Source: Sphingobium wenxiniae (lineage in GTDB: Bacteria; Pseudomonadota; Alphaproteobacteria; Sphingomonadales; Sphingomonadaceae). Taken from it: DNA of 64,000 nucleotides. Shown here one piece after another: positions 1 to 64,000 of this stretch. The stretch is taken from NCBI RefSeq assembly GCF_007830065.1, contig NZ_VLKK01000006.1, positions 62,001-126,000 of the forward strand. Direction: 5' to 3'. Each line of letters begins with the position of its first letter. Within the stretch, counting starts at the first letter, position 1. The notes under the pieces were generated by a model that did no database searches, had not been told where the DNA came from, and saw nothing but the letters and a program-made list of their open reading frames with translations. The translations under genes and the position numbers were made by a program.

Positions 1-371
1 TGCCGAACCGCCAATGTCACAATCTCGCCCGACCGGCTGTGGACGAGATTGAGCAGGCGATAGAGCCGTTCGCCGCCATAATAATCGCCGGTGAGCCAGC
101 CGCCGAAGCGCACGAGGCGGGGAGAAGGGCGGTAGAGCTTCCTGGCCGCCTCAAAGATGAGATAGCCGGAATCGACCATGGTCTTGAGCAACTGATCGGT
201 GCTGGAGCTATGCCAGCCGAAGGCATGGCTGATTTCGGTGGCGCGCAGGGGCCGCTTCATCCCCGCGAAATATTCCAGTACTTCGAGCGCCCGCGTCGCC
301 GACTTGGCGAGATTGCGACGCGTGCCGGGCAGGCTGATCCGCGAATCGGCGGGATGAACATCGTCGGTCAT
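1..371 (-). CDS. IclR-family transcriptional regulator, N-terminal part (cut by window edge)
   Basis: The minus-strand reading frame opens with ATG at 371 and runs off the left edge without a stop (123 codons visible). Residues about 24-75 form the winged helix typical of IclR proteins (SATRALEVLEYFAG, then RATEISHAFGWHSSSTDQLL and VDSGYLIF). The start of the effector-binding domain follows and is cut. The ATG lies 2 bp after the stop of the esterase gene, so the two are one transcription unit. IclR proteins are usually DNA-binding repressors or activators of neighbouring catabolic genes, so the esterase and the divergent transporter are the likely targets (inference). Confidence 0.8.
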   Translation of the reverse strand, partial: MTDDVHPADSRISLPGTRRNLAKSATRALEVLEYFAGMKRPLRATEISHAFGWHSSSTDQLLKTMVDSGYLIFEAARKLYRPSPRLVRFGGWLTGDYYGGERLYRLLNLVHSRSGEIVTLAVR

Positions 372-373
372 GA

Positions 374-1282
374 TCAGGATTGCGGGTCAGCGATCAGCCC
401 GGTCCCGTTGAGCCGCTCGCGCATGAAACGGGTGATCGCCGAAAGGCTGCGCGCGCTGCTCGGCAGGTCCGGGAAGAGCGTCGGGGAAACATGCTGCATG
501 TGGGGAATGACAGACAGTTCGACACCGATATGCTGCGCGGCAAGTCGTGCAGCAAAATCGATGCTGTCCTGGATCAGCACCTCTGCGCTGCCCGCGATGA
601 TGAGCGTTGACGGCATTCCGTCAAGCGCCCCGGCGAGCAGGGGAGAGGCCAACGGGGCGTCGGCGGGCAGGCCTTGGAGATAGCTGTTCGCTGCGTCCTG
701 GGCGGACTCCCGCGAAAAAAGGCGGTCGCTCGGCGCGCATCGCTCGAACGAGTCGGCGCAGACGCGCAGGTCGAGCCAGGGCGAAAGCAGCACCGCGCCC
801 CTGAGGGAGGGCAGGCTTTCCCCGAACGCGATGCAGCATGCCGCTGCCAGACCGCCTCCGGCGGAATCGCCGCCGATCATCATCGGCACGTCCGGCGCCT
901 CCGCGGCGACGGCATCGATCACGGCGGCAGCGTCGTGCAGCGCGGCCGGATAGGGATTTTCGGGCGCCAGCGCATAGGCCGGTGCAATAACGCGGCAGCC
1001 GCCGTCCGCCGCCAGCCGCGACAGGAACCCCGCCATGCGGTCCGGGCCGCCCAGCCGATAGCCGCCGCCATGGAAATAGATCATGCCGCCCAGCGCCGGT
1101 TGGCGCGGGCTGGCCACGATGCAGCGCACACCGCCTACCGTCCGTTCGGCGACCATCGCGCCCTCCGCCAGCGTATAGGGAGAAACGGCGCCCGCGATCG
1201 CATCGCGCGTTTCGACCAGCGCGGCCGGCGCGGGCCTGCCGGTCCGGCGAGGGTCGAGGGGATAGCGGGAACGCAACGCCAT
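374..1282 (-). CDS. Alpha/beta hydrolase, HSL-type esterase/lipase
   Basis: A 302-aa cytoplasmic alpha/beta hydrolase of the hormone-sensitive lipase family, expected to hydrolyse carboxyl esters. The HSL oxyanion motif HGGG (in YFHGGGYRLGG) and the nucleophile elbow GDSAGGG are both present, and a C-terminal histidine (PHMQHVSP) fits the catalytic triad. The frame stays open to 1348. I chose ATG 1282 because AAGGAAG lies just upstream at good spacing and the extra N-terminus looks non-coding. It is co-transcribed with the iclR gene and divergent from the GPH transporter, suggesting that the substrate is imported and then hydrolysed. The substrate is unknown. Confidence 0.85.
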   Translation of the reverse strand: MALRSRYPLDPRRTGRPAPAALVETRDAIAGAVSPYTLAEGAMVAERTVGGVRCIVASPRQPALGGMIYFHGGGYRLGGPDRMAGFLSRLAADGGCRVIAPAYALAPENPYPAALHDAAAVIDAVAAEAPDVPMMIGGDSAGGGLAAACCIAFGESLPSLRGAVLLSPWLDLRVCADSFERCAPSDRLFSRESAQDAANSYLQGLPADAPLASPLLAGALDGMPSTLIIAGSAEVLIQDSIDFAARLAAQHIGVELSVIPHMQHVSPTLFPDLPSSARSLSAITRFMRERLNGTGLIADPQS

Positions 1283-1385
1283 GGTGCAATCTTCCTTCAA
1301 TCTTCCGGCTGCATTGGCAGCATGCCCAGCCATGATCGGCAGCGCCATTGACGAGCCGATAAATAATCCGTCTGTGATGCTCTAA

Positions 1386-1409
1386 TTACAACGACTGCCT
1401 TAATTGTAA
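1386..1409. promoter_or_regulatory. Candidate operator between esterase and transporter genes
   Basis: The 186-bp divergent intergenic region holds a perfect 6-bp inverted repeat, TTACAA and TTGTAA, separated by 12 bp. It is overlaid by a near-perfect direct repeat (ACAACGACTGCCTTA and ACAACTGCCTTA). This AT-richer patch stands out from the GC-rich surroundings and lies 60-80 bp before the transporter start. It is a plausible binding site for the IclR protein encoded in the same locus. The assignment is inference. Confidence 0.4.
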
Positions 1410-1468
1410 CAACTGCCTTATTGCTCTCCATAGCACATATAGCTTCGACGGTTTGTGAGAGGATGAGG

Positions 1469-2806
1469 ATGACGGCCGCCAATATCAGCGCGAAAAACCT
1501 GGCTCTCCTGACGGCGGTCGCGGCCCCGCTCGCATCGCTGTCGCTGTCGCTGACGACCATCCTGCCCCAGGACCTGACGCGCAATCATGGCGTCACGCTG
1601 GCGCAGGCCGGCTTCGCCTTCATGATCATCCGCCTCGCCGATATCGCCATCGACCCGTTCCTGGGGAGTCTCATGGATCGCACGCGATCGCGGCTGGGGC
1701 GCTATCAGATCTGGATATTGGGCGGCAGCCTTCCCTTGGGCGTCGGCGTGCTACTCTGCTTCTTCCCGCCCGCGCAGGTCAGCTTCCCCTATCTCATCTT
1801 CGCGCTGGCGACGGCCTATCTGGGCTTTTCCATCATGGCGCTATCGCACCTGGCCCTGTGCGCGGCGCAGACCGACGACTATGCGGCGCGCGGCAAGGTC
1901 TTCGCATGGTGGCAGGTCTATACGACGATCGGACTCCTTGTCGCGATGCTGTTGCCCAAGCTGCTGGACGGAAGGCTGGGCTTGGATCTGGTGCAGTGGA
2001 TGGGCATCACCATTCTTGGCCTCATCACCACCTCGACGCTGGCGACGGTCTTTTTGAGCAAGGCCGGTCCGGCCAAGGCGCCGGGCGCGCATGGCGGGTT
2101 CAAGGCCTATCTCGGGCTGTTCGCGCTGCCATCGACCCGGCGCGTGATGCTCGCGGAACTGTTCCTGGGGCTCTCGGCGGGGATCGCGGCCGTCACCGGC
2201 CTCATGTTTATCACATCGGTCAAGCATTTCACGATCGGCGATTTCGGCTCGCAGCTCGTGATCTATTTCCTCGTCGGCATGATCTCATCGCCGGCCTGGG
2301 CATGGATATCGGCGCGGATGGAAAAGCACCGGGCGCTCATGCTCGGCGCCATATGCCTCTCCCTCAGCCAGCTCATCTTCCTGCTCGTGCCGCCGGGCAA
2401 CCTCCTGTTCCTGCTGCTCGTGCCGGCCGTGTTCGGGGGCTTTTCCTATACGTCGGTCTCGATGCTGCCGCGGGCAATGCTTGCCGACGTGGCGGACGAG
2501 GAACGCCTCTTGCACGGCAGCGACAGGACCGCGCTGCTTTTCGCCTTGCTCACCGGCATCTTCAAGCTGGGCCATGCGCTCTCGGTGGGTATAGGCTTTC
2601 TCGCGCTTGATGCGTTCGGCTATGTGCCCGCCCTTGGTGCGGACAATAGCCCGGCCGCGCTGACCGGCCTGGCGGTCGTCTATGGCGGCTTCACAACCGT
2701 TTGCGCCATGATCGCGTTCTGCGCGATGATCCGCTATCCGCTGACCGGCCGCCGCCACAGCGAAATCCGGGCCGCGCTGGAAAAGTTGGATGGCGCCAAG
2801 GCCTGA
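1469..2806 (+). CDS. MFS transporter, GPH (glycoside-pentoside-hexuronide) cation symporter type
   Basis: An inner-membrane protein of 445 aa with about 12 hydrophobic segments. The loop LMDRTRSRLGRYQIWI after the second segment is the charged loop characteristic of the GPH/MelB group, which co-transports sugars or related polar compounds with cations. ATG 1469 is preferred over upstream starts at 1421 and 1463 because GAGAGG lies about 6 bp before it. It is divergent from the esterase-iclR unit, and the inverted repeat at 1386-1409 lies between them. The substrate cannot be read from sequence; members in sphingomonads often sit in catabolic loci. Confidence 0.82.
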   Translation: MTAANISAKNLALLTAVAAPLASLSLSLTTILPQDLTRNHGVTLAQAGFAFMIIRLADIAIDPFLGSLMDRTRSRLGRYQIWILGGSLPLGVGVLLCFFPPAQVSFPYLIFALATAYLGFSIMALSHLALCAAQTDDYAARGKVFAWWQVYTTIGLLVAMLLPKLLDGRLGLDLVQWMGITILGLITTSTLATVFLSKAGPAKAPGAHGGFKAYLGLFALPSTRRVMLAELFLGLSAGIAAVTGLMFITSVKHFTIGDFGSQLVIYFLVGMISSPAWAWISARMEKHRALMLGAICLSLSQLIFLLVPPGNLLFLLLVPAVFGGFSYTSVSMLPRAMLADVADEERLLHGSDRTALLFALLTGIFKLGHALSVGIGFLALDAFGYVPALGADNSPAALTGLAVVYGGFTTVCAMIAFCAMIRYPLTGRRHSEIRAALEKLDGAKA

Positions 2807-2829
2807 ACGGGCTAACATCGTCCGCAGGC

Positions 2830-2851
2830 CGCCCCTCAAGCGGAAGGGGCG
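2830..2851. terminator. Hairpin between convergent transporter and galU
   Basis: CGCCCCT and AGGGGCG form a perfect 7-bp stem with an 8-nt loop. It sits between the convergent ends of the transporter (2806) and galU (2860). No clear U-tract follows on either strand, so it may act as a weak bidirectional terminator or only stabilise the 3' end. Confidence 0.35.
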
Positions 2852-2859
2852 AGTTCAGA

Positions 2860-3759
2860 TCAAGCCGCCGCCGCCACCTTGCCCAAGGCCAGTTCGGCGG
2901 TCGCGAAGGCGCGGATGTGGTCGCCAAGGTCGGCGCGCTCCAGCGCCAGCGCCAGGTTGGCCTCGATATAACCGGCCTTCGACCCGCAATCGAAACGGCG
3001 GCCGTCGAAGGTGACGCCGTGAAAGGGCTGCCTGCCGATCAGGGCCGCCATCGCGTCGGTGAGCTGGATTTCCCCGCCCGCGCCCTTTTCCTGCGTTTCA
3101 AGGATCTTCATCACATCGGGCTGGAGGATATAGCGGCCCGGCAGGATCAGGTTGGAGGGCGCGGTGCCCGGCGCGGGCTTTTCGACGAGGCCCTTCACTT
3201 CGGTCAGCGCGCCATCGCGCGCGCCGGGATCGATCACGCCGTAGCTCGGCGTCTGCTCCATCGGCACTTCGAGCGCGCAGACGAGGTTGCCGCCGATCTT
3301 CTCATAGGCATCGACCATCTGCTTCATGCAGCCCTTGCCGGGCGCGCCCTTCATGAACTCGTCGGGCAGCAGGATGGCGAAAGGCTCGTCCCCCACGATG
3401 TCGCGCGCGCACCAGATGGCGTGGCCCAGGCCCAGCGGCTCCTGCTGGCGCAGGAACACGGCGTTGCCGGGGTCGAGCCGCGTCCCTTCAAGCGCGGAAA
3501 GATCCTTGCCGCGCTCGCGCTGGGTGGCTTCGCATTCGAAGGCGATGTCGAAATAGTCCTCGATGGCCCCCTTGCCGCGCCCGGTGACGAAGATCATCTG
3601 TTCGATCCCTGCCTCCCGCGCCTCATCCACGGCATATTGGATCAGCGGGCGGTCGACGACCGGGAGCAGTTCCTTGGGCACCGACTTGGTGGCGGGCAGG
3701 AAGCGTGTGCCAAGCCCCGCGACGGGGAAGACGGCTTTGCGAACAGGTTTATTCGACAT
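2860..3759 (-). CDS. galU: UTP--glucose-1-phosphate uridylyltransferase
   Basis: Makes UDP-glucose from UTP and glucose-1-phosphate in the cytoplasm, feeding exopolysaccharide and envelope glycan synthesis. At 299 aa it has normal family length. The nucleotidyltransferase signature [18 protein letters not shown] is at residues 9-26, followed by [38 protein letters not shown] lies in the sugar-phosphate region and [12 protein letters not shown] near the C-terminus. It is transcribed toward the GPH transporter gene and has no close partner in an operon. Confidence 0.95.
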
Positions 3760-3849
3760 GACTCTCCATTCTCGCTGTCAGCGGGCACGGCCTTGCATCG
3801 CCGCGCGCGCGGGAAAGGTCAACCATCCCTCTCCTGAAGTATAAATATG

Positions 3850-4416
3850 TCAGACGTCCAGCAGCCGCTGCGCCATCTGTTCCAGCGCGGTTGTCTCCGC
3901 GTCGAGCTGTTCAAGCGACACATGCACCTGCTGGTTGCGGGGATCGCGGCAGGTGAAGCCGCCGGGCGCGGGTTCCTGGAAACCGCCGACGATGAGCGAA
4001 CGGAAACGGTCGACGCGCTGCATGTCGCGCTCGATCGCCGAAATCTCGTTGAGGGCGGTCGCGTTGCGGCGGTCGCGCATCGTCACCATGGTCCGCAATT
4101 CCGTCATCAGCTTGGCCATGCTGGGCCGGTTGCGCGTGCCCACCGTGCGCACGTCACCCATCGCCTGCCGCATCATCGCGATCTTCTTTTCCAGACTCTG
4201 CTCCAACATGGTCCAGGCGCAAACCAGCCGCCCGACCCCGCACAGCAACGCTGCGTCTTCCGGCGCATATTCCGAAATCGCCTTCACCTGAACATCCGCA
4301 GCCAGATTCAAAACGCGCAACCCCAACCCTTTATTTCCAAGGGAAACCCTGCACGGAAGGAGGCGGATATGGCTAGAGCGCCCCGGGCGCTCCCTCGCGC
4401 CATGGGCACGGATCAT
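3850..4416 (-). CDS. Conserved hypothetical protein, start uncertain
   Basis: A cytoplasmic protein of up to 188 aa with no domain I recognise. The convincing part begins near [20 protein letters not shown] and is rich in charged helices ([38 protein letters not shown]), ending with [20 protein letters not shown], so it is probably mostly alpha-helical. The ATG at 4416 lacks a Shine-Dalgarno site and its first 30 residues look random. A TTG at 4320, six bases after AAAGGG, is a good alternative start. A GC-rich near-palindrome at 4376-4392 (GAGCGCCC, 1 nt, GGGCGCTC) would then lie in the leader. Confidence 0.6.
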
Positions 4417-4450
4417 CGTCAATCGTGCAAAATCGTCGGCGGGCCGAGAC

Positions 4451-4624
4451 TTAGAAATCGATGGCGATGCCCTTACGTTCCCAGTCGCCATAGCGGGTGG
4501 GGCTGAGTTCTTCCGTCTGGATGGAGGGTTGGTCGATGGGCTCGGGCTGCGGCACGGGCGGGCTTTTGGAGAGGTGCGCGGGCGCCTTCACATGCGCGGG
4601 GCGCTGGCCGTTATACTTTCCCAT
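4451..4624 (-). CDS. DUF1674 / SDHAF4-like succinate dehydrogenase assembly protein
   Basis: A 57-aa protein starting at ATG 4624. Its C-terminus, [16 protein letters not shown], matches the invariant end of the DUF1674 family (eukaryotic SDHAF4), which binds the flavinylated succinate dehydrogenase subunit during assembly of complex II. The N-terminal half is a disordered, proline-rich and basic stretch, as is usual in the family, and the length is typical. It is divergent from htpX. The function is inferred from the family motif; no sdh genes lie in the window. Confidence 0.8.
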
Positions 4625-4711
4625 GGTGGGGCCTTTCGATTGCGGGGATGCGGGCGCAATCCCATATTCATGTCGTGCCTGCACTCTGGGCGGCAAAGGA
4701 GGATCGTGCAA

Positions 4712-5647
4712 GTGAGCGGTTTCAAGACGGTGATGCTGATGTCGGCGCTGACGGCGCTGTTCATGGCATTGGGCTATACGCTGGGCGGCAGCGGCGGGAC
4801 GGTGATCGCGCTGCTGGCGGCGGCGGGCATGAACCTGTTCACCTTCTGGAACGCGGACCGCATCGTCCTGTCCATGCATCATGCGCGGGAAGTGGATGAG
4901 GCGAGCGCGCCCGAATTTGTCGGGCTGGTGCGGGAGCTGGCGCAACGGGCCGGGCTGCCGATGCCGCGCGTCTACCTGATCGACGAGCCGCATCCCAATG
5001 CCTTTGCCACCGGGCGGAACCCGGACAATGCGGCGGTGGCGGCGACCACGGGCCTCCTGTCCATGCTGACGCGCGAGGAAGTGGCGGGGGTGATGGCGCA
5101 TGAGCTGGGCCATGTGAAGAACAGGGACACGCTCATCATGACGATGGTGGCGACCATCGCGGGCGCGATCTCGATGCTGGCGAATTTCGGCCTGTTCTTT
5201 CGCGGGAACAGCGGGAACGGGCATGGAAATATGCTGGCCGGGCTGCTGGCGGTGATCGTCGCGCCCTTTGCCGCGATGATCGTGCAGATGGCGATCAGCC
5301 GCACGCGCGAATATGGCGCGGATGCGGCGGGCGCGCAGATCAGCGGCAATCCGCGCGCGCTGGCGTCCGCGCTGGCGAAGATTTCGGGGCAGGCGCAGCG
5401 GATTCCCAATCCGGTGGCGCAGCGCAATCCTGCCGCCGCGCAGCTTTACATCGTGCCGACGCATGTGAGCGAGCTGTTCTCCACCCACCCCGCGACGGAA
5501 AAGCGGATCGCAGCGCTGCATGATATGGCGGCGCATATGGGCACACCCGCGGCGAGCGGGCGTTCTTCCCGCGCTTCGGCGCTCTCGCCGGTAGCCGCGC
5601 CCTCGCGCCGCCGGTCGAGCGCTCTCGATCCGCTGCGGCGGGATTGA
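4712..5647 (+). CDS. htpX: Membrane zinc metalloprotease HtpX (M48)
   Basis: An inner-membrane protease that degrades misfolded membrane proteins, 311 aa. It has an N-terminal hydrophobic pair ([21 protein letters not shown] and the next segment), the zinc motif HELGH in [13 protein letters not shown], two central membrane segments, and the third zinc-ligand region [16 protein letters not shown] 4712 is chosen because AAAGGAGG ends 9 bp upstream and the product then begins like other HtpX proteins. A GTG at 4706 is too close to the ribosome site. The C-terminal tail after about residue 280 is Ser/Arg/Pro-rich and poorly conserved. rsmB follows on the same strand. Confidence 0.93.
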
Positions 5648-5688
5648 GAGGCTTTGCGCCGGAGCCGGAAATGGCCTAGGCGCGGGTG

Positions 5689-6981
5689 ATGGCGCGATCT
5701 TCCCGACTTGACGATATTCCCGGCCTGCCCGCGCGGCGCGCGGCGTTGCGGCTGCTTGACGCCGTACTGCGGCGGGGCGAGCCGCTGGAACTCGCGCTGC
5801 ACGGCGCGGCGCAAGGGCTTGCGCCCGCCGACCGGGCGCTGGTCCACGCCATCGCGGCGGAAACGCTGCGCCATCTGCCCGATCTCGACGCGCTGATCGA
5901 CAGGGCGACGCGCCAGCCTTTGCCCGGCGACGCCAAGGCGCGAATGGTGCTGCGGATCGCGCTCATCCAGGTGCTGGCGCTGGGCACGGCTCCCCATGCC
6001 GCCATCGCGACGGCGCTGCCGCTGGTCGACGGCGGGCCGCGCAAGCTGGTCCATGGCGTGTTCGGCACGGTGACGCGGGCGCAGCCGGTGCTGCCCGATC
6101 CTCCCGCCTTGCCGCAGGAGGTCGTGGCGCGCTGGGGGGAGCAATGGGGCGAGGCGATGCCGGAGGCGGCGGCGCGGGCCTTTGGGGCGCGGCCGCCGGT
6201 CGACGTCACCCTGCGCGACGAGGGGGAGACGGCGCTCTGGGCGGAGCGGCTTGGCGGAACCAGCATGGCGCCCGGCCATGTCCGCCTGCCGGAGGGAACG
6301 GCGATCCCCGACCTGCCCGGCTTTGCAGAGGGCGCATGGTGGGTTCAGGATATCGCTGCCTCCTGCCCCGCGCGGCTGCTGGGGCCGGGCGAAGGCCGCG
6401 TGGTGCTGGACCTGTGCGCCGCGCCGGGAGGCAAGACGATGCAGCTTGCCGCCGCCGGATGGCGCGTCGCGGCGGTGGACCAATCGAAGAAGCGGCTGGA
6501 GCGATTGCGGGAGAATCTGGAGCGCACGGGGCTGTCCGCCGACATCGTGCAGGCCGACCTGCGGCAATGGCAACCGGGGGAACAGGCGGACGCGGTCCTG
6601 CTCGACGCGCCATGCAGCGCGACCGGCATCTATCGCCGCCATCCCGACGTGCTCCACCGCATCGGTCCGCGCCAGATCGCGGAACTGGCGGAATTGCAGG
6701 CGGCGTTGCTGGACCGGGCGGCCGAATGGGTGAAACCGGGCGGGGTGATCGTCTACGCCACCTGCTCGCTGGAACGAGCGGAGGGGGAGACGCAGCTTGC
6801 TGCATTCATTGGACGGCGGCCGGATTTTGCCGCCGTGCCCGCCGGGACGAACGAATTGCCCGAAGGTGTTCCGCCCACGCCGCAAGGATGGGTCCGCACT
6901 CTCCCCGACACGCTGGAGGGCCGGGGCGGGACGGACGGCTTCTTCGTGGCGAGATTGATACGCGCGACAACCAGAGTTTAA
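5689..6981 (+). CDS. rsmB: RsmB-type 16S rRNA (cytosine-C5) methyltransferase
   Basis: An S-adenosylmethionine-dependent RNA methyltransferase of 430 aa, probably modifying C967 of 16S rRNA. The N-terminal 130 residues form the NusB-like RNA-binding domain (AARRAALRLLDAVLRRG). The catalytic domain has the SAM motif DLCAAPGGKTMQLA, then DAPCSATGIYRRHPD with the release cysteine and YATCSLERAEGE with the nucleophile cysteine. ATG 5689 is preferred; a GTG lies one codon earlier. It sits 41 bp downstream of htpX and is probably co-transcribed with it. Confidence 0.9.
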   Translation: MARSSRLDDIPGLPARRAALRLLDAVLRRGEPLELALHGAAQGLAPADRALVHAIAAETLRHLPDLDALIDRATRQPLPGDAKARMVLRIALIQVLALGTAPHAAIATALPLVDGGPRKLVHGVFGTVTRAQPVLPDPPALPQEVVARWGEQWGEAMPEAAARAFGARPPVDVTLRDEGETALWAERLGGTSMAPGHVRLPEGTAIPDLPGFAEGAWWVQDIAASCPARLLGPGEGRVVLDLCAAPGGKTMQLAAAGWRVAAVDQSKKRLERLRENLERTGLSADIVQADLRQWQPGEQADAVLLDAPCSATGIYRRHPDVLHRIGPRQIAELAELQAALLDRAAEWVKPGGVIVYATCSLERAEGETQLAAFIGRRPDFAAVPAGTNELPEGVPPTPQGWVRTLPDTLEGRGGTDGFFVARLIRATTRV

Positions 6982-7005
6982 CCTGGGGCCTGTAAGCTAT
7001 CTGCC

Positions 7006-7491
7006 ATGCGATCGACCGAGCCTCTGCCCCTCCATCATAGCTGGCCGCTCTACGATCTGCGGGAGCGTCTCGCGTCCGTGACGCTGGACGACAGGACCGC
7101 CCGCAGCGACGCGGCGCTGGCGGAGCGGGGGTTGGGCCTGTGGCATTGCGACCTCGCGACGCAGAAGCTGCAATGGACCGCCGGTATCTTCGACATGTTC
7201 GGGCTGGAGCGGGATGGCGAGATCAGCCGCCCACGGGCCGTCGCCCTCTACACGCCGGAGACGCGCGAGCCGATGGAACGGCTGCGCGCCTATGCGATCC
7301 GCCACCGGCGCGGCTTCACACTGGATGTCGATATCGACCGCGCCGATGGCGGGCGATGCGCGATACGGCTGATCGGCGCGCCGGTGATCGTCGGCAATGC
7401 CGTTATCGGCCTGCATGGCGTGAAGCAGGTGCTGCCGAAGGGCGCGGCGGCTTCACGGGAGCTGGACCCGAGGATTTTCAACCTGCTTTAA
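7006..7491 (+). CDS. PAS-domain protein
   Basis: A soluble 161-aa protein. Residues about 40-145 look like one PAS fold of the PAS_3 type: LGLWHCDLATQKLQWTAGIF, the YTPETREPMERLRAYAI helix and VDIDRADGGRCAIRLIGAPV with IGLHGVKQVLP as the last strands. No kinase, GGDEF or HTH module is attached, so it may be a stand-alone sensor or an adaptor for another signalling protein. It starts 24 bp after rsmB; a TTAACC motif lies in the end of rsmB. The ligand and partner are unknown. Confidence 0.7.
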   Translation: MRSTEPLPLHHSWPLYDLRERLASVTLDDRTARSDAALAERGLGLWHCDLATQKLQWTAGIFDMFGLERDGEISRPRAVALYTPETREPMERLRAYAIRHRRGFTLDVDIDRADGGRCAIRLIGAPVIVGNAVIGLHGVKQVLPKGAAASRELDPRIFNLL

Positions 7492-7547
7492 GAACGGCCG
7501 GCGCATAAAGCGCGTCCCGGCTCACGCCGGCGCGTGTCGATTGAACT

Positions 7548-7569
7548 GAATTGGATCATGCTCCAATTC
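7548..7569. repeat. Perfect intergenic palindrome
   Basis: GAATTGGA and TCCAATTC flank a 6-nt loop (TCATGC), giving an 8-bp perfect stem in the 191-bp gap between the PAS gene and rpe. There is no U-tract. It may be a dispersed intergenic palindrome, a protein-binding site or part of the rpe leader. The rest of the gap shows nothing I recognise. Confidence 0.5.
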
Positions 7570-7682
7570 CCCTTCGTTTTCCGCACTTTTCGAGTCATCA
7601 GGTGATTTCGCCCGGCTTGAGGATGCTCCGGCCGAAATGATGCGTTGCTCTCCCCTTTTCCCGCCGCTAAGGCGAACGGTTA

Positions 7683-8345
7683 ATGACGCGCTCCATCCTC
7701 ATTTCGCCCTCCATCCTCTCCGCCGACTTCGCCCGTCTGGGCGAGGAGGTTCGCGCCATCGACGAAGCGGGGTGCGACTGGGTTCATATCGACGTGATGG
7801 ACGGCCATTTCGTGCCCAACATCACCATCGGCCCCGGCGTGGTGAAGGCGCTGCGCCCGCATACGACAAAGCCGTTCGACGTCCATCTGATGATTTCTCC
7901 GGTGGACCCGTATCTCGACGCCTTCGCGCAAGCGGGCGCTGATATCATCACCGTCCATCCCGAAGCCGGGCCGCATATCCACCGTTCCGTCCAGCACATC
8001 AAGTCGCTGGGCGTGAAGGCGGGCGTCGTGCTCAATCCCGGCACCCCGGCGAAGATGCTCGATTATCTGATCGACGACGTCGACCTGATCCTCGTCATGA
8101 GCGTCAATCCCGGTTTCGGCGGGCAGAGCTTCATCGAAAACCAGCTCCGCAAGATCGAGGCGATCCGCAAGATGATCGACAAGAGCGGGCGCGACATCCG
8201 CCTGCAGGTCGACGGCGGCATCGACTTCACCACCGCCCCGCGCGCCATAGAGGCGGGCGCGGACGTGCTGGTGGCGGGGACGGCGACCTTCCGCGGCGGC
8301 GCCGGGGCCTATGCCGACAATATCCGAAAGCTCAGGGGCGGGTGA
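7683..8345 (+). CDS. rpe: Ribulose-phosphate 3-epimerase
   Basis: Interconverts ribulose-5-phosphate and xylulose-5-phosphate in the pentose phosphate pathway. It is a 220-aa TIM barrel of standard length. Family signatures visible are [32 protein letters not shown] (metal-binding His and Asp), [24 protein letters not shown] and the C-terminal [20 protein letters not shown] phosphate-binding region. Its TGA overlaps the GTG start of the next gene by 3 bp, implying translational coupling. Confidence 0.96.
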
Positions 8346-10126
8346 ACGACCGCCGTCGCCTTTCCCCCCATTCCGTTCCCGATCCGGCCGGGGCCAAGGA
8401 TTTCGAGGCCGAGAAGCGGGATGATGGGATCGAGCAGGGCAAGCGGCTCATCCGTCTGGCGGATGACAAGGGACTGTCGCTGGCCCAGCGGATCGCCAAC
8501 CGCTTCTATCTGCTGAGTTGGAAGACGCCGCTGCACGGCCGCCGCCTGAAAGGCAAATATCCGCTGAAGCTGCTGGCCGTTCCGGAGGACGAGATTCCCG
8601 GCGACGCGCAAACCGGTCAGGCGATCCGTGCGGGCTATTTCCTGTTCCGGGGTATGAAGCAGCCGGTCGACACGCTGGATTTCGGCACGCTGGGCCTGAC
8701 GCCGGGCTTCGCCGACTATCTCCACGGCTTCCGCTGGCTGCGCGATCTGTCGAGCGTCGCCACGCGCGAGCAGGGCGCGCCGGTGGCGGAAAGCGTGATG
8801 CGGAAATGGCTGGCCGCCCATGCCGAAGTGCCCGACGAACCGGCCTGGCGCGCGGACAATGCGGGATGGCGGCTGCTGTTCTGGACCGCCCATGCGCCGC
8901 TAATCCTGTCGTCGAGCGATCTGGTCTACCGCTCGCTGGTGCTCAACTGCATCGCGCGGACGGCGCGGCATCTGGACCAGATCGCCGACAAGGCGCCGGT
9001 CGGCCTGCCCCGGCTGGTGGCGTGGGGGGCGATCGTCGCCGCCTCCATGCTGATTCCGGGCGGCGCGGCGCGCAAGATGTTCGGGGAAGCGGGCCTCAAG
9101 CGCGCCATGGAAAGCGCTTTCCATGGCGACGGCGGCATCGTGTCGCGCTCGCCAGGGGACCAGCTGGAAGCTGTCATGCTGCTGTCGATGGTCGCGGCGG
9201 TCTATGACGCGCGGCGGGAACAGGCGCCCGCTTTCCTGCCTGACGGTTTGGCCCGCGCGGTGCCGGCGCTGCTGGGGCTGACCCATGGCGACGGGGGCCT
9301 GGGCAACTGGCAGGGCGCGGGAGCGATTCCGCCCGATCGGGTGCAGGCGGTGGTGCAGGCCAGCCGCGTGCGGACGCGCCCGCAGCGGCAGGCGCGCGAA
9401 TGGGGCTATCAGCGGTTGGCGGCGGGCGGAACGGTGGTGCAGGTCGACGCCGCCCCGCCCCCGGTCGCGCGGCTGGCTGCGGCAGGGTGCGGATCGACCG
9501 GCGCGATCGAGATCAGCGACGGCCCGCATCGCCTGATCGTCAATTGCGGCGGGGCGGCGCTGGAGGGGCAGTGGATTCCCCGCGATCTGGCGCAGGGGCT
9601 AAGGACCACGGCGGCGCACAGCACGCTGATCCTCAACGACAGCAATTCGACCGCGCTGCTACCCGACGGCACGCTGGGCAAGGGCGTGACCGAGGTGGAG
9701 CTGAACCGGCAGGAGTTGGAGAACGGCAGCCGCGTGGATATCAGCCATGACGGTTATGTGCGGCGCCTGGGCTATGTCCACCGTCGCCTGCTGCTGATGA
9801 GCGGGGACGGCAAGGAGATACGGGGCGAGGATATGCTGACCCCGGCGGAGCGGCGGAAGAAGCCCGGCAGGCTGCCGCTGCAACTGCGCTTCCATCTGGC
9901 GCCGGGCGTCGAACCGACGACCACGGCGGACGGCATGGGCGCGCTGCTGCGGATCGACATGGGCGCGCTGTGGCAATTCCGGGCGAGCGCGGGGAAGCTT
10001 TCCGTCGAGGAAAGCCTGTGGGTCGACGGTGACGGACGGCCGCATGGAACGCAGCAGCTTGTCCTGACCGGCGAGGCGCTGCCCGGCGGATCGAGCATCG
10101 GGTGGCTGTTCAAGCGCGTGGGATAG
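8342..10126 (+). CDS. Heparinase II/III family protein
   Basis: A 594-aa protein with an alpha-helical toroid N-terminal half (residues about 60-330, [40 protein letters not shown]) and a C-terminal beta-sandwich (about 350-580) of the heparinase II/III lyase family. Such proteins cleave uronic-acid polysaccharides by beta-elimination, but I see no signal peptide, and this rpe/purH-linked subfamily has no established substrate. It starts at GTG 8342 overlapping the rpe stop. The position between rpe and purH recurs in alphaproteobacteria. Confidence 0.8.
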
Positions 10127-10260
10127 ACCCGTTAACCTTCCCCACCATCCGCCCAATCGTCCGCCGCGCAATGCCACGGGGCTATATTTTTTCCGCCCGC
10201 GGCACTAAGGGGCTGGGCCAATCGCCAAGCCGAGTCCGAAAAGCAGGAAAGCCCATCTCC

Positions 10261-11862
10261 ATGACCCCCTCACCCGCAGACGTCACTATCAAGCGCGCCC
10301 TTCTGTCCGTGTCCGACAAGAGCGGCCTCATTGAACTGGGGCAGGCGCTGGGGCAGCATGGGGTGGAGCTGGTGTCGACGGGCGGCACGGCCAAGGCGCT
10401 GCGCGATGCGGGCCTTGAGGTGAAGGATATTTCCGACCTCACCGGCTTTCCCGAAATGATGGACGGGCGCGTCAAGACGCTGCATCCCAAGGTGCATGGC
10501 GGCCTGCTCGCCGTGCGGAACAACGCCGAGCATGTGGCGTCGATGCAGGAACATGAAATCGGCGCGATCGATCTGGTGGTGGTCAACCTCTATCCCTTTG
10601 CGGCGACCGTGGCGCGCGGCGCGGACCGGGACGAGATCATCGAGAATATCGACATTGGCGGCCCCTCCATGGTGCGTTCCGCCGCGAAGAATCACGAAAG
10701 CGTCGCCATCGTCACCGATCCGGCGGACTATGCCCGCCTGATCGTGGAAATGGGGGAGAAGGGCGGTGCGACGTCCTACGATTTCCGGCGGATGCTGGCG
10801 GCGAAGGCCTATGCGGCGACGGCGGCCTATGATTCGATGATCGCGAGCTGGTTCGCCTTTGCCGATCAGGGCGTGATGTTCCCCGAAACGCTGGCCGTGT
10901 CGAGCAAGCTGGGCGCGACGCTGCGCTATGGCGAGAATCCGCACCAGTCGGCGGCGCTCTACCTGCCGGTGGGACCGACCGCCAACGGCATCGCGCAGGC
11001 GAAGCAGGTGCAGGGCAAGGAACTGTCTTACAACAACTACAACGATGCCGACGCCGCGCTGGAACTGGTCAGCGAATTTCGCGACGGCCCGCCGACCGTG
11101 GTGATCGTGAAGCACGCCAATCCCTGTGGCGTAGCGACGGGCGAGACGCTGATCGAAGCCTATGAGGCGGCGCTCGCCTGCGATAGCGTGTCGGCTTTCG
11201 GCGGCATCATCGCGGTCAACCGGCCTCTCGATGGCCCGACGGCGGAGGCGATCAGCGGTATCTTCACCGAAGTCGTCGCCGCGCCCGATGCGAACGCGGA
11301 AGCCAAGGCCATCTTCGCGAAGAAGAAGAATCTGCGCCTGCTGCTGACCGGCGAACTGCCCGATCCGGCGCGCGCCGGCTTGATGATGAAGAGCATCGCG
11401 GGCGGCATCCTGGTGCAGGGCCGCGACAATGGCCGGGTGACGCGGGACATGCTGAAGGTCGTCACCAAGCGCGCGCCGACGGAGCAGGAACTGACCGACT
11501 GCCTGTTCGCCTGGACCGTCGCCAAGCATGTGAAGTCCAACGCCATCGTCTATGCCAGGGGCGGCAGCATAGCGGGCATCGGCGCGGGGCAGATGAACCG
11601 TCTGGAATCCGCGCGCATCGCCGCGTGGAAGGCGAAGGATGCGGCGGACAAGGCGGGCTGGGCCGAGCCGCGCACCATCGGGTCGGCGGTGGCCTCGGAC
11701 GCCTTCTTCCCCTTTGCCGACGGGCTGCTGGCGGCGGTCGAGGCGGGCGCGAGCGCGGTGATCCAGCCGGGCGGCTCGATCCGCGACGAGGAAGTGATCG
11801 CGGCGGCGGACGAGGCAGGGCTAGCAATGGTCTTCACCGGGATGCGCCACTTCCGGCATTGA
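10261..11862 (+). CDS. purH: Bifunctional AICAR formyltransferase / IMP cyclohydrolase
   Basis: Catalyses the last two steps of de novo purine synthesis (AICAR to FAICAR to IMP). It has 533 aa, the usual length. The N-terminal IMP cyclohydrolase domain (MGS-like) begins at [19 protein letters not shown] and includes [13 protein letters not shown] and [14 protein letters not shown]. The transformylase domain carries [23 protein letters not shown] (catalytic Lys-His) and [14 protein letters not shown]. The frame is open from 10102. ATG 10261, preceded by CAGGAAAG, gives the canonical N-terminus. Confidence 0.96.
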
Positions 11863-11877
11863 TCGCCGGAAGGGCGG

Positions 11878-12354
11878 TCAGGCGGGCTGGAAACTCAGCG
11901 CCACGCCGTTCATGCAATAGCGCTTGCCGGTGGGTGGGGGGCCGTCATCGAAGACATGGCCCAGATGCCCGCCACAACGCGCGCAATGCACTTCCGTCCG
12001 CACATAGCCCAGATCGAAGTCCCGCGATGTGCCAACCGCCTTGCGAAGCGGCGCGGTGAAACTGGGCCAGCCGGTGCCGCTGTCGAACTTGGTCTTCGAA
12101 CTGAACACGGGCAGCGCGCATCCGGCGCAGGCGAAGGCGCCCGCCCGATGCTCACGATTGAGGGGGCTGGAAAAGGGCGGTTCGGTCGCCTGTTGGCGCA
12201 GCACCTTATAGGCCCATGGCGAGAGCCGCTTGCGCCATTGCGCGTCGGACAGGCTGAAGGGATAGGCGGCTTCAGCCCGGCCAGGGTCGAACCGCCACAG
12301 CACAAGCGCGACCGCGCCCGCGGCAACGCCGCCAAGGAACCACCGTCGATTCAT
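11878..12354 (-). CDS. msrB: Peptide-methionine (R)-S-oxide reductase with exported N-terminus
   Basis: Reduces methionine-R-sulfoxide in proteins. It has 158 aa. The MsrB domain has two zinc CxxC pairs (CAGC, CARC), [11 protein letters not shown], and the catalytic region [11 protein letters not shown]. Before it lies [21 protein letters not shown], a twin-arginine followed by a hydrophobic stretch, which points to a Tat signal or a membrane anchor, so the enzyme probably acts in the periplasm. The frame is open upstream to 12519, but ATG 12354 gives this recognisable export signal. It converges with purH, 15 bp apart. Confidence 0.92.
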
Positions 12355-12364
12355 GCCGCATATC

Positions 12365-13558
12365 CTAGCTCGCCGGGGGTGAGCGCCGCCTGAACAACGG
12401 ACGCTTCGTACCGCTGTGGAGGACATGGCGGCGGAACAGCCACACGCCCATGCGGATGATGAGCGCGACCCATAGCGCCTGCCACGCCAGCGCCAGCACA
12501 TGCGGCCAGAGCGCGGCATCCTGCGCCGCCCGGGCGATCATCGCGAAGGGAGACGACAAGGGAAAGACCGCCGCCGCGATCTCCGGCGCGGAGCCCATAT
12601 GATCGACGGCGTATGTCGCGAAGAAGAAGACGACCATCTGCCCCATGGTGACGGGCATGTTCAGCGTCTGCACTTCCCGCACGGTCGCCGCCTGCGCCCC
12701 GATGCCGAGGAACAGCGAGCCGAGCAGGCAATAGGCCATGGCGAAATAGAGCAGGGCGAGCAGGAGGAAGACCGGCCAGCCGACCGCCGGCGTAGGCAGG
12801 GCGAATCCCGGTCCGGCGAGCAGGCCCATGCCGGCCAGGGCGCAGACTGCCCAGAAGAATATGCCGATGAAGCTCATCGACAGCATCGCCACCAACTTGC
12901 CGAGGAAGACCGCGTCGATGGGGACGGCGGCGGCCAGAATTTCGATCACCTTGTTGTTCTTTTCCTCCACCATATTGGACAGGACCATGCCCGCCAGCAA
13001 CATGGTGAGGAGGAACATCAGGATCTGCGCCGCGCGTCCGGTGGTCAGCCGCGCCTGCGCCTGGCCGCTGGCGCTGAGCGCGACCGGATTGCGCTCCACC
13101 CGCACCTCCGGCAACGTGGCGCGCATCTCGGCCGCGCTGGCGATCAGGCGGACATCCCCTTCCAGCCGCGCAATGTCGGCGCGCTGGCCGGTCAGGACCA
13201 GCCGGTCGACCGATCCGGAAACGACCGCAGCATAGCCCGCGTCGCTGCGTGCCAGCAACTGCTGCGGATCGGCGGGCCACGGCGCGGCTTTCAATGCGGA
13301 GATATGATCGGCCCCGATCCGGCGGGCGATGGCTTCCCGTGCATCGAGCATCCGGGCGGCTTGCGCCGGCGGCATGGACAGGCCCATGGCGGGGCGTAAG
13401 CTGTCGTTGCTGATCTTTTCGCTCAGACCGCCGAACGCCATGCCGATCAGGATCGGAAGAAGCGGTCCCAGCAGGAAGAACAGGAAGGTCCGGGTGAAGA
13501 TGACCGCCGAAAAATCCCGCCGCGCGATGACCATGGCGGATCGCATCATGTCCTTCAT
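12365..13558 (-). CDS. ABC-2 type transporter permease
   Basis: A 397-aa inner-membrane permease. One membrane segment near the N-terminus (TRTFLFFLLGPLLPILIGMAFGG) is followed by a large extracytoplasmic domain (about residues 50-190) and a cluster of five or six segments in the C-terminal half. This NatB/YhaP-like architecture is typical of Na+ or drug exporters. The gene overlaps the ATPase gene by 4 bp (ATGA), so the two form one exporter. The cargo is not known. Confidence 0.88.
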   Translation of the reverse strand: MKDMMRSAMVIARRDFSAVIFTRTFLFFLLGPLLPILIGMAFGGLSEKISNDSLRPAMGLSMPPAQAARMLDAREAIARRIGADHISALKAAPWPADPQQLLARSDAGYAAVVSGSVDRLVLTGQRADIARLEGDVRLIASAAEMRATLPEVRVERNPVALSASGQAQARLTTGRAAQILMFLLTMLLAGMVLSNMVEEKNNKVIEILAAAVPIDAVFLGKLVAMLSMSFIGIFFWAVCALAGMGLLAGPGFALPTPAVGWPVFLLLALLYFAMAYCLLGSLFLGIGAQAATVREVQTLNMPVTMGQMVVFFFATYAVDHMGSAPEIAAAVFPLSSPFAMIARAAQDAALWPHVLALAWQALWVALIIRMGVWLFRRHVLHSGTKRPLFRRRSPPAS

Positions 13559-14520
13559 GCCGTGTCCTCCCGCGCCCGATCTTCCTCCATCTGCCGCGCG
13601 ACCGCTTCCCCGGCGATGGCGACGAAGGCGTCATGCAGGCCGGGCCGTTCGATCGACAGGCTTTCGATCCCGGCGTCGGCGTCCAGCAAGGCGCGCAGCA
13701 GCGGTTCGATCCCGCCATCAGGCAGCGCGAAATGCCAGGCGCCGTCCTGCGCCAGCGTCTCGCCCGGCAGGGCGCGCCGCCACGGCCCGTCGCTCGACCG
13801 GGTGCGGAGCGTCACCTGCGGACGCAGCCTGTCGCGCGCCTTGGCCACCGATCCCTCGAACCGTATGCGGCCGCCCGCCACGATGGCGATCCGTTCGCAC
13901 AGCCGTTCGGCATGGGCGATGACATGGGTGGAGAAAAGCACCGTCACCCCCGCCCGCGCCTGTTCGCGAATCAGCGCCTCCAGCTTGCCTTGGTTGATCG
14001 CGTCGAGGCCGGAAAAGGGTTCGTCCAGCACGATGAGGCGCGGTTCGTGAACGATGGTGCCGAAAAGCTGCACGGTCTGGGCCATGCCCTTGGAAAGCTG
14101 GCGGATGGGCTTGTCGGCCGACGCGCCCAGCCCATGCGCCTCCAGCATGGCACGGGCGCGTTCCCGCCCGATCTTGAGCGGCAGGCCGCGCAGCGCGCCC
14201 ATGAAAGCGATGGCGTCATAGGCTTTCATCGAAGGATAAAGGCCCCGTTCTTCCGGCAGATAGCCGACGAGGCGCGACTGGCGCAGCGGCTGCGGGTCGC
14301 CCAGCAGGGTGCGGTGGCCTTCATCGGGATCGACGATGCCGAGCAGCGTCCGCAGCAGCGTCGTCTTGCCCGCGCCATTGGGGCCGAGCACGCCATAGAT
14401 AGTCCCGGTGGGCACGGCGATGTCGATGCCGTTCACCGCGCGGAAATCGCCGAATGTCTTGACAAGCCCGTGGGCTTCGACGGCATAGGCGGTTTGCGGG
14501 GTCAGTGTATCGCCGATCAT
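13555..14520 (-). CDS. ABC transporter ATP-binding protein (NatA-like)
   Basis: A 321-aa ATPase. Walker A is GPNGAGKTT, the signature region is RQLSKGMAQTVQLFG (SKGM in place of SGGQ, as in the NatA/YhaQ group), Walker B is LIVLDEPFSGLD and the H-loop is STHVIAHAE. A C-terminal extension of about 90 residues is probably regulatory. ATG 14520 gives the proper N-terminus although the frame is open to 14619. It drives the permease encoded immediately downstream and is divergent from queG, 22 bp apart. Confidence 0.92.
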   Translation of the reverse strand: MIGDTLTPQTAYAVEAHGLVKTFGDFRAVNGIDIAVPTGTIYGVLGPNGAGKTTLLRTLLGIVDPDEGHRTLLGDPQPLRQSRLVGYLPEERGLYPSMKAYDAIAFMGALRGLPLKIGRERARAMLEAHGLGASADKPIRQLSKGMAQTVQLFGTIVHEPRLIVLDEPFSGLDAINQGKLEALIREQARAGVTVLFSTHVIAHAERLCERIAIVAGGRIRFEGSVAKARDRLRPQVTLRTRSSDGPWRRALPGETLAQDGAWHFALPDGGIEPLLRALLDADAGIESLSIERPGLHDAFVAIAGEAVARQMEEDRAREDTA

Positions 14521-14542
14521 ATGCCCCAAATAGTGACAGCCG

Positions 14543-15595
14543 ATGGCAACGCAAATCGAAACCTTGGAACAACGCCTTAAGGCGGAGGCCGCGCGGCTGG
14601 GTTTTGCCGCCTGCGCCATCGCGTCCGCCGACGCCGCGCCGATGGCGGGCCGGCGGCTGCGCGACTGGCTGGACGCGGGGCATCATGGCGGCATGCTGTG
14701 GATGGAGGAGCGCGCGGCGCAGCGCGGATCGCCCAGGGGGCTGTGGCCAGAGGTGCGGAGCGTCGTGATGCTGGGGATGAGCTATGCGCCGGGGCGCGAT
14801 CCGCTGGCGCTCGCCGATGCGGGGGATCGGGCGCGGATTTCGGTCTATGCCCAGGGCAAGGATTATCACGATATCGTCAAGAAAGGGCTTAAGGCGCTGG
14901 CCCGGTGGCTGGTGGCGCAGCAGGACGGCGCGCTCAAAGTCTTTGTCGATACGGCCCCGGTGATGGAAAAGCCCCTGGCCATGGCGGCGGGGCTGGGCTG
15001 GCAGGGAAAGCACAGCAATCTGGTGAGCCGGACGCATGGAAGCTGGCTGTTCCTTGGCGCGATCTACAGCGAGATCGCGCTGGCGACCGATCAGGGGGAA
15101 CAGGATCATTGCGGAAGCTGCAACGCCTGTCAGACGGCCTGTCCCACCAACGCCTTTCCCTCGCCCTATGTAGTCGATGCGCGGCGGTGCATTTCCTACC
15201 TCACCATCGAGCATAAGGGACCGATCCCGGAGGAATTGCGGCGCGGCATCGGCAACCGCGTCTATGGCTGCGACGACTGCCTGGCGGTATGCCCGTGGAA
15301 CAAGTTCGCCGATGCGGGGGCGGCGAACCGGGCGTTCATGGGCCGAGCGGAACTGGCCGCGCCCGCCATAGGGGATCTGCTGGCGCTGGACGACGTGGCT
15401 TTTCGGGAGATTTTCTCCGGCTCGCCGATCAAGCGGATCGGGCGCGGCCGCATGGTCCGCAACGCCGCCATCGCCGCCGGGAACAGCGGGGATCGGCGGT
15501 TGATCGCGAAGCTGCAAGCGTTGACGGGCGACCCCGATCCCGTGGTGGCGGAAGCAGCGGACTGGGCGATTGGAAGGCTGTCGATCCAGTCCTAG
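14543..15595 (+). CDS. queG: Epoxyqueuosine reductase
   Basis: Reduces epoxyqueuosine to queuosine in tRNA, using cobalamin and two 4Fe-4S clusters. It has 350 aa. The N-terminal domain has VVMLGMSYAPG and the catalytic-region aspartate in FVDTAPVMEKPLA. The ferredoxin-like clusters are CGSCNACQTACP and CDDCLAVCP. A C-terminal HEAT-like helical region follows (RNAAIAAGNSGDRRLI). The length and motifs are complete. Its TAG overlaps the stop of the convergent lipoprotein gene within the palindrome CTAG. Confidence 0.95.
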   Translation: MATQIETLEQRLKAEAARLGFAACAIASADAAPMAGRRLRDWLDAGHHGGMLWMEERAAQRGSPRGLWPEVRSVVMLGMSYAPGRDPLALADAGDRARISVYAQGKDYHDIVKKGLKALARWLVAQQDGALKVFVDTAPVMEKPLAMAAGLGWQGKHSNLVSRTHGSWLFLGAIYSEIALATDQGEQDHCGSCNACQTACPTNAFPSPYVVDARRCISYLTIEHKGPIPEELRRGIGNRVYGCDDCLAVCPWNKFADAGAANRAFMGRAELAAPAIGDLLALDDVAFREIFSGSPIKRIGRGRMVRNAAIAAGNSGDRRLIAKLQALTGDPDPVVAEAADWAIGRLSIQS

Positions 15596-15966
15596 CGGCC
15601 CTGCAAGGACGTGGCGCAACCCGCCGAGTCGACACCCGCGCCCGAAGGCGCGCGCGCATCCACATGGGTGACGACCGGCTCCTTCCCCTGCCCCGGCGCA
15701 TAGAGATAGGCGTCGAGCACGCAGCGGCCATTGGCGAACTGGAGCTTGCGCATCGTGCTTTCGCGAATGTCGAGGCGCGGCGTGCCCAGCATCTGCGTCA
15801 GATGCTTCGCATCCAGACCCATGAGCGGCCCGGTCTTCATGAAGGCGCTTGCGGGCGGGCCGGCGGGCGGAGGCGGCTGACGCGTCGCCGGCACCACCGT
15901 TCCTGCCCCGCAGGCGGCTAGCGGCAGCGACAGCAGGCCGGTCAGCAAGAGACGGGTCGGTTTCAT
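15592..15966 (-). CDS. Small lipoprotein of unknown function
   Basis: A 124-aa protein with a lipoprotein signal peptide (MKPTRLLLTGLLSLPLAACG; lipobox LAAC, lipidated cysteine at 19). After a proline-rich linker, a compact domain (LMGLDAKHLTQMLGTPRLD, LQFANGRCVLDAYLYAPG) loosely resembles BamE/SmpA-like modules, which I cannot confirm. It overlaps the upstream EI24 gene by 4 bp (ATGA), so it is co-expressed with that membrane protein. It converges with queG, sharing the CTAG at 15592-15595. Confidence 0.75.
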   Translation of the reverse strand: MKPTRLLLTGLLSLPLAACGAGTVVPATRQPPPPAGPPASAFMKTGPLMGLDAKHLTQMLGTPRLDIRESTMRKLQFANGRCVLDAYLYAPGQGKEPVVTHVDARAPSGAGVDSAGCATSLQGR

Positions 15967-16631
15967 GCGCTTTTCCTTCTGACGCCATGCAGCATGTGCA
16001 CCGCCATAGCCGCGCTCCACACCGGCGCAAGCAGGTTGACGAAGGGGACGATGAAGAGAAGCGTCGAAACGAGGCCCAGCAGCCACCGGCTGCCGCGCGG
16101 GATGGGCGGGCGCGCGGGGTGACGCGGCTCCACCAGATCGGCCAGATCGCGGCCCAGCAGATAGGTGTTGAGCAGCAGGAACAGGCCGATGGTGCCGAAA
16201 CCCACCGCCAGCAGGGCGATATAGGCGGGCAAGGCGATCAGGTTCCAGCCCAGGGTCCGGCCCAGCGAGGCCAGCGCGAAACGCAGGCTGCGGGCCGGGC
16301 CGACGGGGCGGGCTTCGCGCGCTGCTTCGGAGTAGCTGCCCTGCTCGACCGCCATCACGATGTCGTCGGCATAAAAGCCCATGACCGCCATGGCGACGAC
16401 GCGGAACAGCAGCCAGCCCGTCGGGATCATGGCGATGGCGGTGGCCGCCGCTTCGGCCAGCCCCCCGCCGCCCCAGCCGAAATACAGGCGCGCCGCATGG
16501 AAGGCGGCCCAGAGCGCAACGCCCAGCGCGACGAAGATCAGCAGCGTCAGCGCCAGCGATTTGGCGAGTAGCCTGCGGGTCGCGGCGTGAAAGAGGATCG
16601 GGAAGGCGCGCAGGGCGGCGACTATGACCAT
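15963..16631 (-). CDS. EI24/CysZ-like inner-membrane protein
   Basis: A 222-aa membrane protein with at least four long hydrophobic segments and the EI24-domain layout: the FALASLGRTLGWNLIALPAY amphipathic region, then GLFLLLNTYLLGRDLADLVE, and a final segment before VRRKSA. EI24/CysZ proteins include the sulfate permease CysZ, but no cys genes are adjacent, so sulfate transport is unproven. It is the first gene of a two-gene unit with the lipoprotein and is divergent from the adenosine kinase gene. Confidence 0.78.
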   Translation of the reverse strand: MVIVAALRAFPILFHAATRRLLAKSLALTLLIFVALGVALWAAFHAARLYFGWGGGGLAEAAATAIAMIPTGWLLFRVVAMAVMGFYADDIVMAVEQGSYSEAAREARPVGPARSLRFALASLGRTLGWNLIALPAYIALLAVGFGTIGLFLLLNTYLLGRDLADLVEPRHPARPPIPRGSRWLLGLVSTLLFIVPFVNLLAPVWSAAMAVHMLHGVRRKSA

Positions 16632-16753
16632 GGCCCGCTATCCCCCGTCCCGGCCGCGCCGTCAATCAGCGCCGTTGCACGCGGGCGGCCGCGCCGGTAG
16701 AGACGGGCGCGCAATCATCCTTTCCCTCCTCCTCCATCAGACAAGGATTCCGC

Positions 16754-17755
16754 GTGACCGCTTCCGCCCCCGCGCTTGATATTATCGCCATCGGCAATGC
16801 GATTGTCGACGTGCTCGCCCGCAGCGACGACGGCTTCCTCGCCGAACGCAGCCTGACCAAGGGCGCGATGCAACTGATCGACGCGAACATGGCAGAGCGG
16901 CTTTATGCCGACATGGACGCGGGCAAGGAAATCAGCGGCGGGTCGGCCGCCAACACGCTGGCGGGCATCGCCGCGCTGGGCAAGACATGCGGCTTCATCG
17001 GGCAGGTGTGCGACGATCAGCTGGGCGCGGTGTTCACCCATGACGTTCGCGCGCTGGGCATCCGTTACGACACGCCCCCGGTGAAGGGCGATGTGCCGAC
17101 GGCGCGCTGCCTGATCCTGGTGACGCCCGACGCGCAGCGGACGATGAACACCTTCCTGGGCGCGTCGCAGTTCTTGCCGGAATCGGCGCTGGACCTGGAC
17201 CTCATTCGGTCGGCGGCCATCCTTTATCTGGAAGGCTATCTGTGGGACCCGGAGCAGCCGCGCAAGGCGATGCGCGCGGCCATCGACGCCGCGCGGAGCG
17301 CGGGGCGCAAGGTCGCCTTCACTTTGTCCGACACGTTCGTGATCGACCGGCACCGGGCGGATTTTGCCGAACTGATCGACGCGGGAAAGATCGACATCCT
17401 CTTTTCCAATGAGGGCGAGATTCAGTCGCTCGCGCAGATCGACGATTTCGACAAGGCGGTCGCCGCCATCGCGCCCAAGGTGCCGGTGCTGGTGTCGACG
17501 CGCAGCGAAAAGGGCGCGATCGCGGTGGTCGACGGCGTGCGTTACGAAGTGCCAGCCGCGCTGGTGTCGCAGATCGTGGACACGACGGGCGCGGGCGACC
17601 TGTTCGCCGCCGGTTTCCTCGCCGCGCATATCGATGGGATGGGCGTGGAAGACTGCCTACGTCTGGGCGCGGCGGCTGCGGCGGAAGTGATTTCCCACTG
17701 GGGCGCGCGGCCGGAGGAAGACCTGAAGCTGATCCGCGCCAAGCTGTTCCGCTGA
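16754..17755 (+). CDS. Adenosine kinase / PfkB-family sugar kinase
   Basis: A 333-aa ribokinase-fold enzyme expected to phosphorylate adenosine to AMP. N-terminal PfkB elements are visible (IAIGNAIVDVLA, SGGSAANTLAGIAALG), and the second PfkB signature DTTGAGDLFAAGFLAA carries the catalytic aspartate. The GTG start at 16754 has AAGGA just upstream. This lineage in alphaproteobacteria is usually annotated as adenosine kinase; other nucleoside or sugar substrates are possible. It converges with the flippase gene, one base apart. Confidence 0.88.
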   Translation: MTASAPALDIIAIGNAIVDVLARSDDGFLAERSLTKGAMQLIDANMAERLYADMDAGKEISGGSAANTLAGIAALGKTCGFIGQVCDDQLGAVFTHDVRALGIRYDTPPVKGDVPTARCLILVTPDAQRTMNTFLGASQFLPESALDLDLIRSAAILYLEGYLWDPEQPRKAMRAAIDAARSAGRKVAFTLSDTFVIDRHRADFAELIDAGKIDILFSNEGEIQSLAQIDDFDKAVAAIAPKVPVLVSTRSEKGAIAVVDGVRYEVPAALVSQIVDTTGAGDLFAAGFLAAHIDGMGVEDCLRLGAAAAAEVISHWGARPEEDLKLIRAKLFR

Positions 17756-17756
17756 G

Positions 17757-19286
17757 TTACAGGACCGCCTTCTCGCGCCGGAACAAGGCCCGGTCGTCCG
17801 GGCCGAAGCCCCAGCGCCAGATAACGAGGCCGTAGACGCCCAATATCGCCGGGATGCCGAACAGCAGTTCGACCCATTCGAAATGGCTCGGCAGCGCGAC
17901 GAAGGCTCCACCCACGATGCAGGCGATGGCGGATGCGCCCAGCAGCGGCCATCGCCATGCATTGATCGGGGCGTTCAGCAGGTGCGAGAGCAGCCGCGCC
18001 TTGACCAGCGCGCCCACGCCCAGCGCCATGCACAGGGCCAGCGCGGGCGCGGCGGCGGTGACCATGTCGGACCATCCCATCCGCCGCGCCACGAGGATGA
18101 GGATGAAGCTCAATCCCGCCTGAAGCGCGATCATGAACAGCGAGATCATCAGGTTTCGGTGCCGCGCGATATAGACCAGCGCGGATTCGCTGACCACGGC
18201 GGTGGCCGCGACGACTTCGGCCAGCAGCAGGAAGGCGAGCGCCCCGGTGCCGCCGACGAAATGCGGGCCGACAAGGCCCATCACCGCTTCGCCGGGGATG
18301 CCGAGCGCCAAGGCGATCCCCGCCTGCGCGGCGATGATCCAGAAGCCGACCTGGCTCACCTGTTTTGCGATGGCGGTCAGGTTGCCTTCCGCCAGATTGC
18401 GGGTGATGACCGGGCCAAGGATCGGATCGAAGCTGGTCTTGAGCTTTTGCGGCAGGGAGGCGACCTGCTGCGCGACATAATAGATACCGATCACCGCCGG
18501 GCTGACGAAGAGGCCCAGTATCGCCATGTCCAGCCGCCGCGATCCCCATTCGACGCCATCCGCCGCCGCCAGCGGCAGGTTACGGCGCGCGAGCCGCCAC
18601 AGGCGCCCCACATCGGGCCGCCAGCCATAGGGGATGCCATAATGGCGGGTCATGGGAATGATCGACGCGACCAGCGCGGCGATCATCGACACCACATAGG
18701 AGAGGATGAGGCCGTCGCGGGTCGAATAGAAGGCGAAGGCGAACGCCCCGATGCTGATCGCCCATGGTTCTATGATGGACCGCGCGCGCACGGTCGCGCC
18801 GATGTCGAAGCGATAGGCGCAGGCGGCCAGCGCCACGTCCGATCCGGCGACCGCGATGACGATCAACGCCAGCAGCCGGTCAAGGCCGTTGATGCCGCTA
18901 TTGGGAAACATGGCCTGCGGAAAGACGACCAGCAGCCCCGCCCCCGCCACGGAAGCGATCAACGTCACCGCCATCGCGTCGGTCACGACATGGGAATGGG
19001 GCCGCTTGGTCTGGGCCAGTGCGCCCGCAAGGCCGCGTTTCAGGCCCAGCGTCGCAAGCTGCGCGATGAACTCCACCACCAGCACGGCATAAGCGAAGCG
19101 GCCCAGCGCATCCGCGCCATACCAGCGCCCGGCGATGAACAGGAACGGCAGGCGCGCGGCCAGACGCAGCAGAAAACCGAAGATATTGGTGCGCCCGCCC
19201 TTGGCAAGCGCCGCAATGTCGTCCTGCGGTGCGGAAGGGGCTGCGTCGGCCGCCAAATTATTATGATCCCCCTGTCGTCTTGTCAT
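17757..19286 (-). CDS. Polysaccharide flippase-like membrane protein (MOP superfamily)
   Basis: A 509-aa protein with about 12-14 hydrophobic segments and the layout of Wzx-type lipid-linked oligosaccharide flippases. A short soluble N-terminus precedes TNIFGFLLRLAARLPFLFIA. IGIYYVAQQVASLPQKLKTSF and DPILGPVITRNLAEG resemble the family's central loop. It probably moves an envelope or exopolysaccharide precursor across the inner membrane. It lies 39 bp downstream of gpsA and is probably co-transcribed with tsaD-gpsA. No glycosyltransferases are adjacent, so the substrate is open. Confidence 0.8.
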   Translation of the reverse strand: MTRRQGDHNNLAADAAPSAPQDDIAALAKGGRTNIFGFLLRLAARLPFLFIAGRWYGADALGRFAYAVLVVEFIAQLATLGLKRGLAGALAQTKRPHSHVVTDAMAVTLIASVAGAGLLVVFPQAMFPNSGINGLDRLLALIVIAVAGSDVALAACAYRFDIGATVRARSIIEPWAISIGAFAFAFYSTRDGLILSYVVSMIAALVASIIPMTRHYGIPYGWRPDVGRLWRLARRNLPLAAADGVEWGSRRLDMAILGLFVSPAVIGIYYVAQQVASLPQKLKTSFDPILGPVITRNLAEGNLTAIAKQVSQVGFWIIAAQAGIALALGIPGEAVMGLVGPHFVGGTGALAFLLLAEVVAATAVVSESALVYIARHRNLMISLFMIALQAGLSFILILVARRMGWSDMVTAAAPALALCMALGVGALVKARLLSHLLNAPINAWRWPLLGASAIACIVGGAFVALPSHFEWVELLFGIPAILGVYGLVIWRWGFGPDDRALFRREKAVL

Positions 19287-19325
19287 TGGCGCCCGATATA
19301 AAAGATAAAAGGCAGCGCGGCGAAC

Positions 19326-20297
19326 TTATTCCGCGCGGATCGGGCGGGCGAGCAGCGCGTCGATCACCTGCGGCAAGGGCGCGGCATCCTCCAGCAGGGC
19401 GCAAACCGCCTCCACCACCGGCATTTCGACGCCCGATGCGCGGGCGGCTTCGCGCAGCACGGGCGCGGTGAACGCCCCTTCCGCCACGGTGCGCCGATGG
19501 GCGAGCAGCGCGGCGGCAGGCTGCCCCTCGCCCAATCCCTTGCCCAAAGAGAAGTTGCGCGAGTTGGTGGAGGAACAGGTCAGCACCAGATCGCCCAGCC
19601 CCGAAAGCCCCGCCAGCGTTTCCACCCGCGCGCCACGCGCAAGGCCAAAGCGCGTCATTTCCGCAAAGCCCCGGCTGATGAGCGCGGCGCGGGCGTTAAG
19701 GCCCAGCCCCGCTCCTTCCGCGACGCCGCAGGCGATGGCGAGCACATTCTTGACCGCGCCGCCAATTTCCGCGCCGATCACATCGTCCGACAGATAGGGG
19801 CGGAAGGCCGGGCGCGCGATCCGCGCCGCGATGCGCGCGGCAAGCGCCGCATCGGCGCAGGCCAGGGTGATGGCCGTAGGCAGGCCTTTTGCCACTTCGC
19901 TGGCGAAGGTCGGGCCGGAGAGGACAGCGATGGGCGATCGGGGCTGGGCCTGCGCGGCAACCTCCGACATCAGCAAATGGGTGCCCGCTTCGATCCCCTT
20001 GGAACAGAGGATCAGCGGCACGCCCGCAGGCGCCTGCGCCACGACGCTCCGCAGATGCTGGGCGGGGCAGACGACGAGCAGCAGGTCGCGGTCGGCCATG
20101 TCGGCCATGTCGCTGGTCGCCTCGATCCCGGCGTTCAGCGAGATGTCGGGCAAATAGAGCGGATTGGCACGGTCGCGGTTCACCGCCTCCACCACATCCG
20201 GCTCCAGCGCCCAGAGCCGCACATGCGCTCCGTCGGCGGCCAGCAATTGCGCCAGCGCCGTGCCCCATGCGCCCGCACCGATCACGCCTGCCCTCAT
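19326..20297 (-). CDS. gpsA: NAD(P)-dependent glycerol-3-phosphate dehydrogenase
   Basis: Reduces dihydroxyacetone phosphate to sn-glycerol-3-phosphate for phospholipid synthesis. It has 323 aa. The Rossmann motif [17 protein letters not shown] is at the N-terminus. [18 protein letters not shown] and the catalytic lysine region [17 protein letters not shown] are present, and [13 protein letters not shown] is in the C-terminal domain. The ATG at 20297 overlaps the tsaD stop by 4 bp, giving the common tsaD-gpsA pair. Confidence 0.96.
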
Positions 20298-21328
20298 GCT
20301 TTCACCCCCGCGCCGCGCGCCTTTTCCGCATCCGGGTCGAGCGGCCAGCGCGGCCGGGCCGGAATGGAAAGATCGTCCACCAGACCCGCCGCATAACGCT
20401 CCGCCCCGGCCCAGGCGATCATCGCCGCATTGTCGGTGCAAAGCCAGAGCGGCGGCGCGACGAAGGGCAGGTCGAACTCGCCCGCCAGCGCGGTCAGCGC
20501 GCCGCGCACCGCCTGATTGGCGGCGACCCCGCCCGCCACGACCAGAGCGGTGATGCCGGGGCTGGCCTTCAAAGCGCGGCGGGTGCGGTCGATCAGGCAA
20601 TCGACCACGGCCTGCTGGAAGCTGGCGGCGATATCCTCCGAATTGTACTGGCCCGACTGGGCGGCGCGCATGACGGCGCTTTTGAGGCCCGCGAAGGAGA
20701 AATGCGGATCGTCCGTGCCCAGCAGCGGGCGCGGCAGCGGCACGGCGCGGGGATTTCCCTTGGCCGCCGCCTTCTCCACCGCCGGCCCGCCGGGAAAGCC
20801 CAGGCCGAGCAGCTTCGCCGTCTTGTCGAAGGCTTCGCCCGCCGCATCGTCGATGGTGGTGGCAAGGCGCGCATAATCGCCGGGGCCGCGCACATGGAGC
20901 AACTGGCAATGACCGCCCGACACCAGCAGCAGCAGATAGGGGAATTGCAGCGACGGATCGGCAAGGCGCGGGGAGAGCGCATGGCCCTCCAGATGGTTGA
21001 CCGCCACCAGGGGCTTGCCCGCCGCATGGGCCAGCGCCTTGCCGGTGACGAGGCCGACCATGACCCCGCCGATCAGGCCCGGTCCGGCCGTCGCCGCGAT
21101 CACGTCCACATCGCCCAGCGTCAGTTCCGCATCGGCGAGCGCGGCCTCCACCAGGGGGGCCAGCGCCTCCACATGCGCGCGCGCCGCGATTTCGGGCACG
21201 ACGCCGCCATAGGGGCGATGCGCGTCCTCCTGCGTGGCAAGGCGGTGGGCAAGGATCTTCCCCTCGGCCGTCACCAGCGCCGCCGCGGTTTCGTCGCAGC
21301 TTGATTCCAGACCGAGGATGATCGTCAT
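20294..21328 (-). CDS. tsaD: tRNA N6-adenosine threonylcarbamoyltransferase
   Basis: Transfers the threonylcarbamoyl group to A37 of ANN-reading tRNAs. It has 344 aa. The ASKHA-type N-terminus is [15 protein letters not shown]. The metal-binding pair is in [13 protein letters not shown] (HxxxH region), and [21 protein letters not shown] and [13 protein letters not shown] are present. I chose ATG 21328 because GGAAG lies just before it; an ATG four codons earlier has no ribosome site. It is divergent from hemC. Confidence 0.95.
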
Positions 21329-21372
21329 TGCCGCTTCCATCTAATGCGCCCGACCATTAGAGCAAGCCGCAT

Positions 21373-22299
21373 ATGACAGGAAGTGATCGACCATTGCGCC
21401 TCGGCACCAGAGGTTCCCCGCTCGCGCTGGCGCAGGCGCGCATGACCGTGGAGGCGTTGCGCGCCCGCTTCGGCTGGGCGCGGGACGCCATAGAGACGGT
21501 CGTGGTGCAGACCAGCGGCGACCGGATTCAGGACCGGGCGCTGGCGGAGATCGGCGGCAAGGCGCTGTGGACCAAGGAACTGGACCGGGCGCTGGCGGCG
21601 GGCGAGATCGACTTCGCCGTCCATTCGATGAAGGATGTGGAGACGGTCCGCCCCGACGCCATCCGCATCGCCGCGATGCTGCCGCGCGCCGACGTGCGCG
21701 ACAAGCTGATCGGGACGGAGAGCTTCGCAGCGCTGCCCGCCGATCCGGTGGTGGGAACCAGCTCGCCCCGGCGCGCCGCGCAGGTGAGGCGGCTGCGGCC
21801 GGATGCAAGGATCATCCTGTTCCGGGGCAATGTCGCGACGCGCCTGGGCAAGCTGGCGGCGGGGGAAGCCCATGCCACGCTACTGGCGGCGGCGGGGCTG
21901 GACCGGCTGGAACGGAGCGAGGTGGGGGCGATCATCCCCCTCGACACCATGCTGCCCGCGCCGTCGCAGGGCGCAGTGGGGATCGAGACGCTGAGCGGCA
22001 ATGCGGCGATGCTGGACCTGCTGGGCGCGATCAACGATGCGGACACGTTCGATTGCGTGATGGCGGAACGCGGGGTGCTCAGGGGGCTGGGAGGCACATG
22101 CCATTCGCCCATCGCGGCGCTGGGAGTGCTGGATGGGAGCGCCATCCATCTGCGCGCCGAGATATTGAGCGCGGACGGGCAGGAGACCGTCGCCGGCGAA
22201 GCGCGGATAGCACGGGGCGACATGGAAGCGGCGGAGGCGCTGGGCCGGGTGCTGCTGGATCGCGCCAGCCCGGCCCTGCGCGCCCTGTTCGAGGCGTGA
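21373..22299 (+). CDS. hemC: Hydroxymethylbilane synthase (porphobilinogen deaminase)
   Basis: Polymerises four porphobilinogens to hydroxymethylbilane in tetrapyrrole synthesis. It has 308 aa. The N-terminal RLGTRGSPLALAQA, WTKELDRALAAGEIDFAVHS with the catalytic aspartate, MKDV, VVGTSSPRR and FRGNVATRLGKL are all present. The dipyrromethane-cofactor cysteine is in GGTCHSPIAALG. It is divergent from tsaD, and its TGA overlaps the GTG of hemD, so the next heme step is coupled. Confidence 0.97.
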   Translation: MTGSDRPLRLGTRGSPLALAQARMTVEALRARFGWARDAIETVVVQTSGDRIQDRALAEIGGKALWTKELDRALAAGEIDFAVHSMKDVETVRPDAIRIAAMLPRADVRDKLIGTESFAALPADPVVGTSSPRRAAQVRRLRPDARIILFRGNVATRLGKLAAGEAHATLLAAAGLDRLERSEVGAIIPLDTMLPAPSQGAVGIETLSGNAAMLDLLGAINDADTFDCVMAERGVLRGLGGTCHSPIAALGVLDGSAIHLRAEILSADGQETVAGEARIARGDMEAAEALGRVLLDRASPALRALFEA

Positions 22300-22964
22300 G
22301 GCCGCTCGTCATCCTGCGGCCCGAGCCGGGGGCGGGCAGAACGGCGGACAAGGCCGCGCAATTGGGCCTGATCGTGCGCCGCTGGCCCCTGTTCGAAGCG
22401 AAGGCGCTGTCATGGGAGGCGCCGCCGCCCGGCAGGTTCGACGCCCTGCTGCTGACGAGCGCGCAGGCGGCGCGGCTGGCGGGACCGCACCTTGCCATAT
22501 ATCGCGCCCTGCCCGCTTATGCCGTGGGGAACGCGACGGCGGCGGCGATGGAGAGCGCAGGCCTTGCCGCCGTGACGGCGGGCGAGACGGACGGCACCGC
22601 CATCGCCGCCCGGATCGCGGCGGACGGGCATCGCACGGTGCTCCATCTCACGGGCGTCCACAGCGCGCCGATGGACGCGGGACCGCTCGCCCTCCATCGA
22701 ATCGCCGTTTACGACATGATGGAAACCGATGCCGAGGGGCTGGAAGACGCCATCGGCTCGGAGACGGTCCTGCTGATCCACTCTCCCCGCGCGGGCGAGC
22801 GGCTGGCCGCCCTCCTCCCCTTCGAAAGCCGATCCCGCTTCCACATCGTCGCGATCAGCCCGGCGGCGCTGGCGGCCTGCGGCGGCGGATGGGCAAGCAC
22901 GCGAGCCGCCGAACGGCCCGACGATGACAGGATGCTGGCTCTTGCCCACCGATTGTGCGAATGA
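22296..22964 (+). CDS. hemD: Uroporphyrinogen-III synthase
   Basis: Cyclises hydroxymethylbilane to uroporphyrinogen III. It has 222 aa, at the short end of this poorly conserved family. It starts at GTG 22296 inside the hemC stop. Recognisable elements are LVILRPEPGAGRTADKAAQLG at the start, DALLLTSAQAARL, YAVGNATAAAMESAG and LLIHSPRAGERLAALL. The identification rests on these motifs plus the hemC-hemD-mitofilin order. Confidence 0.9.
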   Translation: MRPLVILRPEPGAGRTADKAAQLGLIVRRWPLFEAKALSWEAPPPGRFDALLLTSAQAARLAGPHLAIYRALPAYAVGNATAAAMESAGLAAVTAGETDGTAIAARIAADGHRTVLHLTGVHSAPMDAGPLALHRIAVYDMMETDAEGLEDAIGSETVLLIHSPRAGERLAALLPFESRSRFHIVAISPAALAACGGGWASTRAAERPDDDRMLALAHRLCE

Positions 22965-22974
22965 GTTGCCCGCC

Positions 22975-23868
22975 ATGGAAGAAAAGCCGCCGATGAGCGA
23001 ACAGGAAAGCGCCGCGATCGCCCCTCCGCCTCCAGCGTCCGTGGCGCGCGGGCGAGTTCCCTGGACGATGCTGATCCTGCTGGCCCTGGCCTTCGTCATC
23101 GGCGTGGCGCTCACCATCTGGGCCACGCCTTTCCTTCAGAAGCGCTGGGGAAGCGCCGGATCGCAGGTCCGGACGGCCGCCGCCCTGCCCGGCGGCGCGG
23201 CAACGTCCGGCAGCGCCATGCGCCCGCTCAGCGCCGACGCCGCGCAGGTGCTCGACGGCCGGGTCGCGCAACTGGAGGAACGGCTCAGCCGCATCACAGT
23301 GGAGGCGCAGGCCGCTTCGGGCTATGCCACCCGCGCAGAAGGACTGCTGGTCGCCTTTGCGGCGCGGCGCGCGCTCGATAACGGCGCGCCGCTCGGCTAT
23401 GTCGAGGGGCAGTTGCGCCTGCGTTTCGGTTCGGCGCAGCCGCGCGCGGTCGCCACGATCATCAATGCTGCGCGTGAGCCGGTGACGCTGGCCGATCTGC
23501 GCAGCGGGCTGGCCGGCATTGCCAGCGAAGTGGTTTCCCCGCCCCGCAACGCAAGCTGGTGGGAGGCGCTGGAGCATGAAGCGCGGGAGCTCATCACCAT
23601 CCACCGCGCATCCACGCCTTCGCCCCGCCCGCAGGCGGCGATGGAGCGCGCCGTCCGCTACATGGACGGAAGCCGCGTCGACGCGGCGCTGAGCGAAGTG
23701 GAGCGGATGCCCGATCGCGCCACCGCCGACCGCTGGATGCAGATGGCGCGGCGCTATCTGGAGGCGCGCCGGGCACTCGACCTCATTGAAACCGCCGCCA
23801 TTCTGGAACCGCGCCCGCTCCAGAGCGCGCAGGCCGGTGCGGCGAATCTCTGGGCAACCGCTCCCTGA
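22975..23868 (+). CDS. Mitofilin/HemX-like single-span membrane protein
   Basis: A 297-aa protein with a short Pro-rich cytoplasmic N-terminus, one membrane segment (WTMLILLALAFVIGVALTIW), a coiled-coil stretch (DGRVAQLEERLSRI) and a helical periplasmic domain ending in the conserved RAVRYMDGSRVDAALSEVER and RYLEARRALDLIETAAI region. This matches the alphaproteobacterial mitofilin-related proteins found after hemD. A role in membrane architecture or heme synthesis is inferred from family and position. ATG 22993, preceded by GGAAGA, is an alternative start. Confidence 0.8.
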   Translation: MEEKPPMSEQESAAIAPPPPASVARGRVPWTMLILLALAFVIGVALTIWATPFLQKRWGSAGSQVRTAAALPGGAATSGSAMRPLSADAAQVLDGRVAQLEERLSRITVEAQAASGYATRAEGLLVAFAARRALDNGAPLGYVEGQLRLRFGSAQPRAVATIINAAREPVTLADLRSGLAGIASEVVSPPRNASWWEALEHEARELITIHRASTPSPRPQAAMERAVRYMDGSRVDAALSEVERMPDRATADRWMQMARRYLEARRALDLIETAAILEPRPLQSAQAGAANLWATAP

Positions 23869-23978
23869 CTGTCACAATCGGCGAACCGAATGCCCACCGC
23901 GATGAACCCCGTGGACGTCCGGCGCGTTTGTCACGAGAATGTCACCTTTGCCCTTGGGGCTACAAGGATATCATTGTC

Positions 23979-24731
23979 GTGCCGCCTTATGCCGATGCCA
24001 TTGCGACTTTCTGGAAGGACCGGTTCGCCGGTCGCCCGAAAGCTGCGGCGCGCCCGCCGATCCAGCATCTGCTCGGCAATGCGTCGCTGCCTTTCGACAT
24101 CGCCCGCACGCGCAAGAGCCGGCTTGACCTCGCCCGCTCCATCAGGGGGGATGGGCGGCATGTGCTGCTGATCCCCGGCCTGATGGCGGGAGAACAACGG
24201 ATGGAGCCGTTGCGCGATGTGCTGAATGCCGCCGGGTTCGACGCGCATGGCTGGGGGCTGGGCCGCAATCTGGGGCCGCGGATCGACAGCCTGGAGCAGA
24301 TCGACCGCCAGGTCGATGCCATTCGCCGGTCGAGCGGCGGGCAGGTGACGCTGGTGGGGTGGAGCCTGGGCGGCCTCTTCGCGCGCGAATATGCGAAGTT
24401 CGCGGCGCACAAGGTCGGCGGCGTGGTGACGATGGGCACGCCCTTTTCCGGCGATCCGCGCGCCAATCATGCCTGGCGGCTCTATCAGTTCGTGTCGGGC
24501 CATTCCGTCGATTGCCCGCCCTTCGCCTGCCGCCGCGAGGAAAAGCCGCCGGTGCCGACCGTGGCGCTATGGTCGCCGCGCGACGGCGTGATCCTGCCCG
24601 AATGCGCGAAGGGCCGGAAGGGAGAGCGCGACCGCGCGATAAAGGTCGATTGCACCCATATGGGCCTTGCCGCTTCGCCCGAAGGCATATTGGCGGTGGG
24701 CCGCGCGCTGGAGGCTATGCGCGCGAACTGA
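23979..24731 (+). CDS. Alpha/beta hydrolase (lipase-like)
   Basis: A 250-aa alpha/beta hydrolase. The nucleophile elbow is GWSLGG (TLVGWSLGGLFAREYAKFAA), the oxyanion turn is in LIPGLMAGEQRMEPL, an acidic residue lies in WSPRDGVI and the histidine is in DCTHMGLAASP. This resembles the lipase/PGAP1-like esterases common in sphingomonads. The GTG at 23979 has AAGGA 8 bp upstream; the frame also opens at ATG 23928 without a ribosome site. Its last 17 bp overlap the convergent gltX gene. The substrate is unknown. Confidence 0.78.
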   Translation: MPPYADAIATFWKDRFAGRPKAAARPPIQHLLGNASLPFDIARTRKSRLDLARSIRGDGRHVLLIPGLMAGEQRMEPLRDVLNAAGFDAHGWGLGRNLGPRIDSLEQIDRQVDAIRRSSGGQVTLVGWSLGGLFAREYAKFAAHKVGGVVTMGTPFSGDPRANHAWRLYQFVSGHSVDCPPFACRREEKPPVPTVALWSPRDGVILPECAKGRKGERDRAIKVDCTHMGLAASPEGILAVGRALEAMRAN

Positions 24732-26049
24732 GCCGCGCCAACGCCGCATCCTTCCCGATCAGCGAGAGCATGCCGGCCATGTCCGGGCCGTGATCCATGC
24801 CCGTCAGCGCCCGGCGCAACGGCAGGAACAGCGCCTTGCCCTTGCGCCCCATCTCCGCCTTGAGCGCATCGGTCAGCGCGCGCCATTCGCCGCCGTCGAA
24901 GGGGATGTCCGCGAGCAGGCGGTGGGCGGCGGACAGGAAATCGCGATCCTCCGCCGCCGGTTCGGGCGCGTCGAAGGGGCCGGTGACGATCCGCCACCAG
25001 TCGGCGGCCTGTGCGACCGTTTCCAGATTGGGGCGGATCGCGTCCCACGCCGCTTCGCCCATGCCGTCGGGCAGGCGGCCGGCCACCGCCGCATAGGGGA
25101 GCATATGGACGATCTTCTGATTGAGGCTCGCCAGTTCGCCCTCGTCGAAGCGCGCGGGGGCGCGGCCGAAATGGGCGAAGTCAAAGCTGTCAATCAGGGG
25201 CCGCACATCGGCGAAGGGTTCGATGGCCACGCTGCTGCCAAGGCGGGCGAGCAGGGAGAGGACGGCCATCGGCTCCAGCCCCATCTCGCGGAAATGCGCG
25301 ACCCCCAGCGATCCGAGGCGCTTGGAAAGCTTTCCCTCGCTGCCGGTCAGCAACGCCTCGTGGGCGAAGGCGGGGAGCGGCGCGCGCAGGGCTGCGAACA
25401 TCTGTATCTGCGTCGCGGTGTTGGAGACATGATCCTCGCCGCGCAACACATGGGTGACGCCCATGGCGATGTCGTCGATCACCGACGGCAGCATATAGAG
25501 CCATGACCCGTCCGCCCGGCGGATGACGGGATCGGATAGCAATTTCGGATCGAACCGCTGCTCGCCCCGGATCAGGTCGGTCCAGACGATGGGCTGCTCA
25601 TGATCCAGCTTGAAGCGCCAATGCGGCTTGCGCCCCTCCGCCTCATGGGCCGCGATCTCCTCCGCCGTCAGGCTGAGGGCCGCGCGGTCGTAAACAGGCG
25701 GCAGGCCGCGCCCCAACAGGACCTTGCGGCGCAGTTCCAGTTCCTGGCTCGTCTCATAGGCAGGATAGACATGGCCCGATGCTTTCAGCGCCTCGAACTG
25801 CTCCTCATAAAGGGCGAAGCGGTCGGACTGGCGCGCTTCATGGTCCCATGCGAGGCCGAGCCATTGGAGGTCGGCGCGGATGGCGTCGGCATATTCCGGG
25901 CGCGAGCGTTCGAGATCCGTGTCGTCCAGGCGCAGCAGGAACTTGCCGCCGCTCTTGCGCGCCCACAGCCAGTTGTGAAGCGCCGCGCGGATATTGCCGA
26001 CATGGAGATGGCCGGTCGGCGACGGCGCGAAACGGGTGATGACAGTCAT
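24715..26049 (-). CDS. gltX: Glutamate--tRNA ligase
   Basis: A class I aminoacyl-tRNA synthetase charging tRNA-Glu, 444 aa. The HIGH-type motif is in FAPSPTGHLHVGNIRAAL, followed by FLLRLDDTDLERSRPEYA. The KMSKS-type loop is KLSKRLGSLGVAHFRE. The anticodon-binding domain is helical and ends near ALARLSSRA. Alphaproteobacteria often have two GluRS genes, one of which may charge tRNA-Gln; which this is cannot be decided here. The ATG overlaps the nadE stop by 4 bp, and the 3' end overlaps the convergent hydrolase gene by 17 bp. Confidence 0.95.
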   Translation of the reverse strand: MTVITRFAPSPTGHLHVGNIRAALHNWLWARKSGGKFLLRLDDTDLERSRPEYADAIRADLQWLGLAWDHEARQSDRFALYEEQFEALKASGHVYPAYETSQELELRRKVLLGRGLPPVYDRAALSLTAEEIAAHEAEGRKPHWRFKLDHEQPIVWTDLIRGEQRFDPKLLSDPVIRRADGSWLYMLPSVIDDIAMGVTHVLRGEDHVSNTATQIQMFAALRAPLPAFAHEALLTGSEGKLSKRLGSLGVAHFREMGLEPMAVLSLLARLGSSVAIEPFADVRPLIDSFDFAHFGRAPARFDEGELASLNQKIVHMLPYAAVAGRLPDGMGEAAWDAIRPNLETVAQAADWWRIVTGPFDAPEPAAEDRDFLSAAHRLLADIPFDGGEWRALTDALKAEMGRKGKALFLPLRRALTGMDHGPDMAGMLSLIGKDAALARLSSRA

Positions 26050-27701
26050 AGGGTCCGGAAAGCATTGGTGATCGGATAGCGGCGGTCGCGGCCGAAATTG
26101 CGGATGCCGAGCTTCACGCCCGGAGGCGCCTGACGCCGCTTATATTCCGCGATGTAGAGCAGCCGTTCGATCCGCGCCACGGTGTCGCGGTCGAAACCCC
26201 GCGCGGCCAGTTGCTCGACCGACAGTTCCTCCTCGACCAGACCGTAAAGGATGGGGTCCAGCACCTCATAGGGCGGCAGGCTGTCTTCATCCTTCTGATT
26301 CTCGCGCAGTTCGGCGGTGGGCGGCTTGGAGATGACGCGTTCGGGCATCACCGGACCGGAAGGGCCGAGGCCGAGCGAGGGCACATTGTCGTTCCGCCAG
26401 CGCGAAAGGTCGAACACCGTGGTCTTGTAGGCGTCCTTCAGCACCGAATAGCCGCCGGCCATGTCGCCATAGATGGTGGCGTAGCCGACCGACATCTCGC
26501 TCTTGTTGCCGGTGGTGAGCAGCATGTGGCCGAATTTGTTGGACAGCGCCATCAACGTGACGCCGCGGATGCGCGACTGGATATTCTCCTCGGTCAGGTC
26601 GCGCTGACGGCCTTCGAACATGCCGGCGAGCATCGCATCGAAAGCGCCTATCCCCGGTTCGATGGGAATGGTGTCATACCGCACGCCCAGCAGGCGGGCA
26701 CATTCCATGCCATCGTCCAGGCTTTCCTGACCGGTGAAGCGCGAGGGCATCATCACGCACCACACCCGGTCCGCGCCCAGCGCGTCGACGGCGACGGCGG
26801 CGGAGAGGGCCGAATCGATGCCGCCCGACAGGCCCAGCACCACGCCGGGAAAGCGGTTGCGGTTCACATAGTCGCGCAGGCCCAGCACCATGGCGTTATA
26901 GATGTCGGCCGGGCGCGGGTCGAGTTCATGCCGCTCGCCGGGAAGGCAGACCCACTGACCGTCCCATTTCTCCCATGTGGTGAGGACGAGTGATTCCTCC
27001 CAGTCCACAAGCTGATGCGCGATGGAGAGGTCCGCGTTCATGACGAAGGACGCGCCGTCGAACACCAGTTCGTCTTGTCCGCCGACACGGTTCACATAGG
27101 CGAGCGGCAATCCCGTTTCGCGCACCCGCGTTCCGGCGACGGCGTTGATCCGGCGGTCGTCCTTGTCGATTTCATAAGGGCTGCCATTGGGACTGATGAG
27201 GATTTCCGCCCCTTCCGCCTTGAGATGCGCCGTGACGAAGGGAAACCAGATATCCTCGCAGATCGGGACGCCCAGCCTGATGCCGCGAAATTCGATCGGC
27301 GCGGGCAGCGGCCCCGGCGCGAACAGGCGCTTTTCATCGAACGTCCCATAATTGGGCAGCTCGCGCTTCTGCCGGATGGCCGTGACCGCGCCATTTTCGA
27401 GCAGCGCCACGACATTGAACAGCACGCCCTGAGAGGCAGCCACCGTGCCCACCAGCATCGCCGGGCCGCCGTCCGCCGTCGCGCGGGCCAGCCGGTCCAG
27501 TTCATGATTGGCGCGGTCGACCAGCGCGGGTTTCAGCACCAGATCCTCGGGCGGATAGCCGATAAGCTGCAATTCGGGATAGACGATCAGGTCCGCGCCC
27601 GCCGCCCTTTCCCGCCATTCCAGCATGGCGTCGGCATTGGCCGCAAGGCCGCCCATGGACTGCGTCATCTGGGCCAGGGCGATCACGAGTTTGTCGGTCA
27701 T
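26046..27701 (-). CDS. nadE: Glutamine-dependent NAD+ synthetase
   Basis: Converts deamido-NAD to NAD using glutamine. It has 551 aa with two domains. The N-terminal nitrilase-like glutaminase (residues 1-260) has the Glu of YPELQLIGYPPEDL, the Lys region KRELPNYGTFDEKRLF and the catalytic Cys in GVPICEDIWFP. The C-terminal synthetase has the P-loop VLGLSGGIDSALSAAVAVDA, LLTTGNKSEMSVGYATIYGD and KDAYKTTVFDLSRW. It is followed directly by gltX and is divergent from prs, another gene of nucleotide-cofactor supply. Confidence 0.96.
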   Translation of the reverse strand: MTDKLVIALAQMTQSMGGLAANADAMLEWRERAAGADLIVYPELQLIGYPPEDLVLKPALVDRANHELDRLARATADGGPAMLVGTVAASQGVLFNVVALLENGAVTAIRQKRELPNYGTFDEKRLFAPGPLPAPIEFRGIRLGVPICEDIWFPFVTAHLKAEGAEILISPNGSPYEIDKDDRRINAVAGTRVRETGLPLAYVNRVGGQDELVFDGASFVMNADLSIAHQLVDWEESLVLTTWEKWDGQWVCLPGERHELDPRPADIYNAMVLGLRDYVNRNRFPGVVLGLSGGIDSALSAAVAVDALGADRVWCVMMPSRFTGQESLDDGMECARLLGVRYDTIPIEPGIGAFDAMLAGMFEGRQRDLTEENIQSRIRGVTLMALSNKFGHMLLTTGNKSEMSVGYATIYGDMAGGYSVLKDAYKTTVFDLSRWRNDNVPSLGLGPSGPVMPERVISKPPTAELRENQKDEDSLPPYEVLDPILYGLVEEELSVEQLAARGFDRDTVARIERLLYIAEYKRRQAPPGVKLGIRNFGRDRRYPITNAFRTL

Positions 27702-27727
27702 GGCCCGGCCCTAAAGCATTTTATCGC

Positions 27728-27745
27728 AAGGCGCAAAAGCGCCTT
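27728..27745. promoter_or_regulatory. Hairpin in the nadE-prs divergent region
   Basis: AAGGCGC, an AAAA loop and GCGCCTT form a perfect 7-bp stem in the 118-bp region between the divergent nadE and prs starts, 27 bp from the nadE ATG. Because both genes point away, it is not a terminator of a coding gene. It would lie in the nadE 5' leader if transcription starts upstream of it. Function unknown. Confidence 0.35.
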
Positions 27746-27819
27746 TCCACCGGGGACATGCGCCGCTAAAGGGGCCTCGATTTCCGCTATCGTCATCATT
27801 CCGTCACGGGGTTTTCGCC

Positions 27820-28755
27820 ATGAAGCTGATGTCCGGCAATTCCAACAAGCCGCTGGCAGCCGCCATCGCCGACTATATCGAGATTCCGCTGACCGACGCC
27901 AGCGTCCGCCGCTTCGCCGACGAAGAGGTTTTCGTGGAAATCCACGAGAATGTCCGCGGCGAAGACGTGTTCGTGCTGCAATCCACCAGCTATCCGACCA
28001 ACGACAATCTGATGGAGCTTCTCATCATGGTCGATGCGCTGAAACGCGCCTCGGCCAAGCGAATCACGGCGGTCGTCCCCTATTTCGGCTATGCCCGGCA
28101 GGACCGTAAGCCCGGCCCGCGCACCCCGATCTCGGCCAAGCTGGTCGCGAACCTCATCACCACGGCGGGCGCCAACCGCGTCCTGTCCGTCGATCTGCAC
28201 GCGGGGCAGATCCAGGGCTTCTTCGACATTCCGACCGACAACCTGTTCGGCGCGCCGGTCATGTCGGCCGACATTCAGGCGCGCTTCGGCGACCGCAACC
28301 TGATGGTCGTGTCGCCCGACGTAGGCGGCGTGGTGCGCGCCCGCGCGCTCGCCAAGCGGCTCGACAACGCCCCCCTCGCCATCGTCGACAAGCGGCGCGA
28401 GCGCGCGGGCGAATCGGAAGTCATGAACATCATCGGCGACGTGAAGGGCCGCTTCTGCGTGCTGATCGACGATATCGTCGATTCGGCGGGCACGCTCTGC
28501 AACGCCGCCGCCGCGCTCAAGGAAGCGGGAGCCGAGGAGGTCGTCGCCTATGTGACCCACGGCGTGCTGTCGGGCGGCGCGGTGGCGCGCGTCGAAGCGT
28601 CGGCGCTCACGGAGCTGGTCATCACCGATTCGATCCAGGGCACGGACGCCGTGTGCAATGCCGCCCGCGTCCGCCACCTGCCCATCGCCCCTCTGCTGGG
28701 CGAGGCGATCAAGCGCATCGCTGACGAAAGCTCGGTTTCCAGCCTGTTCGACTGA
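27820..28755 (+). CDS. prs: Ribose-phosphate pyrophosphokinase
   Basis: Makes PRPP from ribose-5-phosphate and ATP for nucleotide, histidine and NAD synthesis. It has 311 aa. Family motifs are [55 protein letters not shown], the [14 protein letters not shown] metal/active-site loop, and the PRPP-binding motif [13 protein letters not shown]. It is divergent from nadE, which uses a PRPP-derived product. Confidence 0.97.
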
Positions 28756-28759
28756 TCGA

Positions 28760-28780
28760 AAAGTCGCGCCGCGCGACTTT
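28760..28780. terminator. Bidirectional terminator hairpin after prs
   Basis: AAAGTCGCG and CGCGACTTT form a perfect 9-bp stem with a 3-nt loop directly after the prs stop. The stop of the convergent small membrane gene begins on its last base. The A/T ends of the stem give short U-runs in both directions, so it can serve both genes. Confidence 0.65.
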
Positions 28781-29013
28781 CAGGCGGGCAGCAGGATCAC
28801 CGGCGCGCTGAAGATCAGAATGAGCGCGACGGCGATCCGTTGACCGCGCGAAATGCCGAGCGGACTGTCGCGCCAGACCATCGGGCAGGCAAGCGCCGCC
28901 ATCGCCAGCAGCAATGCCGACAAGGCGCCCGATCCGCCGACCGGCATATCCTGCCGCAGCGCCAGTCCCGCGAACAGGAAGACGAAACTCAATATCCAGC
29001 CGATCAGCGCCAC
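28780..29013 (-). CDS. Small membrane protein of unknown function
   Basis: A 77-aa protein made almost only of three hydrophobic segments (ALIGWILSFVFLFAGLAL, GALSALLLAMAALACPMVW, IAVALILIFSAPVILLPA) joined by short loops (RQDMPVGGSG, RDSPLGISRGQR). GTG 29013 is preferred because AAAGGGAGG lies 5 bp upstream; an ATG six codons earlier contains that ribosome site within its coding sequence. There is no family I can name. It converges with prs over a shared hairpin. Confidence 0.65.
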   Translation of the reverse strand: MALIGWILSFVFLFAGLALRQDMPVGGSGALSALLLAMAALACPMVWRDSPLGISRGQRIAVALILIFSAPVILLPA

Positions 29014-29068
29014 CTGCGCCTCCCTTTGCATTGCGGGGCCAGGCTAGCGCGATGAGGTTACGGAAGCC

Positions 29069-29497
29069 CTAAACCACGCCCTCCCAGGGATCGTAGCTGC
29101 CGAAGCTCCACACATTGCCTTCCGGATCGAGCGCGGTATAGCCGCGCCCCGGATAGCCGTCATTATCCTGCGGCTCCTGCACCACGACCGCACCGGCATT
29201 GCGGGCATGGAGGCAATGGGCGTCGGGATCGGGCACCACGACATAGACGCAGCCGGTCACCCCGCCCAGATCGCGCGCCGTCGACCAGGTGTAGAGCGAT
29301 TCGCCCTCTATGTCCTTGACGCTGCCCAGCATCACCATGCCCCCGTTCAGCACCAGTTGCGCGTGATGGATGATGTTGGGATCGTCGGCGTCGTCATAAA
29401 TGGCGTGGCGCTCGAAGCCGAAGGCTTCGCACAGGAAGTCGATGGCGGCGGGCGCGTCCGTATAGCGCAGGCACGGAATGACGGGGGAACCGGGCAT
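29069..29497 (-). CDS. VOC-family protein (glyoxalase/bleomycin-resistance fold)
   Basis: A 142-aa single VOC domain: VIPCLRYTDAPAAIDFLCEA at the start, then YVVVPDPDAHCLHARNAGA and ALDPEGNVWSFGSYDPWE at the end. It belongs to the PhnB/YnfM-like glyoxalase group. The metal-ligand pattern is only partly recognisable, and the reaction cannot be assigned. GAGGAGG is 5 bp before the ATG. It is divergent from hisN. Confidence 0.8.
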   Translation of the reverse strand: MPGSPVIPCLRYTDAPAAIDFLCEAFGFERHAIYDDADDPNIIHHAQLVLNGGMVMLGSVKDIEGESLYTWSTARDLGGVTGCVYVVVPDPDAHCLHARNAGAVVVQEPQDNDGYPGRGYTALDPEGNVWSFGSYDPWEGVV

Positions 29498-29572
29498 CTT
29501 GTCCTCCTCTGGCGGGACTCGTCTGTCGCATCAGCCTAGCGCGAAGCCTGCTTTGCCGCTAGGCGGGAGCGC

Positions 29573-30358
29573 ATGACGACCCGCGACGACCTGACCCTCG
29601 CCCACCGCCTTGCCGACGCCGCCGGCGACGCCATCCGTCCCTTCTTCCGCGCGCGCTTCGACCTGGAGTTCAAGTCGGACAAGTCGCCCGTCACCGAAGC
29701 GGACAAGGCCGCCGAAGCCGCGATCCGCGCCATATTGGAAAAGGAACGCCCCGGCGACGGCATCATCGGAGAGGAATATGGCGCAACCCGCGAGGATGCG
29801 GAGCGGGTGTGGATACTCGACCCCATCGACGGCACGCGCAGCTTCGTGGCGGGGCGGCCGATCTTTGGCACGCTGATCGCGTTGACGCAGGCGGGGTGGC
29901 CCACCGTCGGCATCATCGACCAGCCGATCGCCAAGGAACGCTGGGCCGGGATGATGGGTCAGCCCACGACCTTCAACGGCAAGTCCGTCAGGACACGCGC
30001 CTGCCGGTCGCTGGAAGAAGCCATCGTCGCCAGCACCGGGCCGCAATATTTCCCCGGCTGCACCGGCGAGCATTTCTCGCGTCTCGCCGGACAATGCCGG
30101 GACACGGTTTGGGGCGGCGACTGCTATAATTACGCCCTCGTCGCGTCGGGCCATGTCGATATCGTGGTCGAGGCGGGATTGAAACTGCACGATATCGCTG
30201 CGCTCGTCCCCGTGGTGGAGGGCGCGGGCGGGCGCATGTGCGACTGGACGGGCGAACCGATCGATGCGCAGAGCGACGGGCGCGTCATCGCGGCGGGCGA
30301 CCCCGCGCGCGTGGACGACATTATCGAAGCGCTCGCGCAGGGGCATGAGGGCCACTGA
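29573..30358 (+). CDS. hisN: Histidinol-phosphatase, inositol-monophosphatase type
   Basis: A Mg-dependent phosphatase of 261 aa, probably removing phosphate from histidinol-phosphate in histidine synthesis. IMPase motifs are SPVTEADKAAE, IIGEEYG, WILDPIDGTRSFVAG (metal-binding DPIDGT) and GGDCYNYALVASGHVDIVVE with LKLHDIAALVPVVEGAGG. The TRSFVAG variant after DPIDG is characteristic of HisN rather than of inositol phosphatases. It converges with the macrodomain gene, 3 bp apart. Confidence 0.9.
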   Translation: MTTRDDLTLAHRLADAAGDAIRPFFRARFDLEFKSDKSPVTEADKAAEAAIRAILEKERPGDGIIGEEYGATREDAERVWILDPIDGTRSFVAGRPIFGTLIALTQAGWPTVGIIDQPIAKERWAGMMGQPTTFNGKSVRTRACRSLEEAIVASTGPQYFPGCTGEHFSRLAGQCRDTVWGGDCYNYALVASGHVDIVVEAGLKLHDIAALVPVVEGAGGRMCDWTGEPIDAQSDGRVIAAGDPARVDDIIEALAQGHEGH

Positions 30359-30361
30359 CCC

Positions 30362-30925
30362 TCAATAGCGAGGCCCGGTCACGTCCCGTACCGCCGCGTC
30401 GAACACCGCCGCCGTCGGCTCATCGAAACAGACGAACATGATGTGCCGGAAGGAATCGGGCGTCGCATGGAGTTCGTCATGCACCGTCCGGGCCGCAATC
30501 CGCGCTGCTTCCTCCTTCGGAAAGCCGTGCGCACCCGTTGAGATCGCGGGAAAAGCCAGGGAACGCAGCCCATGCTCCCGCGCCAGATGGAACACCGAGC
30601 GATAGCAGGACGCAAGCAGGCGGGCTTCATCCTCATCCCCGCCCTGCCACACCGGACCGACAGTATGGATCACATGGCGCGCGGGCAGGCGATAGCCGCC
30701 GGTGATTCTCGCCTCGCCGACGGGGCATTCGCCCAGCGTGCGGCATTCGGCCAGCAGATCCGGCCCCGCCGCCCGATGGATCGCACCATCCACGCCGCCC
30801 CCACCCTGGAGAGAGCCATTGGCCGCATTGACGATAGCGTCCACTTCGCAGCGGGTGATGTCGTCGGTCAGCACGCTCCAGCGCGACCAGCCGACCCTGT
30901 GGATGTGCATGTCCTCTTCCGACAT
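30362..30925 (-). CDS. Macrodomain protein, O-acetyl-ADP-ribose deacetylase (YmdB-like)
   Basis: A 187-aa macrodomain that should bind ADP-ribose and hydrolyse O-acetyl-ADP-ribose or mono-ADP-ribosyl esters. The first loop, [20 protein letters not shown], carries the catalytic Asn and Asp pattern of YmdB/MacroD enzymes, and the second loop is [23 protein letters not shown] 30925 has AGGAG 7 bp upstream; the frame is open further to 30982. It converges with hisN. The cellular substrate is unknown. Confidence 0.9.
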
Positions 30926-31112
30926 CCGCCTGCTCCTCATCTGCCGCGCCCGGCAGCGACGACCGCGGATCGGGCAAGGCATTCCGAATCGCCTTGCCTT
31001 CCCGGCGCCTTGTCATTATGGCGCGCCTTTCGCGATATTTAAGGAAGGACTGCCCGGCTAAAAAGGGCTGCCGTGGCCGTCCGAGATCGTCGCGCTGAAA
31101 AAGGAGACGAAA

Positions 31113-31316
31113 ATGCCCAAGCTCAAGACCAAGAGCGGTGTGAAGAAGCGCTTCAAGTTCACCGCTTCCGGCAAGGTCAAGCACGGCGTCGCTGGCAAGC
31201 GTCACCGGCTAATCAGCCACAATGCGAAATATATCCGCCAGAATCGCGGTACGTCGGTCATGTCCGATGCCGATGTGGCTCATGTGCGCCTCTGGGCGCC
31301 CTACGGCCTCAAGTAA
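31113..31316 (+). CDS. rpmI: 50S ribosomal protein L35
   Basis: A 67-aa basic ribosomal protein with the L35 signature [20 protein letters not shown] and [20 protein letters not shown] precedes the ATG. A leader of up to about 90 nt (from near 31025) contains short complementary G/C stretches (GCCCGGC, GGGCTGCC) that could take part in L20-type autoregulation. infC is not adjacent. It is followed 12 bp later by rplT. Confidence 0.97.
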
Positions 31317-31328
31317 GGAGCAGGGCAC

Positions 31329-31691
31329 ATGGCACGCGTAAAACGTGGCACGACCACCAAGGCGAAGCACAAGAGGATTCTGGAACAGGCGAAGGGCTAT
31401 TATGGCCGTCGCAAGAACACGATCCGCATTGCTCGTCAGGCCGTCGAAAAGGCCGGCCAGTACGCCTATCGCGACCGCAAGGTGAAGAAGCGGTCCTTCC
31501 GTGGCCTCTGGATCCAGCGCATCAACGCCGGCGTCCGCGCGGAAGGTCTGACCTATTCGCAGTTCATGCACGGCCTGAAGCTGGCCGGCGTGGAACTGGA
31601 CCGCAAGGTCCTGGCCGACATCGCGATGCACGAAGGCGAGGCGTTCAGCGCCATCATCGCCCAGGCAAAGGCTGCGCTGCCCGCGGCCTGA
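31329..31691 (+). CDS. rplT: 50S ribosomal protein L20
   Basis: A 120-aa, strongly basic protein that binds 23S rRNA early in 50S assembly. Family signatures are [38 protein letters not shown] and [26 protein letters not shown] lies before the ATG, in the 12-bp spacer after rpmI. A strong terminator follows at 31714-31750, closing the two-gene operon before pheS. Confidence 0.98.
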
Positions 31692-31713
31692 ACCAGTCGA
31701 TCATCCGATCGCA

Positions 31714-31750
31714 AAAAGGGCGCCGAGGCAGATGCTTCCGGCGCCCTTTT
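31714..31750 (+). terminator. Rho-independent terminator after rpmI-rplT
   Basis: AAAAGGGCGCCG and its exact complement CGGCGCCCTTTT form a 12-bp stem with a 13-nt loop, starting 22 bp after the rplT stop and followed by GTTTTG. This is a textbook intrinsic terminator and separates rplT from pheS. Confidence 0.9.
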
Positions 31751-31859
31751 GTTTTGGGAAGGGCCGGGGCGCATTGCTGGGCGCGCGCCTGACCCTTTTC
31801 TTGCCGCCCCAGCCCCGCTAAGGCGCGGGCACGTTCAGCCATATGGCTATGGGAAGATC

Positions 31860-32951
31860 ATGACGGAAATCAGCGCACTCAAAGCGGGCCTGCTGGCCGA
31901 TATCGACAATGCCGACACGCTGGAAGCCGTCGAGGCGCTGCGTGTCGGCGCCATGGGCAAGAACGGCGTGGTGACAGGCCTGCTCAAGACGCTGGGTTCC
32001 ATGTCGCCGGAGGAACGGCTGGAGAAAGGCCCCCCGATCCAGGATCTGCGCGAATCCGTGACCGCCGCCTTGGCCGAGAAGAAAGCGGCGCTGGAGCAGG
32101 CGGCGCTCGACGCGCGGCTGGCGTCGGAGCGGATCGACATGACCCTGCCCGCCGACATCGGGCCGCAGGGGTCGGTGCATCCCGTATCGCAGGTGATGGA
32201 CGAACTGGCGGAGATTTTCGCGGACCTCGGCTTTTCCGTCGCGACCGGGCCGGAGATCGAGGACGACTGGCATAATTTCACCGCGCTCAACATTCCCGAG
32301 ACGCATCCGGCGCGGGCGATGCACGACACTTTCTATTTCCCTGATGCGCCCGACGGGACGAAGATGCTGCTTCGCACCCACACATCCCCGGTGCAGATCC
32401 GCACGATGACGGCCACGCCGCCGCCGATCCGCATCATCGCGCCGGGCCGCGTCTACCGCAGCGACAGCGACGCGACGCACACGCCGATGTTCCACCAGAT
32501 CGAAGGGCTGGTGATCGACAAGGGCATCACGCTGGGCCACCTCAAATGGACGCTGGAGACGTTCCTCAAGGCATTCTTCGAGCGCGAGGATATCGTGCTG
32601 CGCCTGCGCCCCAGCTATTTCCCCTTCACCGAACCGTCGGTGGAGGTCGATGTCGGCTATACGCTGATGAACGGCCAGCGGGTGATCGGCGGCGACGGCA
32701 ATGCGCCGGACGGCGGCTGGCTGGAAGTGCTGGGCAGCGGCATGGTCCATCGCCGGGTGATCGAAGCCTGCGGACTCGACCCCGATGAATGGCAGGGCTT
32801 CGCCTTCGGCACCGGCGTCGATCGGCTGGCGATGCTCAAATATGGGATGAACGACTTGCGCGCTTTCTTCGACGGCGATCTGCGCTGGCTGCGGCACTAT
32901 GGATTTTCCGCGCTGGATGTCCCCACGCTGAGCGGAGGAGTGGGCGCATGA
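31860..32951 (+). CDS. pheS: Phenylalanine--tRNA ligase alpha subunit
   Basis: The catalytic subunit of PheRS, 363 aa. An N-terminal coiled coil (residues 1-90) binds tRNA. Class II motifs include [53 protein letters not shown] and [21 protein letters not shown] 31860 has GGGAAG upstream; the frame is open from 31749 through the terminator loop, which is not coding. The stop overlaps the pheT ATG by 4 bp. Confidence 0.97.
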
Positions 32952-35338
32952 AGTTCACCCTTTCCTGGCTCAAGACGCATCTGGATACCGATGCGGACCT
33001 GTCCGCCATACTCAAGACGCTGAACGACATCGGCCTTGAGGTCGAGGATGTGGAGAACCCGGCGGAAAAGCTTGGCGCGTTCCGCATCGCGAAAGTGCTG
33101 ACCGCCGAGCGCCATCCGCAGGCCGACAAGTTGCAGGTGCTGACCGTAGATCAGGGCGACGGGCACCCCTTGCAGGTGGTCTGCGGCGCGCCCAATGCGC
33201 GGGCCGGGCTGGTCGGCGTGTTCGGCGTCGAAGGCGCAGTGGTGCCGGTCAATGGCATGGTGCTGAAAAAGACCGCCATTCGCGGGGTCGAATCGAACGG
33301 CATGATGTGCTCCTTCCGCGAGCTGGAACTGGGCGAGGATCATGACGGCATCATCGAGCTGGCCGGAGATGCGCCGGTGGGGCAGGTCTATGCCGAATGG
33401 GCGGGGCTTGATGACCCGGTAATCGATGTGAGCATCACGCCCAACCGCCAGGACTGCATGGGCGTGCGCGGGATTGCGCGCGATCTGGCGGCGGCGGGGC
33501 TGGGGACGATGAAGCCGCTCGCCATTCCGGTGGTCGAGGGTTCAGGGCCCGGGCCGGACGTGCGGACGGACGATGTCGAGGGCTGTCCCGCCTTCTTCGC
33601 CCGGACCGTTCGTGGCATAGCCAACGGCCGGTCGCCCGAATGGATGGCGCGGCGGCTGAAAGCGGTGGGGCAAAAGCCCATCAGCACGCTGGTCGACATC
33701 ACCAACTATGTGATGATTGATCTGGGACGACCGCTGCACGTCTACGACATGGCGACGCTGAAAGGCGGACTTGTCGCGCGCAAGGGCAAGGCGGGTGAGG
33801 AAGTGCTGGCGCTCAACGGCAAGACCTACGCCGTGGACGAGACGATGACGGTCATCGCCGACGATGCGGCGGTGCATGACATTGGCGGCATCATGGGGGG
33901 CGAACATTCGGGCGCCACCGATGCCACGACCGATGTGCTGATCGAATGCGCCTGGTTCACGCCGGAGCGGATCGCCGTCACGGGGCAGAAACTGGGCCTC
34001 ACCAGCGATGCGCGCGGGCGGTTCGAGCGCGGGGTCGATCCGGCTTTCCTCGACGATGGGCTGTCCATTGCGACCGATCTGGTGGTGAAGCTGTGCGGCG
34101 GGACGCCCAGCGAACCGACACGCGCGGGGACGCCGCCGCTTGCGCCTCGCACGATCTCCTACGACCCGGCGCAATGCCTTGCGCTGGCGGGCGTGGATGT
34201 CGCGGCGGACGAGCAGCAGCGCATTCTTGAAAGCCTGGGCTTCGGCGTGGCCGGAGAGGCGGGCGCGTGGACGATCACCGTGCCGACATGGCGGCGCGAC
34301 GTGGACGGCTGGCCCGACATCGTCGAGGAAGTCGTGCGGATCGTGGGGCTGGACAAGGTGCCCTCCACGCCCCTGCCCCGCGCGCCGGGCGTGGCGCGGC
34401 CGACCGCGACCGCCGAACAGATGGTCGAGCGCCGCGTGCGCCGCACCGCCGCCGCACGGGGGCTGGCCGAAGCGATCAACTGGTCGTTCCTCTCCGAAAA
34501 GGAAGCCGCATCCGTGGGCGGCGGCGACTGGACGCTGGCCAACCCCATTTCCGAAGAGCTGAAGGTCATGCGGCCGTCTCTGCTGCCCGGCCTGCTGTCG
34601 GCCACGCGGCGCAACATGGATCGCGGCGCGGCCTCCGTGCGGCTGTTCGAGCTGGGGCGGCGCTATTTCACCGGCCAGAAGGATGGAAGCTGGGAACGCG
34701 CCACCGTCGGCTTCGTGCTGGCGGGCGAAAAGACGCCCCGCGGCTGGCAGACGGGCAAGGCGCAGCCGTTCGGCGCGCATGACGCAAAGGCCGAAGTGAC
34801 CGCCCTGCTCGCCGCCGCCGGCGCGCCCGTCGCGAACCTGCAAAGCTTCGGCGAAGCGTCGGGCGCTTATCATCCCGGCCAGTCGGGCACGTTGCGGCTT
34901 GGCCCCAAGACGGTGCTGGCCGAATATGGCGTGCTGCACCCCAGCCTCGCCAGGCTGTTCGGGCTGACTGGCACAGTCGTCGCGGGCGAGATCTTTCTCG
35001 ACGCGATCCCGGCGAAGCGCAGGACGGGCTTCATGCGCGCGCCCTATGCGCCGCCCGCGCTGCAAGCGGTGAAGCGCGACTTCGCCTTCCTCGTCCCGCA
35101 GGCGCTGGAAGCCGATGCGCTGGTCCGCGCCGTGCGGGGCGCGGACAAGAAGGCCATTGTCGAGGCGCGGCTGTTCGATATGTTCGTCGGGCCGGGCGTG
35201 GAGGAAGGGCACAAGTCGCTCGCCGTCGAAGTGACGTTGCAGCCGGGCGAAAAGAGCTTCTCTCAGGAAGAGCTGGACGCGATCAGCAGCGCAGTGGTGA
35301 AGGCGGCGGAGAAGCTGGGCGGGACGTTGCGGGGATAG
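32948..35338 (+). CDS. pheT: Phenylalanine--tRNA ligase beta subunit
   Basis: The large PheRS subunit, 796 aa, containing the editing (B3/B4) domain and the C-terminal anticodon-binding (FDX-ACB) domain. [19 protein letters not shown] opens the protein; a tRNA-binding EMAP-like domain follows ([20 protein letters not shown]). [41 protein letters not shown] and [15 protein letters not shown] are family motifs. It forms the heterotetramer with PheS, and translation is coupled by an ATGA overlap. Confidence 0.97.
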
Positions 35339-35444
35339 GGATGCATGCGCCTGCGACCCGGAGCATAGGCGGTTATGGTGCCTGCAAATCGCTGCGCTGG
35401 ATGGCGTTTCGGGTGGTTTTCGGACGTTGCAGCATCCCCTCTTC

Positions 35445-35528
35445 CGTCATGCCAGCGAAAGCTGGCATCTCTCTTCTTCGTAGGCGCAACCAAGCCTAAA
35501 TGAGATCCCGGGTTTCGCTGGGATGACG
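35445..35528. repeat. REP/MITE-like palindromic repeat pair
   Basis: Two 27-nt arms (35445-35471 and 35502-35528) are inverted relative to each other with 23 of 27 positions matching, 30 bp apart. The left arm is itself a perfect hairpin, ATGCCAGC-GAAA-GCTGGCAT. In the right arm the same stem is partly kept, with one base pair swapped from G-C to C-G. This is the layout of bacterial REP/BIME-type intergenic repeats. It follows pheT and may also stabilise or end that transcript. Confidence 0.7.
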
Positions 35529-35613
35529 GGCATTGAATGGCGGAAAATGGCCGAAACCAATCATCGCAAAGCCGCGAACCACACAGCCGCCAAGATGCAA
35601 GGAGGAACGCCGC

Positions 35614-36138
35614 CTATTTGCGGTCCTTCTCTTCCTTGGGCGGGGGTGGGGGCACGGTTGCCGTGATCTTGCATCCCTTAGCCACCGCCATGCCGCGCAG
35701 ATAGCCGCGCCGCGCGATACCCGCCGCTACAGCCGCTTCCAGCCGCCGTTCGGCCGGGGCCGCGCCGCTAACCTCGCGGACCAGCCCCCGGAAGGGGATC
35801 AGCGCGTTGACGATCGTCTTGCCCACCGCTTCGGCGATCTTGCCGGTGCGGTTTTCATTTTCCTGCCGGTCGGCGACGAAATCCGCCCCTAAGGCGCCGT
35901 TCAGTTCCGTCATGTCGGCATTGAGCGCCGTGCAGGTGCGGGAACCCGGCGGCGCATAAGGATATTCGACCGCCCTTTGCAGCACTTCGGGAATCTTGTC
36001 CTTGTCCAGGCCGACGTCGCGCACTGGCTGGGTGGCGATCTGACCGGCCTTGTTGAGCGTGTCGTCCTTCTTTTCCTGCGCGGAGGCAGGGGCGGCGAGC
36101 GCAAGGAAAAGCGCAGCCGTTCCAATCATCTTCATCAT
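35614..36138 (-). CDS. Periplasmic protein of unknown function
   Basis: A 174-aa protein with a clear Sec signal peptide (MMKMIGTAALFLALAAPASA, cleavage before QEKK). The mature part contains IPEVLQRAVEYPYAPPGSRT, a CTALNADMTELNGALGADF segment, GKIAEAVGKTIVNALIPFRG and RRGYLRGMAVAKGCKITA with two cysteines that could form a disulfide. It ends in a Pro-Lys-Glu tail. AGGGAGA precedes the start; ATG 36135 is equally possible. I know no function. It is divergent from the aldose epimerase gene. Confidence 0.7.
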   Translation of the reverse strand: MMKMIGTAALFLALAAPASAQEKKDDTLNKAGQIATQPVRDVGLDKDKIPEVLQRAVEYPYAPPGSRTCTALNADMTELNGALGADFVADRQENENRTGKIAEAVGKTIVNALIPFRGLVREVSGAAPAERRLEAAVAAGIARRGYLRGMAVAKGCKITATVPPPPPKEEKDRK

Positions 36139-36261
36139 GCATGTCTCCCTGCAAAGAGAACAAAAGCAAAGTCGAATCGGTTCCGTTTCGAAATGCTTCA
36201 TCGCACCGGCAGACAGGGGGACACCCACCGGCTATGCAACCGGGCATAGCAGGAGAAGCCC

Positions 36262-37143
36262 ATGACGGAACAGTTGGTGAGCATCGGTTCGGACAGGCTG
36301 CGCGCCGCCATCCACCCCCTAGGCGCGGAACTATGGTCGCTGACGGACGCGGAGGGGGGCGCGCTGATGACGGACGCCGATCCACGCTGGTGGACGGGCC
36401 ACGCGCCGCTGCTCTTTCCCTTTGTCGGGCGATCGCGGGGCGATGCCTGGCGGCTGGACGGGGACGAATATCCCATGCCGCAGCACGGCTTTGCGCGGCA
36501 CAGGCATTTTGCGCAGGTGGAACGGACGGAGGAGGGCGCAACCTTCCGGCTGGAAGCGGACGCGCAGACGCGGGCGGCCTATCCGTTCGATTTCCGGCTC
36601 GACATGGGATTTGCGGTGGAGGGCGCATCGCTCCGCATGACGGCGACGGTCACGAACCGGGGCGGGGCGGACATGCCCTTTTCCTTCGGCTATCATCCGG
36701 CCTTCGCCTGGCCCCTGCCCTATGGCGGCGGCGTCGAGGACCATCGCATCGTCTTCGAGAAAGCCGAACCCGCGCCAATCCGCAAGGTCGGGCATGAACC
36801 CGGCCTGATCGGGCGGGACGGCGTCGCCTCGCCGGTGAAGGGCGACACGCTCGCGCCGACCCATGCGATGTTCGAAGGGGACGCGCTGATCTGGGACCGG
36901 CTGGAAAGCCGCAGCCTGATCTGGGGCGTGCCGGGACGCAGGCGGTTGAAGATCGACTTTCCCGACACGCCATGGCTGGGCCTGTGGCAGAAGCCGGGCG
37001 CGCATTATCTGTGCGTCGAACCGTGGGCGGGGATGGCCGATCCGGTCGGTTTTACCGGCGACGTGTGGGACAAGCCGGGGATCATGCGCCTTGCCCCCGG
37101 CGCATCTCGGCAGTTCCGAATGGACGTGGCGCTGGTGGATTGA
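36262..37143 (+). CDS. Aldose 1-epimerase family protein
   Basis: A 293-aa galactose-mutarotase-fold protein of the YeaD/LacX-like group. HPLGAELWSLTDAEGG, APLLFPFVGRSRGDAW, the catalytic-type histidines in PQHGFARHRHF and FSFGYHPAFAWPLP, and YLCVEPWAGMADPVGF are visible. It probably interconverts anomers of a hexose or hexose phosphate. AGGAG lies 7 bp before ATG 36262. It lies 45 bp upstream of prfC on the same strand, with no obvious functional link. Confidence 0.85.
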   Translation: MTEQLVSIGSDRLRAAIHPLGAELWSLTDAEGGALMTDADPRWWTGHAPLLFPFVGRSRGDAWRLDGDEYPMPQHGFARHRHFAQVERTEEGATFRLEADAQTRAAYPFDFRLDMGFAVEGASLRMTATVTNRGGADMPFSFGYHPAFAWPLPYGGGVEDHRIVFEKAEPAPIRKVGHEPGLIGRDGVASPVKGDTLAPTHAMFEGDALIWDRLESRSLIWGVPGRRRLKIDFPDTPWLGLWQKPGAHYLCVEPWAGMADPVGFTGDVWDKPGIMRLAPGASRQFRMDVALVD

Positions 37144-37188
37144 GAGCGCGTCTGGCGCGGGCGGCAATTTTCGCTATAGGGGCAGCCC

Positions 37189-38769
37189 ATGACGACACCT
37201 TCCCGCCGCACCTTCGCGATCATTTCCCACCCCGACGCCGGCAAGACCACGCTGACGGAAAAGCTGCTGCTGGAAGGCGGCGCGATCCATCTGGCGGGCG
37301 AAGTGAAAGCGCGCGGCGCGAACCGGCGCGCCCGGTCCGACTGGATGAAGATCGAACAGCAGCGCGGCATTTCCGTGACGTCTTCGGTCATGACGTTCGA
37401 GCGGCCGGACAGGGACGGGAACATCGTCACCTTCAACCTGCTCGACACGCCGGGGCACGAGGATTTCTCCGAGGATACCTATCGCACGCTGACGGCGGTG
37501 GATTCGGCGGTGATGGTGATCGACGCCGCCAAGGGGATCGAGCCGCAGACCCGCAAGCTGTTCGAGGTGTGCCGCCTGCGGAACGTGCCCATCATCACCT
37601 TCATCAACAAGGTGGACCGGGAGGGACGCGACCCCTTCGCCCTGCTGGATGAGGTTGCAGATGCGCTGGCGCTGGACGTGTGCCCGATGAGCTGGCCGGT
37701 CGGCATGGGCGGGACATTCGAGGGGATTTACGACTTTGCGAAGAACCGCCTGCGCCAGCCCACCGGGCCGAGCAAGGAGTTCGAGGGCAAGGAGGTCTTT
37801 GTCGAGGGCCTGCGCGACGATGCCCTTGCGGAGCATCTGTCTGCGGAGGGACTGGAAAAGCTGCGCGAGGAAGCCGAATTGGCCGTGGGCGGCTATGCCG
37901 ATTTCGATCTGGCGGCCTATCGCCATGGCGATTTGACCCCCGTTTATTTCGGATCGGCGCTCAAGCTGTTCGGTGTCAACGAACTGATCGACGCGCTCAG
38001 CCAGCACGCGCCGCCGCCCCGCGCCCAGCCCGCCGAGCCCGCGCCGGTGGAGCCGGAGGACAGCGAAGTCACCGGATTCATCTTCAAGGTGCAGGCCAAT
38101 ATGGACCCGCAGCATCGCGACCGCATCGCCTTCATGCGGTTGTGCTCCGGCAAGTTCCGGCGGGGCATGAAGCTGACACCTTCGGGCAGCGGCAAGCCGA
38201 TCGCGGTCCATTCGCCGATCCTCTTCTTCGCGCAGGACCGGGAAATCGCGGACGAAGCCTTTCCGGGCGACATCATCGGCATTCCCAATCACGGGACGCT
38301 GCGGGTGGGGGATACACTGTCGGAGAAGGCAGGCGTGCGCTTCACCGGCCTGCCCAATTTCGCGCCGGAAATATTGCGGCGCGTGGCGCTCAAGGACCCG
38401 ACCAAGACCAAGCAGCTTCGCAAGGCGCTGGACGACCTTTCCGAAGAAGGCGTGATCCAGGTTTTCTATCCTGAAATCGGCAGCGCGTGGAGCGTGGGCG
38501 TGGTGGGGCAGCTCCAGCTCGACGTGCTGATCTCGCGGCTGGAGGCGGAATATAAGGTCGCCGCCATGCTGGAACCCTCGCCCTTCGACACGGCGCGCTG
38601 GATTTCGGGGAGCGACGCCGCGATCAGGGAACTGGTGTCGTTCAACGGCGCGAACATGGCCCGGGACCGCGACGGCAACCTCGTCTTCATGGCGAAAAGC
38701 GCGTGGGACGTCAGCTATCAGCAGGAACGCCACCCCGACGTGAAGTTCAGCGCGACCCGGGAGCGCTGA
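37189..38769 (+). CDS. prfC: Peptide chain release factor 3
   Basis: A translational GTPase that removes RF1/RF2 from the ribosome after peptide release, 526 aa. G1 is SHPDAGKTTLTEK, the switch region is QQRGISVTSSVMTFE, G3 is DTPGHEDFSEDTYRTL and G4 is NKVDREGRDP. The C-terminal RF3 domains include PQHRDRIAFMRLCSGKFRRG and LQLDVLISRLEAEYKV. It converges with metW, 12 bp apart. Confidence 0.96.
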   Translation: MTTPSRRTFAIISHPDAGKTTLTEKLLLEGGAIHLAGEVKARGANRRARSDWMKIEQQRGISVTSSVMTFERPDRDGNIVTFNLLDTPGHEDFSEDTYRTLTAVDSAVMVIDAAKGIEPQTRKLFEVCRLRNVPIITFINKVDREGRDPFALLDEVADALALDVCPMSWPVGMGGTFEGIYDFAKNRLRQPTGPSKEFEGKEVFVEGLRDDALAEHLSAEGLEKLREEAELAVGGYADFDLAAYRHGDLTPVYFGSALKLFGVNELIDALSQHAPPPRAQPAEPAPVEPEDSEVTGFIFKVQANMDPQHRDRIAFMRLCSGKFRRGMKLTPSGSGKPIAVHSPILFFAQDREIADEAFPGDIIGIPNHGTLRVGDTLSEKAGVRFTGLPNFAPEILRRVALKDPTKTKQLRKALDDLSEEGVIQVFYPEIGSAWSVGVVGQLQLDVLISRLEAEYKVAAMLEPSPFDTARWISGSDAAIRELVSFNGANMARDRDGNLVFMAKSAWDVSYQQERHPDVKFSATRER

Positions 38770-38781
38770 CCCTCCACGCGG

Positions 38782-39375
38782 CTATTTCCGCAGCAGGAAC
38801 ACCGCATGTTCGGCGAACAGGTTCGCGTTCGCATGAGTGGTTTCCTTGTCGCCTTTCAGGAACCACTGGCCGTCGATGGCCCAGCCCCGTTCCTTCACCA
38901 GCGCGCGGAAATCGTCGACCGTCACATGGTGGATGTTGAGCGTGTCATACCATGTGTCGGGCAATAGCCGCGTCACCGGCATCCGCCCGCCCCACATCAG
39001 CGACAGCCGCCCGCGCCAATGCGCGAAATTGGGGAAGGAGACGAACGCCTGCTTGCCGATCCGCAGCAATTCCTCGACCACGCGGTCGGGCCGGCGGGTC
39101 GTTTGCAGGGTCTGGCTCAGGATCGCATAGTCGAAGCTCTGGTCGGGATAATAGGCCAGGTCGATGTCCGCGTCGCCCTGCACCACCGACAGGCCGCGCC
39201 CCACGGCCGAGGCGACATTGCCGCCGTCGATCTCCAGCCCGCGCGCATCCACCTGCTTGGCATCGCGCAGCGCCGCCATCAGCGCGCCCTCACCGCAACC
39301 CACGTCCAGCACGCGCGCGCCCACCGTCACCGTGCGGGCGATCAGGGCCAGATCGGGGCGCAGAGGCGCGCTCAC
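38782..39375 (-). CDS. metW: Methionine biosynthesis protein MetW
   Basis: A class I SAM-methyltransferase-fold protein of 197 aa that partners MetX in homoserine acylation. The SAM motif is [19 protein letters not shown], followed by [20 protein letters not shown] and [21 protein letters not shown], all typical of MetW. GTG 39375 is used because it overlaps the metX stop (GTGA), as expected for a coupled pair; the frame is open upstream within metX. Confidence 0.93.
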
Positions 39376-40508
39376 GCCCGGCCGCCTTTCAGGAAACCGT
39401 CCACCACCCGGTTGAGTTCGGGACATTCGAGCAGGAAGGCGTCATGGCCGAAGGGGCTGGATAGTTCCACGAAACTCGCCTTGGCGCCCGAGGCATGGAG
39501 CGCATGGACGATCACGCGCGATTCCGCCGTGGGATAAAGCCAGTCCGTATCGAAGCTGACGAGGCAGAAACGCGCCCGGCTGGCGGTGAAGGCGCGGGCC
39601 AGCGATCCGCCATGATCCTCCGCAATGTCATAATAATCCATGGCGCGGGTGATGTAGAGATAGCTGTTCGCGTCGAACCGCTCGACAAAGCTCAATCCCT
39701 GATGGCGCAGATAGCTTTCCACCTGGAAATCGGCGTCGAAACCGAAGGTCTTGGCATTCCGCCCTTGCAGACGGCGGCCGAATTTCTCGGTGAGGCCCGC
39801 TTCGGACAGATAGGTGATGTGCGCGGCCATGCGGGCGACCGCCAGCCCCGCGCCGGGCGTCACGCCGTCCGCATAATAATCGCCGCCGCGCCAGTTGGGA
39901 TCGGCCATGATCGCCTGCCGCCCGACTTCGTGGAAGGCGATGTTCTGGGCGCTGTGACGCGCCGTGGACGCGATCACGATGCAGCTTTCCACCCGGTCGG
40001 GAAAGAGCGTCGGCCAGGTGAGCGCCTGCATCCCGCCCATCGATCCGCCGATAACGGTCGCGAGCCGATCCACGCCCAGATGGTCGAGCAGCATCGCCTG
40101 CGCCCGCACCATGTCGGCGATGGTGATGACCGGGAAGCGCATCGCATAAGGCTCTCCGGTCGCCGGGTCGATGCTGGCCGGGCCGCTGGAGCCGAGGCAG
40201 GAGCCAATGACGTTCGCGCAGACGATGAAATGCCGCGCCGGATCGATGGGCTTCCCTTCGCCCACCAGCCGCCACCACCAGCCCGGCTTGCCCGTCACCG
40301 GATGTTCGGACGCGACATATTGATCCATCGTCAGCGCATGGCAGATCAGGATGGCGTTGGAGCGGTCCGCGTTCATCGCGCCATAGGTTTCATAGGCGAT
40401 GTCCACCGGACCCAGCATCGCCCCGCTGTCCAGCCGCAAGGGACCGGTCAGGCGCACCTGCCGGCGAAGGCCGAAACGGCTGTCTTCATGCGGGGGGATG
40501 GTCGCCAT
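39372..40508 (-). CDS. metX: Homoserine O-acetyltransferase (MetX family)
   Basis: An alpha/beta-hydrolase-fold acyltransferase that activates homoserine for methionine synthesis. It has 378 aa. [12 protein letters not shown], the nucleophile elbow [22 protein letters not shown] and the C-terminal histidine in [11 protein letters not shown] are visible. Whether it uses acetyl- or succinyl-CoA depends on a few residues I cannot decide here. I found no SAM riboswitch in the 89-bp upstream gap. It is divergent from the dehydrogenase gene and coupled to metW. Confidence 0.94.
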
Positions 40509-40597
40509 GGTCCTGGCGCTAAGCCGCGGGTCCGGCGCTGTCAAATGCAAAGCGGCATGGCTGGATACCGCCTTCAAGTGCCGCTAGGGAAAGGGCC

Positions 40598-41548
40598 ATG
40601 ACCGATCATCGCGCCATTCCCGTCATCGCCTATGGTCCGCTTTCCGATTATCTGATGGCGGGCCTGAAAAGCCGCTTTCATGTGCTGGAAGTGGCCGCCG
40701 ATGCCGATCCGGCGGCGCTCGACCCTGCGGTAAAGGACGCCCGCGCGCTGGTGAGCTTCGGCGCGGTGGGCGCGGGCGCGGCGATCATGGACGCGCTGCC
40801 CCGGCTGGAAATGATCGGGCTGTTTTCGGTGGGCTATGACAAGGTGGACGTGGACCATGCCCGCGCCAAGGGCATCCGCGTCAGCAACACGCCCGACGTG
40901 CTGACCGACGATGTGGCGGACCTGGCCGTCGGTCTGCTGTTCGCCACGGCGCGGAACATCGCGGCCTATGACCGCATGGTGCGATCGGGCGCATGGGCGC
41001 GGGGCGAAGCCGTGCCGCTCTCCGCCCGCGTGACCGGACGGCGGATCGGCATATTGGGGCTGGGCCGCATCGGCCGCGCCATCGCCGCGCGGCTGGAGCC
41101 GGTGGCGGGCGAAATCCTCTACCACAACCGCCGCCCGCAGGCGGACACGCATTATCGCTATGTCGCCGACCGGATCGACTTCGCACGGCAGAGCGACGTC
41201 ATCATGGTGGCGACCTCCGGCGGGGCGGAGACGAGGAGGCTGGTCGACGCGGAAATGCTGGAGGCGCTTGGCCCCAAAGGCGTCATCGTCAATATCAGCC
41301 GGGGCAGCGTGATCGACGAGGACGCGCTGGTCGCTGCTCTGACGGACCGGCGCATCGCGGGCGCGGGACTGGACGTGTTCGCCAACGAACCGCATGTGCC
41401 GGAGGCGCTGTTCGCCATGGATCAGGTCGTGCTGCAACCCCATCAGGGCAGCGCCACGGTCGAAACGCGGCAGGCCATGGCCGATCTGGTGCTTGCCAAT
41501 CTGGACGCCTGGGCTTCGGGGCGGCCCTTGGTGACGCCTGTCGCCTGA
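40598..41548 (+). CDS. D-isomer 2-hydroxyacid dehydrogenase (glyoxylate/hydroxypyruvate reductase-like)
   Basis: A 316-aa NAD(P)-dependent oxidoreductase. The Rossmann motif [18 protein letters not shown] is near residue 150. The catalytic elements are [45 protein letters not shown] and the histidine in [14 protein letters not shown]. This is the pattern of GhrB/hydroxypyruvate-reductase relatives. It is divergent from metX and upstream of hisC. The specific substrate is not fixed by sequence. Confidence 0.88.
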
Positions 41549-41678
41549 CGCTTGGCTTGCAAGGGGTGCGGGTTTGGGTGGGAAGCGGCCTGCCTGCCCT
41601 CCCCCAAGGGAAAAGGAGGCGAATTTCCGCACTGGCAGATGCTTCCATCCGGCTCGAAATCGCTCTAAAGCCCCGGCC

Positions 41679-42776
41679 ATGACACACCCTGCTCCCAAGG
41701 AATGGATTCTCGGCATTTCCGCTTATGTGCCGGGCAAGGCCATGTCCGATGATGGCCGCCCGCTCATCAAGCTGTCCGCCAATGAAAATCCGCTGGGGAC
41801 GAGCGCAGCCGCGCATTCGGCGCTGGTTGCCGCTTCGGCGGATCTCGCCACCTATCCCGATCCCGCCGCGACGAAGCTGCGCGAGGCGATCGCGCGGGTG
41901 CATGGGCTGGACCCGGCGCGGGTCGTCTACGGCACCGGATCGGACGAGCTGCTGCATCTCGCCGCCAGCGGCTATGCCGGGCCGGGCGATGAGGTGCTCT
42001 ATGTCCGATACGGCTTTGCGGTCTACGACATTGCGGCGCGGCGCGTGGGCGCGACGCCGGTGGTGGCGCCGGACGCCGACTATGCAACCGATGTGGATGC
42101 GCTGCTCGCCCATGTGACGGAGCGGACGAAGGTCGTTTTCCTCGCCAACCCCAATAATCCGACCGGCACCATGACCCCGCGCGCGGAAATCGCGCGCCTG
42201 CACGCCGGGCTGCGCCCCGACATATTGCTGGTGCTGGATCAGGCCTATGCCGAATATCTGGACGCGGATGAGGATGATGGCGGGCTGGAGCTGGCGAAAA
42301 CCGCTCCCAATGTGCTCGTCACCCGGACTTTTTCCAAAATCCATGGCCTTGCCGCCGAGCGTATCGGCTGGGGCTATGCCAGCGCGGACGTAGTGGACAT
42401 CCTCCACCGCATCCGGGGGCCGTTCAACGTCACCACCGCCGGACAGGCGGCGGCGGCGGCGGCCGTGCAGGATATGGCCTGGGTCGAAGCCAGCCGGGCG
42501 CACAACAGCCGCTGGCGCGCATGGCTGGCGGGCGAAGTCACCGCCCTGTCCAACCACGGCCTGCGCGCCGTGCCGAGCAAGGCGAACTTCCTGCTCATCC
42601 TGTTCGATGGCAGGTTGAGCGCGCAGGCCGCGATGCAGGGGCTGATGGACGAAGGGTTCGCGACCCGCTGGCTCGCCGGGCAGGATCTGGCCAACGGCCT
42701 TCGCATCACCATCGGCACCGAAGAACAGGTCCGGGCGGTCGCCGCGAAGCTGCGCGCCATGGCGGAAGCGGCCTGA
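41679..42776 (+). CDS. hisC: Histidinol-phosphate aminotransferase
   Basis: A PLP-dependent class II aminotransferase of 365 aa, acting in histidine synthesis and, in many bacteria, on aromatic amino acids. [46 protein letters not shown] and the PLP-lysine region [18 protein letters not shown] are present. ATG 41679 gives the canonical N-terminus; the frame opens earlier at a TTG. It is followed 1 bp later by tyrC, so dual use in tyrosine/phenylalanine synthesis is likely (inference). Confidence 0.94.
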
Positions 42777-42777
42777 T

Positions 42778-43683
42778 ATGCTGCCTTTTTCGCGCGTCAC
42801 CGTCATCGGCCTTGGCCTGATCGGTTCGTCGCTCGCGCGGGCGATCCGGCAATATATGCCGACCGTGCGTGTGACGGGGCATGACGCCGATCCGCAGGTG
42901 CGGGAAATCGCGCGCGCCATCGACCTGTGCGACGATGTTACCGACACAGCGGGCGCGGCAGTGACGGACGCCGATCTGGTGGTGCTGTGCGTGCCGGTCC
43001 GGGCCATGGGCGCGGCGGCGGCGGACTTTGCCGACGACCTGCCCGCCGACGCCATCGTCAGCGACGTGGGATCGTGCAAGGCCGATGTGCTGGCGCAGCT
43101 CAGCGCCGCGCTGCCGGGGCGCGCGATCATTCCCGCGCATCCGGTCGCGGGGACGGAAAATAGCGGGCCGGAAGCGGGCTTCGCCACGCTGTTCCAGGGC
43201 CGCTGGTGCATCGTCACCCCGCCCGCCGGCGCCGACCCAGCGGCGGTCGAGCGTGTTTCTGAGCTATGGCGGCGGATCGGCGCGGATGTGGAAACGATGG
43301 AACCCGCGCATCACGATCTGGTGCTGGCGGTGACGAGTCATCTGCCGCACCTGATCGCTTACACCATCGTCGGCACGGCCAGCGATCTGGAGAATGTGAC
43401 CCAGTCCGAAGTCATCAAATATTCAGCGGGCGGCTTTCGCGATTTCACCCGCATCGCGGCGTCCGATCCGACGATGTGGCGCGACGTGTTTCTCGCCAAC
43501 AAGGATGCGGTGCTGGAAATGCTGCAACGCTTTTCGGAGGATTTGTCGGCGTTGCAGCGGGCGATCCGCTGGGATGACGGCGACGCGCTGTTCAACCTCT
43601 TCACCCGCACCCGCGCCATCCGCCGCTCGATCATCGAACAGGGACAGGACGATCCCAAGCCCGATTTCGGGCGCAAGCACTGA
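42778..43683 (+). CDS. tyrC: Prephenate/arogenate dehydrogenase
   Basis: An NAD(P)-dependent oxidative decarboxylase of tyrosine synthesis, 301 aa. The nucleotide-binding motif VIGLGLIGSSLARAIRQY opens the protein. DVGSCKADVL, the HPVAGTENSGPEAGF region with the catalytic His, and the helical C-terminal domain with SHLPHLIAYTIVG and KYSAGGFRDFTRIAASDP match the family. The substrate may be prephenate, arogenate or both. The gene abuts hisC, and its TGA is directly joined to the stop of the convergent plsC (TGATCA). Confidence 0.93.
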   Translation: MLPFSRVTVIGLGLIGSSLARAIRQYMPTVRVTGHDADPQVREIARAIDLCDDVTDTAGAAVTDADLVVLCVPVRAMGAAAADFADDLPADAIVSDVGSCKADVLAQLSAALPGRAIIPAHPVAGTENSGPEAGFATLFQGRWCIVTPPAGADPAAVERVSELWRRIGADVETMEPAHHDLVLAVTSHLPHLIAYTIVGTASDLENVTQSEVIKYSAGGFRDFTRIAASDPTMWRDVFLANKDAVLEMLQRFSEDLSALQRAIRWDDGDALFNLFTRTRAIRRSIIEQGQDDPKPDFGRKH

Positions 43684-44382
43684 TCAACCCGACCGCCAAT
43701 TCAATGCATTGATCGCGGCATGGACCCGCGCTTCGGCCTCCTTGCGGTCGAGGCCGGGCGGCACGACTTCCCCTATCTTGTAGGTGATAACGCCCGCGCG
43801 CTTGAGGAAATGCCCGCGCGGCGACAGGCGGCCGCTGTCGACCGCGATCGGCACCACCGGCAGGCCCAGCACGGCGTAAAGCCCCGCGAATCCGGCCCGC
43901 AACGGCGGGGCTTCGCCATGGGGGACACGGGTGCCTTCTGGAAAGAGGCAGATCGGGCGCCCCTGCGCGTTCGCCTTCCTCGCGGCGGCGCGCAGAGCGC
44001 GCAGGGCGCTCGCCCCCGCGCTGCGCTCCACCGGCAGCAGGCCATAGTCGCGCGCCAGCCCGCCCCAGAGCGGTATGTCGAGCAGTTCGCGCTTCGCCGC
44101 GATGGCGGGACGGTCGAACAGGCACAGGAGGTCGATCGTCTCGAACATGGATTCATGCTTGACGATGTAAAGATATTGTCCGTGCGGCAGGTCGCCCTCC
44201 ACCCGCACCTTCTGCCCCAGCAGCCAGCGCGCGCAGCCGCGATGGAAGCGGCTCCACCCCGTCGCGACGGGCAGCACGGCGCTGGGCACCACCCAATGCG
44301 CGACCAGCGCCGTCAGCACGAAGCCCACCGACAGGCCGTAGAAGGCGATCAGATAGGCAAGGGATCGGATCGCGGTCAGCAT
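43684..44382 (-). CDS. plsC: 1-acyl-sn-glycerol-3-phosphate acyltransferase
   Basis: Acylates lysophosphatidic acid in phospholipid synthesis at the inner membrane. It has 232 aa with an N-terminal membrane segment (SLAYLIAFYGLSVGFVLTALVAH split by a polar turn). The catalytic motif appears as HESMFE, with Glu in place of the usual Asp of HX4D, a variant I recall in other proteobacterial PlsC. The substrate-binding motif FPEGTR is intact. It is the last gene of the ftsE-ftsX-ydcF-plsC unit, 4 bp after ydcF. Confidence 0.9.
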   Translation of the reverse strand: MLTAIRSLAYLIAFYGLSVGFVLTALVAHWVVPSAVLPVATGWSRFHRGCARWLLGQKVRVEGDLPHGQYLYIVKHESMFETIDLLCLFDRPAIAAKRELLDIPLWGGLARDYGLLPVERSAGASALRALRAAARKANAQGRPICLFPEGTRVPHGEAPPLRAGFAGLYAVLGLPVVPIAVDSGRLSPRGHFLKRAGVITYKIGEVVPPGLDRKEAEARVHAAINALNWRSG

Positions 44383-44386
44383 CGCT

Positions 44387-44917
44387 TCAGATACCGATCA
44401 GCGCCGCCGCGCGCCGCAGCAGATATTTATTATACTCCCGCGCCAGCATTGTGAGGCTGGGGCGGCTGGGCACCGCGTCGTAGACGATGGTGACGCGCCC
44501 CGGCAGCGCCTGCCGCAGCTCCAGCGCGGAGCGGCGCATATGCCAGTCCGTCGTGATGAGCCGCACGGTGCGATAGTCGCGCCGCTCCAGCCAGCGCGCT
44601 GTTTCAATGGCGTTGGAGCGCGTGTCGATCGCTTCCCGGCCCAGGGTGATGCAGCAGGCGAAGAGCGTTTCGGGCGCCTTATATTCCGCCGCCAGCTCCA
44701 CCGGGCGCACGGAGCGGTCGACGCCGGAGATCAGCATCCGCTTGGCCGCGCCTTCCTGCAACAGCGCCAGTCCCCGGTCGATCCGCCCCGCGCCGCCGGT
44801 CAGCACGACGATAGCGTCGGTCGGCCTGCCGTCCAGCGGCTGCGGCAGGAAGATCGCGAACCAGGCGAAGCCCAGCATCCACGCGAGGATCGACAGGGCG
44901 ACAAGCCGCACGATCAC
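44387..44917 (-). CDS. YdcF family protein (DUF218)
   Basis: A 176-aa protein with one N-terminal membrane segment (LVALSILAWMLGFAWFAIF) and a DUF218 domain: AIVVLTGGAGRIDRGLALL, RMLISGVDR, GREAIDTRSNAIETARWL and VRLITTDWHMRRSALELR. DUF218 proteins are linked to envelope and peptidoglycan metabolism, for example SanA and ElyC. GTG 44917 overlaps the ftsX stop (GTGA). Co-transcription with ftsEX fits a cell-envelope role. Confidence 0.85.
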   Translation of the reverse strand: MIVRLVALSILAWMLGFAWFAIFLPQPLDGRPTDAIVVLTGGAGRIDRGLALLQEGAAKRMLISGVDRSVRPVELAAEYKAPETLFACCITLGREAIDTRSNAIETARWLERRDYRTVRLITTDWHMRRSALELRQALPGRVTIVYDAVPSRPSLTMLAREYNKYLLRRAAALIGI

Positions 44918-45819
44918 AGCAACCGCCCCAGCGACCGCAGCACCGTCCAGCGCGCCGCCAGCATGGCGAGCAGAACTCCACCCAGCGGCAGCGCGGCGAG
45001 CACGGCCCAGCCGCTCCACGGCAGGCGCACCGCGCCCAGCAAGTCCGATCCCGTCGCGATCAGCCGCCCGCCCAGCAACAGGATGACGCAGGCCGCCACG
45101 ACAAAGCCCAGCAGGCTGCCCAGCATCGCGTCGAGCGCGATGCGCCGCTGGAACAGGCGTGCGATCTGCACATCGGTCGCACCCATCAGGTGCAGCACTT
45201 CGATGGTGCCGCGATGGCTGTCATGCGCCCCGCGCGCTGCCAGCACCACCACCGCCCCAGTCGCCAGCGCCATCAGCAGCACGATCCCCGCCGCCAGCCA
45301 GCCCAGCGCCGACAACAGCCCGGCGAGCGGCAGCAGGAAAGCGGCATGGGGTTCGACCCGGATCTTGGGCGACAGGCCCGCCATCAGGCGGCGCAGGCGC
45401 TCCACCTTCGCGTCGGCACCGCCCGGCGTCAGCGTCACGTCGATCAGCGCCGGGATGGGCAGGTCGCCGCTCGACGCCTCCTCCCCCAGCCATGGGCGCA
45501 ATTGATCGACAAGCGTCGCGGGATCGACCGGCCGGACGCCCGCCACGCCGTCGGCCCCGCGCAGCGCCTGCGCCGCGCGCCTGCCGAGTGCGTCGCGCGC
45601 CTCCACATTCGCCTCCACGATCTGCACCGTCGCCCGGCCCGCAAGGTCCGCGCTCATCGAACGCACCGCCGCGCCCAGCCCCAATCCGGCGGCGGCGGCG
45701 AGCACCGTCAGGAACATCATGATCGCGATGATCCACGGCATCGGCCCGGCCACCCGCCCTTCGGGCAGCAGGCGATGACGCGCGGCCGCCGCCGCGCGCC
45801 GATCCGCGACGCCCGCCAT
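44914..45819 (-). CDS. ftsX: Cell division protein FtsX
   Basis: The membrane subunit of the FtsEX complex, which activates peptidoglycan hydrolases at the septum. It has 301 aa with a cytoplasmic N-terminus, a first membrane segment (WIIAIMMFLTVLAAAAGLGLG), a large periplasmic domain (about residues 55-165) and three C-terminal segments. GTIEVLHLMGATDVQIARLFQRR is the conserved cytoplasmic coupling helix. Its ATG shares one base with the ftsE stop (TGATG). Confidence 0.9.
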   Translation of the reverse strand: MAGVADRRAAAAARHRLLPEGRVAGPMPWIIAIMMFLTVLAAAAGLGLGAAVRSMSADLAGRATVQIVEANVEARDALGRRAAQALRGADGVAGVRPVDPATLVDQLRPWLGEEASSGDLPIPALIDVTLTPGGADAKVERLRRLMAGLSPKIRVEPHAAFLLPLAGLLSALGWLAAGIVLLMALATGAVVVLAARGAHDSHRGTIEVLHLMGATDVQIARLFQRRIALDAMLGSLLGFVVAACVILLLGGRLIATGSDLLGAVRLPWSGWAVLAALPLGGVLLAMLAARWTVLRSLGRLL

Positions 45820-46529
45820 CAGGCGCTCCCCCGCGAGCGCGGCGGATAGCGCAGCGCGCCGGTCGGGTCGGCCAGCCGCCCCTTGTCCAGCCGCATCATC
45901 TGCGCGCCCGTCACCTGCCCCATCAGCGGCAGGTCGTGGGTTGCGACGACGACGGTGGTGCCCAGGCGATTGAGCGCCTCGAACAGGGTCATGAGGCGGC
46001 TCGCCATGTCGGCGTCGACATTGCCGGTCGGCTCGTCCGCCACCAATATCTCAGGCCGCGCGATCACGGCGCGGGCGATGGCGACGCGCTGCTGCTCCCC
46101 GCCCGAAAGGGTCGCGGGCCGCGCCTGTCCCCGGTCGCCCAGGCCCACCCAGTTCAGCATCTCGCTGACCGGCGCGTCGACTTCTGCCTCCTCCATGCCT
46201 GCGACGCGCAGGGGCAGGGCGATATTGTCATAGACCGACAGATGCGGGACCAGACGGAAATCCTGGAAGACGACGCCGATGCGGCGGCGGAATCCAGGGA
46301 GCCGCTTGCGGGGCAGCGTCACCACATCCTCGCCGAACAGGCGGATGACGCCCCGGCTGGGCCGCTGGGCCAGATAGAGCAGTTTCAGCAGCGACGTCTT
46401 GCCCGCGCCCGACGCGCCGGTCAGGAAATAGAAGCCGCCGCCATGCAGCGAAAAGCTGACATCGGACAGCGTCTCGCTATCCAGCCCATAGCGCAGGCCG
46501 ACATTTTCGAACTGGACGATGGCCGACAT
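45819..46529 (-). CDS. ftsE: Cell division ATP-binding protein FtsE
   Basis: The ATPase of FtsEX, 236 aa. It has Walker [11 protein letters not shown]-loop [20 protein letters not shown], signature [14 protein letters not shown], Walker [13 protein letters not shown] and H-loop ATHDLPL. The VFQDFRLVP sequence is FtsE-typical. ATG 46529 has no clear ribosome site, and the frame is open further up, but this start gives the canonical N-terminus (FENVGLRYG). It is divergent from the zinc-ribbon gene. Confidence 0.94.
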
Positions 46530-46700
46530 GATCGTAAAAACCGGCGCTCGCGCGCTCCCTTCTGCCCCTGACATGCAGCCATGGCACAGCGGGCGGCCCG
46601 CCGTAAAGCCCGCGCCGCGCAACCGCGCGAGTCGCATGTCCTGCGCATCGTCCGATTTTGACCGCTTGCGTGCGAGTCCAAGCCATGGCTATGAAGCGAA

Positions 46701-47549
46701 ATGATCCTGCTGTGCCCCAATTGCGCGACGCGTTATATCGTGCCGGACAGCGCCGTCGGCCCGAACGGCCGCCAGGTCCGCTGCGCCGCCTGCAAGCATA
46801 GCTGGTTTCAGGAAGGCCCCGCCCTGCCGACGCGGGAGGACGCGCCCATGGCGCCCGCGCCGCGTGAAGAACCGGCGGCCCCGCCTTCGCCCCCTCCCCC
46901 GTCCGTCGCCGTCCCCGCGCCGCCGGAGCCGGAGGCCGTGGAGGAGGAGGCCCCCGCCGCTCCGGCAGCAATGGAGGACGCCGCGCAGGACGAAGAAGCG
47001 GATGCGCCGCAACCTCCCCCGCCTGCCTTCGCACCGCCGGACAATCGTTTCGACCATATCTATGAAGGCGCGCCCGCCGAAGCCGCCGATCGGAGCCGCT
47101 TCGACGCCGCGCCGCCCTTCAAGCCGCGCCGCAACCCGCTCAAGCGCGCGACCTATGCCGCCGTCGCCTTCTGCCTGATCGTCGCGGCGGCGGGCGGCGC
47201 GCTCTATCGTTTCGGCGCGCCGAGCTGGGCCGTGAGCCTGGGCCTCGCGCCCGATGAGGGCGATCCCGACCTGCTCTTCTATCTCTCCAAGCCCGCCGAA
47301 CGGCGCAAACTCCCCACCGGCGAGGAATATTTCGCCTTTGGCGCGCGGATCGTGAACAGCGGCAAGCAGGCCCTCCCGGTGCCGCCGGTGCTGGTGCAGT
47401 TGCGCGACCGGCAGAACCGCCTCGTCTTCAGCTGGACGACCAAGGCGGACAAGGCGAAGCTCAAGCCCGGCGAGGAAGCGTCGATCAACGAAAGCCGGAT
47501 CGACATCCCCAAAAACGCGGAAAACCTGTCGCTGACGTTCGTCCAGTAA
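46701..47549 (+). CDS. MJ0042-type zinc-ribbon membrane protein (DUF3426-like)
   Basis: A 282-aa protein. Residues 1-38 are an MJ0042 finger (two CxxC pairs: CPNC and CAAC, with [19 protein letters not shown]). A long Pro/Ala/Glu-rich linker follows (about 40-115), then one membrane segment ([20 protein letters not shown]) and a C-terminal beta-rich domain of DUF3426 type ([40 protein letters not shown]). Such proteins recur beside ftsEX in alphaproteobacteria; the function is unknown. Confidence 0.85.
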
Positions 47550-47559
47550 AGACCGGCCG

Positions 47560-48822
47560 TCAAAATTCCACGTCGCGCAGCGCGTCGTGGCCGGGACGGG
47601 TGAACAGCCGGCCACGCTCCGCCCAGGCGATGATCGCCAGCGCCACGCAGCCAAAGCAAACCATGCCCAGCGCCAGCGGCAGGACCGTGCCGTCGAAGGC
47701 GCGCCCGACCAGACTGCCCAGCGTGGCCGACACCGCCGTCGTCAGAAAAGCCTGGAAGGAAGACGCGATGCCCGCCCCCTTCGAAAAAGGCTCCATGGAA
47801 ATCGCGCTGAAATTGGAGGCGGTGAAGGCGATGGCCAGCATCGCCAGCGATTGCAGCACCATGAACGCGGCCAGGCTTTCCCAGCCCGCCTCGATGAAGC
47901 CGACATGCACCGTGCAAACGAGGATAGAGGCGATCAACGCGCCCTGGCTGAGCCGCCGCGCGCCGAAGCGCGACACCAGGCGGCTGTTGATAAGGCTCCC
48001 GACGCCCATGCTGCCTGCTATGACGGCAAAGGCGAGGGGAAAGATCGCGCGGGCGTCGAACGTATCGAACAGGATCTGCTGGACCGACAGGATGAAACTC
48101 AGGAGGCCGCCCATCGCCACGCCGCTCGCCAGCATATAGCCGATGGAGCTGCGGTGCGTGATGACCCCGCCTACGCCGCGCAGCACGGTGCGGGCGCTGA
48201 TCGCGATCCGGTTTTCGGGCTTCAGCGTTTCGGGCAGCCGCAGCATCATCCACGGCAGGATCATCGCCGCCAGCAACGCCAGCGCCCAGAATATCCAGCG
48301 CCATGGCGCGATCCACAGGATCGCCTGCCCCATGCTGGGGGCCATGACGGGGATCAGGATGAACACCGCGAAGATCAGCGACATGACCTGCGCCATGGCG
48401 TCGCCGCGAAAGCGATCGCGGATGATGCCGACGGTAATGACCCGGCTCGCCCCCGCGAAGAAGCCCGCGCACATCCGCCCGATCAGCATCATGGCAAAAC
48501 TGTGCGCCCCCGCGCAGGCGACGGTAGCCAGGATGAACAGCGCCATGGCGCTGCCCAGCACGCGCTTGCGCCCAAAGCGGTCGGACAGGATGCCGAACAG
48601 CAGCGACCCGATACCCAGCCCCAGGAAATACATGCTGATGATAAGCTGCCGGTCATTGGGATGCGGAATGTTCAGGTCGCGCCCGATGTCCGGCAGAGCA
48701 GGCAGCATCGGGTCGATCGACAGCGCGTTCATCGCCATCAGGCAGGCGCACAACAGCACGAATTCGCGGAATTTTATGTCTTTTTCGGCAGGGGGTGTCG
48801 ACGATGACGGGGATGGAGTCAT
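47560..48822 (-). CDS. Bcr/CflA-family multidrug efflux MFS transporter
   Basis: A 420-aa inner-membrane protein with 12 hydrophobic segments and the Bcr/CflA signatures: NALSIDPMLPALPDIGRDLN in the first segment, the loop GILSDRFGRKRVLG, and RMCAGFFAGASRVITVGIIRD. It is expected to export drugs or metabolites by proton antiport. ATG 48822 was chosen; the frame extends 12 codons further without support. It converges with the zinc-ribbon gene and is divergent from the Sel1 gene. Confidence 0.88.
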   Translation of the reverse strand: MTPSPSSSTPPAEKDIKFREFVLLCACLMAMNALSIDPMLPALPDIGRDLNIPHPNDRQLIISMYFLGLGIGSLLFGILSDRFGRKRVLGSAMALFILATVACAGAHSFAMMLIGRMCAGFFAGASRVITVGIIRDRFRGDAMAQVMSLIFAVFILIPVMAPSMGQAILWIAPWRWIFWALALLAAMILPWMMLRLPETLKPENRIAISARTVLRGVGGVITHRSSIGYMLASGVAMGGLLSFILSVQQILFDTFDARAIFPLAFAVIAGSMGVGSLINSRLVSRFGARRLSQGALIASILVCTVHVGFIEAGWESLAAFMVLQSLAMLAIAFTASNFSAISMEPFSKGAGIASSFQAFLTTAVSATLGSLVGRAFDGTVLPLALGMVCFGCVALAIIAWAERGRLFTRPGHDALRDVEF

Positions 48823-48943
48823 GGAAAGCCTATGGGGACAATATCCGCCTTGCGCCACCCCTTATCTTCGGCCGTGGGCGGCCTCGTTAACCCTGCCGGC
48901 CGCCGGGAAAGCGGGCAGCGGGCTTTCCGGCCTCTTTTGCGCG

Positions 48944-48958
48944 TTAACCATTTTTTAT
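48944..48958. promoter_or_regulatory. Candidate CtrA-binding site
   Basis: TTAACCAT, followed at CtrA spacing by TTAT (TTAA-N7-TTAT), lies 71 bp upstream of the Sel1-like gene. A second TTAACC lies at 48887-48892. TTAA-N7-TTAA and TTAACCAT are the known alphaproteobacterial CtrA motifs. The second half-site differs at one base. Confidence 0.4.
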
Positions 48959-49028
48959 CGCTTCCCGGTCCAATCTGCTCCGCGTTGAAAACCATCAGGT
49001 CGAAATCCTTTGAGGGGAAGGTTCGGTT

Positions 49029-49325
49029 ATGGCGAATGGAAGCAAGAGCGCGCGGTTCCTCATGGAAAGCCGCTTGCCGGATGCGGCGCGGCGTTCCGCT
49101 GAAGACTGTTTCGAACTGGGCGTGGCCTATAGCTGCGGCACCGGAGGCATGGGCATCGACCTGGTCGAGGCGCATAAATGGTTCAATCTCGCCGCGCTCA
49201 AGGGCAGCGGGGAAGGACAGACGATGCGCGCCGAAATCGCCGAGGAAATGACCGCGCGCGAAATTGCCGAGGCCCAGCGCCAGGCGCGCGCCTGCATCGC
49301 CGCGACGCAGTTCGGCGCCGCCTGA
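49029..49325 (+). CDS. Small Sel1-repeat-like protein
   Basis: A 98-aa cytoplasmic protein. Residues about 25-65 read as one and a half Sel1 repeats: CFELGVAYSCGTGGMGIDLV followed by EAHKWFNLAALKGSGEGQTM. A helical tail follows (EEMTAREIAEAQRQARACIA). Sel1 repeats mediate protein contacts. GAGGGGAAGG lies upstream of the ATG. Two TTAACC motifs, one close to a CtrA site, lie in the upstream region. The partner is unknown. Confidence 0.8.
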   Translation: MANGSKSARFLMESRLPDAARRSAEDCFELGVAYSCGTGGMGIDLVEAHKWFNLAALKGSGEGQTMRAEIAEEMTAREIAEAQRQARACIAATQFGAA

Positions 49326-49379
49326 ACCGCACGGAAGTCCGGATCGGACGGGAGCCTGCGTTGCAGGAACTGATCCGCC

Positions 49380-50726
49380 TTAAGCCCGATTGACGCGGGC
49401 AAGCCGCCGAGGCGCTGTTTCCGGCATCGTCAGGACGATGGGCAGCACGGCGCAGGCAACGATCGCGATCATCGCTCCGGGCACGGACGCCCAGCCAGTC
49501 CGCTCCAGCAGCAACTGGGCGACATAAGGCGCCAGGCCGCCGAAAATGGCCGTCGCGGAGGTAACGCCGAAGGCCAGGCCGCTAAGGCGTCCTTCGCCGG
49601 GGAACTGCTCGGCCGTTGCCGCCGCGGCGACGGCGCTCACGCCACCGGCAACCAAGGCGAGAACAACCGCGCCCGGCATTCCGTAGGCATGGGCCGAAGT
49701 CCCCATCAACCCGAACATCGCGATCGGCAATGCGGCGCTCAGGATGGCAAGTCCGGCGAGCACCGGCTTGCGCCCCCAGCGGTCGGACAAGGCGCCGACG
49801 AACGGGGTGACGGCGATCACGGCAACCGCCGCGATCGTGGCCAGCCACAGCGCGCCGGTTTCGTCGATCGCCCTCGTCGACGTCAGGAATACCGGCACAT
49901 AGGTGATCCCGACATAGTAGGTGATCGAGCCGAGCGCCGAAATCGCGAATCCGCGAACGATGCCGGCGCGATGATGGGCGAGGCTGTGGCGCAGCGGATT
50001 GCGGGGAATCGTGCCGCGCACCCGTTGCCGCTCGAACTCGGGCGACTCCCGCATGGTTGCGCGGGCCAGCAGAATGGCGGCCGCAAGCCCCGCGCCGACG
50101 AGGAAGGGTATGCGCCAGCCCCATGAGACGAGCGCCTCTTCAGACATGGCGCTGACGGTGAGGGCAGCAACCGCGGCGGCCAGAAGCGCTCCCGCCTCGC
50201 TCGCTGCGGCGGCGAGCGAGGCGATGAGGCCGCGCCGGTCCTCCGGCGCGCCTTCCAGCAGATAGGCGACGACGCCCGTATATTCGCCGCCCACCGAGAA
50301 CCCCATGATGCAACGGATGGCGAGCAGCAGTGCGCCGGCGGCTGGCCCGATCCGGGCGTGGGTCGGCAGCAGCGCCGTCGCCAGCATGGCGAACGTCATG
50401 AGCGTCATCGACGCGAGCATGGTCTGCCGCCGTCCATAGCGATCGCCGATGTGGCCGAACACCATCGCGCCGACGGGACGCATCAGATAGGCGACGGCGA
50501 AGCCGCCGAGGGTGACGAGGATCGAATCGCCGGCTGTGAAGAACACCCGCGAGAGCACGGTGGCGAGATAGAGATAGAGCGTGAAATCATACCATTCGAC
50601 GATCGTGGAGAAAGCCGCGATCGCGAGTGAGGCGCGCGGCAGACGGGGGGAAGCGCCGTGCGGTTCGTCCATGCGCGTGCGGCCCGGCTGGGAACTAACG
50701 TCGGCGATCGCCGGTTCATGCGTCAT
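49380..50726 (-). CDS. MFS transporter, metabolite:H+ symporter (MHS, ProP/ShiA-like)
   Basis: A 448-aa inner-membrane protein of the MHS group: FSTIVEWYDFTLYLYLATVL in the first segment, GHIGDRYGRRQTMLAS after the second, and CIMGFSVGGEYTGVVAYLLE in the fourth are diagnostic. The family imports betaines, organic acids and similar zwitterions. Its start is only 24 bp from the divergent FMN reductase gene that precedes egtD-egtB, so a betaine-type substrate such as ergothioneine, hercynine or histidine is attractive but unproven. ATG 50672 is an alternative start. Confidence 0.88.
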   Translation of the reverse strand: MTHEPAIADVSSQPGRTRMDEPHGASPRLPRASLAIAAFSTIVEWYDFTLYLYLATVLSRVFFTAGDSILVTLGGFAVAYLMRPVGAMVFGHIGDRYGRRQTMLASMTLMTFAMLATALLPTHARIGPAAGALLLAIRCIMGFSVGGEYTGVVAYLLEGAPEDRRGLIASLAAAASEAGALLAAAVAALTVSAMSEEALVSWGWRIPFLVGAGLAAAILLARATMRESPEFERQRVRGTIPRNPLRHSLAHHRAGIVRGFAISALGSITYYVGITYVPVFLTSTRAIDETGALWLATIAAVAVIAVTPFVGALSDRWGRKPVLAGLAILSAALPIAMFGLMGTSAHAYGMPGAVVLALVAGGVSAVAAAATAEQFPGEGRLSGLAFGVTSATAIFGGLAPYVAQLLLERTGWASVPGAMIAIVACAVLPIVLTMPETAPRRLARVNRA

Positions 50727-50750
50727 CCTCTCGTGCAAAGGAACGACAGC

Positions 50751-51368
50751 ATGGCGCTGAAGGCGATCGGCCTCAACTGCAGCCTGAAAGGTTCAGGCAA
50801 GGAGCCCTCTTCCACCGACAAGATGATCGCGCTGATCGCCTCGGAACTGGCCGGGAGGGGGGTCGAATGCACCGGAACGGTCAGGGTCACCGATCTGAAT
50901 GTCAAGCCCGGCGTCACGTCGGACGAGGGCGAGGGCGACGACTGGCCCGATCTGCGGCGCCGAATCCTCGCGCATGATATCCTCATCTTCGGCACGCCCG
51001 TCTGGCTCGGACAGATGTCCAGTCTCGCCAAACGCGTGCTGGAGCGAATGGACGCATTCCTGAGCGAGACGGACGAGCGGGGGCGGATGCCGAGCTATTC
51101 GAAAGTCGCGGTTCTGGCTGTCGTCGGCAACGAGGACGGGGCGCACGGGATCAGCGCGCATGTCTATCAGGGGTTGAACGACACCGGTTGGACGATCCCG
51201 GCGGGCGCGGTATCCTATTGGGTAGGCGAAGCCATGGGTAAGACGGATTTCCAGGATTTGCCGCAGGTGCCGGAGAAGGTGTCGCAAGCGGCGGCCATGG
51301 CGGCTTCGAACGCCGCGCACCTCGCGCGGCTGCTGAAGGATGAGGCATATCCGGGCGTCAGCAACTGA
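50751..51368 (+). CDS. Flavodoxin-fold NADPH-dependent FMN reductase
   Basis: A 205-aa flavodoxin-fold protein. LNCSLKGSGKEPSSTDKMIA is the phosphate-binding region, FGTPVWLGQMSSLAKRVLER the flavin-ring loop and VVGNEDGAHGISAHVYQGLN the second flavin loop. It probably reduces FMN or a quinone with NAD(P)H. It is 81 bp upstream of egtD on the same strand, so it may be co-transcribed with egtDB. A redox role in ergothioneine metabolism is inference only. Confidence 0.85.
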   Translation: MALKAIGLNCSLKGSGKEPSSTDKMIALIASELAGRGVECTGTVRVTDLNVKPGVTSDEGEGDDWPDLRRRILAHDILIFGTPVWLGQMSSLAKRVLERMDAFLSETDERGRMPSYSKVAVLAVVGNEDGAHGISAHVYQGLNDTGWTIPAGAVSYWVGEAMGKTDFQDLPQVPEKVSQAAAMAASNAAHLARLLKDEAYPGVSN

Positions 51369-51449
51369 GACGCCGCACCGGCCCGCAGGGCGTCAGGCAA
51401 AAGGCGAAGGGCGCCCGCTGGTGAAAACTCCATCGTGAAAGGCACAGGC

Positions 51450-52403
51450 ATGACTGAACTTATGGCCGACGTCGCGAGCGATTTTGGCGAAGCGGTCATC
51501 AGCGGCCTGTCCCAGCCGCGCAGGATCATTCCGGCTCGCTACCTCTACGACGTTCGCGGCTCCGAACTGTTCGAACAGATCACGCGGCTTCCGGAATATT
51601 ATCCCACTCGAACCGAGACGCTGCTCCTGAAGCGGCATGCCGCGGATCTGGGAAGGCTGTCCGGGCGAGGGCGCCCGGTGGTCGAATTCGGGGCCGGTTC
51701 GGCAGCCAAGACGCCGCTGCTGCTGGATGCGACCGGCGCTACGACCTACGTGCCGATCGACATCTCGAAAGAGTTCCTTGAAGGAGCGATGGCCCGGCTC
51801 GCGGTGGCCCGCCCGGCATTGCGGATAGTGCCGATCGCCGGGGATTTCACCCATCCCCTGAAGCTGCCGCCCCTTGCGGGGCCGTTGACCGGCTTTTTTC
51901 CCGGATCGACCATCGGTAATTTCGATCACCGTTCCGCCGTGAACCTGCTGCGCTCGCTTCGCCAGACGCTCGGTCCCGCCGCCAGCCTCGTAATCGGCAT
52001 CGACAGCCGCAAGAACTCCCGCCTGCTGGAGGCGGCCTATGATGACGCGGCGGGGATCACGGCCGCGTTCAACCTCAATCTCCTGCACCGCATCAACCGG
52101 GAACTGGACGGCACGATCCCGATCGACGCCTTCGAGCATAGAGCGGTGTGGCATGACGGCCTTGGCCGGGTCGAGATGCACCTCGTCGCGAACCGCGATG
52201 TCGCGTTCGCCGCCGCGGGACGGCGCTTCTCGATGGGCGCGGGGGAAACGATCCACACCGAAAACAGCTACAAATACACGCTGGAGGAAGCCCGGCTTCT
52301 CGCGCGCGCCTCGGGCTGGGAACCGCTCGCCTTCTGGACCGATCCTGACGGGCTGTTCGGATTGCACGTGTGGACCGCAGCCTCCGACGAGCTTCAGCCA
52401 TGA
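51450..52403 (+). CDS. egtD: L-histidine N-alpha-methyltransferase EgtD
   Basis: Transfers three methyl groups from SAM to histidine, giving hercynine, the first step of ergothioneine synthesis. It has 317 aa. LPEYYPTRTETLLLKRHAAD, the SAM motif VVEFGAGSAAKTPLLLDA, YVPIDISKEFLEGA, GFFPGSTIGNF and the C-terminal TENSYKYTLEEARLLARASG are EgtD-typical. ATG 51450 has AAAGG upstream; a GTG at 51435 is in frame. It overlaps egtB by 4 bp (ATGA). Confidence 0.95.
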   Translation: MTELMADVASDFGEAVISGLSQPRRIIPARYLYDVRGSELFEQITRLPEYYPTRTETLLLKRHAADLGRLSGRGRPVVEFGAGSAAKTPLLLDATGATTYVPIDISKEFLEGAMARLAVARPALRIVPIAGDFTHPLKLPPLAGPLTGFFPGSTIGNFDHRSAVNLLRSLRQTLGPAASLVIGIDSRKNSRLLEAAYDDAAGITAAFNLNLLHRINRELDGTIPIDAFEHRAVWHDGLGRVEMHLVANRDVAFAAAGRRFSMGAGETIHTENSYKYTLEEARLLARASGWEPLAFWTDPDGLFGLHVWTAASDELQP

Positions 52404-53596
52404 GTTCGCGGCTCCAGCGGTGCGAAGGTCCCGACCTCTTGCCCGAGCGGCAATATCGGGCGGTGCGCGCGGCGACGGAGGCTTTAGCCGCACCCCTTTC
52501 GTCCGAGGACTGCCAGGTGCAGTCGATGCCCGACGCGAGCCCGGTCAAATGGCATCTGGCCCATACGAGCTGGTTCTTCGAGACGTTTCTGCTTACGCCG
52601 CTGCTGCGCGGCTACCGGCCAGTCGATCCGGCCTATTCCGTCCTGTTCAATTCCTATTATGTCGGGGTGGGCGAACGCCATCCGCGCGGGCGGCGGGGGC
52701 TATTGACCAGGCCGTCGCTCGAAGACGTCTACGCCTACCGCCGGCATGTCGATGCGGCCATGGCTGAAATGATGGCGTGCGTTCCGGCGGCCTCGTGGCG
52801 AAACCGCGTCGAGCTTGGCCTGCATCATGAGCAGCAGCATCAGGAACTGATCCTGATGGACATACAACACGCGCTGTCGTGCAACCCGCTTCAGCCGGCC
52901 TATCGCGCAGGAGAGGCGGCGCACGGGGATGGTGCGCCGACGCAATGGGTCGGAGTGCCGGGCGGACTCTATGAGATAGGGCATGACGGGAACGGCTTCG
53001 CCTTCGACAACGAGGCGCCGCGCCACCGGGTCTGGCTTGAGCGGTTCGAGATCGCCGACCGGCTCGTCACGGCCGGCGACTATCTCCGCTTCATCGAGGC
53101 AGGCGGCTACCGCTCTCCCCAACTGTGGCTCTCGGACGGCTGGGCCGCGGTCGAAGCCGACGGCTGGGCGGCGCCGCTCTACTGGCGCGAGGGCGGGGAC
53201 GGGTGGACCTGTTTTTCACTCGAAGGGCGCAAGCCCGTCGACCCTTCCGTCCCGCTGCTCCACGTCAGCTATTACGAAGCCGATGCGTTCGCCCGCTGGG
53301 CGGGTTGCCGGCTTCCGACCGAAGCGGAATGGGAAGTCGCGGCCGGTCAATCCCGGCTCCGCCAGTGCGATGACCGCGCGTGGCAATGGACCGCCTCGCC
53401 CTATGTCGCCTATCCCGGCTACGTCCCCGCCACGGGCGCCATCGGGGAATATAACGGCAAGTTCATGGTCAACCAGTTCGTGCTTCGCGGCGGCTCGCCG
53501 GCGACGCCGCCGGGGCACTCGCGGCCAAGCTATCGCAACTTCTACCCGCCCTCGGCCCGGTGGGCATTCAGCGGGATCAGACTCGCTCGCGGCTAA
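52400..53596 (+). CDS. egtB: Ergothioneine biosynthesis sulfoxide synthase EgtB
   Basis: A nonheme-iron enzyme that joins hercynine to a thiol (cysteine or gamma-glutamylcysteine) as a sulfoxide. It has 398 aa. The N-terminal DinB-like domain supplies the iron triad, by comparison with mycobacterial EgtB probably His55 (HLAHTSWFFE), His143 and His147 (HEQQH). The C-terminal FGE/sulfatase-modifying domain runs from about residue 180 (GGLYEIGHDGNGFAFDNEAP) through CRLPTEAEWEVAA to SYRNFYPPSARWAFSGIRLA. No egtA, egtC or egtE is in the window, so thiol choice and the lyase step are open. Confidence 0.95.
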   Translation: MSSRLQRCEGPDLLPERQYRAVRAATEALAAPLSSEDCQVQSMPDASPVKWHLAHTSWFFETFLLTPLLRGYRPVDPAYSVLFNSYYVGVGERHPRGRRGLLTRPSLEDVYAYRRHVDAAMAEMMACVPAASWRNRVELGLHHEQQHQELILMDIQHALSCNPLQPAYRAGEAAHGDGAPTQWVGVPGGLYEIGHDGNGFAFDNEAPRHRVWLERFEIADRLVTAGDYLRFIEAGGYRSPQLWLSDGWAAVEADGWAAPLYWREGGDGWTCFSLEGRKPVDPSVPLLHVSYYEADAFARWAGCRLPTEAEWEVAAGQSRLRQCDDRAWQWTASPYVAYPGYVPATGAIGEYNGKFMVNQFVLRGGSPATPPGHSRPSYRNFYPPSARWAFSGIRLARG

Positions 53597-53656
53597 GGGG
53601 CCGACGCGGAACCGGCATACGCCGCGCCTTGGGGATCGACCGCTTCGTCCGCCGCA

Positions 53657-54499
53657 TCATCCTTTCAACCTCCCGGCGTGCCAGGCGACATGCTCCGCCA
53701 TGAAAGTGGAGATGAAATAATAGGAATGATCATAGCCCGCCTGCATGCGGATCGTCGCGGGAATGCCCGCGCGAGCCGCCGCCTCTTGCAGCAGGTGAGG
53801 CTTGAGCTGTTCGTCGAGGAAGGCGTCCGCCGTGCCCTGATCGACCAGCAGATCGGGCAGGCGCGCGCCGTCATCGATCAGCGCGCAGGCATCATAGTCC
53901 CGCCACGCGGCCCGGTCGGGGCCAAGATAGCCGGCCAGCGCCTTCTCGCCCCACGGACAGTTGAGCGGGCTGGCGATCGGGGCGAATGCGCTCACCGAAC
54001 GAAAACGCCCCGGATTGCGCAGGGCGATGGTCAGCGCGCCATGCCCGCCCATCGAATGACCGGTGATGCCCTGCCGCGCCATGTCGACCGGAAAATGCGC
54101 CGCGGCCAGCGCGGGCAGTTCCTGCTCGATATAGCGGCGCATATGGAAATGCCCTGCCCAGGGCTCCCGCACCGCATCGACATAGAAGCCGGCGCCCTTG
54201 CCGAAATCATAGGCCGCGTCGTCGGGCACGTCTTCGCCGCGCGGAGACGTGTCCGGCGCAATGAAGACGATCCCCTGTTCGGCACAGGCCGCGCGGTATT
54301 CGCCCTTTTCGGTCACATTGGCATGGGTGCAGGTCAGGCCGGAAAGATACCACAGCACGGGCAGCTTCGTGCCCGGCGGATGATCGGGCACGAAGGCTGA
54401 AAAGGTCATCGGGGTGCCGGTGGCGGCCGAAGCGTGGCTGTACACGCCCTGGACGCCGCCATGCGCCTTGTTGATGGAAACGGTTTCCACCGGCGTCAC
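53657..54499 (-). CDS. fghA: S-formylglutathione hydrolase
   Basis: Hydrolyses S-formylglutathione to formate and glutathione in formaldehyde detoxification. It has 280 aa, family length. VLWYLSGLTCTHANVTEKGE, IAPDTSPRGEDVPDD, the nucleophile elbow GHSMGGHGALTIALRNPG, DQGTADAFL (acid) and GYDHSYYFISTFMAEHVAWH (His) are all esterase-D/FghA features. GTG 54499 overlaps the stop of the VOC gene (GTGA). The usual partner, glutathione-dependent formaldehyde dehydrogenase, is not in the window. Confidence 0.95.
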   Translation of the reverse strand: MTPVETVSINKAHGGVQGVYSHASAATGTPMTFSAFVPDHPPGTKLPVLWYLSGLTCTHANVTEKGEYRAACAEQGIVFIAPDTSPRGEDVPDDAAYDFGKGAGFYVDAVREPWAGHFHMRRYIEQELPALAAAHFPVDMARQGITGHSMGGHGALTIALRNPGRFRSVSAFAPIASPLNCPWGEKALAGYLGPDRAAWRDYDACALIDDGARLPDLLVDQGTADAFLDEQLKPHLLQEAAARAGIPATIRMQAGYDHSYYFISTFMAEHVAWHAGRLKG

Positions 54500-54873
54500 A
54501 TCCGGTGGAGGCCGCACAGCTTGTTGCCGTCCGGGTCGCGCAGATAGGCAAGGTAAAGCTGCCCCCCGCCTGCCTCACGCACGCCCGGCGGGTCTTCCAC
54601 CGACTTGCCGCCATTGGCGACGCCGGCCTCATGCCAGGCATCGACCCGTTCCGCGCCGTCCAGGGCGAAGCCGATCGTGCCGCCATTGGCGTGGCAGGCG
54701 GGTTCCCCGTCGATCGGGTTGCCGACCAGGAACATGGCGCCTTTGTGCAGATAGATCAGCCGCCCCTTGGGATCGGTGATCGCGGGCTTGCCGCCCATCG
54801 CGGCGAACAGGGCGTCGTAGAATTTCTTCGACCGTTCGGTATCGTTCGAACCGATCATCACATGGCTGAACAT
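54496..54873 (-). CDS. VOC-family protein coupled to fghA
   Basis: A 125-aa single VOC domain: MFSHVMIGSNDTERSKKFYD at the start, the NGGTIGFALDGAERVDAWHE strand-helix and YLAYLRDPDGNKLCGLHRM at the end. This is the glyoxalase-like type with His and Glu/Asp ligands only partly identifiable. Its stop overlaps the fghA start, so both are translated together; glutathione-adduct chemistry is a reasonable guess. AGAGG lies upstream of the ATG. Confidence 0.85.
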   Translation of the reverse strand: MFSHVMIGSNDTERSKKFYDALFAAMGGKPAITDPKGRLIYLHKGAMFLVGNPIDGEPACHANGGTIGFALDGAERVDAWHEAGVANGGKSVEDPPGVREAGGGQLYLAYLRDPDGNKLCGLHRM

Positions 54874-54960
54874 TCGTCATCCTCTCTTGCTTGAACCTTT
54901 TGCCACAAGTCCGCGAGCGGCCCGGCAGGCTCCGGGCGGGTCGCGGCCCGCATTTCTATT

Positions 54961-54998
54961 GCATATGCCGCATCCTTTCCCACCCTTTCAGCATATGC
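54961..54998. promoter_or_regulatory. Paired GCATATGC palindromes upstream of the VOC-fghA unit
   Basis: Two copies of the self-complementary octamer GCATATGC (54961-54968 and 54991-54998) lie exactly 30 bp apart, close to three helical turns, about 90-125 bp before the VOC start. Farther right, GCCATTCAACC is directly repeated (55005-55015 and 55018-55028), running into the lysR 3' end. Two dimer sites on one DNA face would fit an operator for a formaldehyde or thiol-stress regulator (inference). Confidence 0.35.
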
Positions 54999-55022
54999 CA
55001 GCCAGCCATTCAACCGGGCCAT

Positions 55023-56003
55023 TCAACCAGAATCGCCTACCGCCTTTTCCACAAGACCGCGCAGCCATCTAAGCCCCTCGTCCCGGTCCCGCCTGACGCT
55101 CCACATCAGCCGCATCGGCGTGGAACTCGTGCGGTAGGGCGGCGCGAGCAGGCGTATGGCGGGGCCTCCATGCGTTTCGGCGACACGGCGGGGGCATAGC
55201 GCGATCATGTCCGTGGCCTTGACGACTTCAAGGGCGGACAGCGTGTCCGGCACGATGATGCCGATGCGGGGCGTCAAGCCATGTTCGGCCAGGGAGCGCG
55301 CTATTTCCGCATGTTCCATCGTTTCCTTGACGGGCCGGTCGCGGGCGGTGGCGCGGTAGAAGTCGGTCGCGCGGATGTCGACATGCCGCCAGTGCGCCAG
55401 TTCCGCGATCGTGAGCGGGCCGGACCCGCGCGGGTGATCCGCGCGCACCGCGAACACGACGTCTTCGTGCCGCAGCAGCGTGCTGCTGAGACCCGGCAAT
55501 GGCCGGTCGACGGTGGCGATGGCGAGGTCGGCCCGTTCCGATTCGAGGTCGGCCTCGAAGCTGTCGTCAATCTGCCTGAGGTCGAAGCTGATCGCCGATC
55601 CCGCGTCCTCGACGGCGGCCGCCAGCATCGGAGCCAGCTCCATGCGGAGCGACAGGAGGCAGCTGATCCGAAAGCGCCGGTCGCTGTCGCCGGGATCGAA
55701 ACGGCGCACGCTCAGCGCATGGTCGAGGATACCGAGCGCCTCGCGGATCTGGGGGATCAGGTCATCCACCCGCTCGGTAGGCTCCATCCCGTGCGGCCCG
55801 CGCCGGAACAACTCGTCGCCGAGCGTGGCGCGCAACTTCCGCAGATTGTGGCTGACGGCCGAAGGCGTGATAAAAAGACGGCGCGCCGCGGCCGTTACGC
55901 TCCGCTCCTGATACAGAGCATCGAGCGTGCGCAACTGATGCAGTTGCAGCCCGCCGGCTGCACCGGGCGATGAGGAGGAAGCGGGAGTGAGCGCCGTGAA
56001 CAT
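55023..56003 (-). CDS. LysR-family transcriptional regulator
   Basis: A 326-aa LTTR. The N-terminal HTH is preceded by a 20-residue Ser/Ala/Gly-rich leader: LHQLRTLDALYQERSVTAAA, RRLFITPSAVSHNLRKLRAT and GDELFRRGPHGMEPTERVDD. The effector-binding domain follows (FRISCLLSLRMELAPMLAAA, IATVDRPLPGLSS). ATG 56003 is chosen over a TTG at 56015. It is divergent from the OYE-OYE-SDR-SnoaL operon and is its likely activator, with an LTTR-type motif at 56018-56030. Confidence 0.9.
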   Translation of the reverse strand: MFTALTPASSSSPGAAGGLQLHQLRTLDALYQERSVTAAARRLFITPSAVSHNLRKLRATLGDELFRRGPHGMEPTERVDDLIPQIREALGILDHALSVRRFDPGDSDRRFRISCLLSLRMELAPMLAAAVEDAGSAISFDLRQIDDSFEADLESERADLAIATVDRPLPGLSSTLLRHEDVVFAVRADHPRGSGPLTIAELAHWRHVDIRATDFYRATARDRPVKETMEHAEIARSLAEHGLTPRIGIIVPDTLSALEVVKATDMIALCPRRVAETHGGPAIRLLAPPYRTSSTPMRLMWSVRRDRDEGLRWLRGLVEKAVGDSG

Positions 56004-56017
56004 CGTTCCCGTCAATG

Positions 56018-56030
56018 TGAGTAATATTCA
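56018..56030. promoter_or_regulatory. Candidate LysR-box in divergent promoter
   Basis: TGAGTAATATTCA fits the T-N11-A LTTR box with TGA/TCA dyad ends. It lies in the 82-bp region between the lysR start and the first OYE gene, 15 bp from the lysR ATG, consistent with autoregulation and control of the operon. Assignment by motif and position only. Confidence 0.4.
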
Positions 56031-56085
56031 ATCGACATGCAACCGGGATGATCGCTATTCAGTCACGGGAAATGCCGGAGGGTGA

Positions 56086-57255
56086 ATGTTGACACAGATT
56101 CGCGAAGCGTCCGTCGATCCCGTGGCCGCACCCTTTTTCCTGCCGCTCCAGTTGCGCGGCCTGACGATCCGCAACCGCATCGCAATGGCGCCGATGACGC
56201 GGGAATTTTCACCAGGCGGCATTCCGGGGCCGGACGTGGCGGACTATTATCAAAAGCGCGCGGCCGGCGGCGTCGGCCTGATCGTCACGGAAGGCACGGG
56301 CATCGACCATCCCGTTTCCGTCGACGGCACGAGCATCCCGCAACTCCATGGCGAGGCGGCGCTCGCGGGGTGGAAAGCCGTGATCGACGCGGTCCATGCC
56401 CAAGGCGCGGCGATCGTGCCGCAATTGTGGCATCAGGGATGCCTGCGCGATCCGCTTCGTTCCGCCTATCCCGAGCAGGCCGGCCACCGGCCGTCCGGCT
56501 TGTGGGGCACGCCGGGCCTGGTATCCTACGAACCGGACTATATCGCGCGGGTGAGCGGTCCCACCGAACCGATGACCGACGAGGAGATCGCCGACGTCAT
56601 CGCCGCCTTTGCCCGCTCGGCGCGCAACGCCGCCGCGATCGGCTTCGACGGCATCGCGATCCATGGAGCGCACGGCTATCTGATCGACACCTTCTTCTGG
56701 CGCGACACCAATCGCCGGACCGACCGCTGGGGCGGCGATGCACGGGCGCGGGCCGCATTCGGCGTCGAGGTGGTGCGCGCGATCCGGCGGGAGATCGGCG
56801 AGGCGATGCCGATCATCTTCCGCTTCTCCCAGCACAAGCAGCAGGACTATAAGGCGCGCTTCGCCGACACGCCCGAGGAGCTGGGTATTATCCTGGGCGC
56901 GTTGTCCGATGCGGGCGTCGACCTGTTCGACGCCAGCAGCCGCCGCTTCGACATGGCGGTGTTCGAGGGTTCCGACCTGACCCTGAGCGGATGGGCGCGC
57001 AAGCTGACCGGGAAACCCAGCATGGCGGTGGGCGGCATCGGCCTCAACAACTGGCTTCAGGACACGTTCAAGGGCCGGGGCGAGACGATCGCCGTCAACA
57101 ATCTCGATGAAGTACGCCGCCTTTACGACCGCGGCATGTTCGATATGATCGCCGTTGGACGCGCGCTCATCAGCGATCCTCAATGGGTCATGAAAATGCG
57201 CAGCGGCGAAGCCTTCGTTCCTTATGATGTAACCAGCCTTGGACGCCTGACATGA
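56086..57255 (+). CDS. NADH:flavin oxidoreductase, old yellow enzyme family (paralog 1)
   Basis: A 389-aa FMN TIM barrel that reduces activated C=C bonds. The N-terminus PLQLRGLTIRNRIAMAPMTR is the OYE opening, followed by AAGGVGLIVTEGTGIDHP and PQLWHQG. The substrate-binding His pair is His193/His196 in IHGAHGYLIDTFFW, then TDRWGGD, and DMIAVGRALISDPQWV is the C-terminal FMN-phosphate region. There is no C-terminal Fe-S/FAD domain, unlike dienoyl-CoA reductase or BaiCD. GGAGGG is 6 bp before the ATG. It is the first gene of the operon and overlaps its paralog by 4 bp. Confidence 0.92.
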   Translation: MLTQIREASVDPVAAPFFLPLQLRGLTIRNRIAMAPMTREFSPGGIPGPDVADYYQKRAAGGVGLIVTEGTGIDHPVSVDGTSIPQLHGEAALAGWKAVIDAVHAQGAAIVPQLWHQGCLRDPLRSAYPEQAGHRPSGLWGTPGLVSYEPDYIARVSGPTEPMTDEEIADVIAAFARSARNAAAIGFDGIAIHGAHGYLIDTFFWRDTNRRTDRWGGDARARAAFGVEVVRAIRREIGEAMPIIFRFSQHKQQDYKARFADTPEELGIILGALSDAGVDLFDASSRRFDMAVFEGSDLTLSGWARKLTGKPSMAVGGIGLNNWLQDTFKGRGETIAVNNLDEVRRLYDRGMFDMIAVGRALISDPQWVMKMRSGEAFVPYDVTSLGRLT

Positions 57256-58394
57256 CAGCAATACTGACTTCCACGCTTTTCAAGCCGCTCACCGCACGCG
57301 GCGTGACCATCCCCAACCGCACCGTCATGGCGCCGATGGGCCGGATGTTCGCGCAGAACCATGTGCCGCATCCCGATGCGCCGGCCTATTACCGCCGCCG
57401 GATCGAAGGAGGGATCGGCCTTGTCATCACCGAGGCGACCGGCGTCGACCACCCGCTGGCGGCCGATCATGGCGGCACGCCCCATATGCATGGCGAGGCG
57501 GCGCTGGCCGGCTGGAAGAAGGTCGTGGACGAGGTGCATGGCGTGGGGGGCCTCATCTTCCCGCAGCTCTTCCACCAGGGGATGCTGCATGGCGGCGGCA
57601 ATCCCGACGTGCCGGTGAACAGCTTGCGCCCGTCCGGGACGATCGGCACCCCCGGCCCGACCAGTTTCGCACCGCAGTTCATCGAACGCGCGCTGGCGCC
57701 TACCCGGCCGATGAGCGAGGAGGAGATCGCGGACGCCATCGCCGCCTATGCCCGGTCGGTGAAAAATGCCGTCGCGGTCGGCTTCGACGGGATCGCGCTG
57801 CACGGCGCGCACGGTTACCTGATCGACAGCTTCCTGTGGGGCGAGAGCAACCGGCGCACGGACCGCTGGGGCGGCGATCACAAGCAGCGCACGGCTTTTG
57901 CGGTGGAGGTCATCAAGGCCGCCCGCGCGGAAATGCCCGACGACATGCCGCTCGTTTTCCGCTTTTCCCAGCACAAGTCGAGCAATTATGACGCGCGCAA
58001 TACCGAAACGCCGCAGGAGCTGGAGGCGATGCTCGGCCCTATCGTCGATGCGGGCGTGGACATACTCGACGCGAGCATCCGCCGCTTCTGGCAGCCCGCC
58101 TATGAAGGTTCGCCGCTCAACCTGGCCGGCTGGGCCAAGAAGCTGGTCGGCAAGCCGGTGATCGCGGTGGGCAGCGTGGGCCTGGGCTTTACCGCGTCCG
58201 AAACGTTCATGAAGACCGGCACCGAGCAGGCGGACGATAATATCGCCCTCCTCATGGAGCGGTTCAACGAGGGCGAGTTCGACATGATCGCCATCGGCCG
58301 CTCGCTGATCAGCGATCCCGACTATGTGAACAAGCTGCGGCGCGGCGAGGAACCTGTGCGCTTCTCACGCAAGGCGCTGGAAACCCTGGCATGA
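57252..58394 (+). CDS. NADH:flavin oxidoreductase, old yellow enzyme family (paralog 2)
   Basis: A 380-aa OYE clearly related to the gene before it along its whole length: TEATGVDHPLAADHGGTPHM, PQLFHQGMLHGG, His184/His187 in LHGAHGYLIDSFLW, NRRTDRWGGD, IFRFSQHK-type VFRFSQHKSSNYDARN, and DMIAIGRSLISDPDYV. Differences cluster in the substrate loops (QLFHQG against QLWHQG; the 110-145 segment), so the two may act on different isomers or different ring double bonds. It has ATGA overlaps with both neighbours. Confidence 0.92.
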   Translation: MTAILTSTLFKPLTARGVTIPNRTVMAPMGRMFAQNHVPHPDAPAYYRRRIEGGIGLVITEATGVDHPLAADHGGTPHMHGEAALAGWKKVVDEVHGVGGLIFPQLFHQGMLHGGGNPDVPVNSLRPSGTIGTPGPTSFAPQFIERALAPTRPMSEEEIADAIAAYARSVKNAVAVGFDGIALHGAHGYLIDSFLWGESNRRTDRWGGDHKQRTAFAVEVIKAARAEMPDDMPLVFRFSQHKSSNYDARNTETPQELEAMLGPIVDAGVDILDASIRRFWQPAYEGSPLNLAGWAKKLVGKPVIAVGSVGLGFTASETFMKTGTEQADDNIALLMERFNEGEFDMIAIGRSLISDPDYVNKLRRGEEPVRFSRKALETLA

Positions 58395-59176
58395 CGCAGC
58401 GCCTCCCCCTTGCCGGCAAGGTCGCTCTCATCACCGGCGGCGGACGCGGGCTCGGGCGGGCAATCGCGCTGCGGCTGGCGGGCGACGGCGCGGCCGTGGC
58501 GGTGGTCTCCCGTACCGCCGCGCAGGTCGAACAGGCGGCGGCGGACATCCGGGCGGACGGAGGACAGGCGCTGGGCTTTGCCTGCGACATGACCGCTCCC
58601 GGCGCGACCGCGGCCGCGGTTGCGCGGGTCGCCGCCGAACTGGGGCCGGTCGATATCCTGATCAACAACGCGGCCGACACCAGCGTCGAGGGTATGACGG
58701 GTTCGGTCGAAACGGTCGGCATCGCACAGATCGAGAACCAGATGCGCACCAGCCCCTTCCTGGCGCTGGAGGCGATGCAGGCATGTCTCCCGCATATGCG
58801 GGAGTCGGGCGGGCGCATCATCAACATGGGGTCCGCCGTGGGGACGCGCGGCATGGAGGGGTTCCTGCCCTATGCCATGGCGAAGGAGGCGGTGCGGGCG
58901 CTGACCCGCGTCGCGGCGCGCGAATGGGGCCGTTACGGCATCACCGTCAACGCCATATGCCCCGCCGCCGATACCGAGGCGGCGCGTGACACCGTCACCA
59001 GCGGCGTGCTGGACAAGGTCCGCAGCAGCGGCCCGCGCAGCCCCATCAACCGGCTGGGATCGCCCGAGGATGATGTCGCGCCGCTGGTCGCCTTCCTGGC
59101 GGGACCGGGCGCCGCCTATCTGACGGGCTACACCTATATGGTGGACGGCGGCGGAAGCATCGACGCGGCGCGGTGA
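58391..59176 (+). CDS. Short-chain dehydrogenase/reductase
   Basis: A 261-aa classical SDR of FabG type. Its cofactor motif is TGGGRGLG (residues 15-22), with NNAAD in place of NNAG. The catalytic triad is Ser148, Tyr161 and Lys165 (YAMAK), and the C-terminus has TGYTYMVDGGGSID. An Arg at the end of beta2 (SRTAAQ) hints at NADP(H). It is translationally coupled to the second OYE, so it probably oxidises or reduces a hydroxyl/ketone on the same substrate. Confidence 0.9.
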   Translation: MTQRLPLAGKVALITGGGRGLGRAIALRLAGDGAAVAVVSRTAAQVEQAAADIRADGGQALGFACDMTAPGATAAAVARVAAELGPVDILINNAADTSVEGMTGSVETVGIAQIENQMRTSPFLALEAMQACLPHMRESGGRIINMGSAVGTRGMEGFLPYAMAKEAVRALTRVAAREWGRYGITVNAICPAADTEAARDTVTSGVLDKVRSSGPRSPINRLGSPEDDVAPLVAFLAGPGAAYLTGYTYMVDGGGSIDAAR

Positions 59177-59195
59177 AGAAAGGTTTGGAGGAATT

Positions 59196-59699
59196 GTGAC
59201 CGATCTCGAAAAGCTGCTCGCCATCGAGGCGATCAAGGACATTTTCGCCAAGAAGCTGCGCTATATGGATCTCAAGCAATGGGACGATTACGCTTCGCTG
59301 CACGCGGAAGATGCCTATTCCGAAACCTGGAAGCACAGCCTGCCCACGGACGAACAGCCCATGACCGCGGATGGCCAGCGCGGGCGCGTCGTCGGGCCGG
59401 AGGCGATCGCCGGGCAGCTCGCCCGGGTCTTTACCCACCCGACGCCGATCACCTCGGTGCATCATTGCCACGGGGCGGAAATCGAATTCCTGTCCGATAC
59501 CGAAGCCAGGGGTATATGGGCGATGGAAGATTCGCTCTGGTGGCGGAATGGCGATGTCGAGGAACATCTCCACGGCTATGGCCACTATCATGAGACGTTC
59601 CGCAAGACCGGCGGCCGCTGGCTGTTCACATCCCGTCAGCTCATCCGTATCCGGGTCGACATGACTCCCGATTTCTGGTCGCGGCTCACAATGGCCTGA
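59196..59699 (+). CDS. SnoaL/NTF2-like protein (BaiE-like fold), copy 1
   Basis: A 167-aa protein of the SnoaL-like/NTF2 superfamily: LEKLLAIEAIKDIFAKKLRY, then MDLKQWDDYASLHAEDAYSE, VVGPEAIAGQLARVF, SVHHCHGAEIEFLSDTEARG and HETFRKTGGRWLFTSRQLIR. The likely catalytic Asp is Asp25, with a His cluster at 89-92. Where bile-acid 7-alpha-dehydratase BaiE has a tyrosine (Tyr30, as I recall), this protein has Lys20. It starts at GTG 59196 after a GGAGG site, as last gene of the LysR-divergent operon. A dehydratase or isomerase role is inference. Confidence 0.82.
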   Translation: MTDLEKLLAIEAIKDIFAKKLRYMDLKQWDDYASLHAEDAYSETWKHSLPTDEQPMTADGQRGRVVGPEAIAGQLARVFTHPTPITSVHHCHGAEIEFLSDTEARGIWAMEDSLWWRNGDVEEHLHGYGHYHETFRKTGGRWLFTSRQLIRIRVDMTPDFWSRLTMA

Positions 59700-59723
59700 C
59701 CGGCATCAGGGACCCGACCGGCA

Positions 59724-60227
59724 TCAGGGCACCATCTCGTCAATGTGCCGCAACATTGCAAGGGCATCGGGATCGCCGGTCATCAGCCGATTGGTCCGCC
59801 GCCTGATCATCCATCGCGCCTTCCGCCGCACCAGATCCCACCGGTTGGCGGATATGCGCCAGGGGAAGAAACGATCCTCGCCCTCATGCTGGAAGACGCA
59901 GCTGTAGTTGAGTGCAACCGCCTCGTCTCCCGCGACGGTCACATAGGGCAGGCCCATGACATGGCAGATTCCTTCGGGCACCTGACTGAAATGCCGCGTT
60001 TCAAAGGCGCCGGCGATCGCCTCGCGCCCTTCATAGGCGCCCAGGCCGCCGATGTCGTAAACGCCGTCCTCGGTCCACAGCTCCGCCAGATTGCGCGCGC
60101 GTTCGAGCCGGTCGGACGTATCGACCAGCGGGCCGTAGCTGGCGATGAGCTGGCGGATTTCGATGTGATCGCGCTGGAGCCGCACCTCCTGCTCCAGAGC
60201 CGCCAGCCTTTCCTCGATCGATGTCAT
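59724..60227 (-). CDS. SnoaL/NTF2-like protein (BaiE-like fold), copy 2
   Basis: A 167-aa protein, same length and fold as the previous gene but on the opposite strand and quite diverged. An N-terminal coiled segment (TSIEERLAALEQEVRLQRDH) leads into IEIRQLIASYGPLVDTSDRL. Tyr31, Asp36 and His89 (GICHVMGLPYV) fall where I recall the catalytic Tyr30, Asp35 and His83 of BaiE. GGAGGAGAGG precedes ATG 60227; the frame is open to 60398 but without coding character. It is divergent from the next SDR, so it is regulated separately from copy 1. Confidence 0.82.
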   Translation of the reverse strand: MTSIEERLAALEQEVRLQRDHIEIRQLIASYGPLVDTSDRLERARNLAELWTEDGVYDIGGLGAYEGREAIAGAFETRHFSQVPEGICHVMGLPYVTVAGDEAVALNYSCVFQHEGEDRFFPWRISANRWDLVRRKARWMIRRRTNRLMTGDPDALAMLRHIDEMVP

Positions 60228-60456
60228 ATTCCTCTCCTCCACGGCCCGCCCGGGCGATTCCCGTTCGCAACGGCGCCGACAGCGCCATGCCCTTCTGCCC
60301 CAGCACCGCATCGTCCCGCACAGCTTTACCCGATCGCCCCTATCCATCAGATAGATGATCACCCGATACGCCGGCTTCCTTGAAATCCTCGATTGCAATA
60401 CTGAACCGTTCAGTTAGGCCAAAACCGGCGTTGACGGAGCCTCTGGGAGAAATGGG

Positions 60457-61281
60457 ATGAGTGTCTGGTCTTATAAGGGCAAACGGGTCGTTGTGGCCGG
60501 CTGCTTTTCCGGCATGGGCGAGGCGACGGCCCGCGAACTGGTGGCGCTAGGCGCCGAAGTGCACGGCGTCGACATCAAGGAGTCGCCTGTCCCGCTGGCA
60601 TCCTTCACCAAGATCGATCTTCGCGATCCCGCGTCCATCGATGCGGCGGTCGAGGCGATCGGCGGCGAAATCGACGCGCTGTTCAACTGCGCGGGCCTGC
60701 CGCAGACCTTCCCCGCCATCGAGGTGATGAAGGTCAACTATATCGGCATGCGCTACTGGACCGAAAAATGGCTGCCCCGGATCAGGAAGGGCGGCGCCAT
60801 CGGCATCATCACGTCGACCGCGGGCATGGGCCACATGCTGCACGCCAGGGAAATCGGCGAACTGATCGCGATCCCCGACTTTGCCGGCGCGGTGGCGTGG
60901 GCCGAAGCGCATCCCGATCTGGTCGGCGACGGCTATGCCTTCTCCAAGGAGGTCAGCTCCTTCTGGACCATGCTGATGGGAACGATCACCATCAAACAGG
61001 GCGTGCGGATCAACTGCGTCGCGCCGGGGCCTACCGAAACGCCGATGATGCCCGACTTCGAATCCGTCGCGAGCGCCAAGATGATCGACGTGTTCATTCA
61101 GCCGATCAATCGCCGCTCCAAGGCCGTCGAGCAGGCTTATCCGCTGATCTTCCTGAACAGCGATGCCGCCAGCTTCATCAACGGCCATATCCTGAACGTC
61201 GACGGCGGCTTCGTCGGCGGCGTGATGACCGGACAGATCGATATTCAGGGATCGATCGAAAAGGCCATGGCGAGCATCTGA
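60457..61281 (+). CDS. SDR, 3-alpha-hydroxysteroid / coniferyl-alcohol dehydrogenase type
   Basis: A 274-aa SDR of the subgroup containing Comamonas 3-alpha-hydroxysteroid dehydrogenase/carbonyl reductase and coniferyl-alcohol dehydrogenase. The cofactor motif is AGCFSGMG (residues 14-21), with a shortened beta2-beta3 region (DIKESPVPLASFTKIDLRD) and NCAGLPQTF. Ser120, Tyr160 and Lys164 (YAFSK) are separated by the subgroup's long insertion (HAREIGELIAIPDFAGAVAW), and the protein ends with APGPTETPMMPDF and VDGGFVGGVMTG. The cofactor is probably NAD, since an aspartate ends beta2 (HGVDIKE). It is divergent from the second SnoaL gene. Confidence 0.88.
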   Translation: MSVWSYKGKRVVVAGCFSGMGEATARELVALGAEVHGVDIKESPVPLASFTKIDLRDPASIDAAVEAIGGEIDALFNCAGLPQTFPAIEVMKVNYIGMRYWTEKWLPRIRKGGAIGIITSTAGMGHMLHAREIGELIAIPDFAGAVAWAEAHPDLVGDGYAFSKEVSSFWTMLMGTITIKQGVRINCVAPGPTETPMMPDFESVASAKMIDVFIQPINRRSKAVEQAYPLIFLNSDAASFINGHILNVDGGFVGGVMTGQIDIQGSIEKAMASI

Positions 61282-61746
61282 GGCCGGCCTTCCCTCCCCT
61301 CCCCATGAACGAGGAGGCGATGGGAGCCGCCAAGAGGGTTGGTGCCTCACGATATGCAGCCGCATGAGGCACGCACCGGCAATAAACCGCGTCCCGCCGG
61401 CCCGCCGCTATATCCTATGATCATGGCCCTAACGGGTCATGCGCGGCCTTTCGGCATGACCGGATTGTCCTCCATGGCCCGGATGCCTGAGCGGTGTCGT
61501 CATGAACGGACGCGATATCTCCAGCACATTCGATACGAAATCGTCCATGGGTACGGCAGATAGCGGGACGGGTGCATCGGGTTGGAAAATAGCGGCCCTT
61601 GAGATGGCTAACCTGCTCCATGCCCGTGGGCGCGCTCGTTCTTCCTTCCTTGCCTTTGACGCTTTGATCGGGACAAGCTGCCAGAGGGGAAAACCATAGC
61701 CCATTACAGGGCACGACCTTTGCTGGACTTTGTTTGAGGAACTGAA
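61282..61746. other. Non-coding gap between two SDR genes
   Basis: 465 bp with no reading frame that I can support in any of six frames. It contains one perfect inverted repeat, GTGCCTCA (61342-61349) and TGAGGCAC (61365-61372), with a 15-nt loop and no U-tract, 60 bp after the upstream SDR. Several short open frames are present but have no ribosome site or family resemblance. It could hold a promoter for the downstream SDR, a small RNA or a decayed gene. Confidence 0.5.
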
Positions 61747-62487
61747 ATGTCGGACAGGATTGCAATTGTTACGGGCGGCAGCCTTGGCCTGGGCCGGGAG
61801 GTAGCGCGCGGTTTGCTGGCACAGGGATATCGGGTCGCGATATTCGGGCGCAGCCAGGCGTCGCTGGATGAAGCGGTGGCGGATCTGGGCGGCGACGTCC
61901 TTGGCGTATCCGTCGATGTCGGAAACGAAGCCTCGGTTGCCGCTGGCTTTGCGAAGGTGGACGAGGCGATGGGCCCGGTCACCACGCTCGTCAACGTCGC
62001 GGCGATCTTCGAGCCGTTTGCGATCGAGGAGGCCACGGCGGAGCGGATATTGCCGCTGGTGCACATCAATTTTTGCGGGGCGGTCTATTGCATGCGGGAG
62101 GCCGTGACGAGGATGCGGCGGGCCGGACATGGCGACATCGTCAATGTATCGTCCGAATCCGTGCGCCAATCGACGCCGTTCTTTTCCATCTATACCTCGA
62201 CCAAGGCCGCGCTCGAAACCATGACGACCCTTATGGGAGAGGAATTGCGGGAGGACGGCATTCGCTGCACGATCTTCCGCGTCGGCCGGATGCATAGCCA
62301 CGGCGCCGCCAATACCAGCTGTTCGCCCGACCTTCTTCCGCGCTTCATCGACCGTTGCGAGGTCACGGGCGCAAGTTATTGGACGGGGGCGGGCATGCAG
62401 CCCGCGTCAGCCGCACTCGCCTTGGTCAACCTCCTGCTCACACCGCGCGATGCGCGCGTCGAACTGATCGAGGTGCGGTCCTATTGA
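61747..62487 (+). CDS. Short-chain dehydrogenase/reductase
   Basis: A 246-aa SDR. Its cofactor motif is TGGSLGLG (residues 9-16). An Arg after beta2 (FGRSQASL) points to NADP(H), and VNVAAIF replaces the usual NNAG. Ser135/136, Tyr149 and Lys153 (YTSTK) form the active site. The C-terminus is divergent (HSHGAANTSCSPDLLPRFID, SYWTGAGMQPASAALALVNL) and lacks the typical GxxxxVDGG ending, so the substrate pocket differs from the other two SDRs. GAGGA lies 7 bp before the ATG. Confidence 0.87.
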   Translation: MSDRIAIVTGGSLGLGREVARGLLAQGYRVAIFGRSQASLDEAVADLGGDVLGVSVDVGNEASVAAGFAKVDEAMGPVTTLVNVAAIFEPFAIEEATAERILPLVHINFCGAVYCMREAVTRMRRAGHGDIVNVSSESVRQSTPFFSIYTSTKAALETMTTLMGEELREDGIRCTIFRVGRMHSHGAANTSCSPDLLPRFIDRCEVTGASYWTGAGMQPASAALALVNLLLTPRDARVELIEVRSY

Positions 62488-62585
62488 TCCGGGCGGGCTA
62501 TCGGCTCCAGGGCGCATAAGGCCGGTACGGCCGGCGGGACATGATATGGCGCGGCACGCCCTATCATGTCCGCCCTAACCAGCGG

Positions 62586-62873
62586 TCAGTTGATATCCGA
62601 GCGGTTCAGGCTCGTCTGGAGACCCTTCTCGCCCATGCTGAGCGTCGATGTGGGAATGCGATACATGCGCATATCCATAATGACATATACGGAGTCGCCG
62701 CGGATGCTCTCGATGGCGGCCAGGCGGCGGCCCTTGGCGTCACGCACGACCTGACCGACCTTGGGCGTCAAAGGCGCAGCGGCCGGCGTTGCCGCATCAT
62801 CCTGCGCCAGGGCGCTGCCGGCGACAGGGACCATTGCGGCGATAGCGAGAATAGGAAACAGGATGCGAAGCAT
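62586..62873 (-). CDS. Small exported protein of unknown function
   Basis: A 95-aa protein with a Sec signal peptide (MLRILFPILAIAAMVPVAGS, cleavage near SALAQ). An Ala/Pro-rich linker leads to a compact beta-rich domain, VGQVVRDAKGRRLAAIESIR, DSVYVIMDMRMYRIPTSTLS, resembling a PRC-barrel-like module. ATG 62873 is preferred because GGAG lies 8 bp upstream; an ATG four codons earlier has no ribosome site. The function is unknown. An inverted repeat at 62931-62959 lies upstream. Confidence 0.7.
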   Translation of the reverse strand: MLRILFPILAIAAMVPVAGSALAQDDAATPAAAPLTPKVGQVVRDAKGRRLAAIESIRGDSVYVIMDMRMYRIPTSTLSMGEKGLQTSLNRSDIN

Positions 62874-62930
62874 GGCAAACTCCATAATATTATAAGCGCG
62901 GCCCCTTTGCCGCAGACAGTATGTTTCCCC

Positions 62931-62959
62931 AACATTGATTTACTGCCGTAGTCAATGTT
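62931..62959. promoter_or_regulatory. Inverted repeat upstream of small exported protein
   Basis: AACATTGA and TCAATGTT form a perfect 8-bp inverted repeat with a 13-bp spacer, 58-86 bp before the start of the exported-protein gene. It is AT-rich in a GC-rich region. The minus strand reads TTGACT within the repeat, which could serve as a -35 element, although I see no well-spaced -10. It is a plausible operator or promoter. Confidence 0.35.
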
Positions 62960-63234
62960 TTTGATACGGCGCAATAACTTCGTCCGTGATGATGCAGAGC
63001 GAGAGGAAAAATACCGATATTGCAAGCCCGGACGCGGATGCTGACGACGGTGGAGGATTGTTTGCCCGTGCGATCGGATAGCGGTGGGATAGGTACGGCA
63101 CTGGGCCGCAAGAAGGACTGAAACGCGCGCTCGATTATTGGAAGCGGCGCGCGAGCTGCTTCAGACCGTACCGCCTTTCGGTCTGACGGCGGCCGCTAAC
63201 ACCAAGGCCGGCTGAGCGGCATCGGTCCCAACAG
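62960..63234. other. Intergenic region without recognisable gene
   Basis: Lies between the exported-protein promoter region and the receptor terminator. Several frames end close together near 63180-63215, including a tail reading LLQTVPPFGLTAAANTKAG, but none has a supported start or a match I recognise. It may be the decayed end of a former gene; I cannot show this. Confidence 0.3.
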
Positions 63235-63265
63235 AAAAGGCCCCGGACTTTCGCCCGGGGCCTTT
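63235..63265 (-). terminator. Intrinsic terminator of the TonB-dependent receptor gene
   Basis: AAGGCCCCGG and CCGGGGCCTT form the core of an 11-bp perfect stem with an 8-nt loop, 20 bp downstream of the receptor stop. Reading on the minus strand, the stem ends in TTTT then CTGTTGG. The stem is A/T-flanked on both sides and could also work on the plus strand. Confidence 0.8.
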
Positions 63266-63284
63266 CTTCAACTTCAACCAGAGA

Positions 63285-64000
63285 TCATGAACCGAATTTG
63301 TAGAGCAGTTGGAGGCCAACCGTCCGCGACTGGCCGAGGATGAAGCTGCTCACGCCGACGCCGGACGGCGAGGTCGAGCCGCCACCTATGCGGGTATATT
63401 CGTTCGTCAGGTTCTTGACATAGGCGGTTGCCGTCACGCCGGTTTCGCCGATGTCCGCCAGCCTGACGCGCAAGTCGAACTGGTGCTGGGACGGAACCCT
63501 GACTTCCACCTGCTGGTAATCCGTATTGTAGTGGAAATCCAACGATGCGCTAAGATTGCCGCCCAGGACCTGTCCCGGAACGTCCACGGTCATGTTCCCA
63601 TTCACGGTCCATTTCGGCTGACCCTGAATGATGATGGTCGTGGGCGCATAGCGACCCGCGCTCGTCAGAAGGTTCAGAAGGGCGGGGTTAAGGTTGATCT
63701 TGTCCACCTTGGTATCGACATAGCCGACATTGCCGCTGAGGGTCAGCCCCTCGATCGGCGTGATGCTGGTCGCCAGTTCGAAACCGCGAAGCGTGATTTC
63801 GCCCGCATTGTCGGTGGTCGTCTGGGTGCCGTGGCGAACCAGGGCGCCGGGGACGCCGCCGACCGAGCAGTCAGAGACGCGGCCGCCCGTCAAGGCTTCC
63901 GGAATACAGGTGCCGCCGTTCAGGTTGGACGTGTTGATCGGCAACTGGTTGTTCTTGTCCTTGCCCGTGAATACGGCCAGATCGACCGATCCCCGCATAC
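63285..64000 (-). CDS. TonB-dependent receptor, C-terminal part (cut by window edge)
   Basis: About 238 C-terminal residues of an outer-membrane beta-barrel; the gene begins beyond the right edge. Alternating strand patterns are clear: GEITLRGFELATSITPIEGL, LTLSGNVGYVDTKVDKINLN, SASLDFHYNTDYQQVEVRVP, FDLRVRLADIGETGVTATAY, VKNLTNEYTRIGGG and the terminal strand RTVGLQLLYKFGS. TLRGFE and the GNVGYVDTK region are typical of sphingomonad receptors that import large organic substrates or siderophores. A terminator follows. It could supply the substrate of the neighbouring OYE/SDR cluster. Confidence 0.9.
   Translation of the reverse strand, partial: MRGSVDLAVFTGKDKNNQLPINTSNLNGGTCIPEALTGGRVSDCSVGGVPGALVRHGTQTTTDNAGEITLRGFELATSITPIEGLTLSGNVGYVDTKVDKINLNPALLNLLTSAGRYAPTTIIIQGQPKWTVNGNMTVDVPGQVLGGNLSASLDFHYNTDYQQVEVRVPSQHQFDLRVRLADIGETGVTATAYVKNLTNEYTRIGGGSTSPSGVGVSSFILGQSRTVGLQLLYKFGS

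Follow-up and report, generated by a model that had tools for sequence, protein, structure and literature searches.

Our analysis points to a rare accessory module for catabolism. In it, SnoaP and SnoaM, which are distinct SnoaL_4 enzymes with an NTF2 fold, are encoded beside two flavoenzymes of the old-yellow-enzyme (OYE) family; SnoaP would dehydrate or isomerise a cyclic hydroxy-enone, and the OYEs would reduce the new C=C bond. We give this reading a probability of roughly 40%. It builds on the sequences of the genes, their family placement, a set of clade-specific residues and the linkage of the genes across genomes, all of which were observed directly. The genes lie in the window (the whole stretch of 64,000 nucleotides analysed here), which comes from a 4.1-Mb draft genome in 85 contigs.

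SnoaP is encoded on the plus strand (59196..59699) from a GTG start codon, and SnoaM on the minus strand (59724..60227) from an ATG start codon, the latter within a longer frame of 224 aa. Both proteins have 167 residues, and the genes are convergent with a gap of 24 bases. A GGAGG stretch lies directly upstream of each gene, and the start codons match those of most aligned homologues. Membership of the Pfam family SnoaL_4 (PF13577) is clear, with 73.9 bits for SnoaP and 84.8 bits for SnoaM against a curated cut-off of 24. The reading frames, the GGAGG stretches and the family scores thus confirm the pair of 167-residue SnoaL-like proteins on opposite strands that an earlier note had described from the DNA letters. 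Its view of the pair as two diverged copies did not hold, because direct BLASTP aligned a stretch of only 17 residues (E 0.049) and a comparison of their profiles returned a probability of 3%. Since SnoaP and SnoaM have no usable mutual similarity, they represent two SnoaL_4 subfamilies and not recent copies.

When SnoaP was compared with solved structures by single-sequence phmmer, BaiE was found with an E-value of 6.6e-9, and the best match other than BaiE was 3EF8 (0.029). A six-sequence SnoaP profile reached BaiE at 3.1e-16 and 3EF8, a putative scytalone dehydratase, at 0.00028. Homology to BaiE is detectable over residues 3-152 of SnoaP, and in the multiple alignment Asp25, His89, His92, Asp112 and Arg151 of SnoaP occupy the columns of BaiE Asp35, His83, His86, Asp106 and Arg146, so that all five equivalents, including the second Asp and the Arg, are retained. 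The Tyr30 column holds Lys20 (codon at 59253..59255, plus strand), followed by Asp25 in the Asp35 column (59268..59270) and the cluster His89-His90-Cys91-His92 (59460..59471), the outer residues of which align with His83 and His86. The K20, D25 and H89 found here are what the earlier note had read as an Asp and His cluster with Lys in place of Tyr. Tyr30-Asp35-His83, the positions of which we verified on the letters of 4LEH, is the set that we take to be the catalytic triad of BaiE, and it is incomplete in SnoaP (K20-D25-H89). Tyr30 is reported to be essential for catalysis in BaiE, and Arg146 to be important; the loss of Tyr30 in SnoaP could therefore mean a different reaction, or none. Tyr23 of SnoaP was considered as a shifted catalytic Tyr and rejected, since L079 and L080 have Ser at this position and L098, L081 and L082 have Ala. 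An AlphaFold model of SnoaP made from three input sequences was of low confidence (mean pLDDT 54); a Foldseek search with this model placed BaiE at ranks 1 to 4 (5.1e-6 to 4.4e-5, TM 0.39-0.43, rmsd 8.5-10.3) and also returned LinA (1.2e-3) and the scytalone dehydratase 1STD (0.019). From its sequence, SnoaP is the BaiE-like member of the pair in a Tyr-less variant.

SnoaM falls elsewhere. Single-sequence phmmer matched it over nearly its whole length to 2RFR (5e-26), with BaiE as a partial match at 0.2, and a six-sequence SnoaM profile gave 9.1e-71 for 2RFR and a partial 0.14 for BaiE. The link to BaiE that had been drawn for the minus-strand protein therefore has to be moved, as the BaiE relative is SnoaP. 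The Tyr31, Asp36 and His89 that had been read in SnoaM were recovered in our alignment and are kept in 6/6 aligned 2RFR-like rows. These residues complete the Tyr-Asp-His triad in a pattern that is generic (see below), and at the equivalents of BaiE His86, Asp106 and Arg146 the multiple alignment has G92, a gap and L148. The segment from Tyr31 to Asp36 (YGPLVD, 60120..60137, minus strand) is common to the six rows save for the residue preceding the Asp. The structure 2RFR is that of Saro_3722, an uncharacterised NTF2-like protein of Novosphingobium aromaticivorans, and it shares the YGPLxD motif and the His with SnoaM, which differs from 4/5 of the other aligned rows by a 4-residue insertion after Asp39. 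An AlphaFold model of SnoaM from the lone sequence reached only low confidence, with a mean pLDDT of 46, and its best Foldseek match was 2RFR at a value that is not significant (0.21). The near full-length similarity and the YGPLxD motif place SnoaM, as far as sequence can tell, in a 2RFR-like NTF2 family.

To compare residue patterns, 73 SnoaL_4 rows were aligned together with BaiE; L023 and L077 (no SnoaL row extracted), the duplicates L002, L003, L008, L011 and L016, and the pieces shorter than 100 residues (L050, L051, L054 and L074) were left out. Fourteen of the rows come from the source genome, which has 15 SnoaL_4 genes (L023 being the missing one). Tyr-Asp-His at the BaiE 30/35/83 columns occurs in 62/73 rows and in 11/14 source-genome rows. 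Because the pattern is generic across the aligned family it tells little of BaiE function, and its use in the earlier note as a BaiE-type mark has to be dropped. The set Asp35-His83-His86-Asp106-Arg146 does separate BaiE-like rows: 33 rows have all five residues, SnoaP included and SnoaM excluded. Eight of these 33 lack the Tyr, and all eight have Lys or Arg in its place. Counted over 35 BaiE-like rows, the Tyr30 column holds Tyr in 26 and Lys or Arg (K/R) in nine, the latter from eight genomes: SnoaP, L079, L080, G012, G253, G619, G540 and two tandem copies in G156.

This split is defined by the residue in the Tyr30 column itself, so only other positions are informative. Position 36 is His in 9/9 K/R rows and Phe in 26/26 Tyr rows; position 32 is Tyr in 9/9 K/R rows and Leu, Phe, Ile or Trp in the Tyr rows (Tyr in 0/26); position 147 is Arg in 9/9 K/R rows and Leu, Ile, Ser, Val or Met in the Tyr rows (Arg in 0/26); and position 17 is Phe or Tyr in 7/9 K/R rows, against Lys in 26/26 Tyr rows. 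In the SnoaP gene, Tyr32 to His36 are encoded at 59289..59303 and Arg147 at 59634..59636, all on the plus strand. His130 and Tyr131 of SnoaP were rejected as clade markers, being present in 26/26 Tyr-type rows too. In a tree of 41 chosen rows the nine K/R rows formed one side of a branch with a support of 100/96. They also lay on one side (97/93) in a 35-row tree from which the Tyr30 column and two columns either side of it were masked; that tree held nine K/R, 24 Tyr-type and two SnoaM-type rows, and BaiE was omitted from it as a long branch. The residues of the clade are inherited by descent and thus represent one or few events, not nine independent ones. The five-residue Asp/His/His/Asp/Arg set is complete in 8/9 K/R rows; one of the G156 copies lacks the residues equivalent to Asp106 and Arg146. 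By these residues and trees, the K/R clade is a distinct group among BaiE relatives. Its changed residues may face the pocket.

The genes upstream of SnoaP in the window form a plus-strand run. OYE1 (56086..57255, 389 aa) and OYE2 (57252..58394, 380 aa) are single-domain OYE-family proteins that are 52% identical to each other, and they are followed by the SDR gene SDR1 (58391..59176), which sits between OYE2 and SnoaP. A LysR-type regulator is encoded divergently ahead of OYE1 (55023..56015, minus strand). The HGxHGY motif of OYE1, which has a catalytic role in OYEs, is conserved in 8/8 aligned OYE rows. Among the solved structures closest to OYE1 are entries for GTN reductase, Sye and OPR; as single-domain enzymes with such structural relatives, the OYEs probably take hydride straight from NAD(P)H. 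A large OYE of the BaiCD type was looked for beside SnoaP and was not found, as OYE1 and OYE2 scored 140.6 and 149.9 bits against a cut-off of 825. Two further SDR genes on the plus strand, SDR2 (60457..61281) and SDR3 (61747..62487), are candidate members of the module, and SDR2 could make the ketone for SnoaP, judging by the nearest solved structure, a 3-alpha-HSD/carbonyl reductase (1FJH, 2.3e-26). SDR2 also scores above the cut-off of NCBIfam NF009092 (coniferyl-alcohol dehydrogenase), so a steroid is not implied. A scan for promoters and terminators found no excess over shuffled sequences. An island at 157-184 kb of the contig was also seen, and no tie to the module was made.

The surroundings of SnoaP relatives were then compared across genomes. 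The closest named homologues come from two uncultured Sphingomonadales (L079 and L080), in which a divergent LysR gene adjoins OYE1 and is followed by OYE1, OYE2 and SnoaP (identities of 54-57% for LysR, 77% for OYE1, 75-80% for OYE2 and 74-77% for SnoaP). SDR1 is missing between OYE2 and SnoaP in both, and a core place for it in the module is not supported. In G619 and G540, which belong to another family of the class, SnoaP, an OYE (61% identical to OYE1), SnoaM and an SDR are encoded in this order on the same strand. In the window SnoaM lies on the strand opposite SnoaP, which runs counter to a joint module. SnoaM and SnoaP are adjacent and divergent in G012, where the 20 kb read contain no OYE. 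In G253 an OYE lies 3 kb away from SnoaP, and the genome yields no relative of SnoaM at 1e-10; the two K/R genes of G156 have neither an OYE nor SnoaM within 10 kb. Another genome (G107) has an OYE between a SnoaM relative and a different SnoaL-like gene with Tyr, to judge by its first residues.

An OYE gene was present within 5 kb at 6/8 K/R loci and at 2/23 Tyr-type loci (Fisher P 0.0009), a limit that was picked after the data had been seen; widening it to 10 kb raises the Tyr-type count to 4/23, two of these being partial matches at region edges. With the K/R loci collapsed to five lineages and the 23 Tyr-type loci treated as independent, the count is 3/5 (P 0.027). A SnoaM relative lies within 10 kb at 4/8 K/R and 0/23 Tyr-type loci (P 0.002), and at 3/5 after the same collapse (P 0.003). 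The Tyr-type loci comprise 21 flanked regions, four of them shorter than 20 kb, and two stretches of the source genome (L005 and L006); the flanked regions hold 22/23 Tyr-type places, L039 being left out. The suggestion of the earlier note that two distinct steps are encoded side by side gains support from the relatives that lie close together in G012, G619 and G540, and from the presence of a SnoaM relative in 6/7 other genomes with a K/R-type SnoaP, each at 1.8e-23 or better. The SnoaM relatives of L079 and L080 (56 and 52% identical) sit on different contigs and next to different genes, and SnoaP and SnoaM are thus not adjacent everywhere; the contigs that carry SnoaP in these genomes stop about 2 kb past it. 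In the family sample, 31/298 genomes have a SnoaM relative at 1e-20, the best of which, with 48% identity, is below the 56 and 52% of L079 and L080. Within the source genome, eight OYE barrel genes make up seven loci when the tandem pair is counted as one, and a SnoaL_4 gene lies within 1 kb at three of the seven (contigs C4 and C5, and the window). Under random placement this proximity has a simulated P of 4.5e-5, in a test devised once the pattern was known and with the window locus included.

SnoaP-like genes are rare. With the source genome included, they were found at 1e-30 or better in 3/298 genomes of the family, 3/385 of the class and 1/396 of the order, and one of 398 genomes of the phylum sample had such a gene at 1e-26. 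None was present among the 13 same-genus genomes listed in the order sample. Matches on plasmids (11 and 23 records), mostly from Sphingobium and Novosphingobium, all had less than 60% identity, and scans of viral contigs returned no relative except a single partial locus in one scan, which was not used. No OYE/SnoaL module was described in the titles and abstract openings of the matches listed from the literature (20 of 75 and 15 of 15), in which subscription papers were mostly outside reach.

The core of the module would consist of SnoaP with an OYE (OYE1 and OYE2 in this genome), often joined by SnoaM, in the window under the divergent LysR gene. Its chemistry, the roles of its residues and its substrate are what we infer from these relationships. 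The His89-Asp25 pair of SnoaP would act as a base on a cyclic hydroxy-enone, and SnoaP would either expel the hydroxyl in a vinylogous dehydration or move the double bond, with Lys20 and Tyr32 taking over as polarising group or acid. The new C=C bond would then be reduced with NAD(P)H by the single-domain OYEs, and the outcome of SnoaP and OYE together would be a net reductive dehydroxylation that follows the logic of BaiE and BaiH. SnoaM may act on the same class of substrates in a further step, either a proton transfer or an elimination. A steroid-like substrate or another polycyclic ketone is suggested by the combination of OYE, BaiE likeness and SDR2, and is only a guess. OYEs can also desaturate, so the redox step might run either way.

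The same neighbourhood can be read in other ways. SnoaP and SnoaM might be isomerases or lyases that shift double bonds in the manner of ketosteroid isomerase or catalyse other eliminations, and the OYEs would then work as desaturases toward aromatisation. The SnoaM profile gave a weak partial match to ketosteroid isomerase (best 0.0047) and partial matches to the LdpA entries 8ABV (3.3e-7) and 8ABT (8.1e-6), the low-confidence model of SnoaP matches LinA, and desaturation is possible for OYE-family enzymes according to the accessible part of PMC8044976. However, the ketosteroid isomerase match spans only about 50 N-terminal residues of SnoaM, and the significant solved relatives of SnoaP, BaiE and 3EF8, are named dehydratases, so we consider this reading unlikely. 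It is appreciably less probable still that SnoaP is a plain 7-alpha-hydroxysteroid dehydratase, an orthologue of BaiE and of the Sphingobium enzyme Hsh2 with a tolerated Tyr-to-Lys exchange, in a block that serves bile-salt degradation. BaiE is indeed its nearest solved relative, SDR2 has a 3-alpha-HSD/carbonyl reductase as its own, and an OYE-family 5beta-delta4-KSTD is described as acting in sequence with Hsh2 in Sphingobium Chol11 (PMC8044976, in part). SnoaP nevertheless groups in the K/R clade, apart from the 26 Tyr-type rows that include L087, annotated as a bile-acid 7-alpha-dehydratase; SDR2 passes the cut-off for coniferyl-alcohol dehydrogenase; and the 5beta-delta4-KSTD is, in the same partial source, a large enzyme with FAD, FMN and a predicted Fe-S cluster, whereas OYE1 and OYE2 have a single domain.

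A comparably small chance is left for an incidental neighbourhood, in which genes of SnoaL, SDR and OYE families, in which sphingomonads are rich, came to lie together by chance. The source genome with its 15 SnoaL_4 genes and the window with several SDR genes fit this view, and the rarity of SnoaP at 1e-30 leaves few lineages to compare. Against it, the partners are found together again in two families, all on one strand in G619 and G540, and the linkage at K/R loci contrasts with that at the 23 Tyr-type loci. Least probable, in our judgement, is the alternative raised in the earlier note that one of the proteins is a non-catalytic binding or partner protein, as SnoaP might have become once the Tyr was lost. 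The Tyr that BaiE reportedly needs is missing in SnoaP, and the G156 copy in which the second Asp and the Arg are gone might be an example. NTF2-fold proteins comprise catalytic and non-catalytic versions, as stated in the available text of PMC3924330. The Asp/His/His/Asp/Arg set kept in 8/9 K/R rows and the Tyr32, His36 and Arg147 kept in 9/9 are nevertheless unlike a decaying site, and SnoaM has Y31, D36 and H89 in 6/6 aligned rows.

The combination of a rare K/R-type SnoaP with a flavin reductase gene set suggests an undescribed route that removes oxygen groups from ring molecules. A bolder version of the catabolic-module reading, which we hold to be doubtful, sees in the K/R clade a new catalytic class of BaiE-like enzymes in which the Tyr of helix 1 is replaced by Lys or Arg, a Tyr and a His are placed on or shortly after helix 2 and an Arg is placed on the last strand (positions that were read from the low-confidence model). 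Working in a pair with single-domain ene-reductases, and frequently with a SnoaL protein of the 2RFR type as well, this class would perform an aerobic reductive dehydroxylation of polycyclic ketones outside the known bile-acid pathways. If true, this would give the uncharacterised 2RFR family its first pathway context. SnoaL/NTF2 enzymes are numerous, many are without an assignment, and the K/R clade would be a tractable case of the fold changing its chemistry, as a residue reportedly essential in BaiE is swapped in coordination with gene partners. It also points to a testable route of dehydration and ene-reduction in aerobic sphingomonads. A more general caution is that Tyr-Asp-His by itself does not identify bile-acid dehydratases.

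Among the known systems, BaiE is the closest to SnoaP in sequence. Its Tyr30 corresponds to Lys in SnoaP and to Arg in other members of the clade, and at the positions of SnoaP Tyr32, His36 and Arg147 it has Leu, Leu and Thr. Dehydration at C7 by BaiE in the gut pathway yields a 3-oxo-delta4,6 intermediate; BaiE works there alongside enzymes of the OYE family, and BaiH has delta6-reductase activity (PMC10382948, accessible part). The partners in the bai pathway are long BaiCD-type proteins (642-position model), whereas those of SnoaP are single-domain OYEs. Hsh2, the 7-alpha-hydroxysteroid dehydratase of Sphingobium sp. Chol11, is homologous to BaiE according to the part of PMC12175502 available, and it has its host group in common with SnoaP, a comparison made by description only; the Tyr-type rows, including L087, are likelier orthologues of Hsh2 than SnoaP is. 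SteC, a Comamonas dehydratase for the C12-beta-hydroxyl, is a SnoaL/NTF2 protein (PMC13101464, in part). In Pseudomonas stutzeri Chol1, Hsh1 and Sor1 are described as removing the 12-beta-hydroxy group by dehydration followed by reduction (PMC8399759, in part), and this pairing of a dehydratase with an oxidoreductase, likened here by description only, has the logic that we propose for SnoaP and its OYEs.

The pairing of old-yellow-enzyme family (OYE) and SnoaL_4 genes recurs in this genome, because two further OYE genes, on contigs C4 (193137-196183) and C5 (188811-190377), adjoin SnoaL_4 genes at distances of 81 and 104 bp. The genome also encodes one full-length BaiCD-like large OYE (C2:87830-89779; 393 bits, under the BaiCD cut-off of 825), and SnoaL_4 genes lie 11-13 kb from it. 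A large gene that by eye resembles a TonB-dependent receptor lies beside the OYE-SnoaL module and spans the window end (window 63285-64000 and 285-2930 of stretch L004).

Approximately 31-59 kb past the window end there is a dense gene island (C6:157086-184836, stretches L005 and L006). It contains a third single-domain OYE, two BaiE-like SnoaL genes with Tyr at the BaiE Tyr30 column (Tyr-type), one Rieske-oxygenase-like gene, and two flavoproteins resembling 3-ketosteroid-delta1-dehydrogenases that score under the NCBIfam cut-offs. EthD-like and TonB-receptor-like genes were also recognized there by eye only.

In genome G156, two SnoaL genes with Lys or Arg at the Tyr30 column (K/R-type) and a KARRDRA motif are arranged in tandem (L100:9615-10599), the first copy having no equivalents of BaiE Asp106 and Arg146. 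A nearby gene shares 29% identity with the Rieske-like protein encoded in the C6 island.

In genome G540, the run of SnoaP (the BaiE-like protein), OYE and SnoaM (the 2RFR-like protein) is closed by an SDR (L098:12072-12863), the top NCBIfam match of which is 7beta-hydroxysteroid dehydrogenase at 112.6 bits, far under the cut-off of 300. Genome G107 carries a SnoaL-like gene followed by an OYE (33% identical to OYE1 of the module) and a SnoaM relative (48%) (L083:7849-10041). The first gene of this run is 31% identical over 137 residues to a paralogue in the Sphingobium wenxiniae genome. Gene order in the G107 run is identical to that of the G619 and G540 runs, but the first SnoaL is different.
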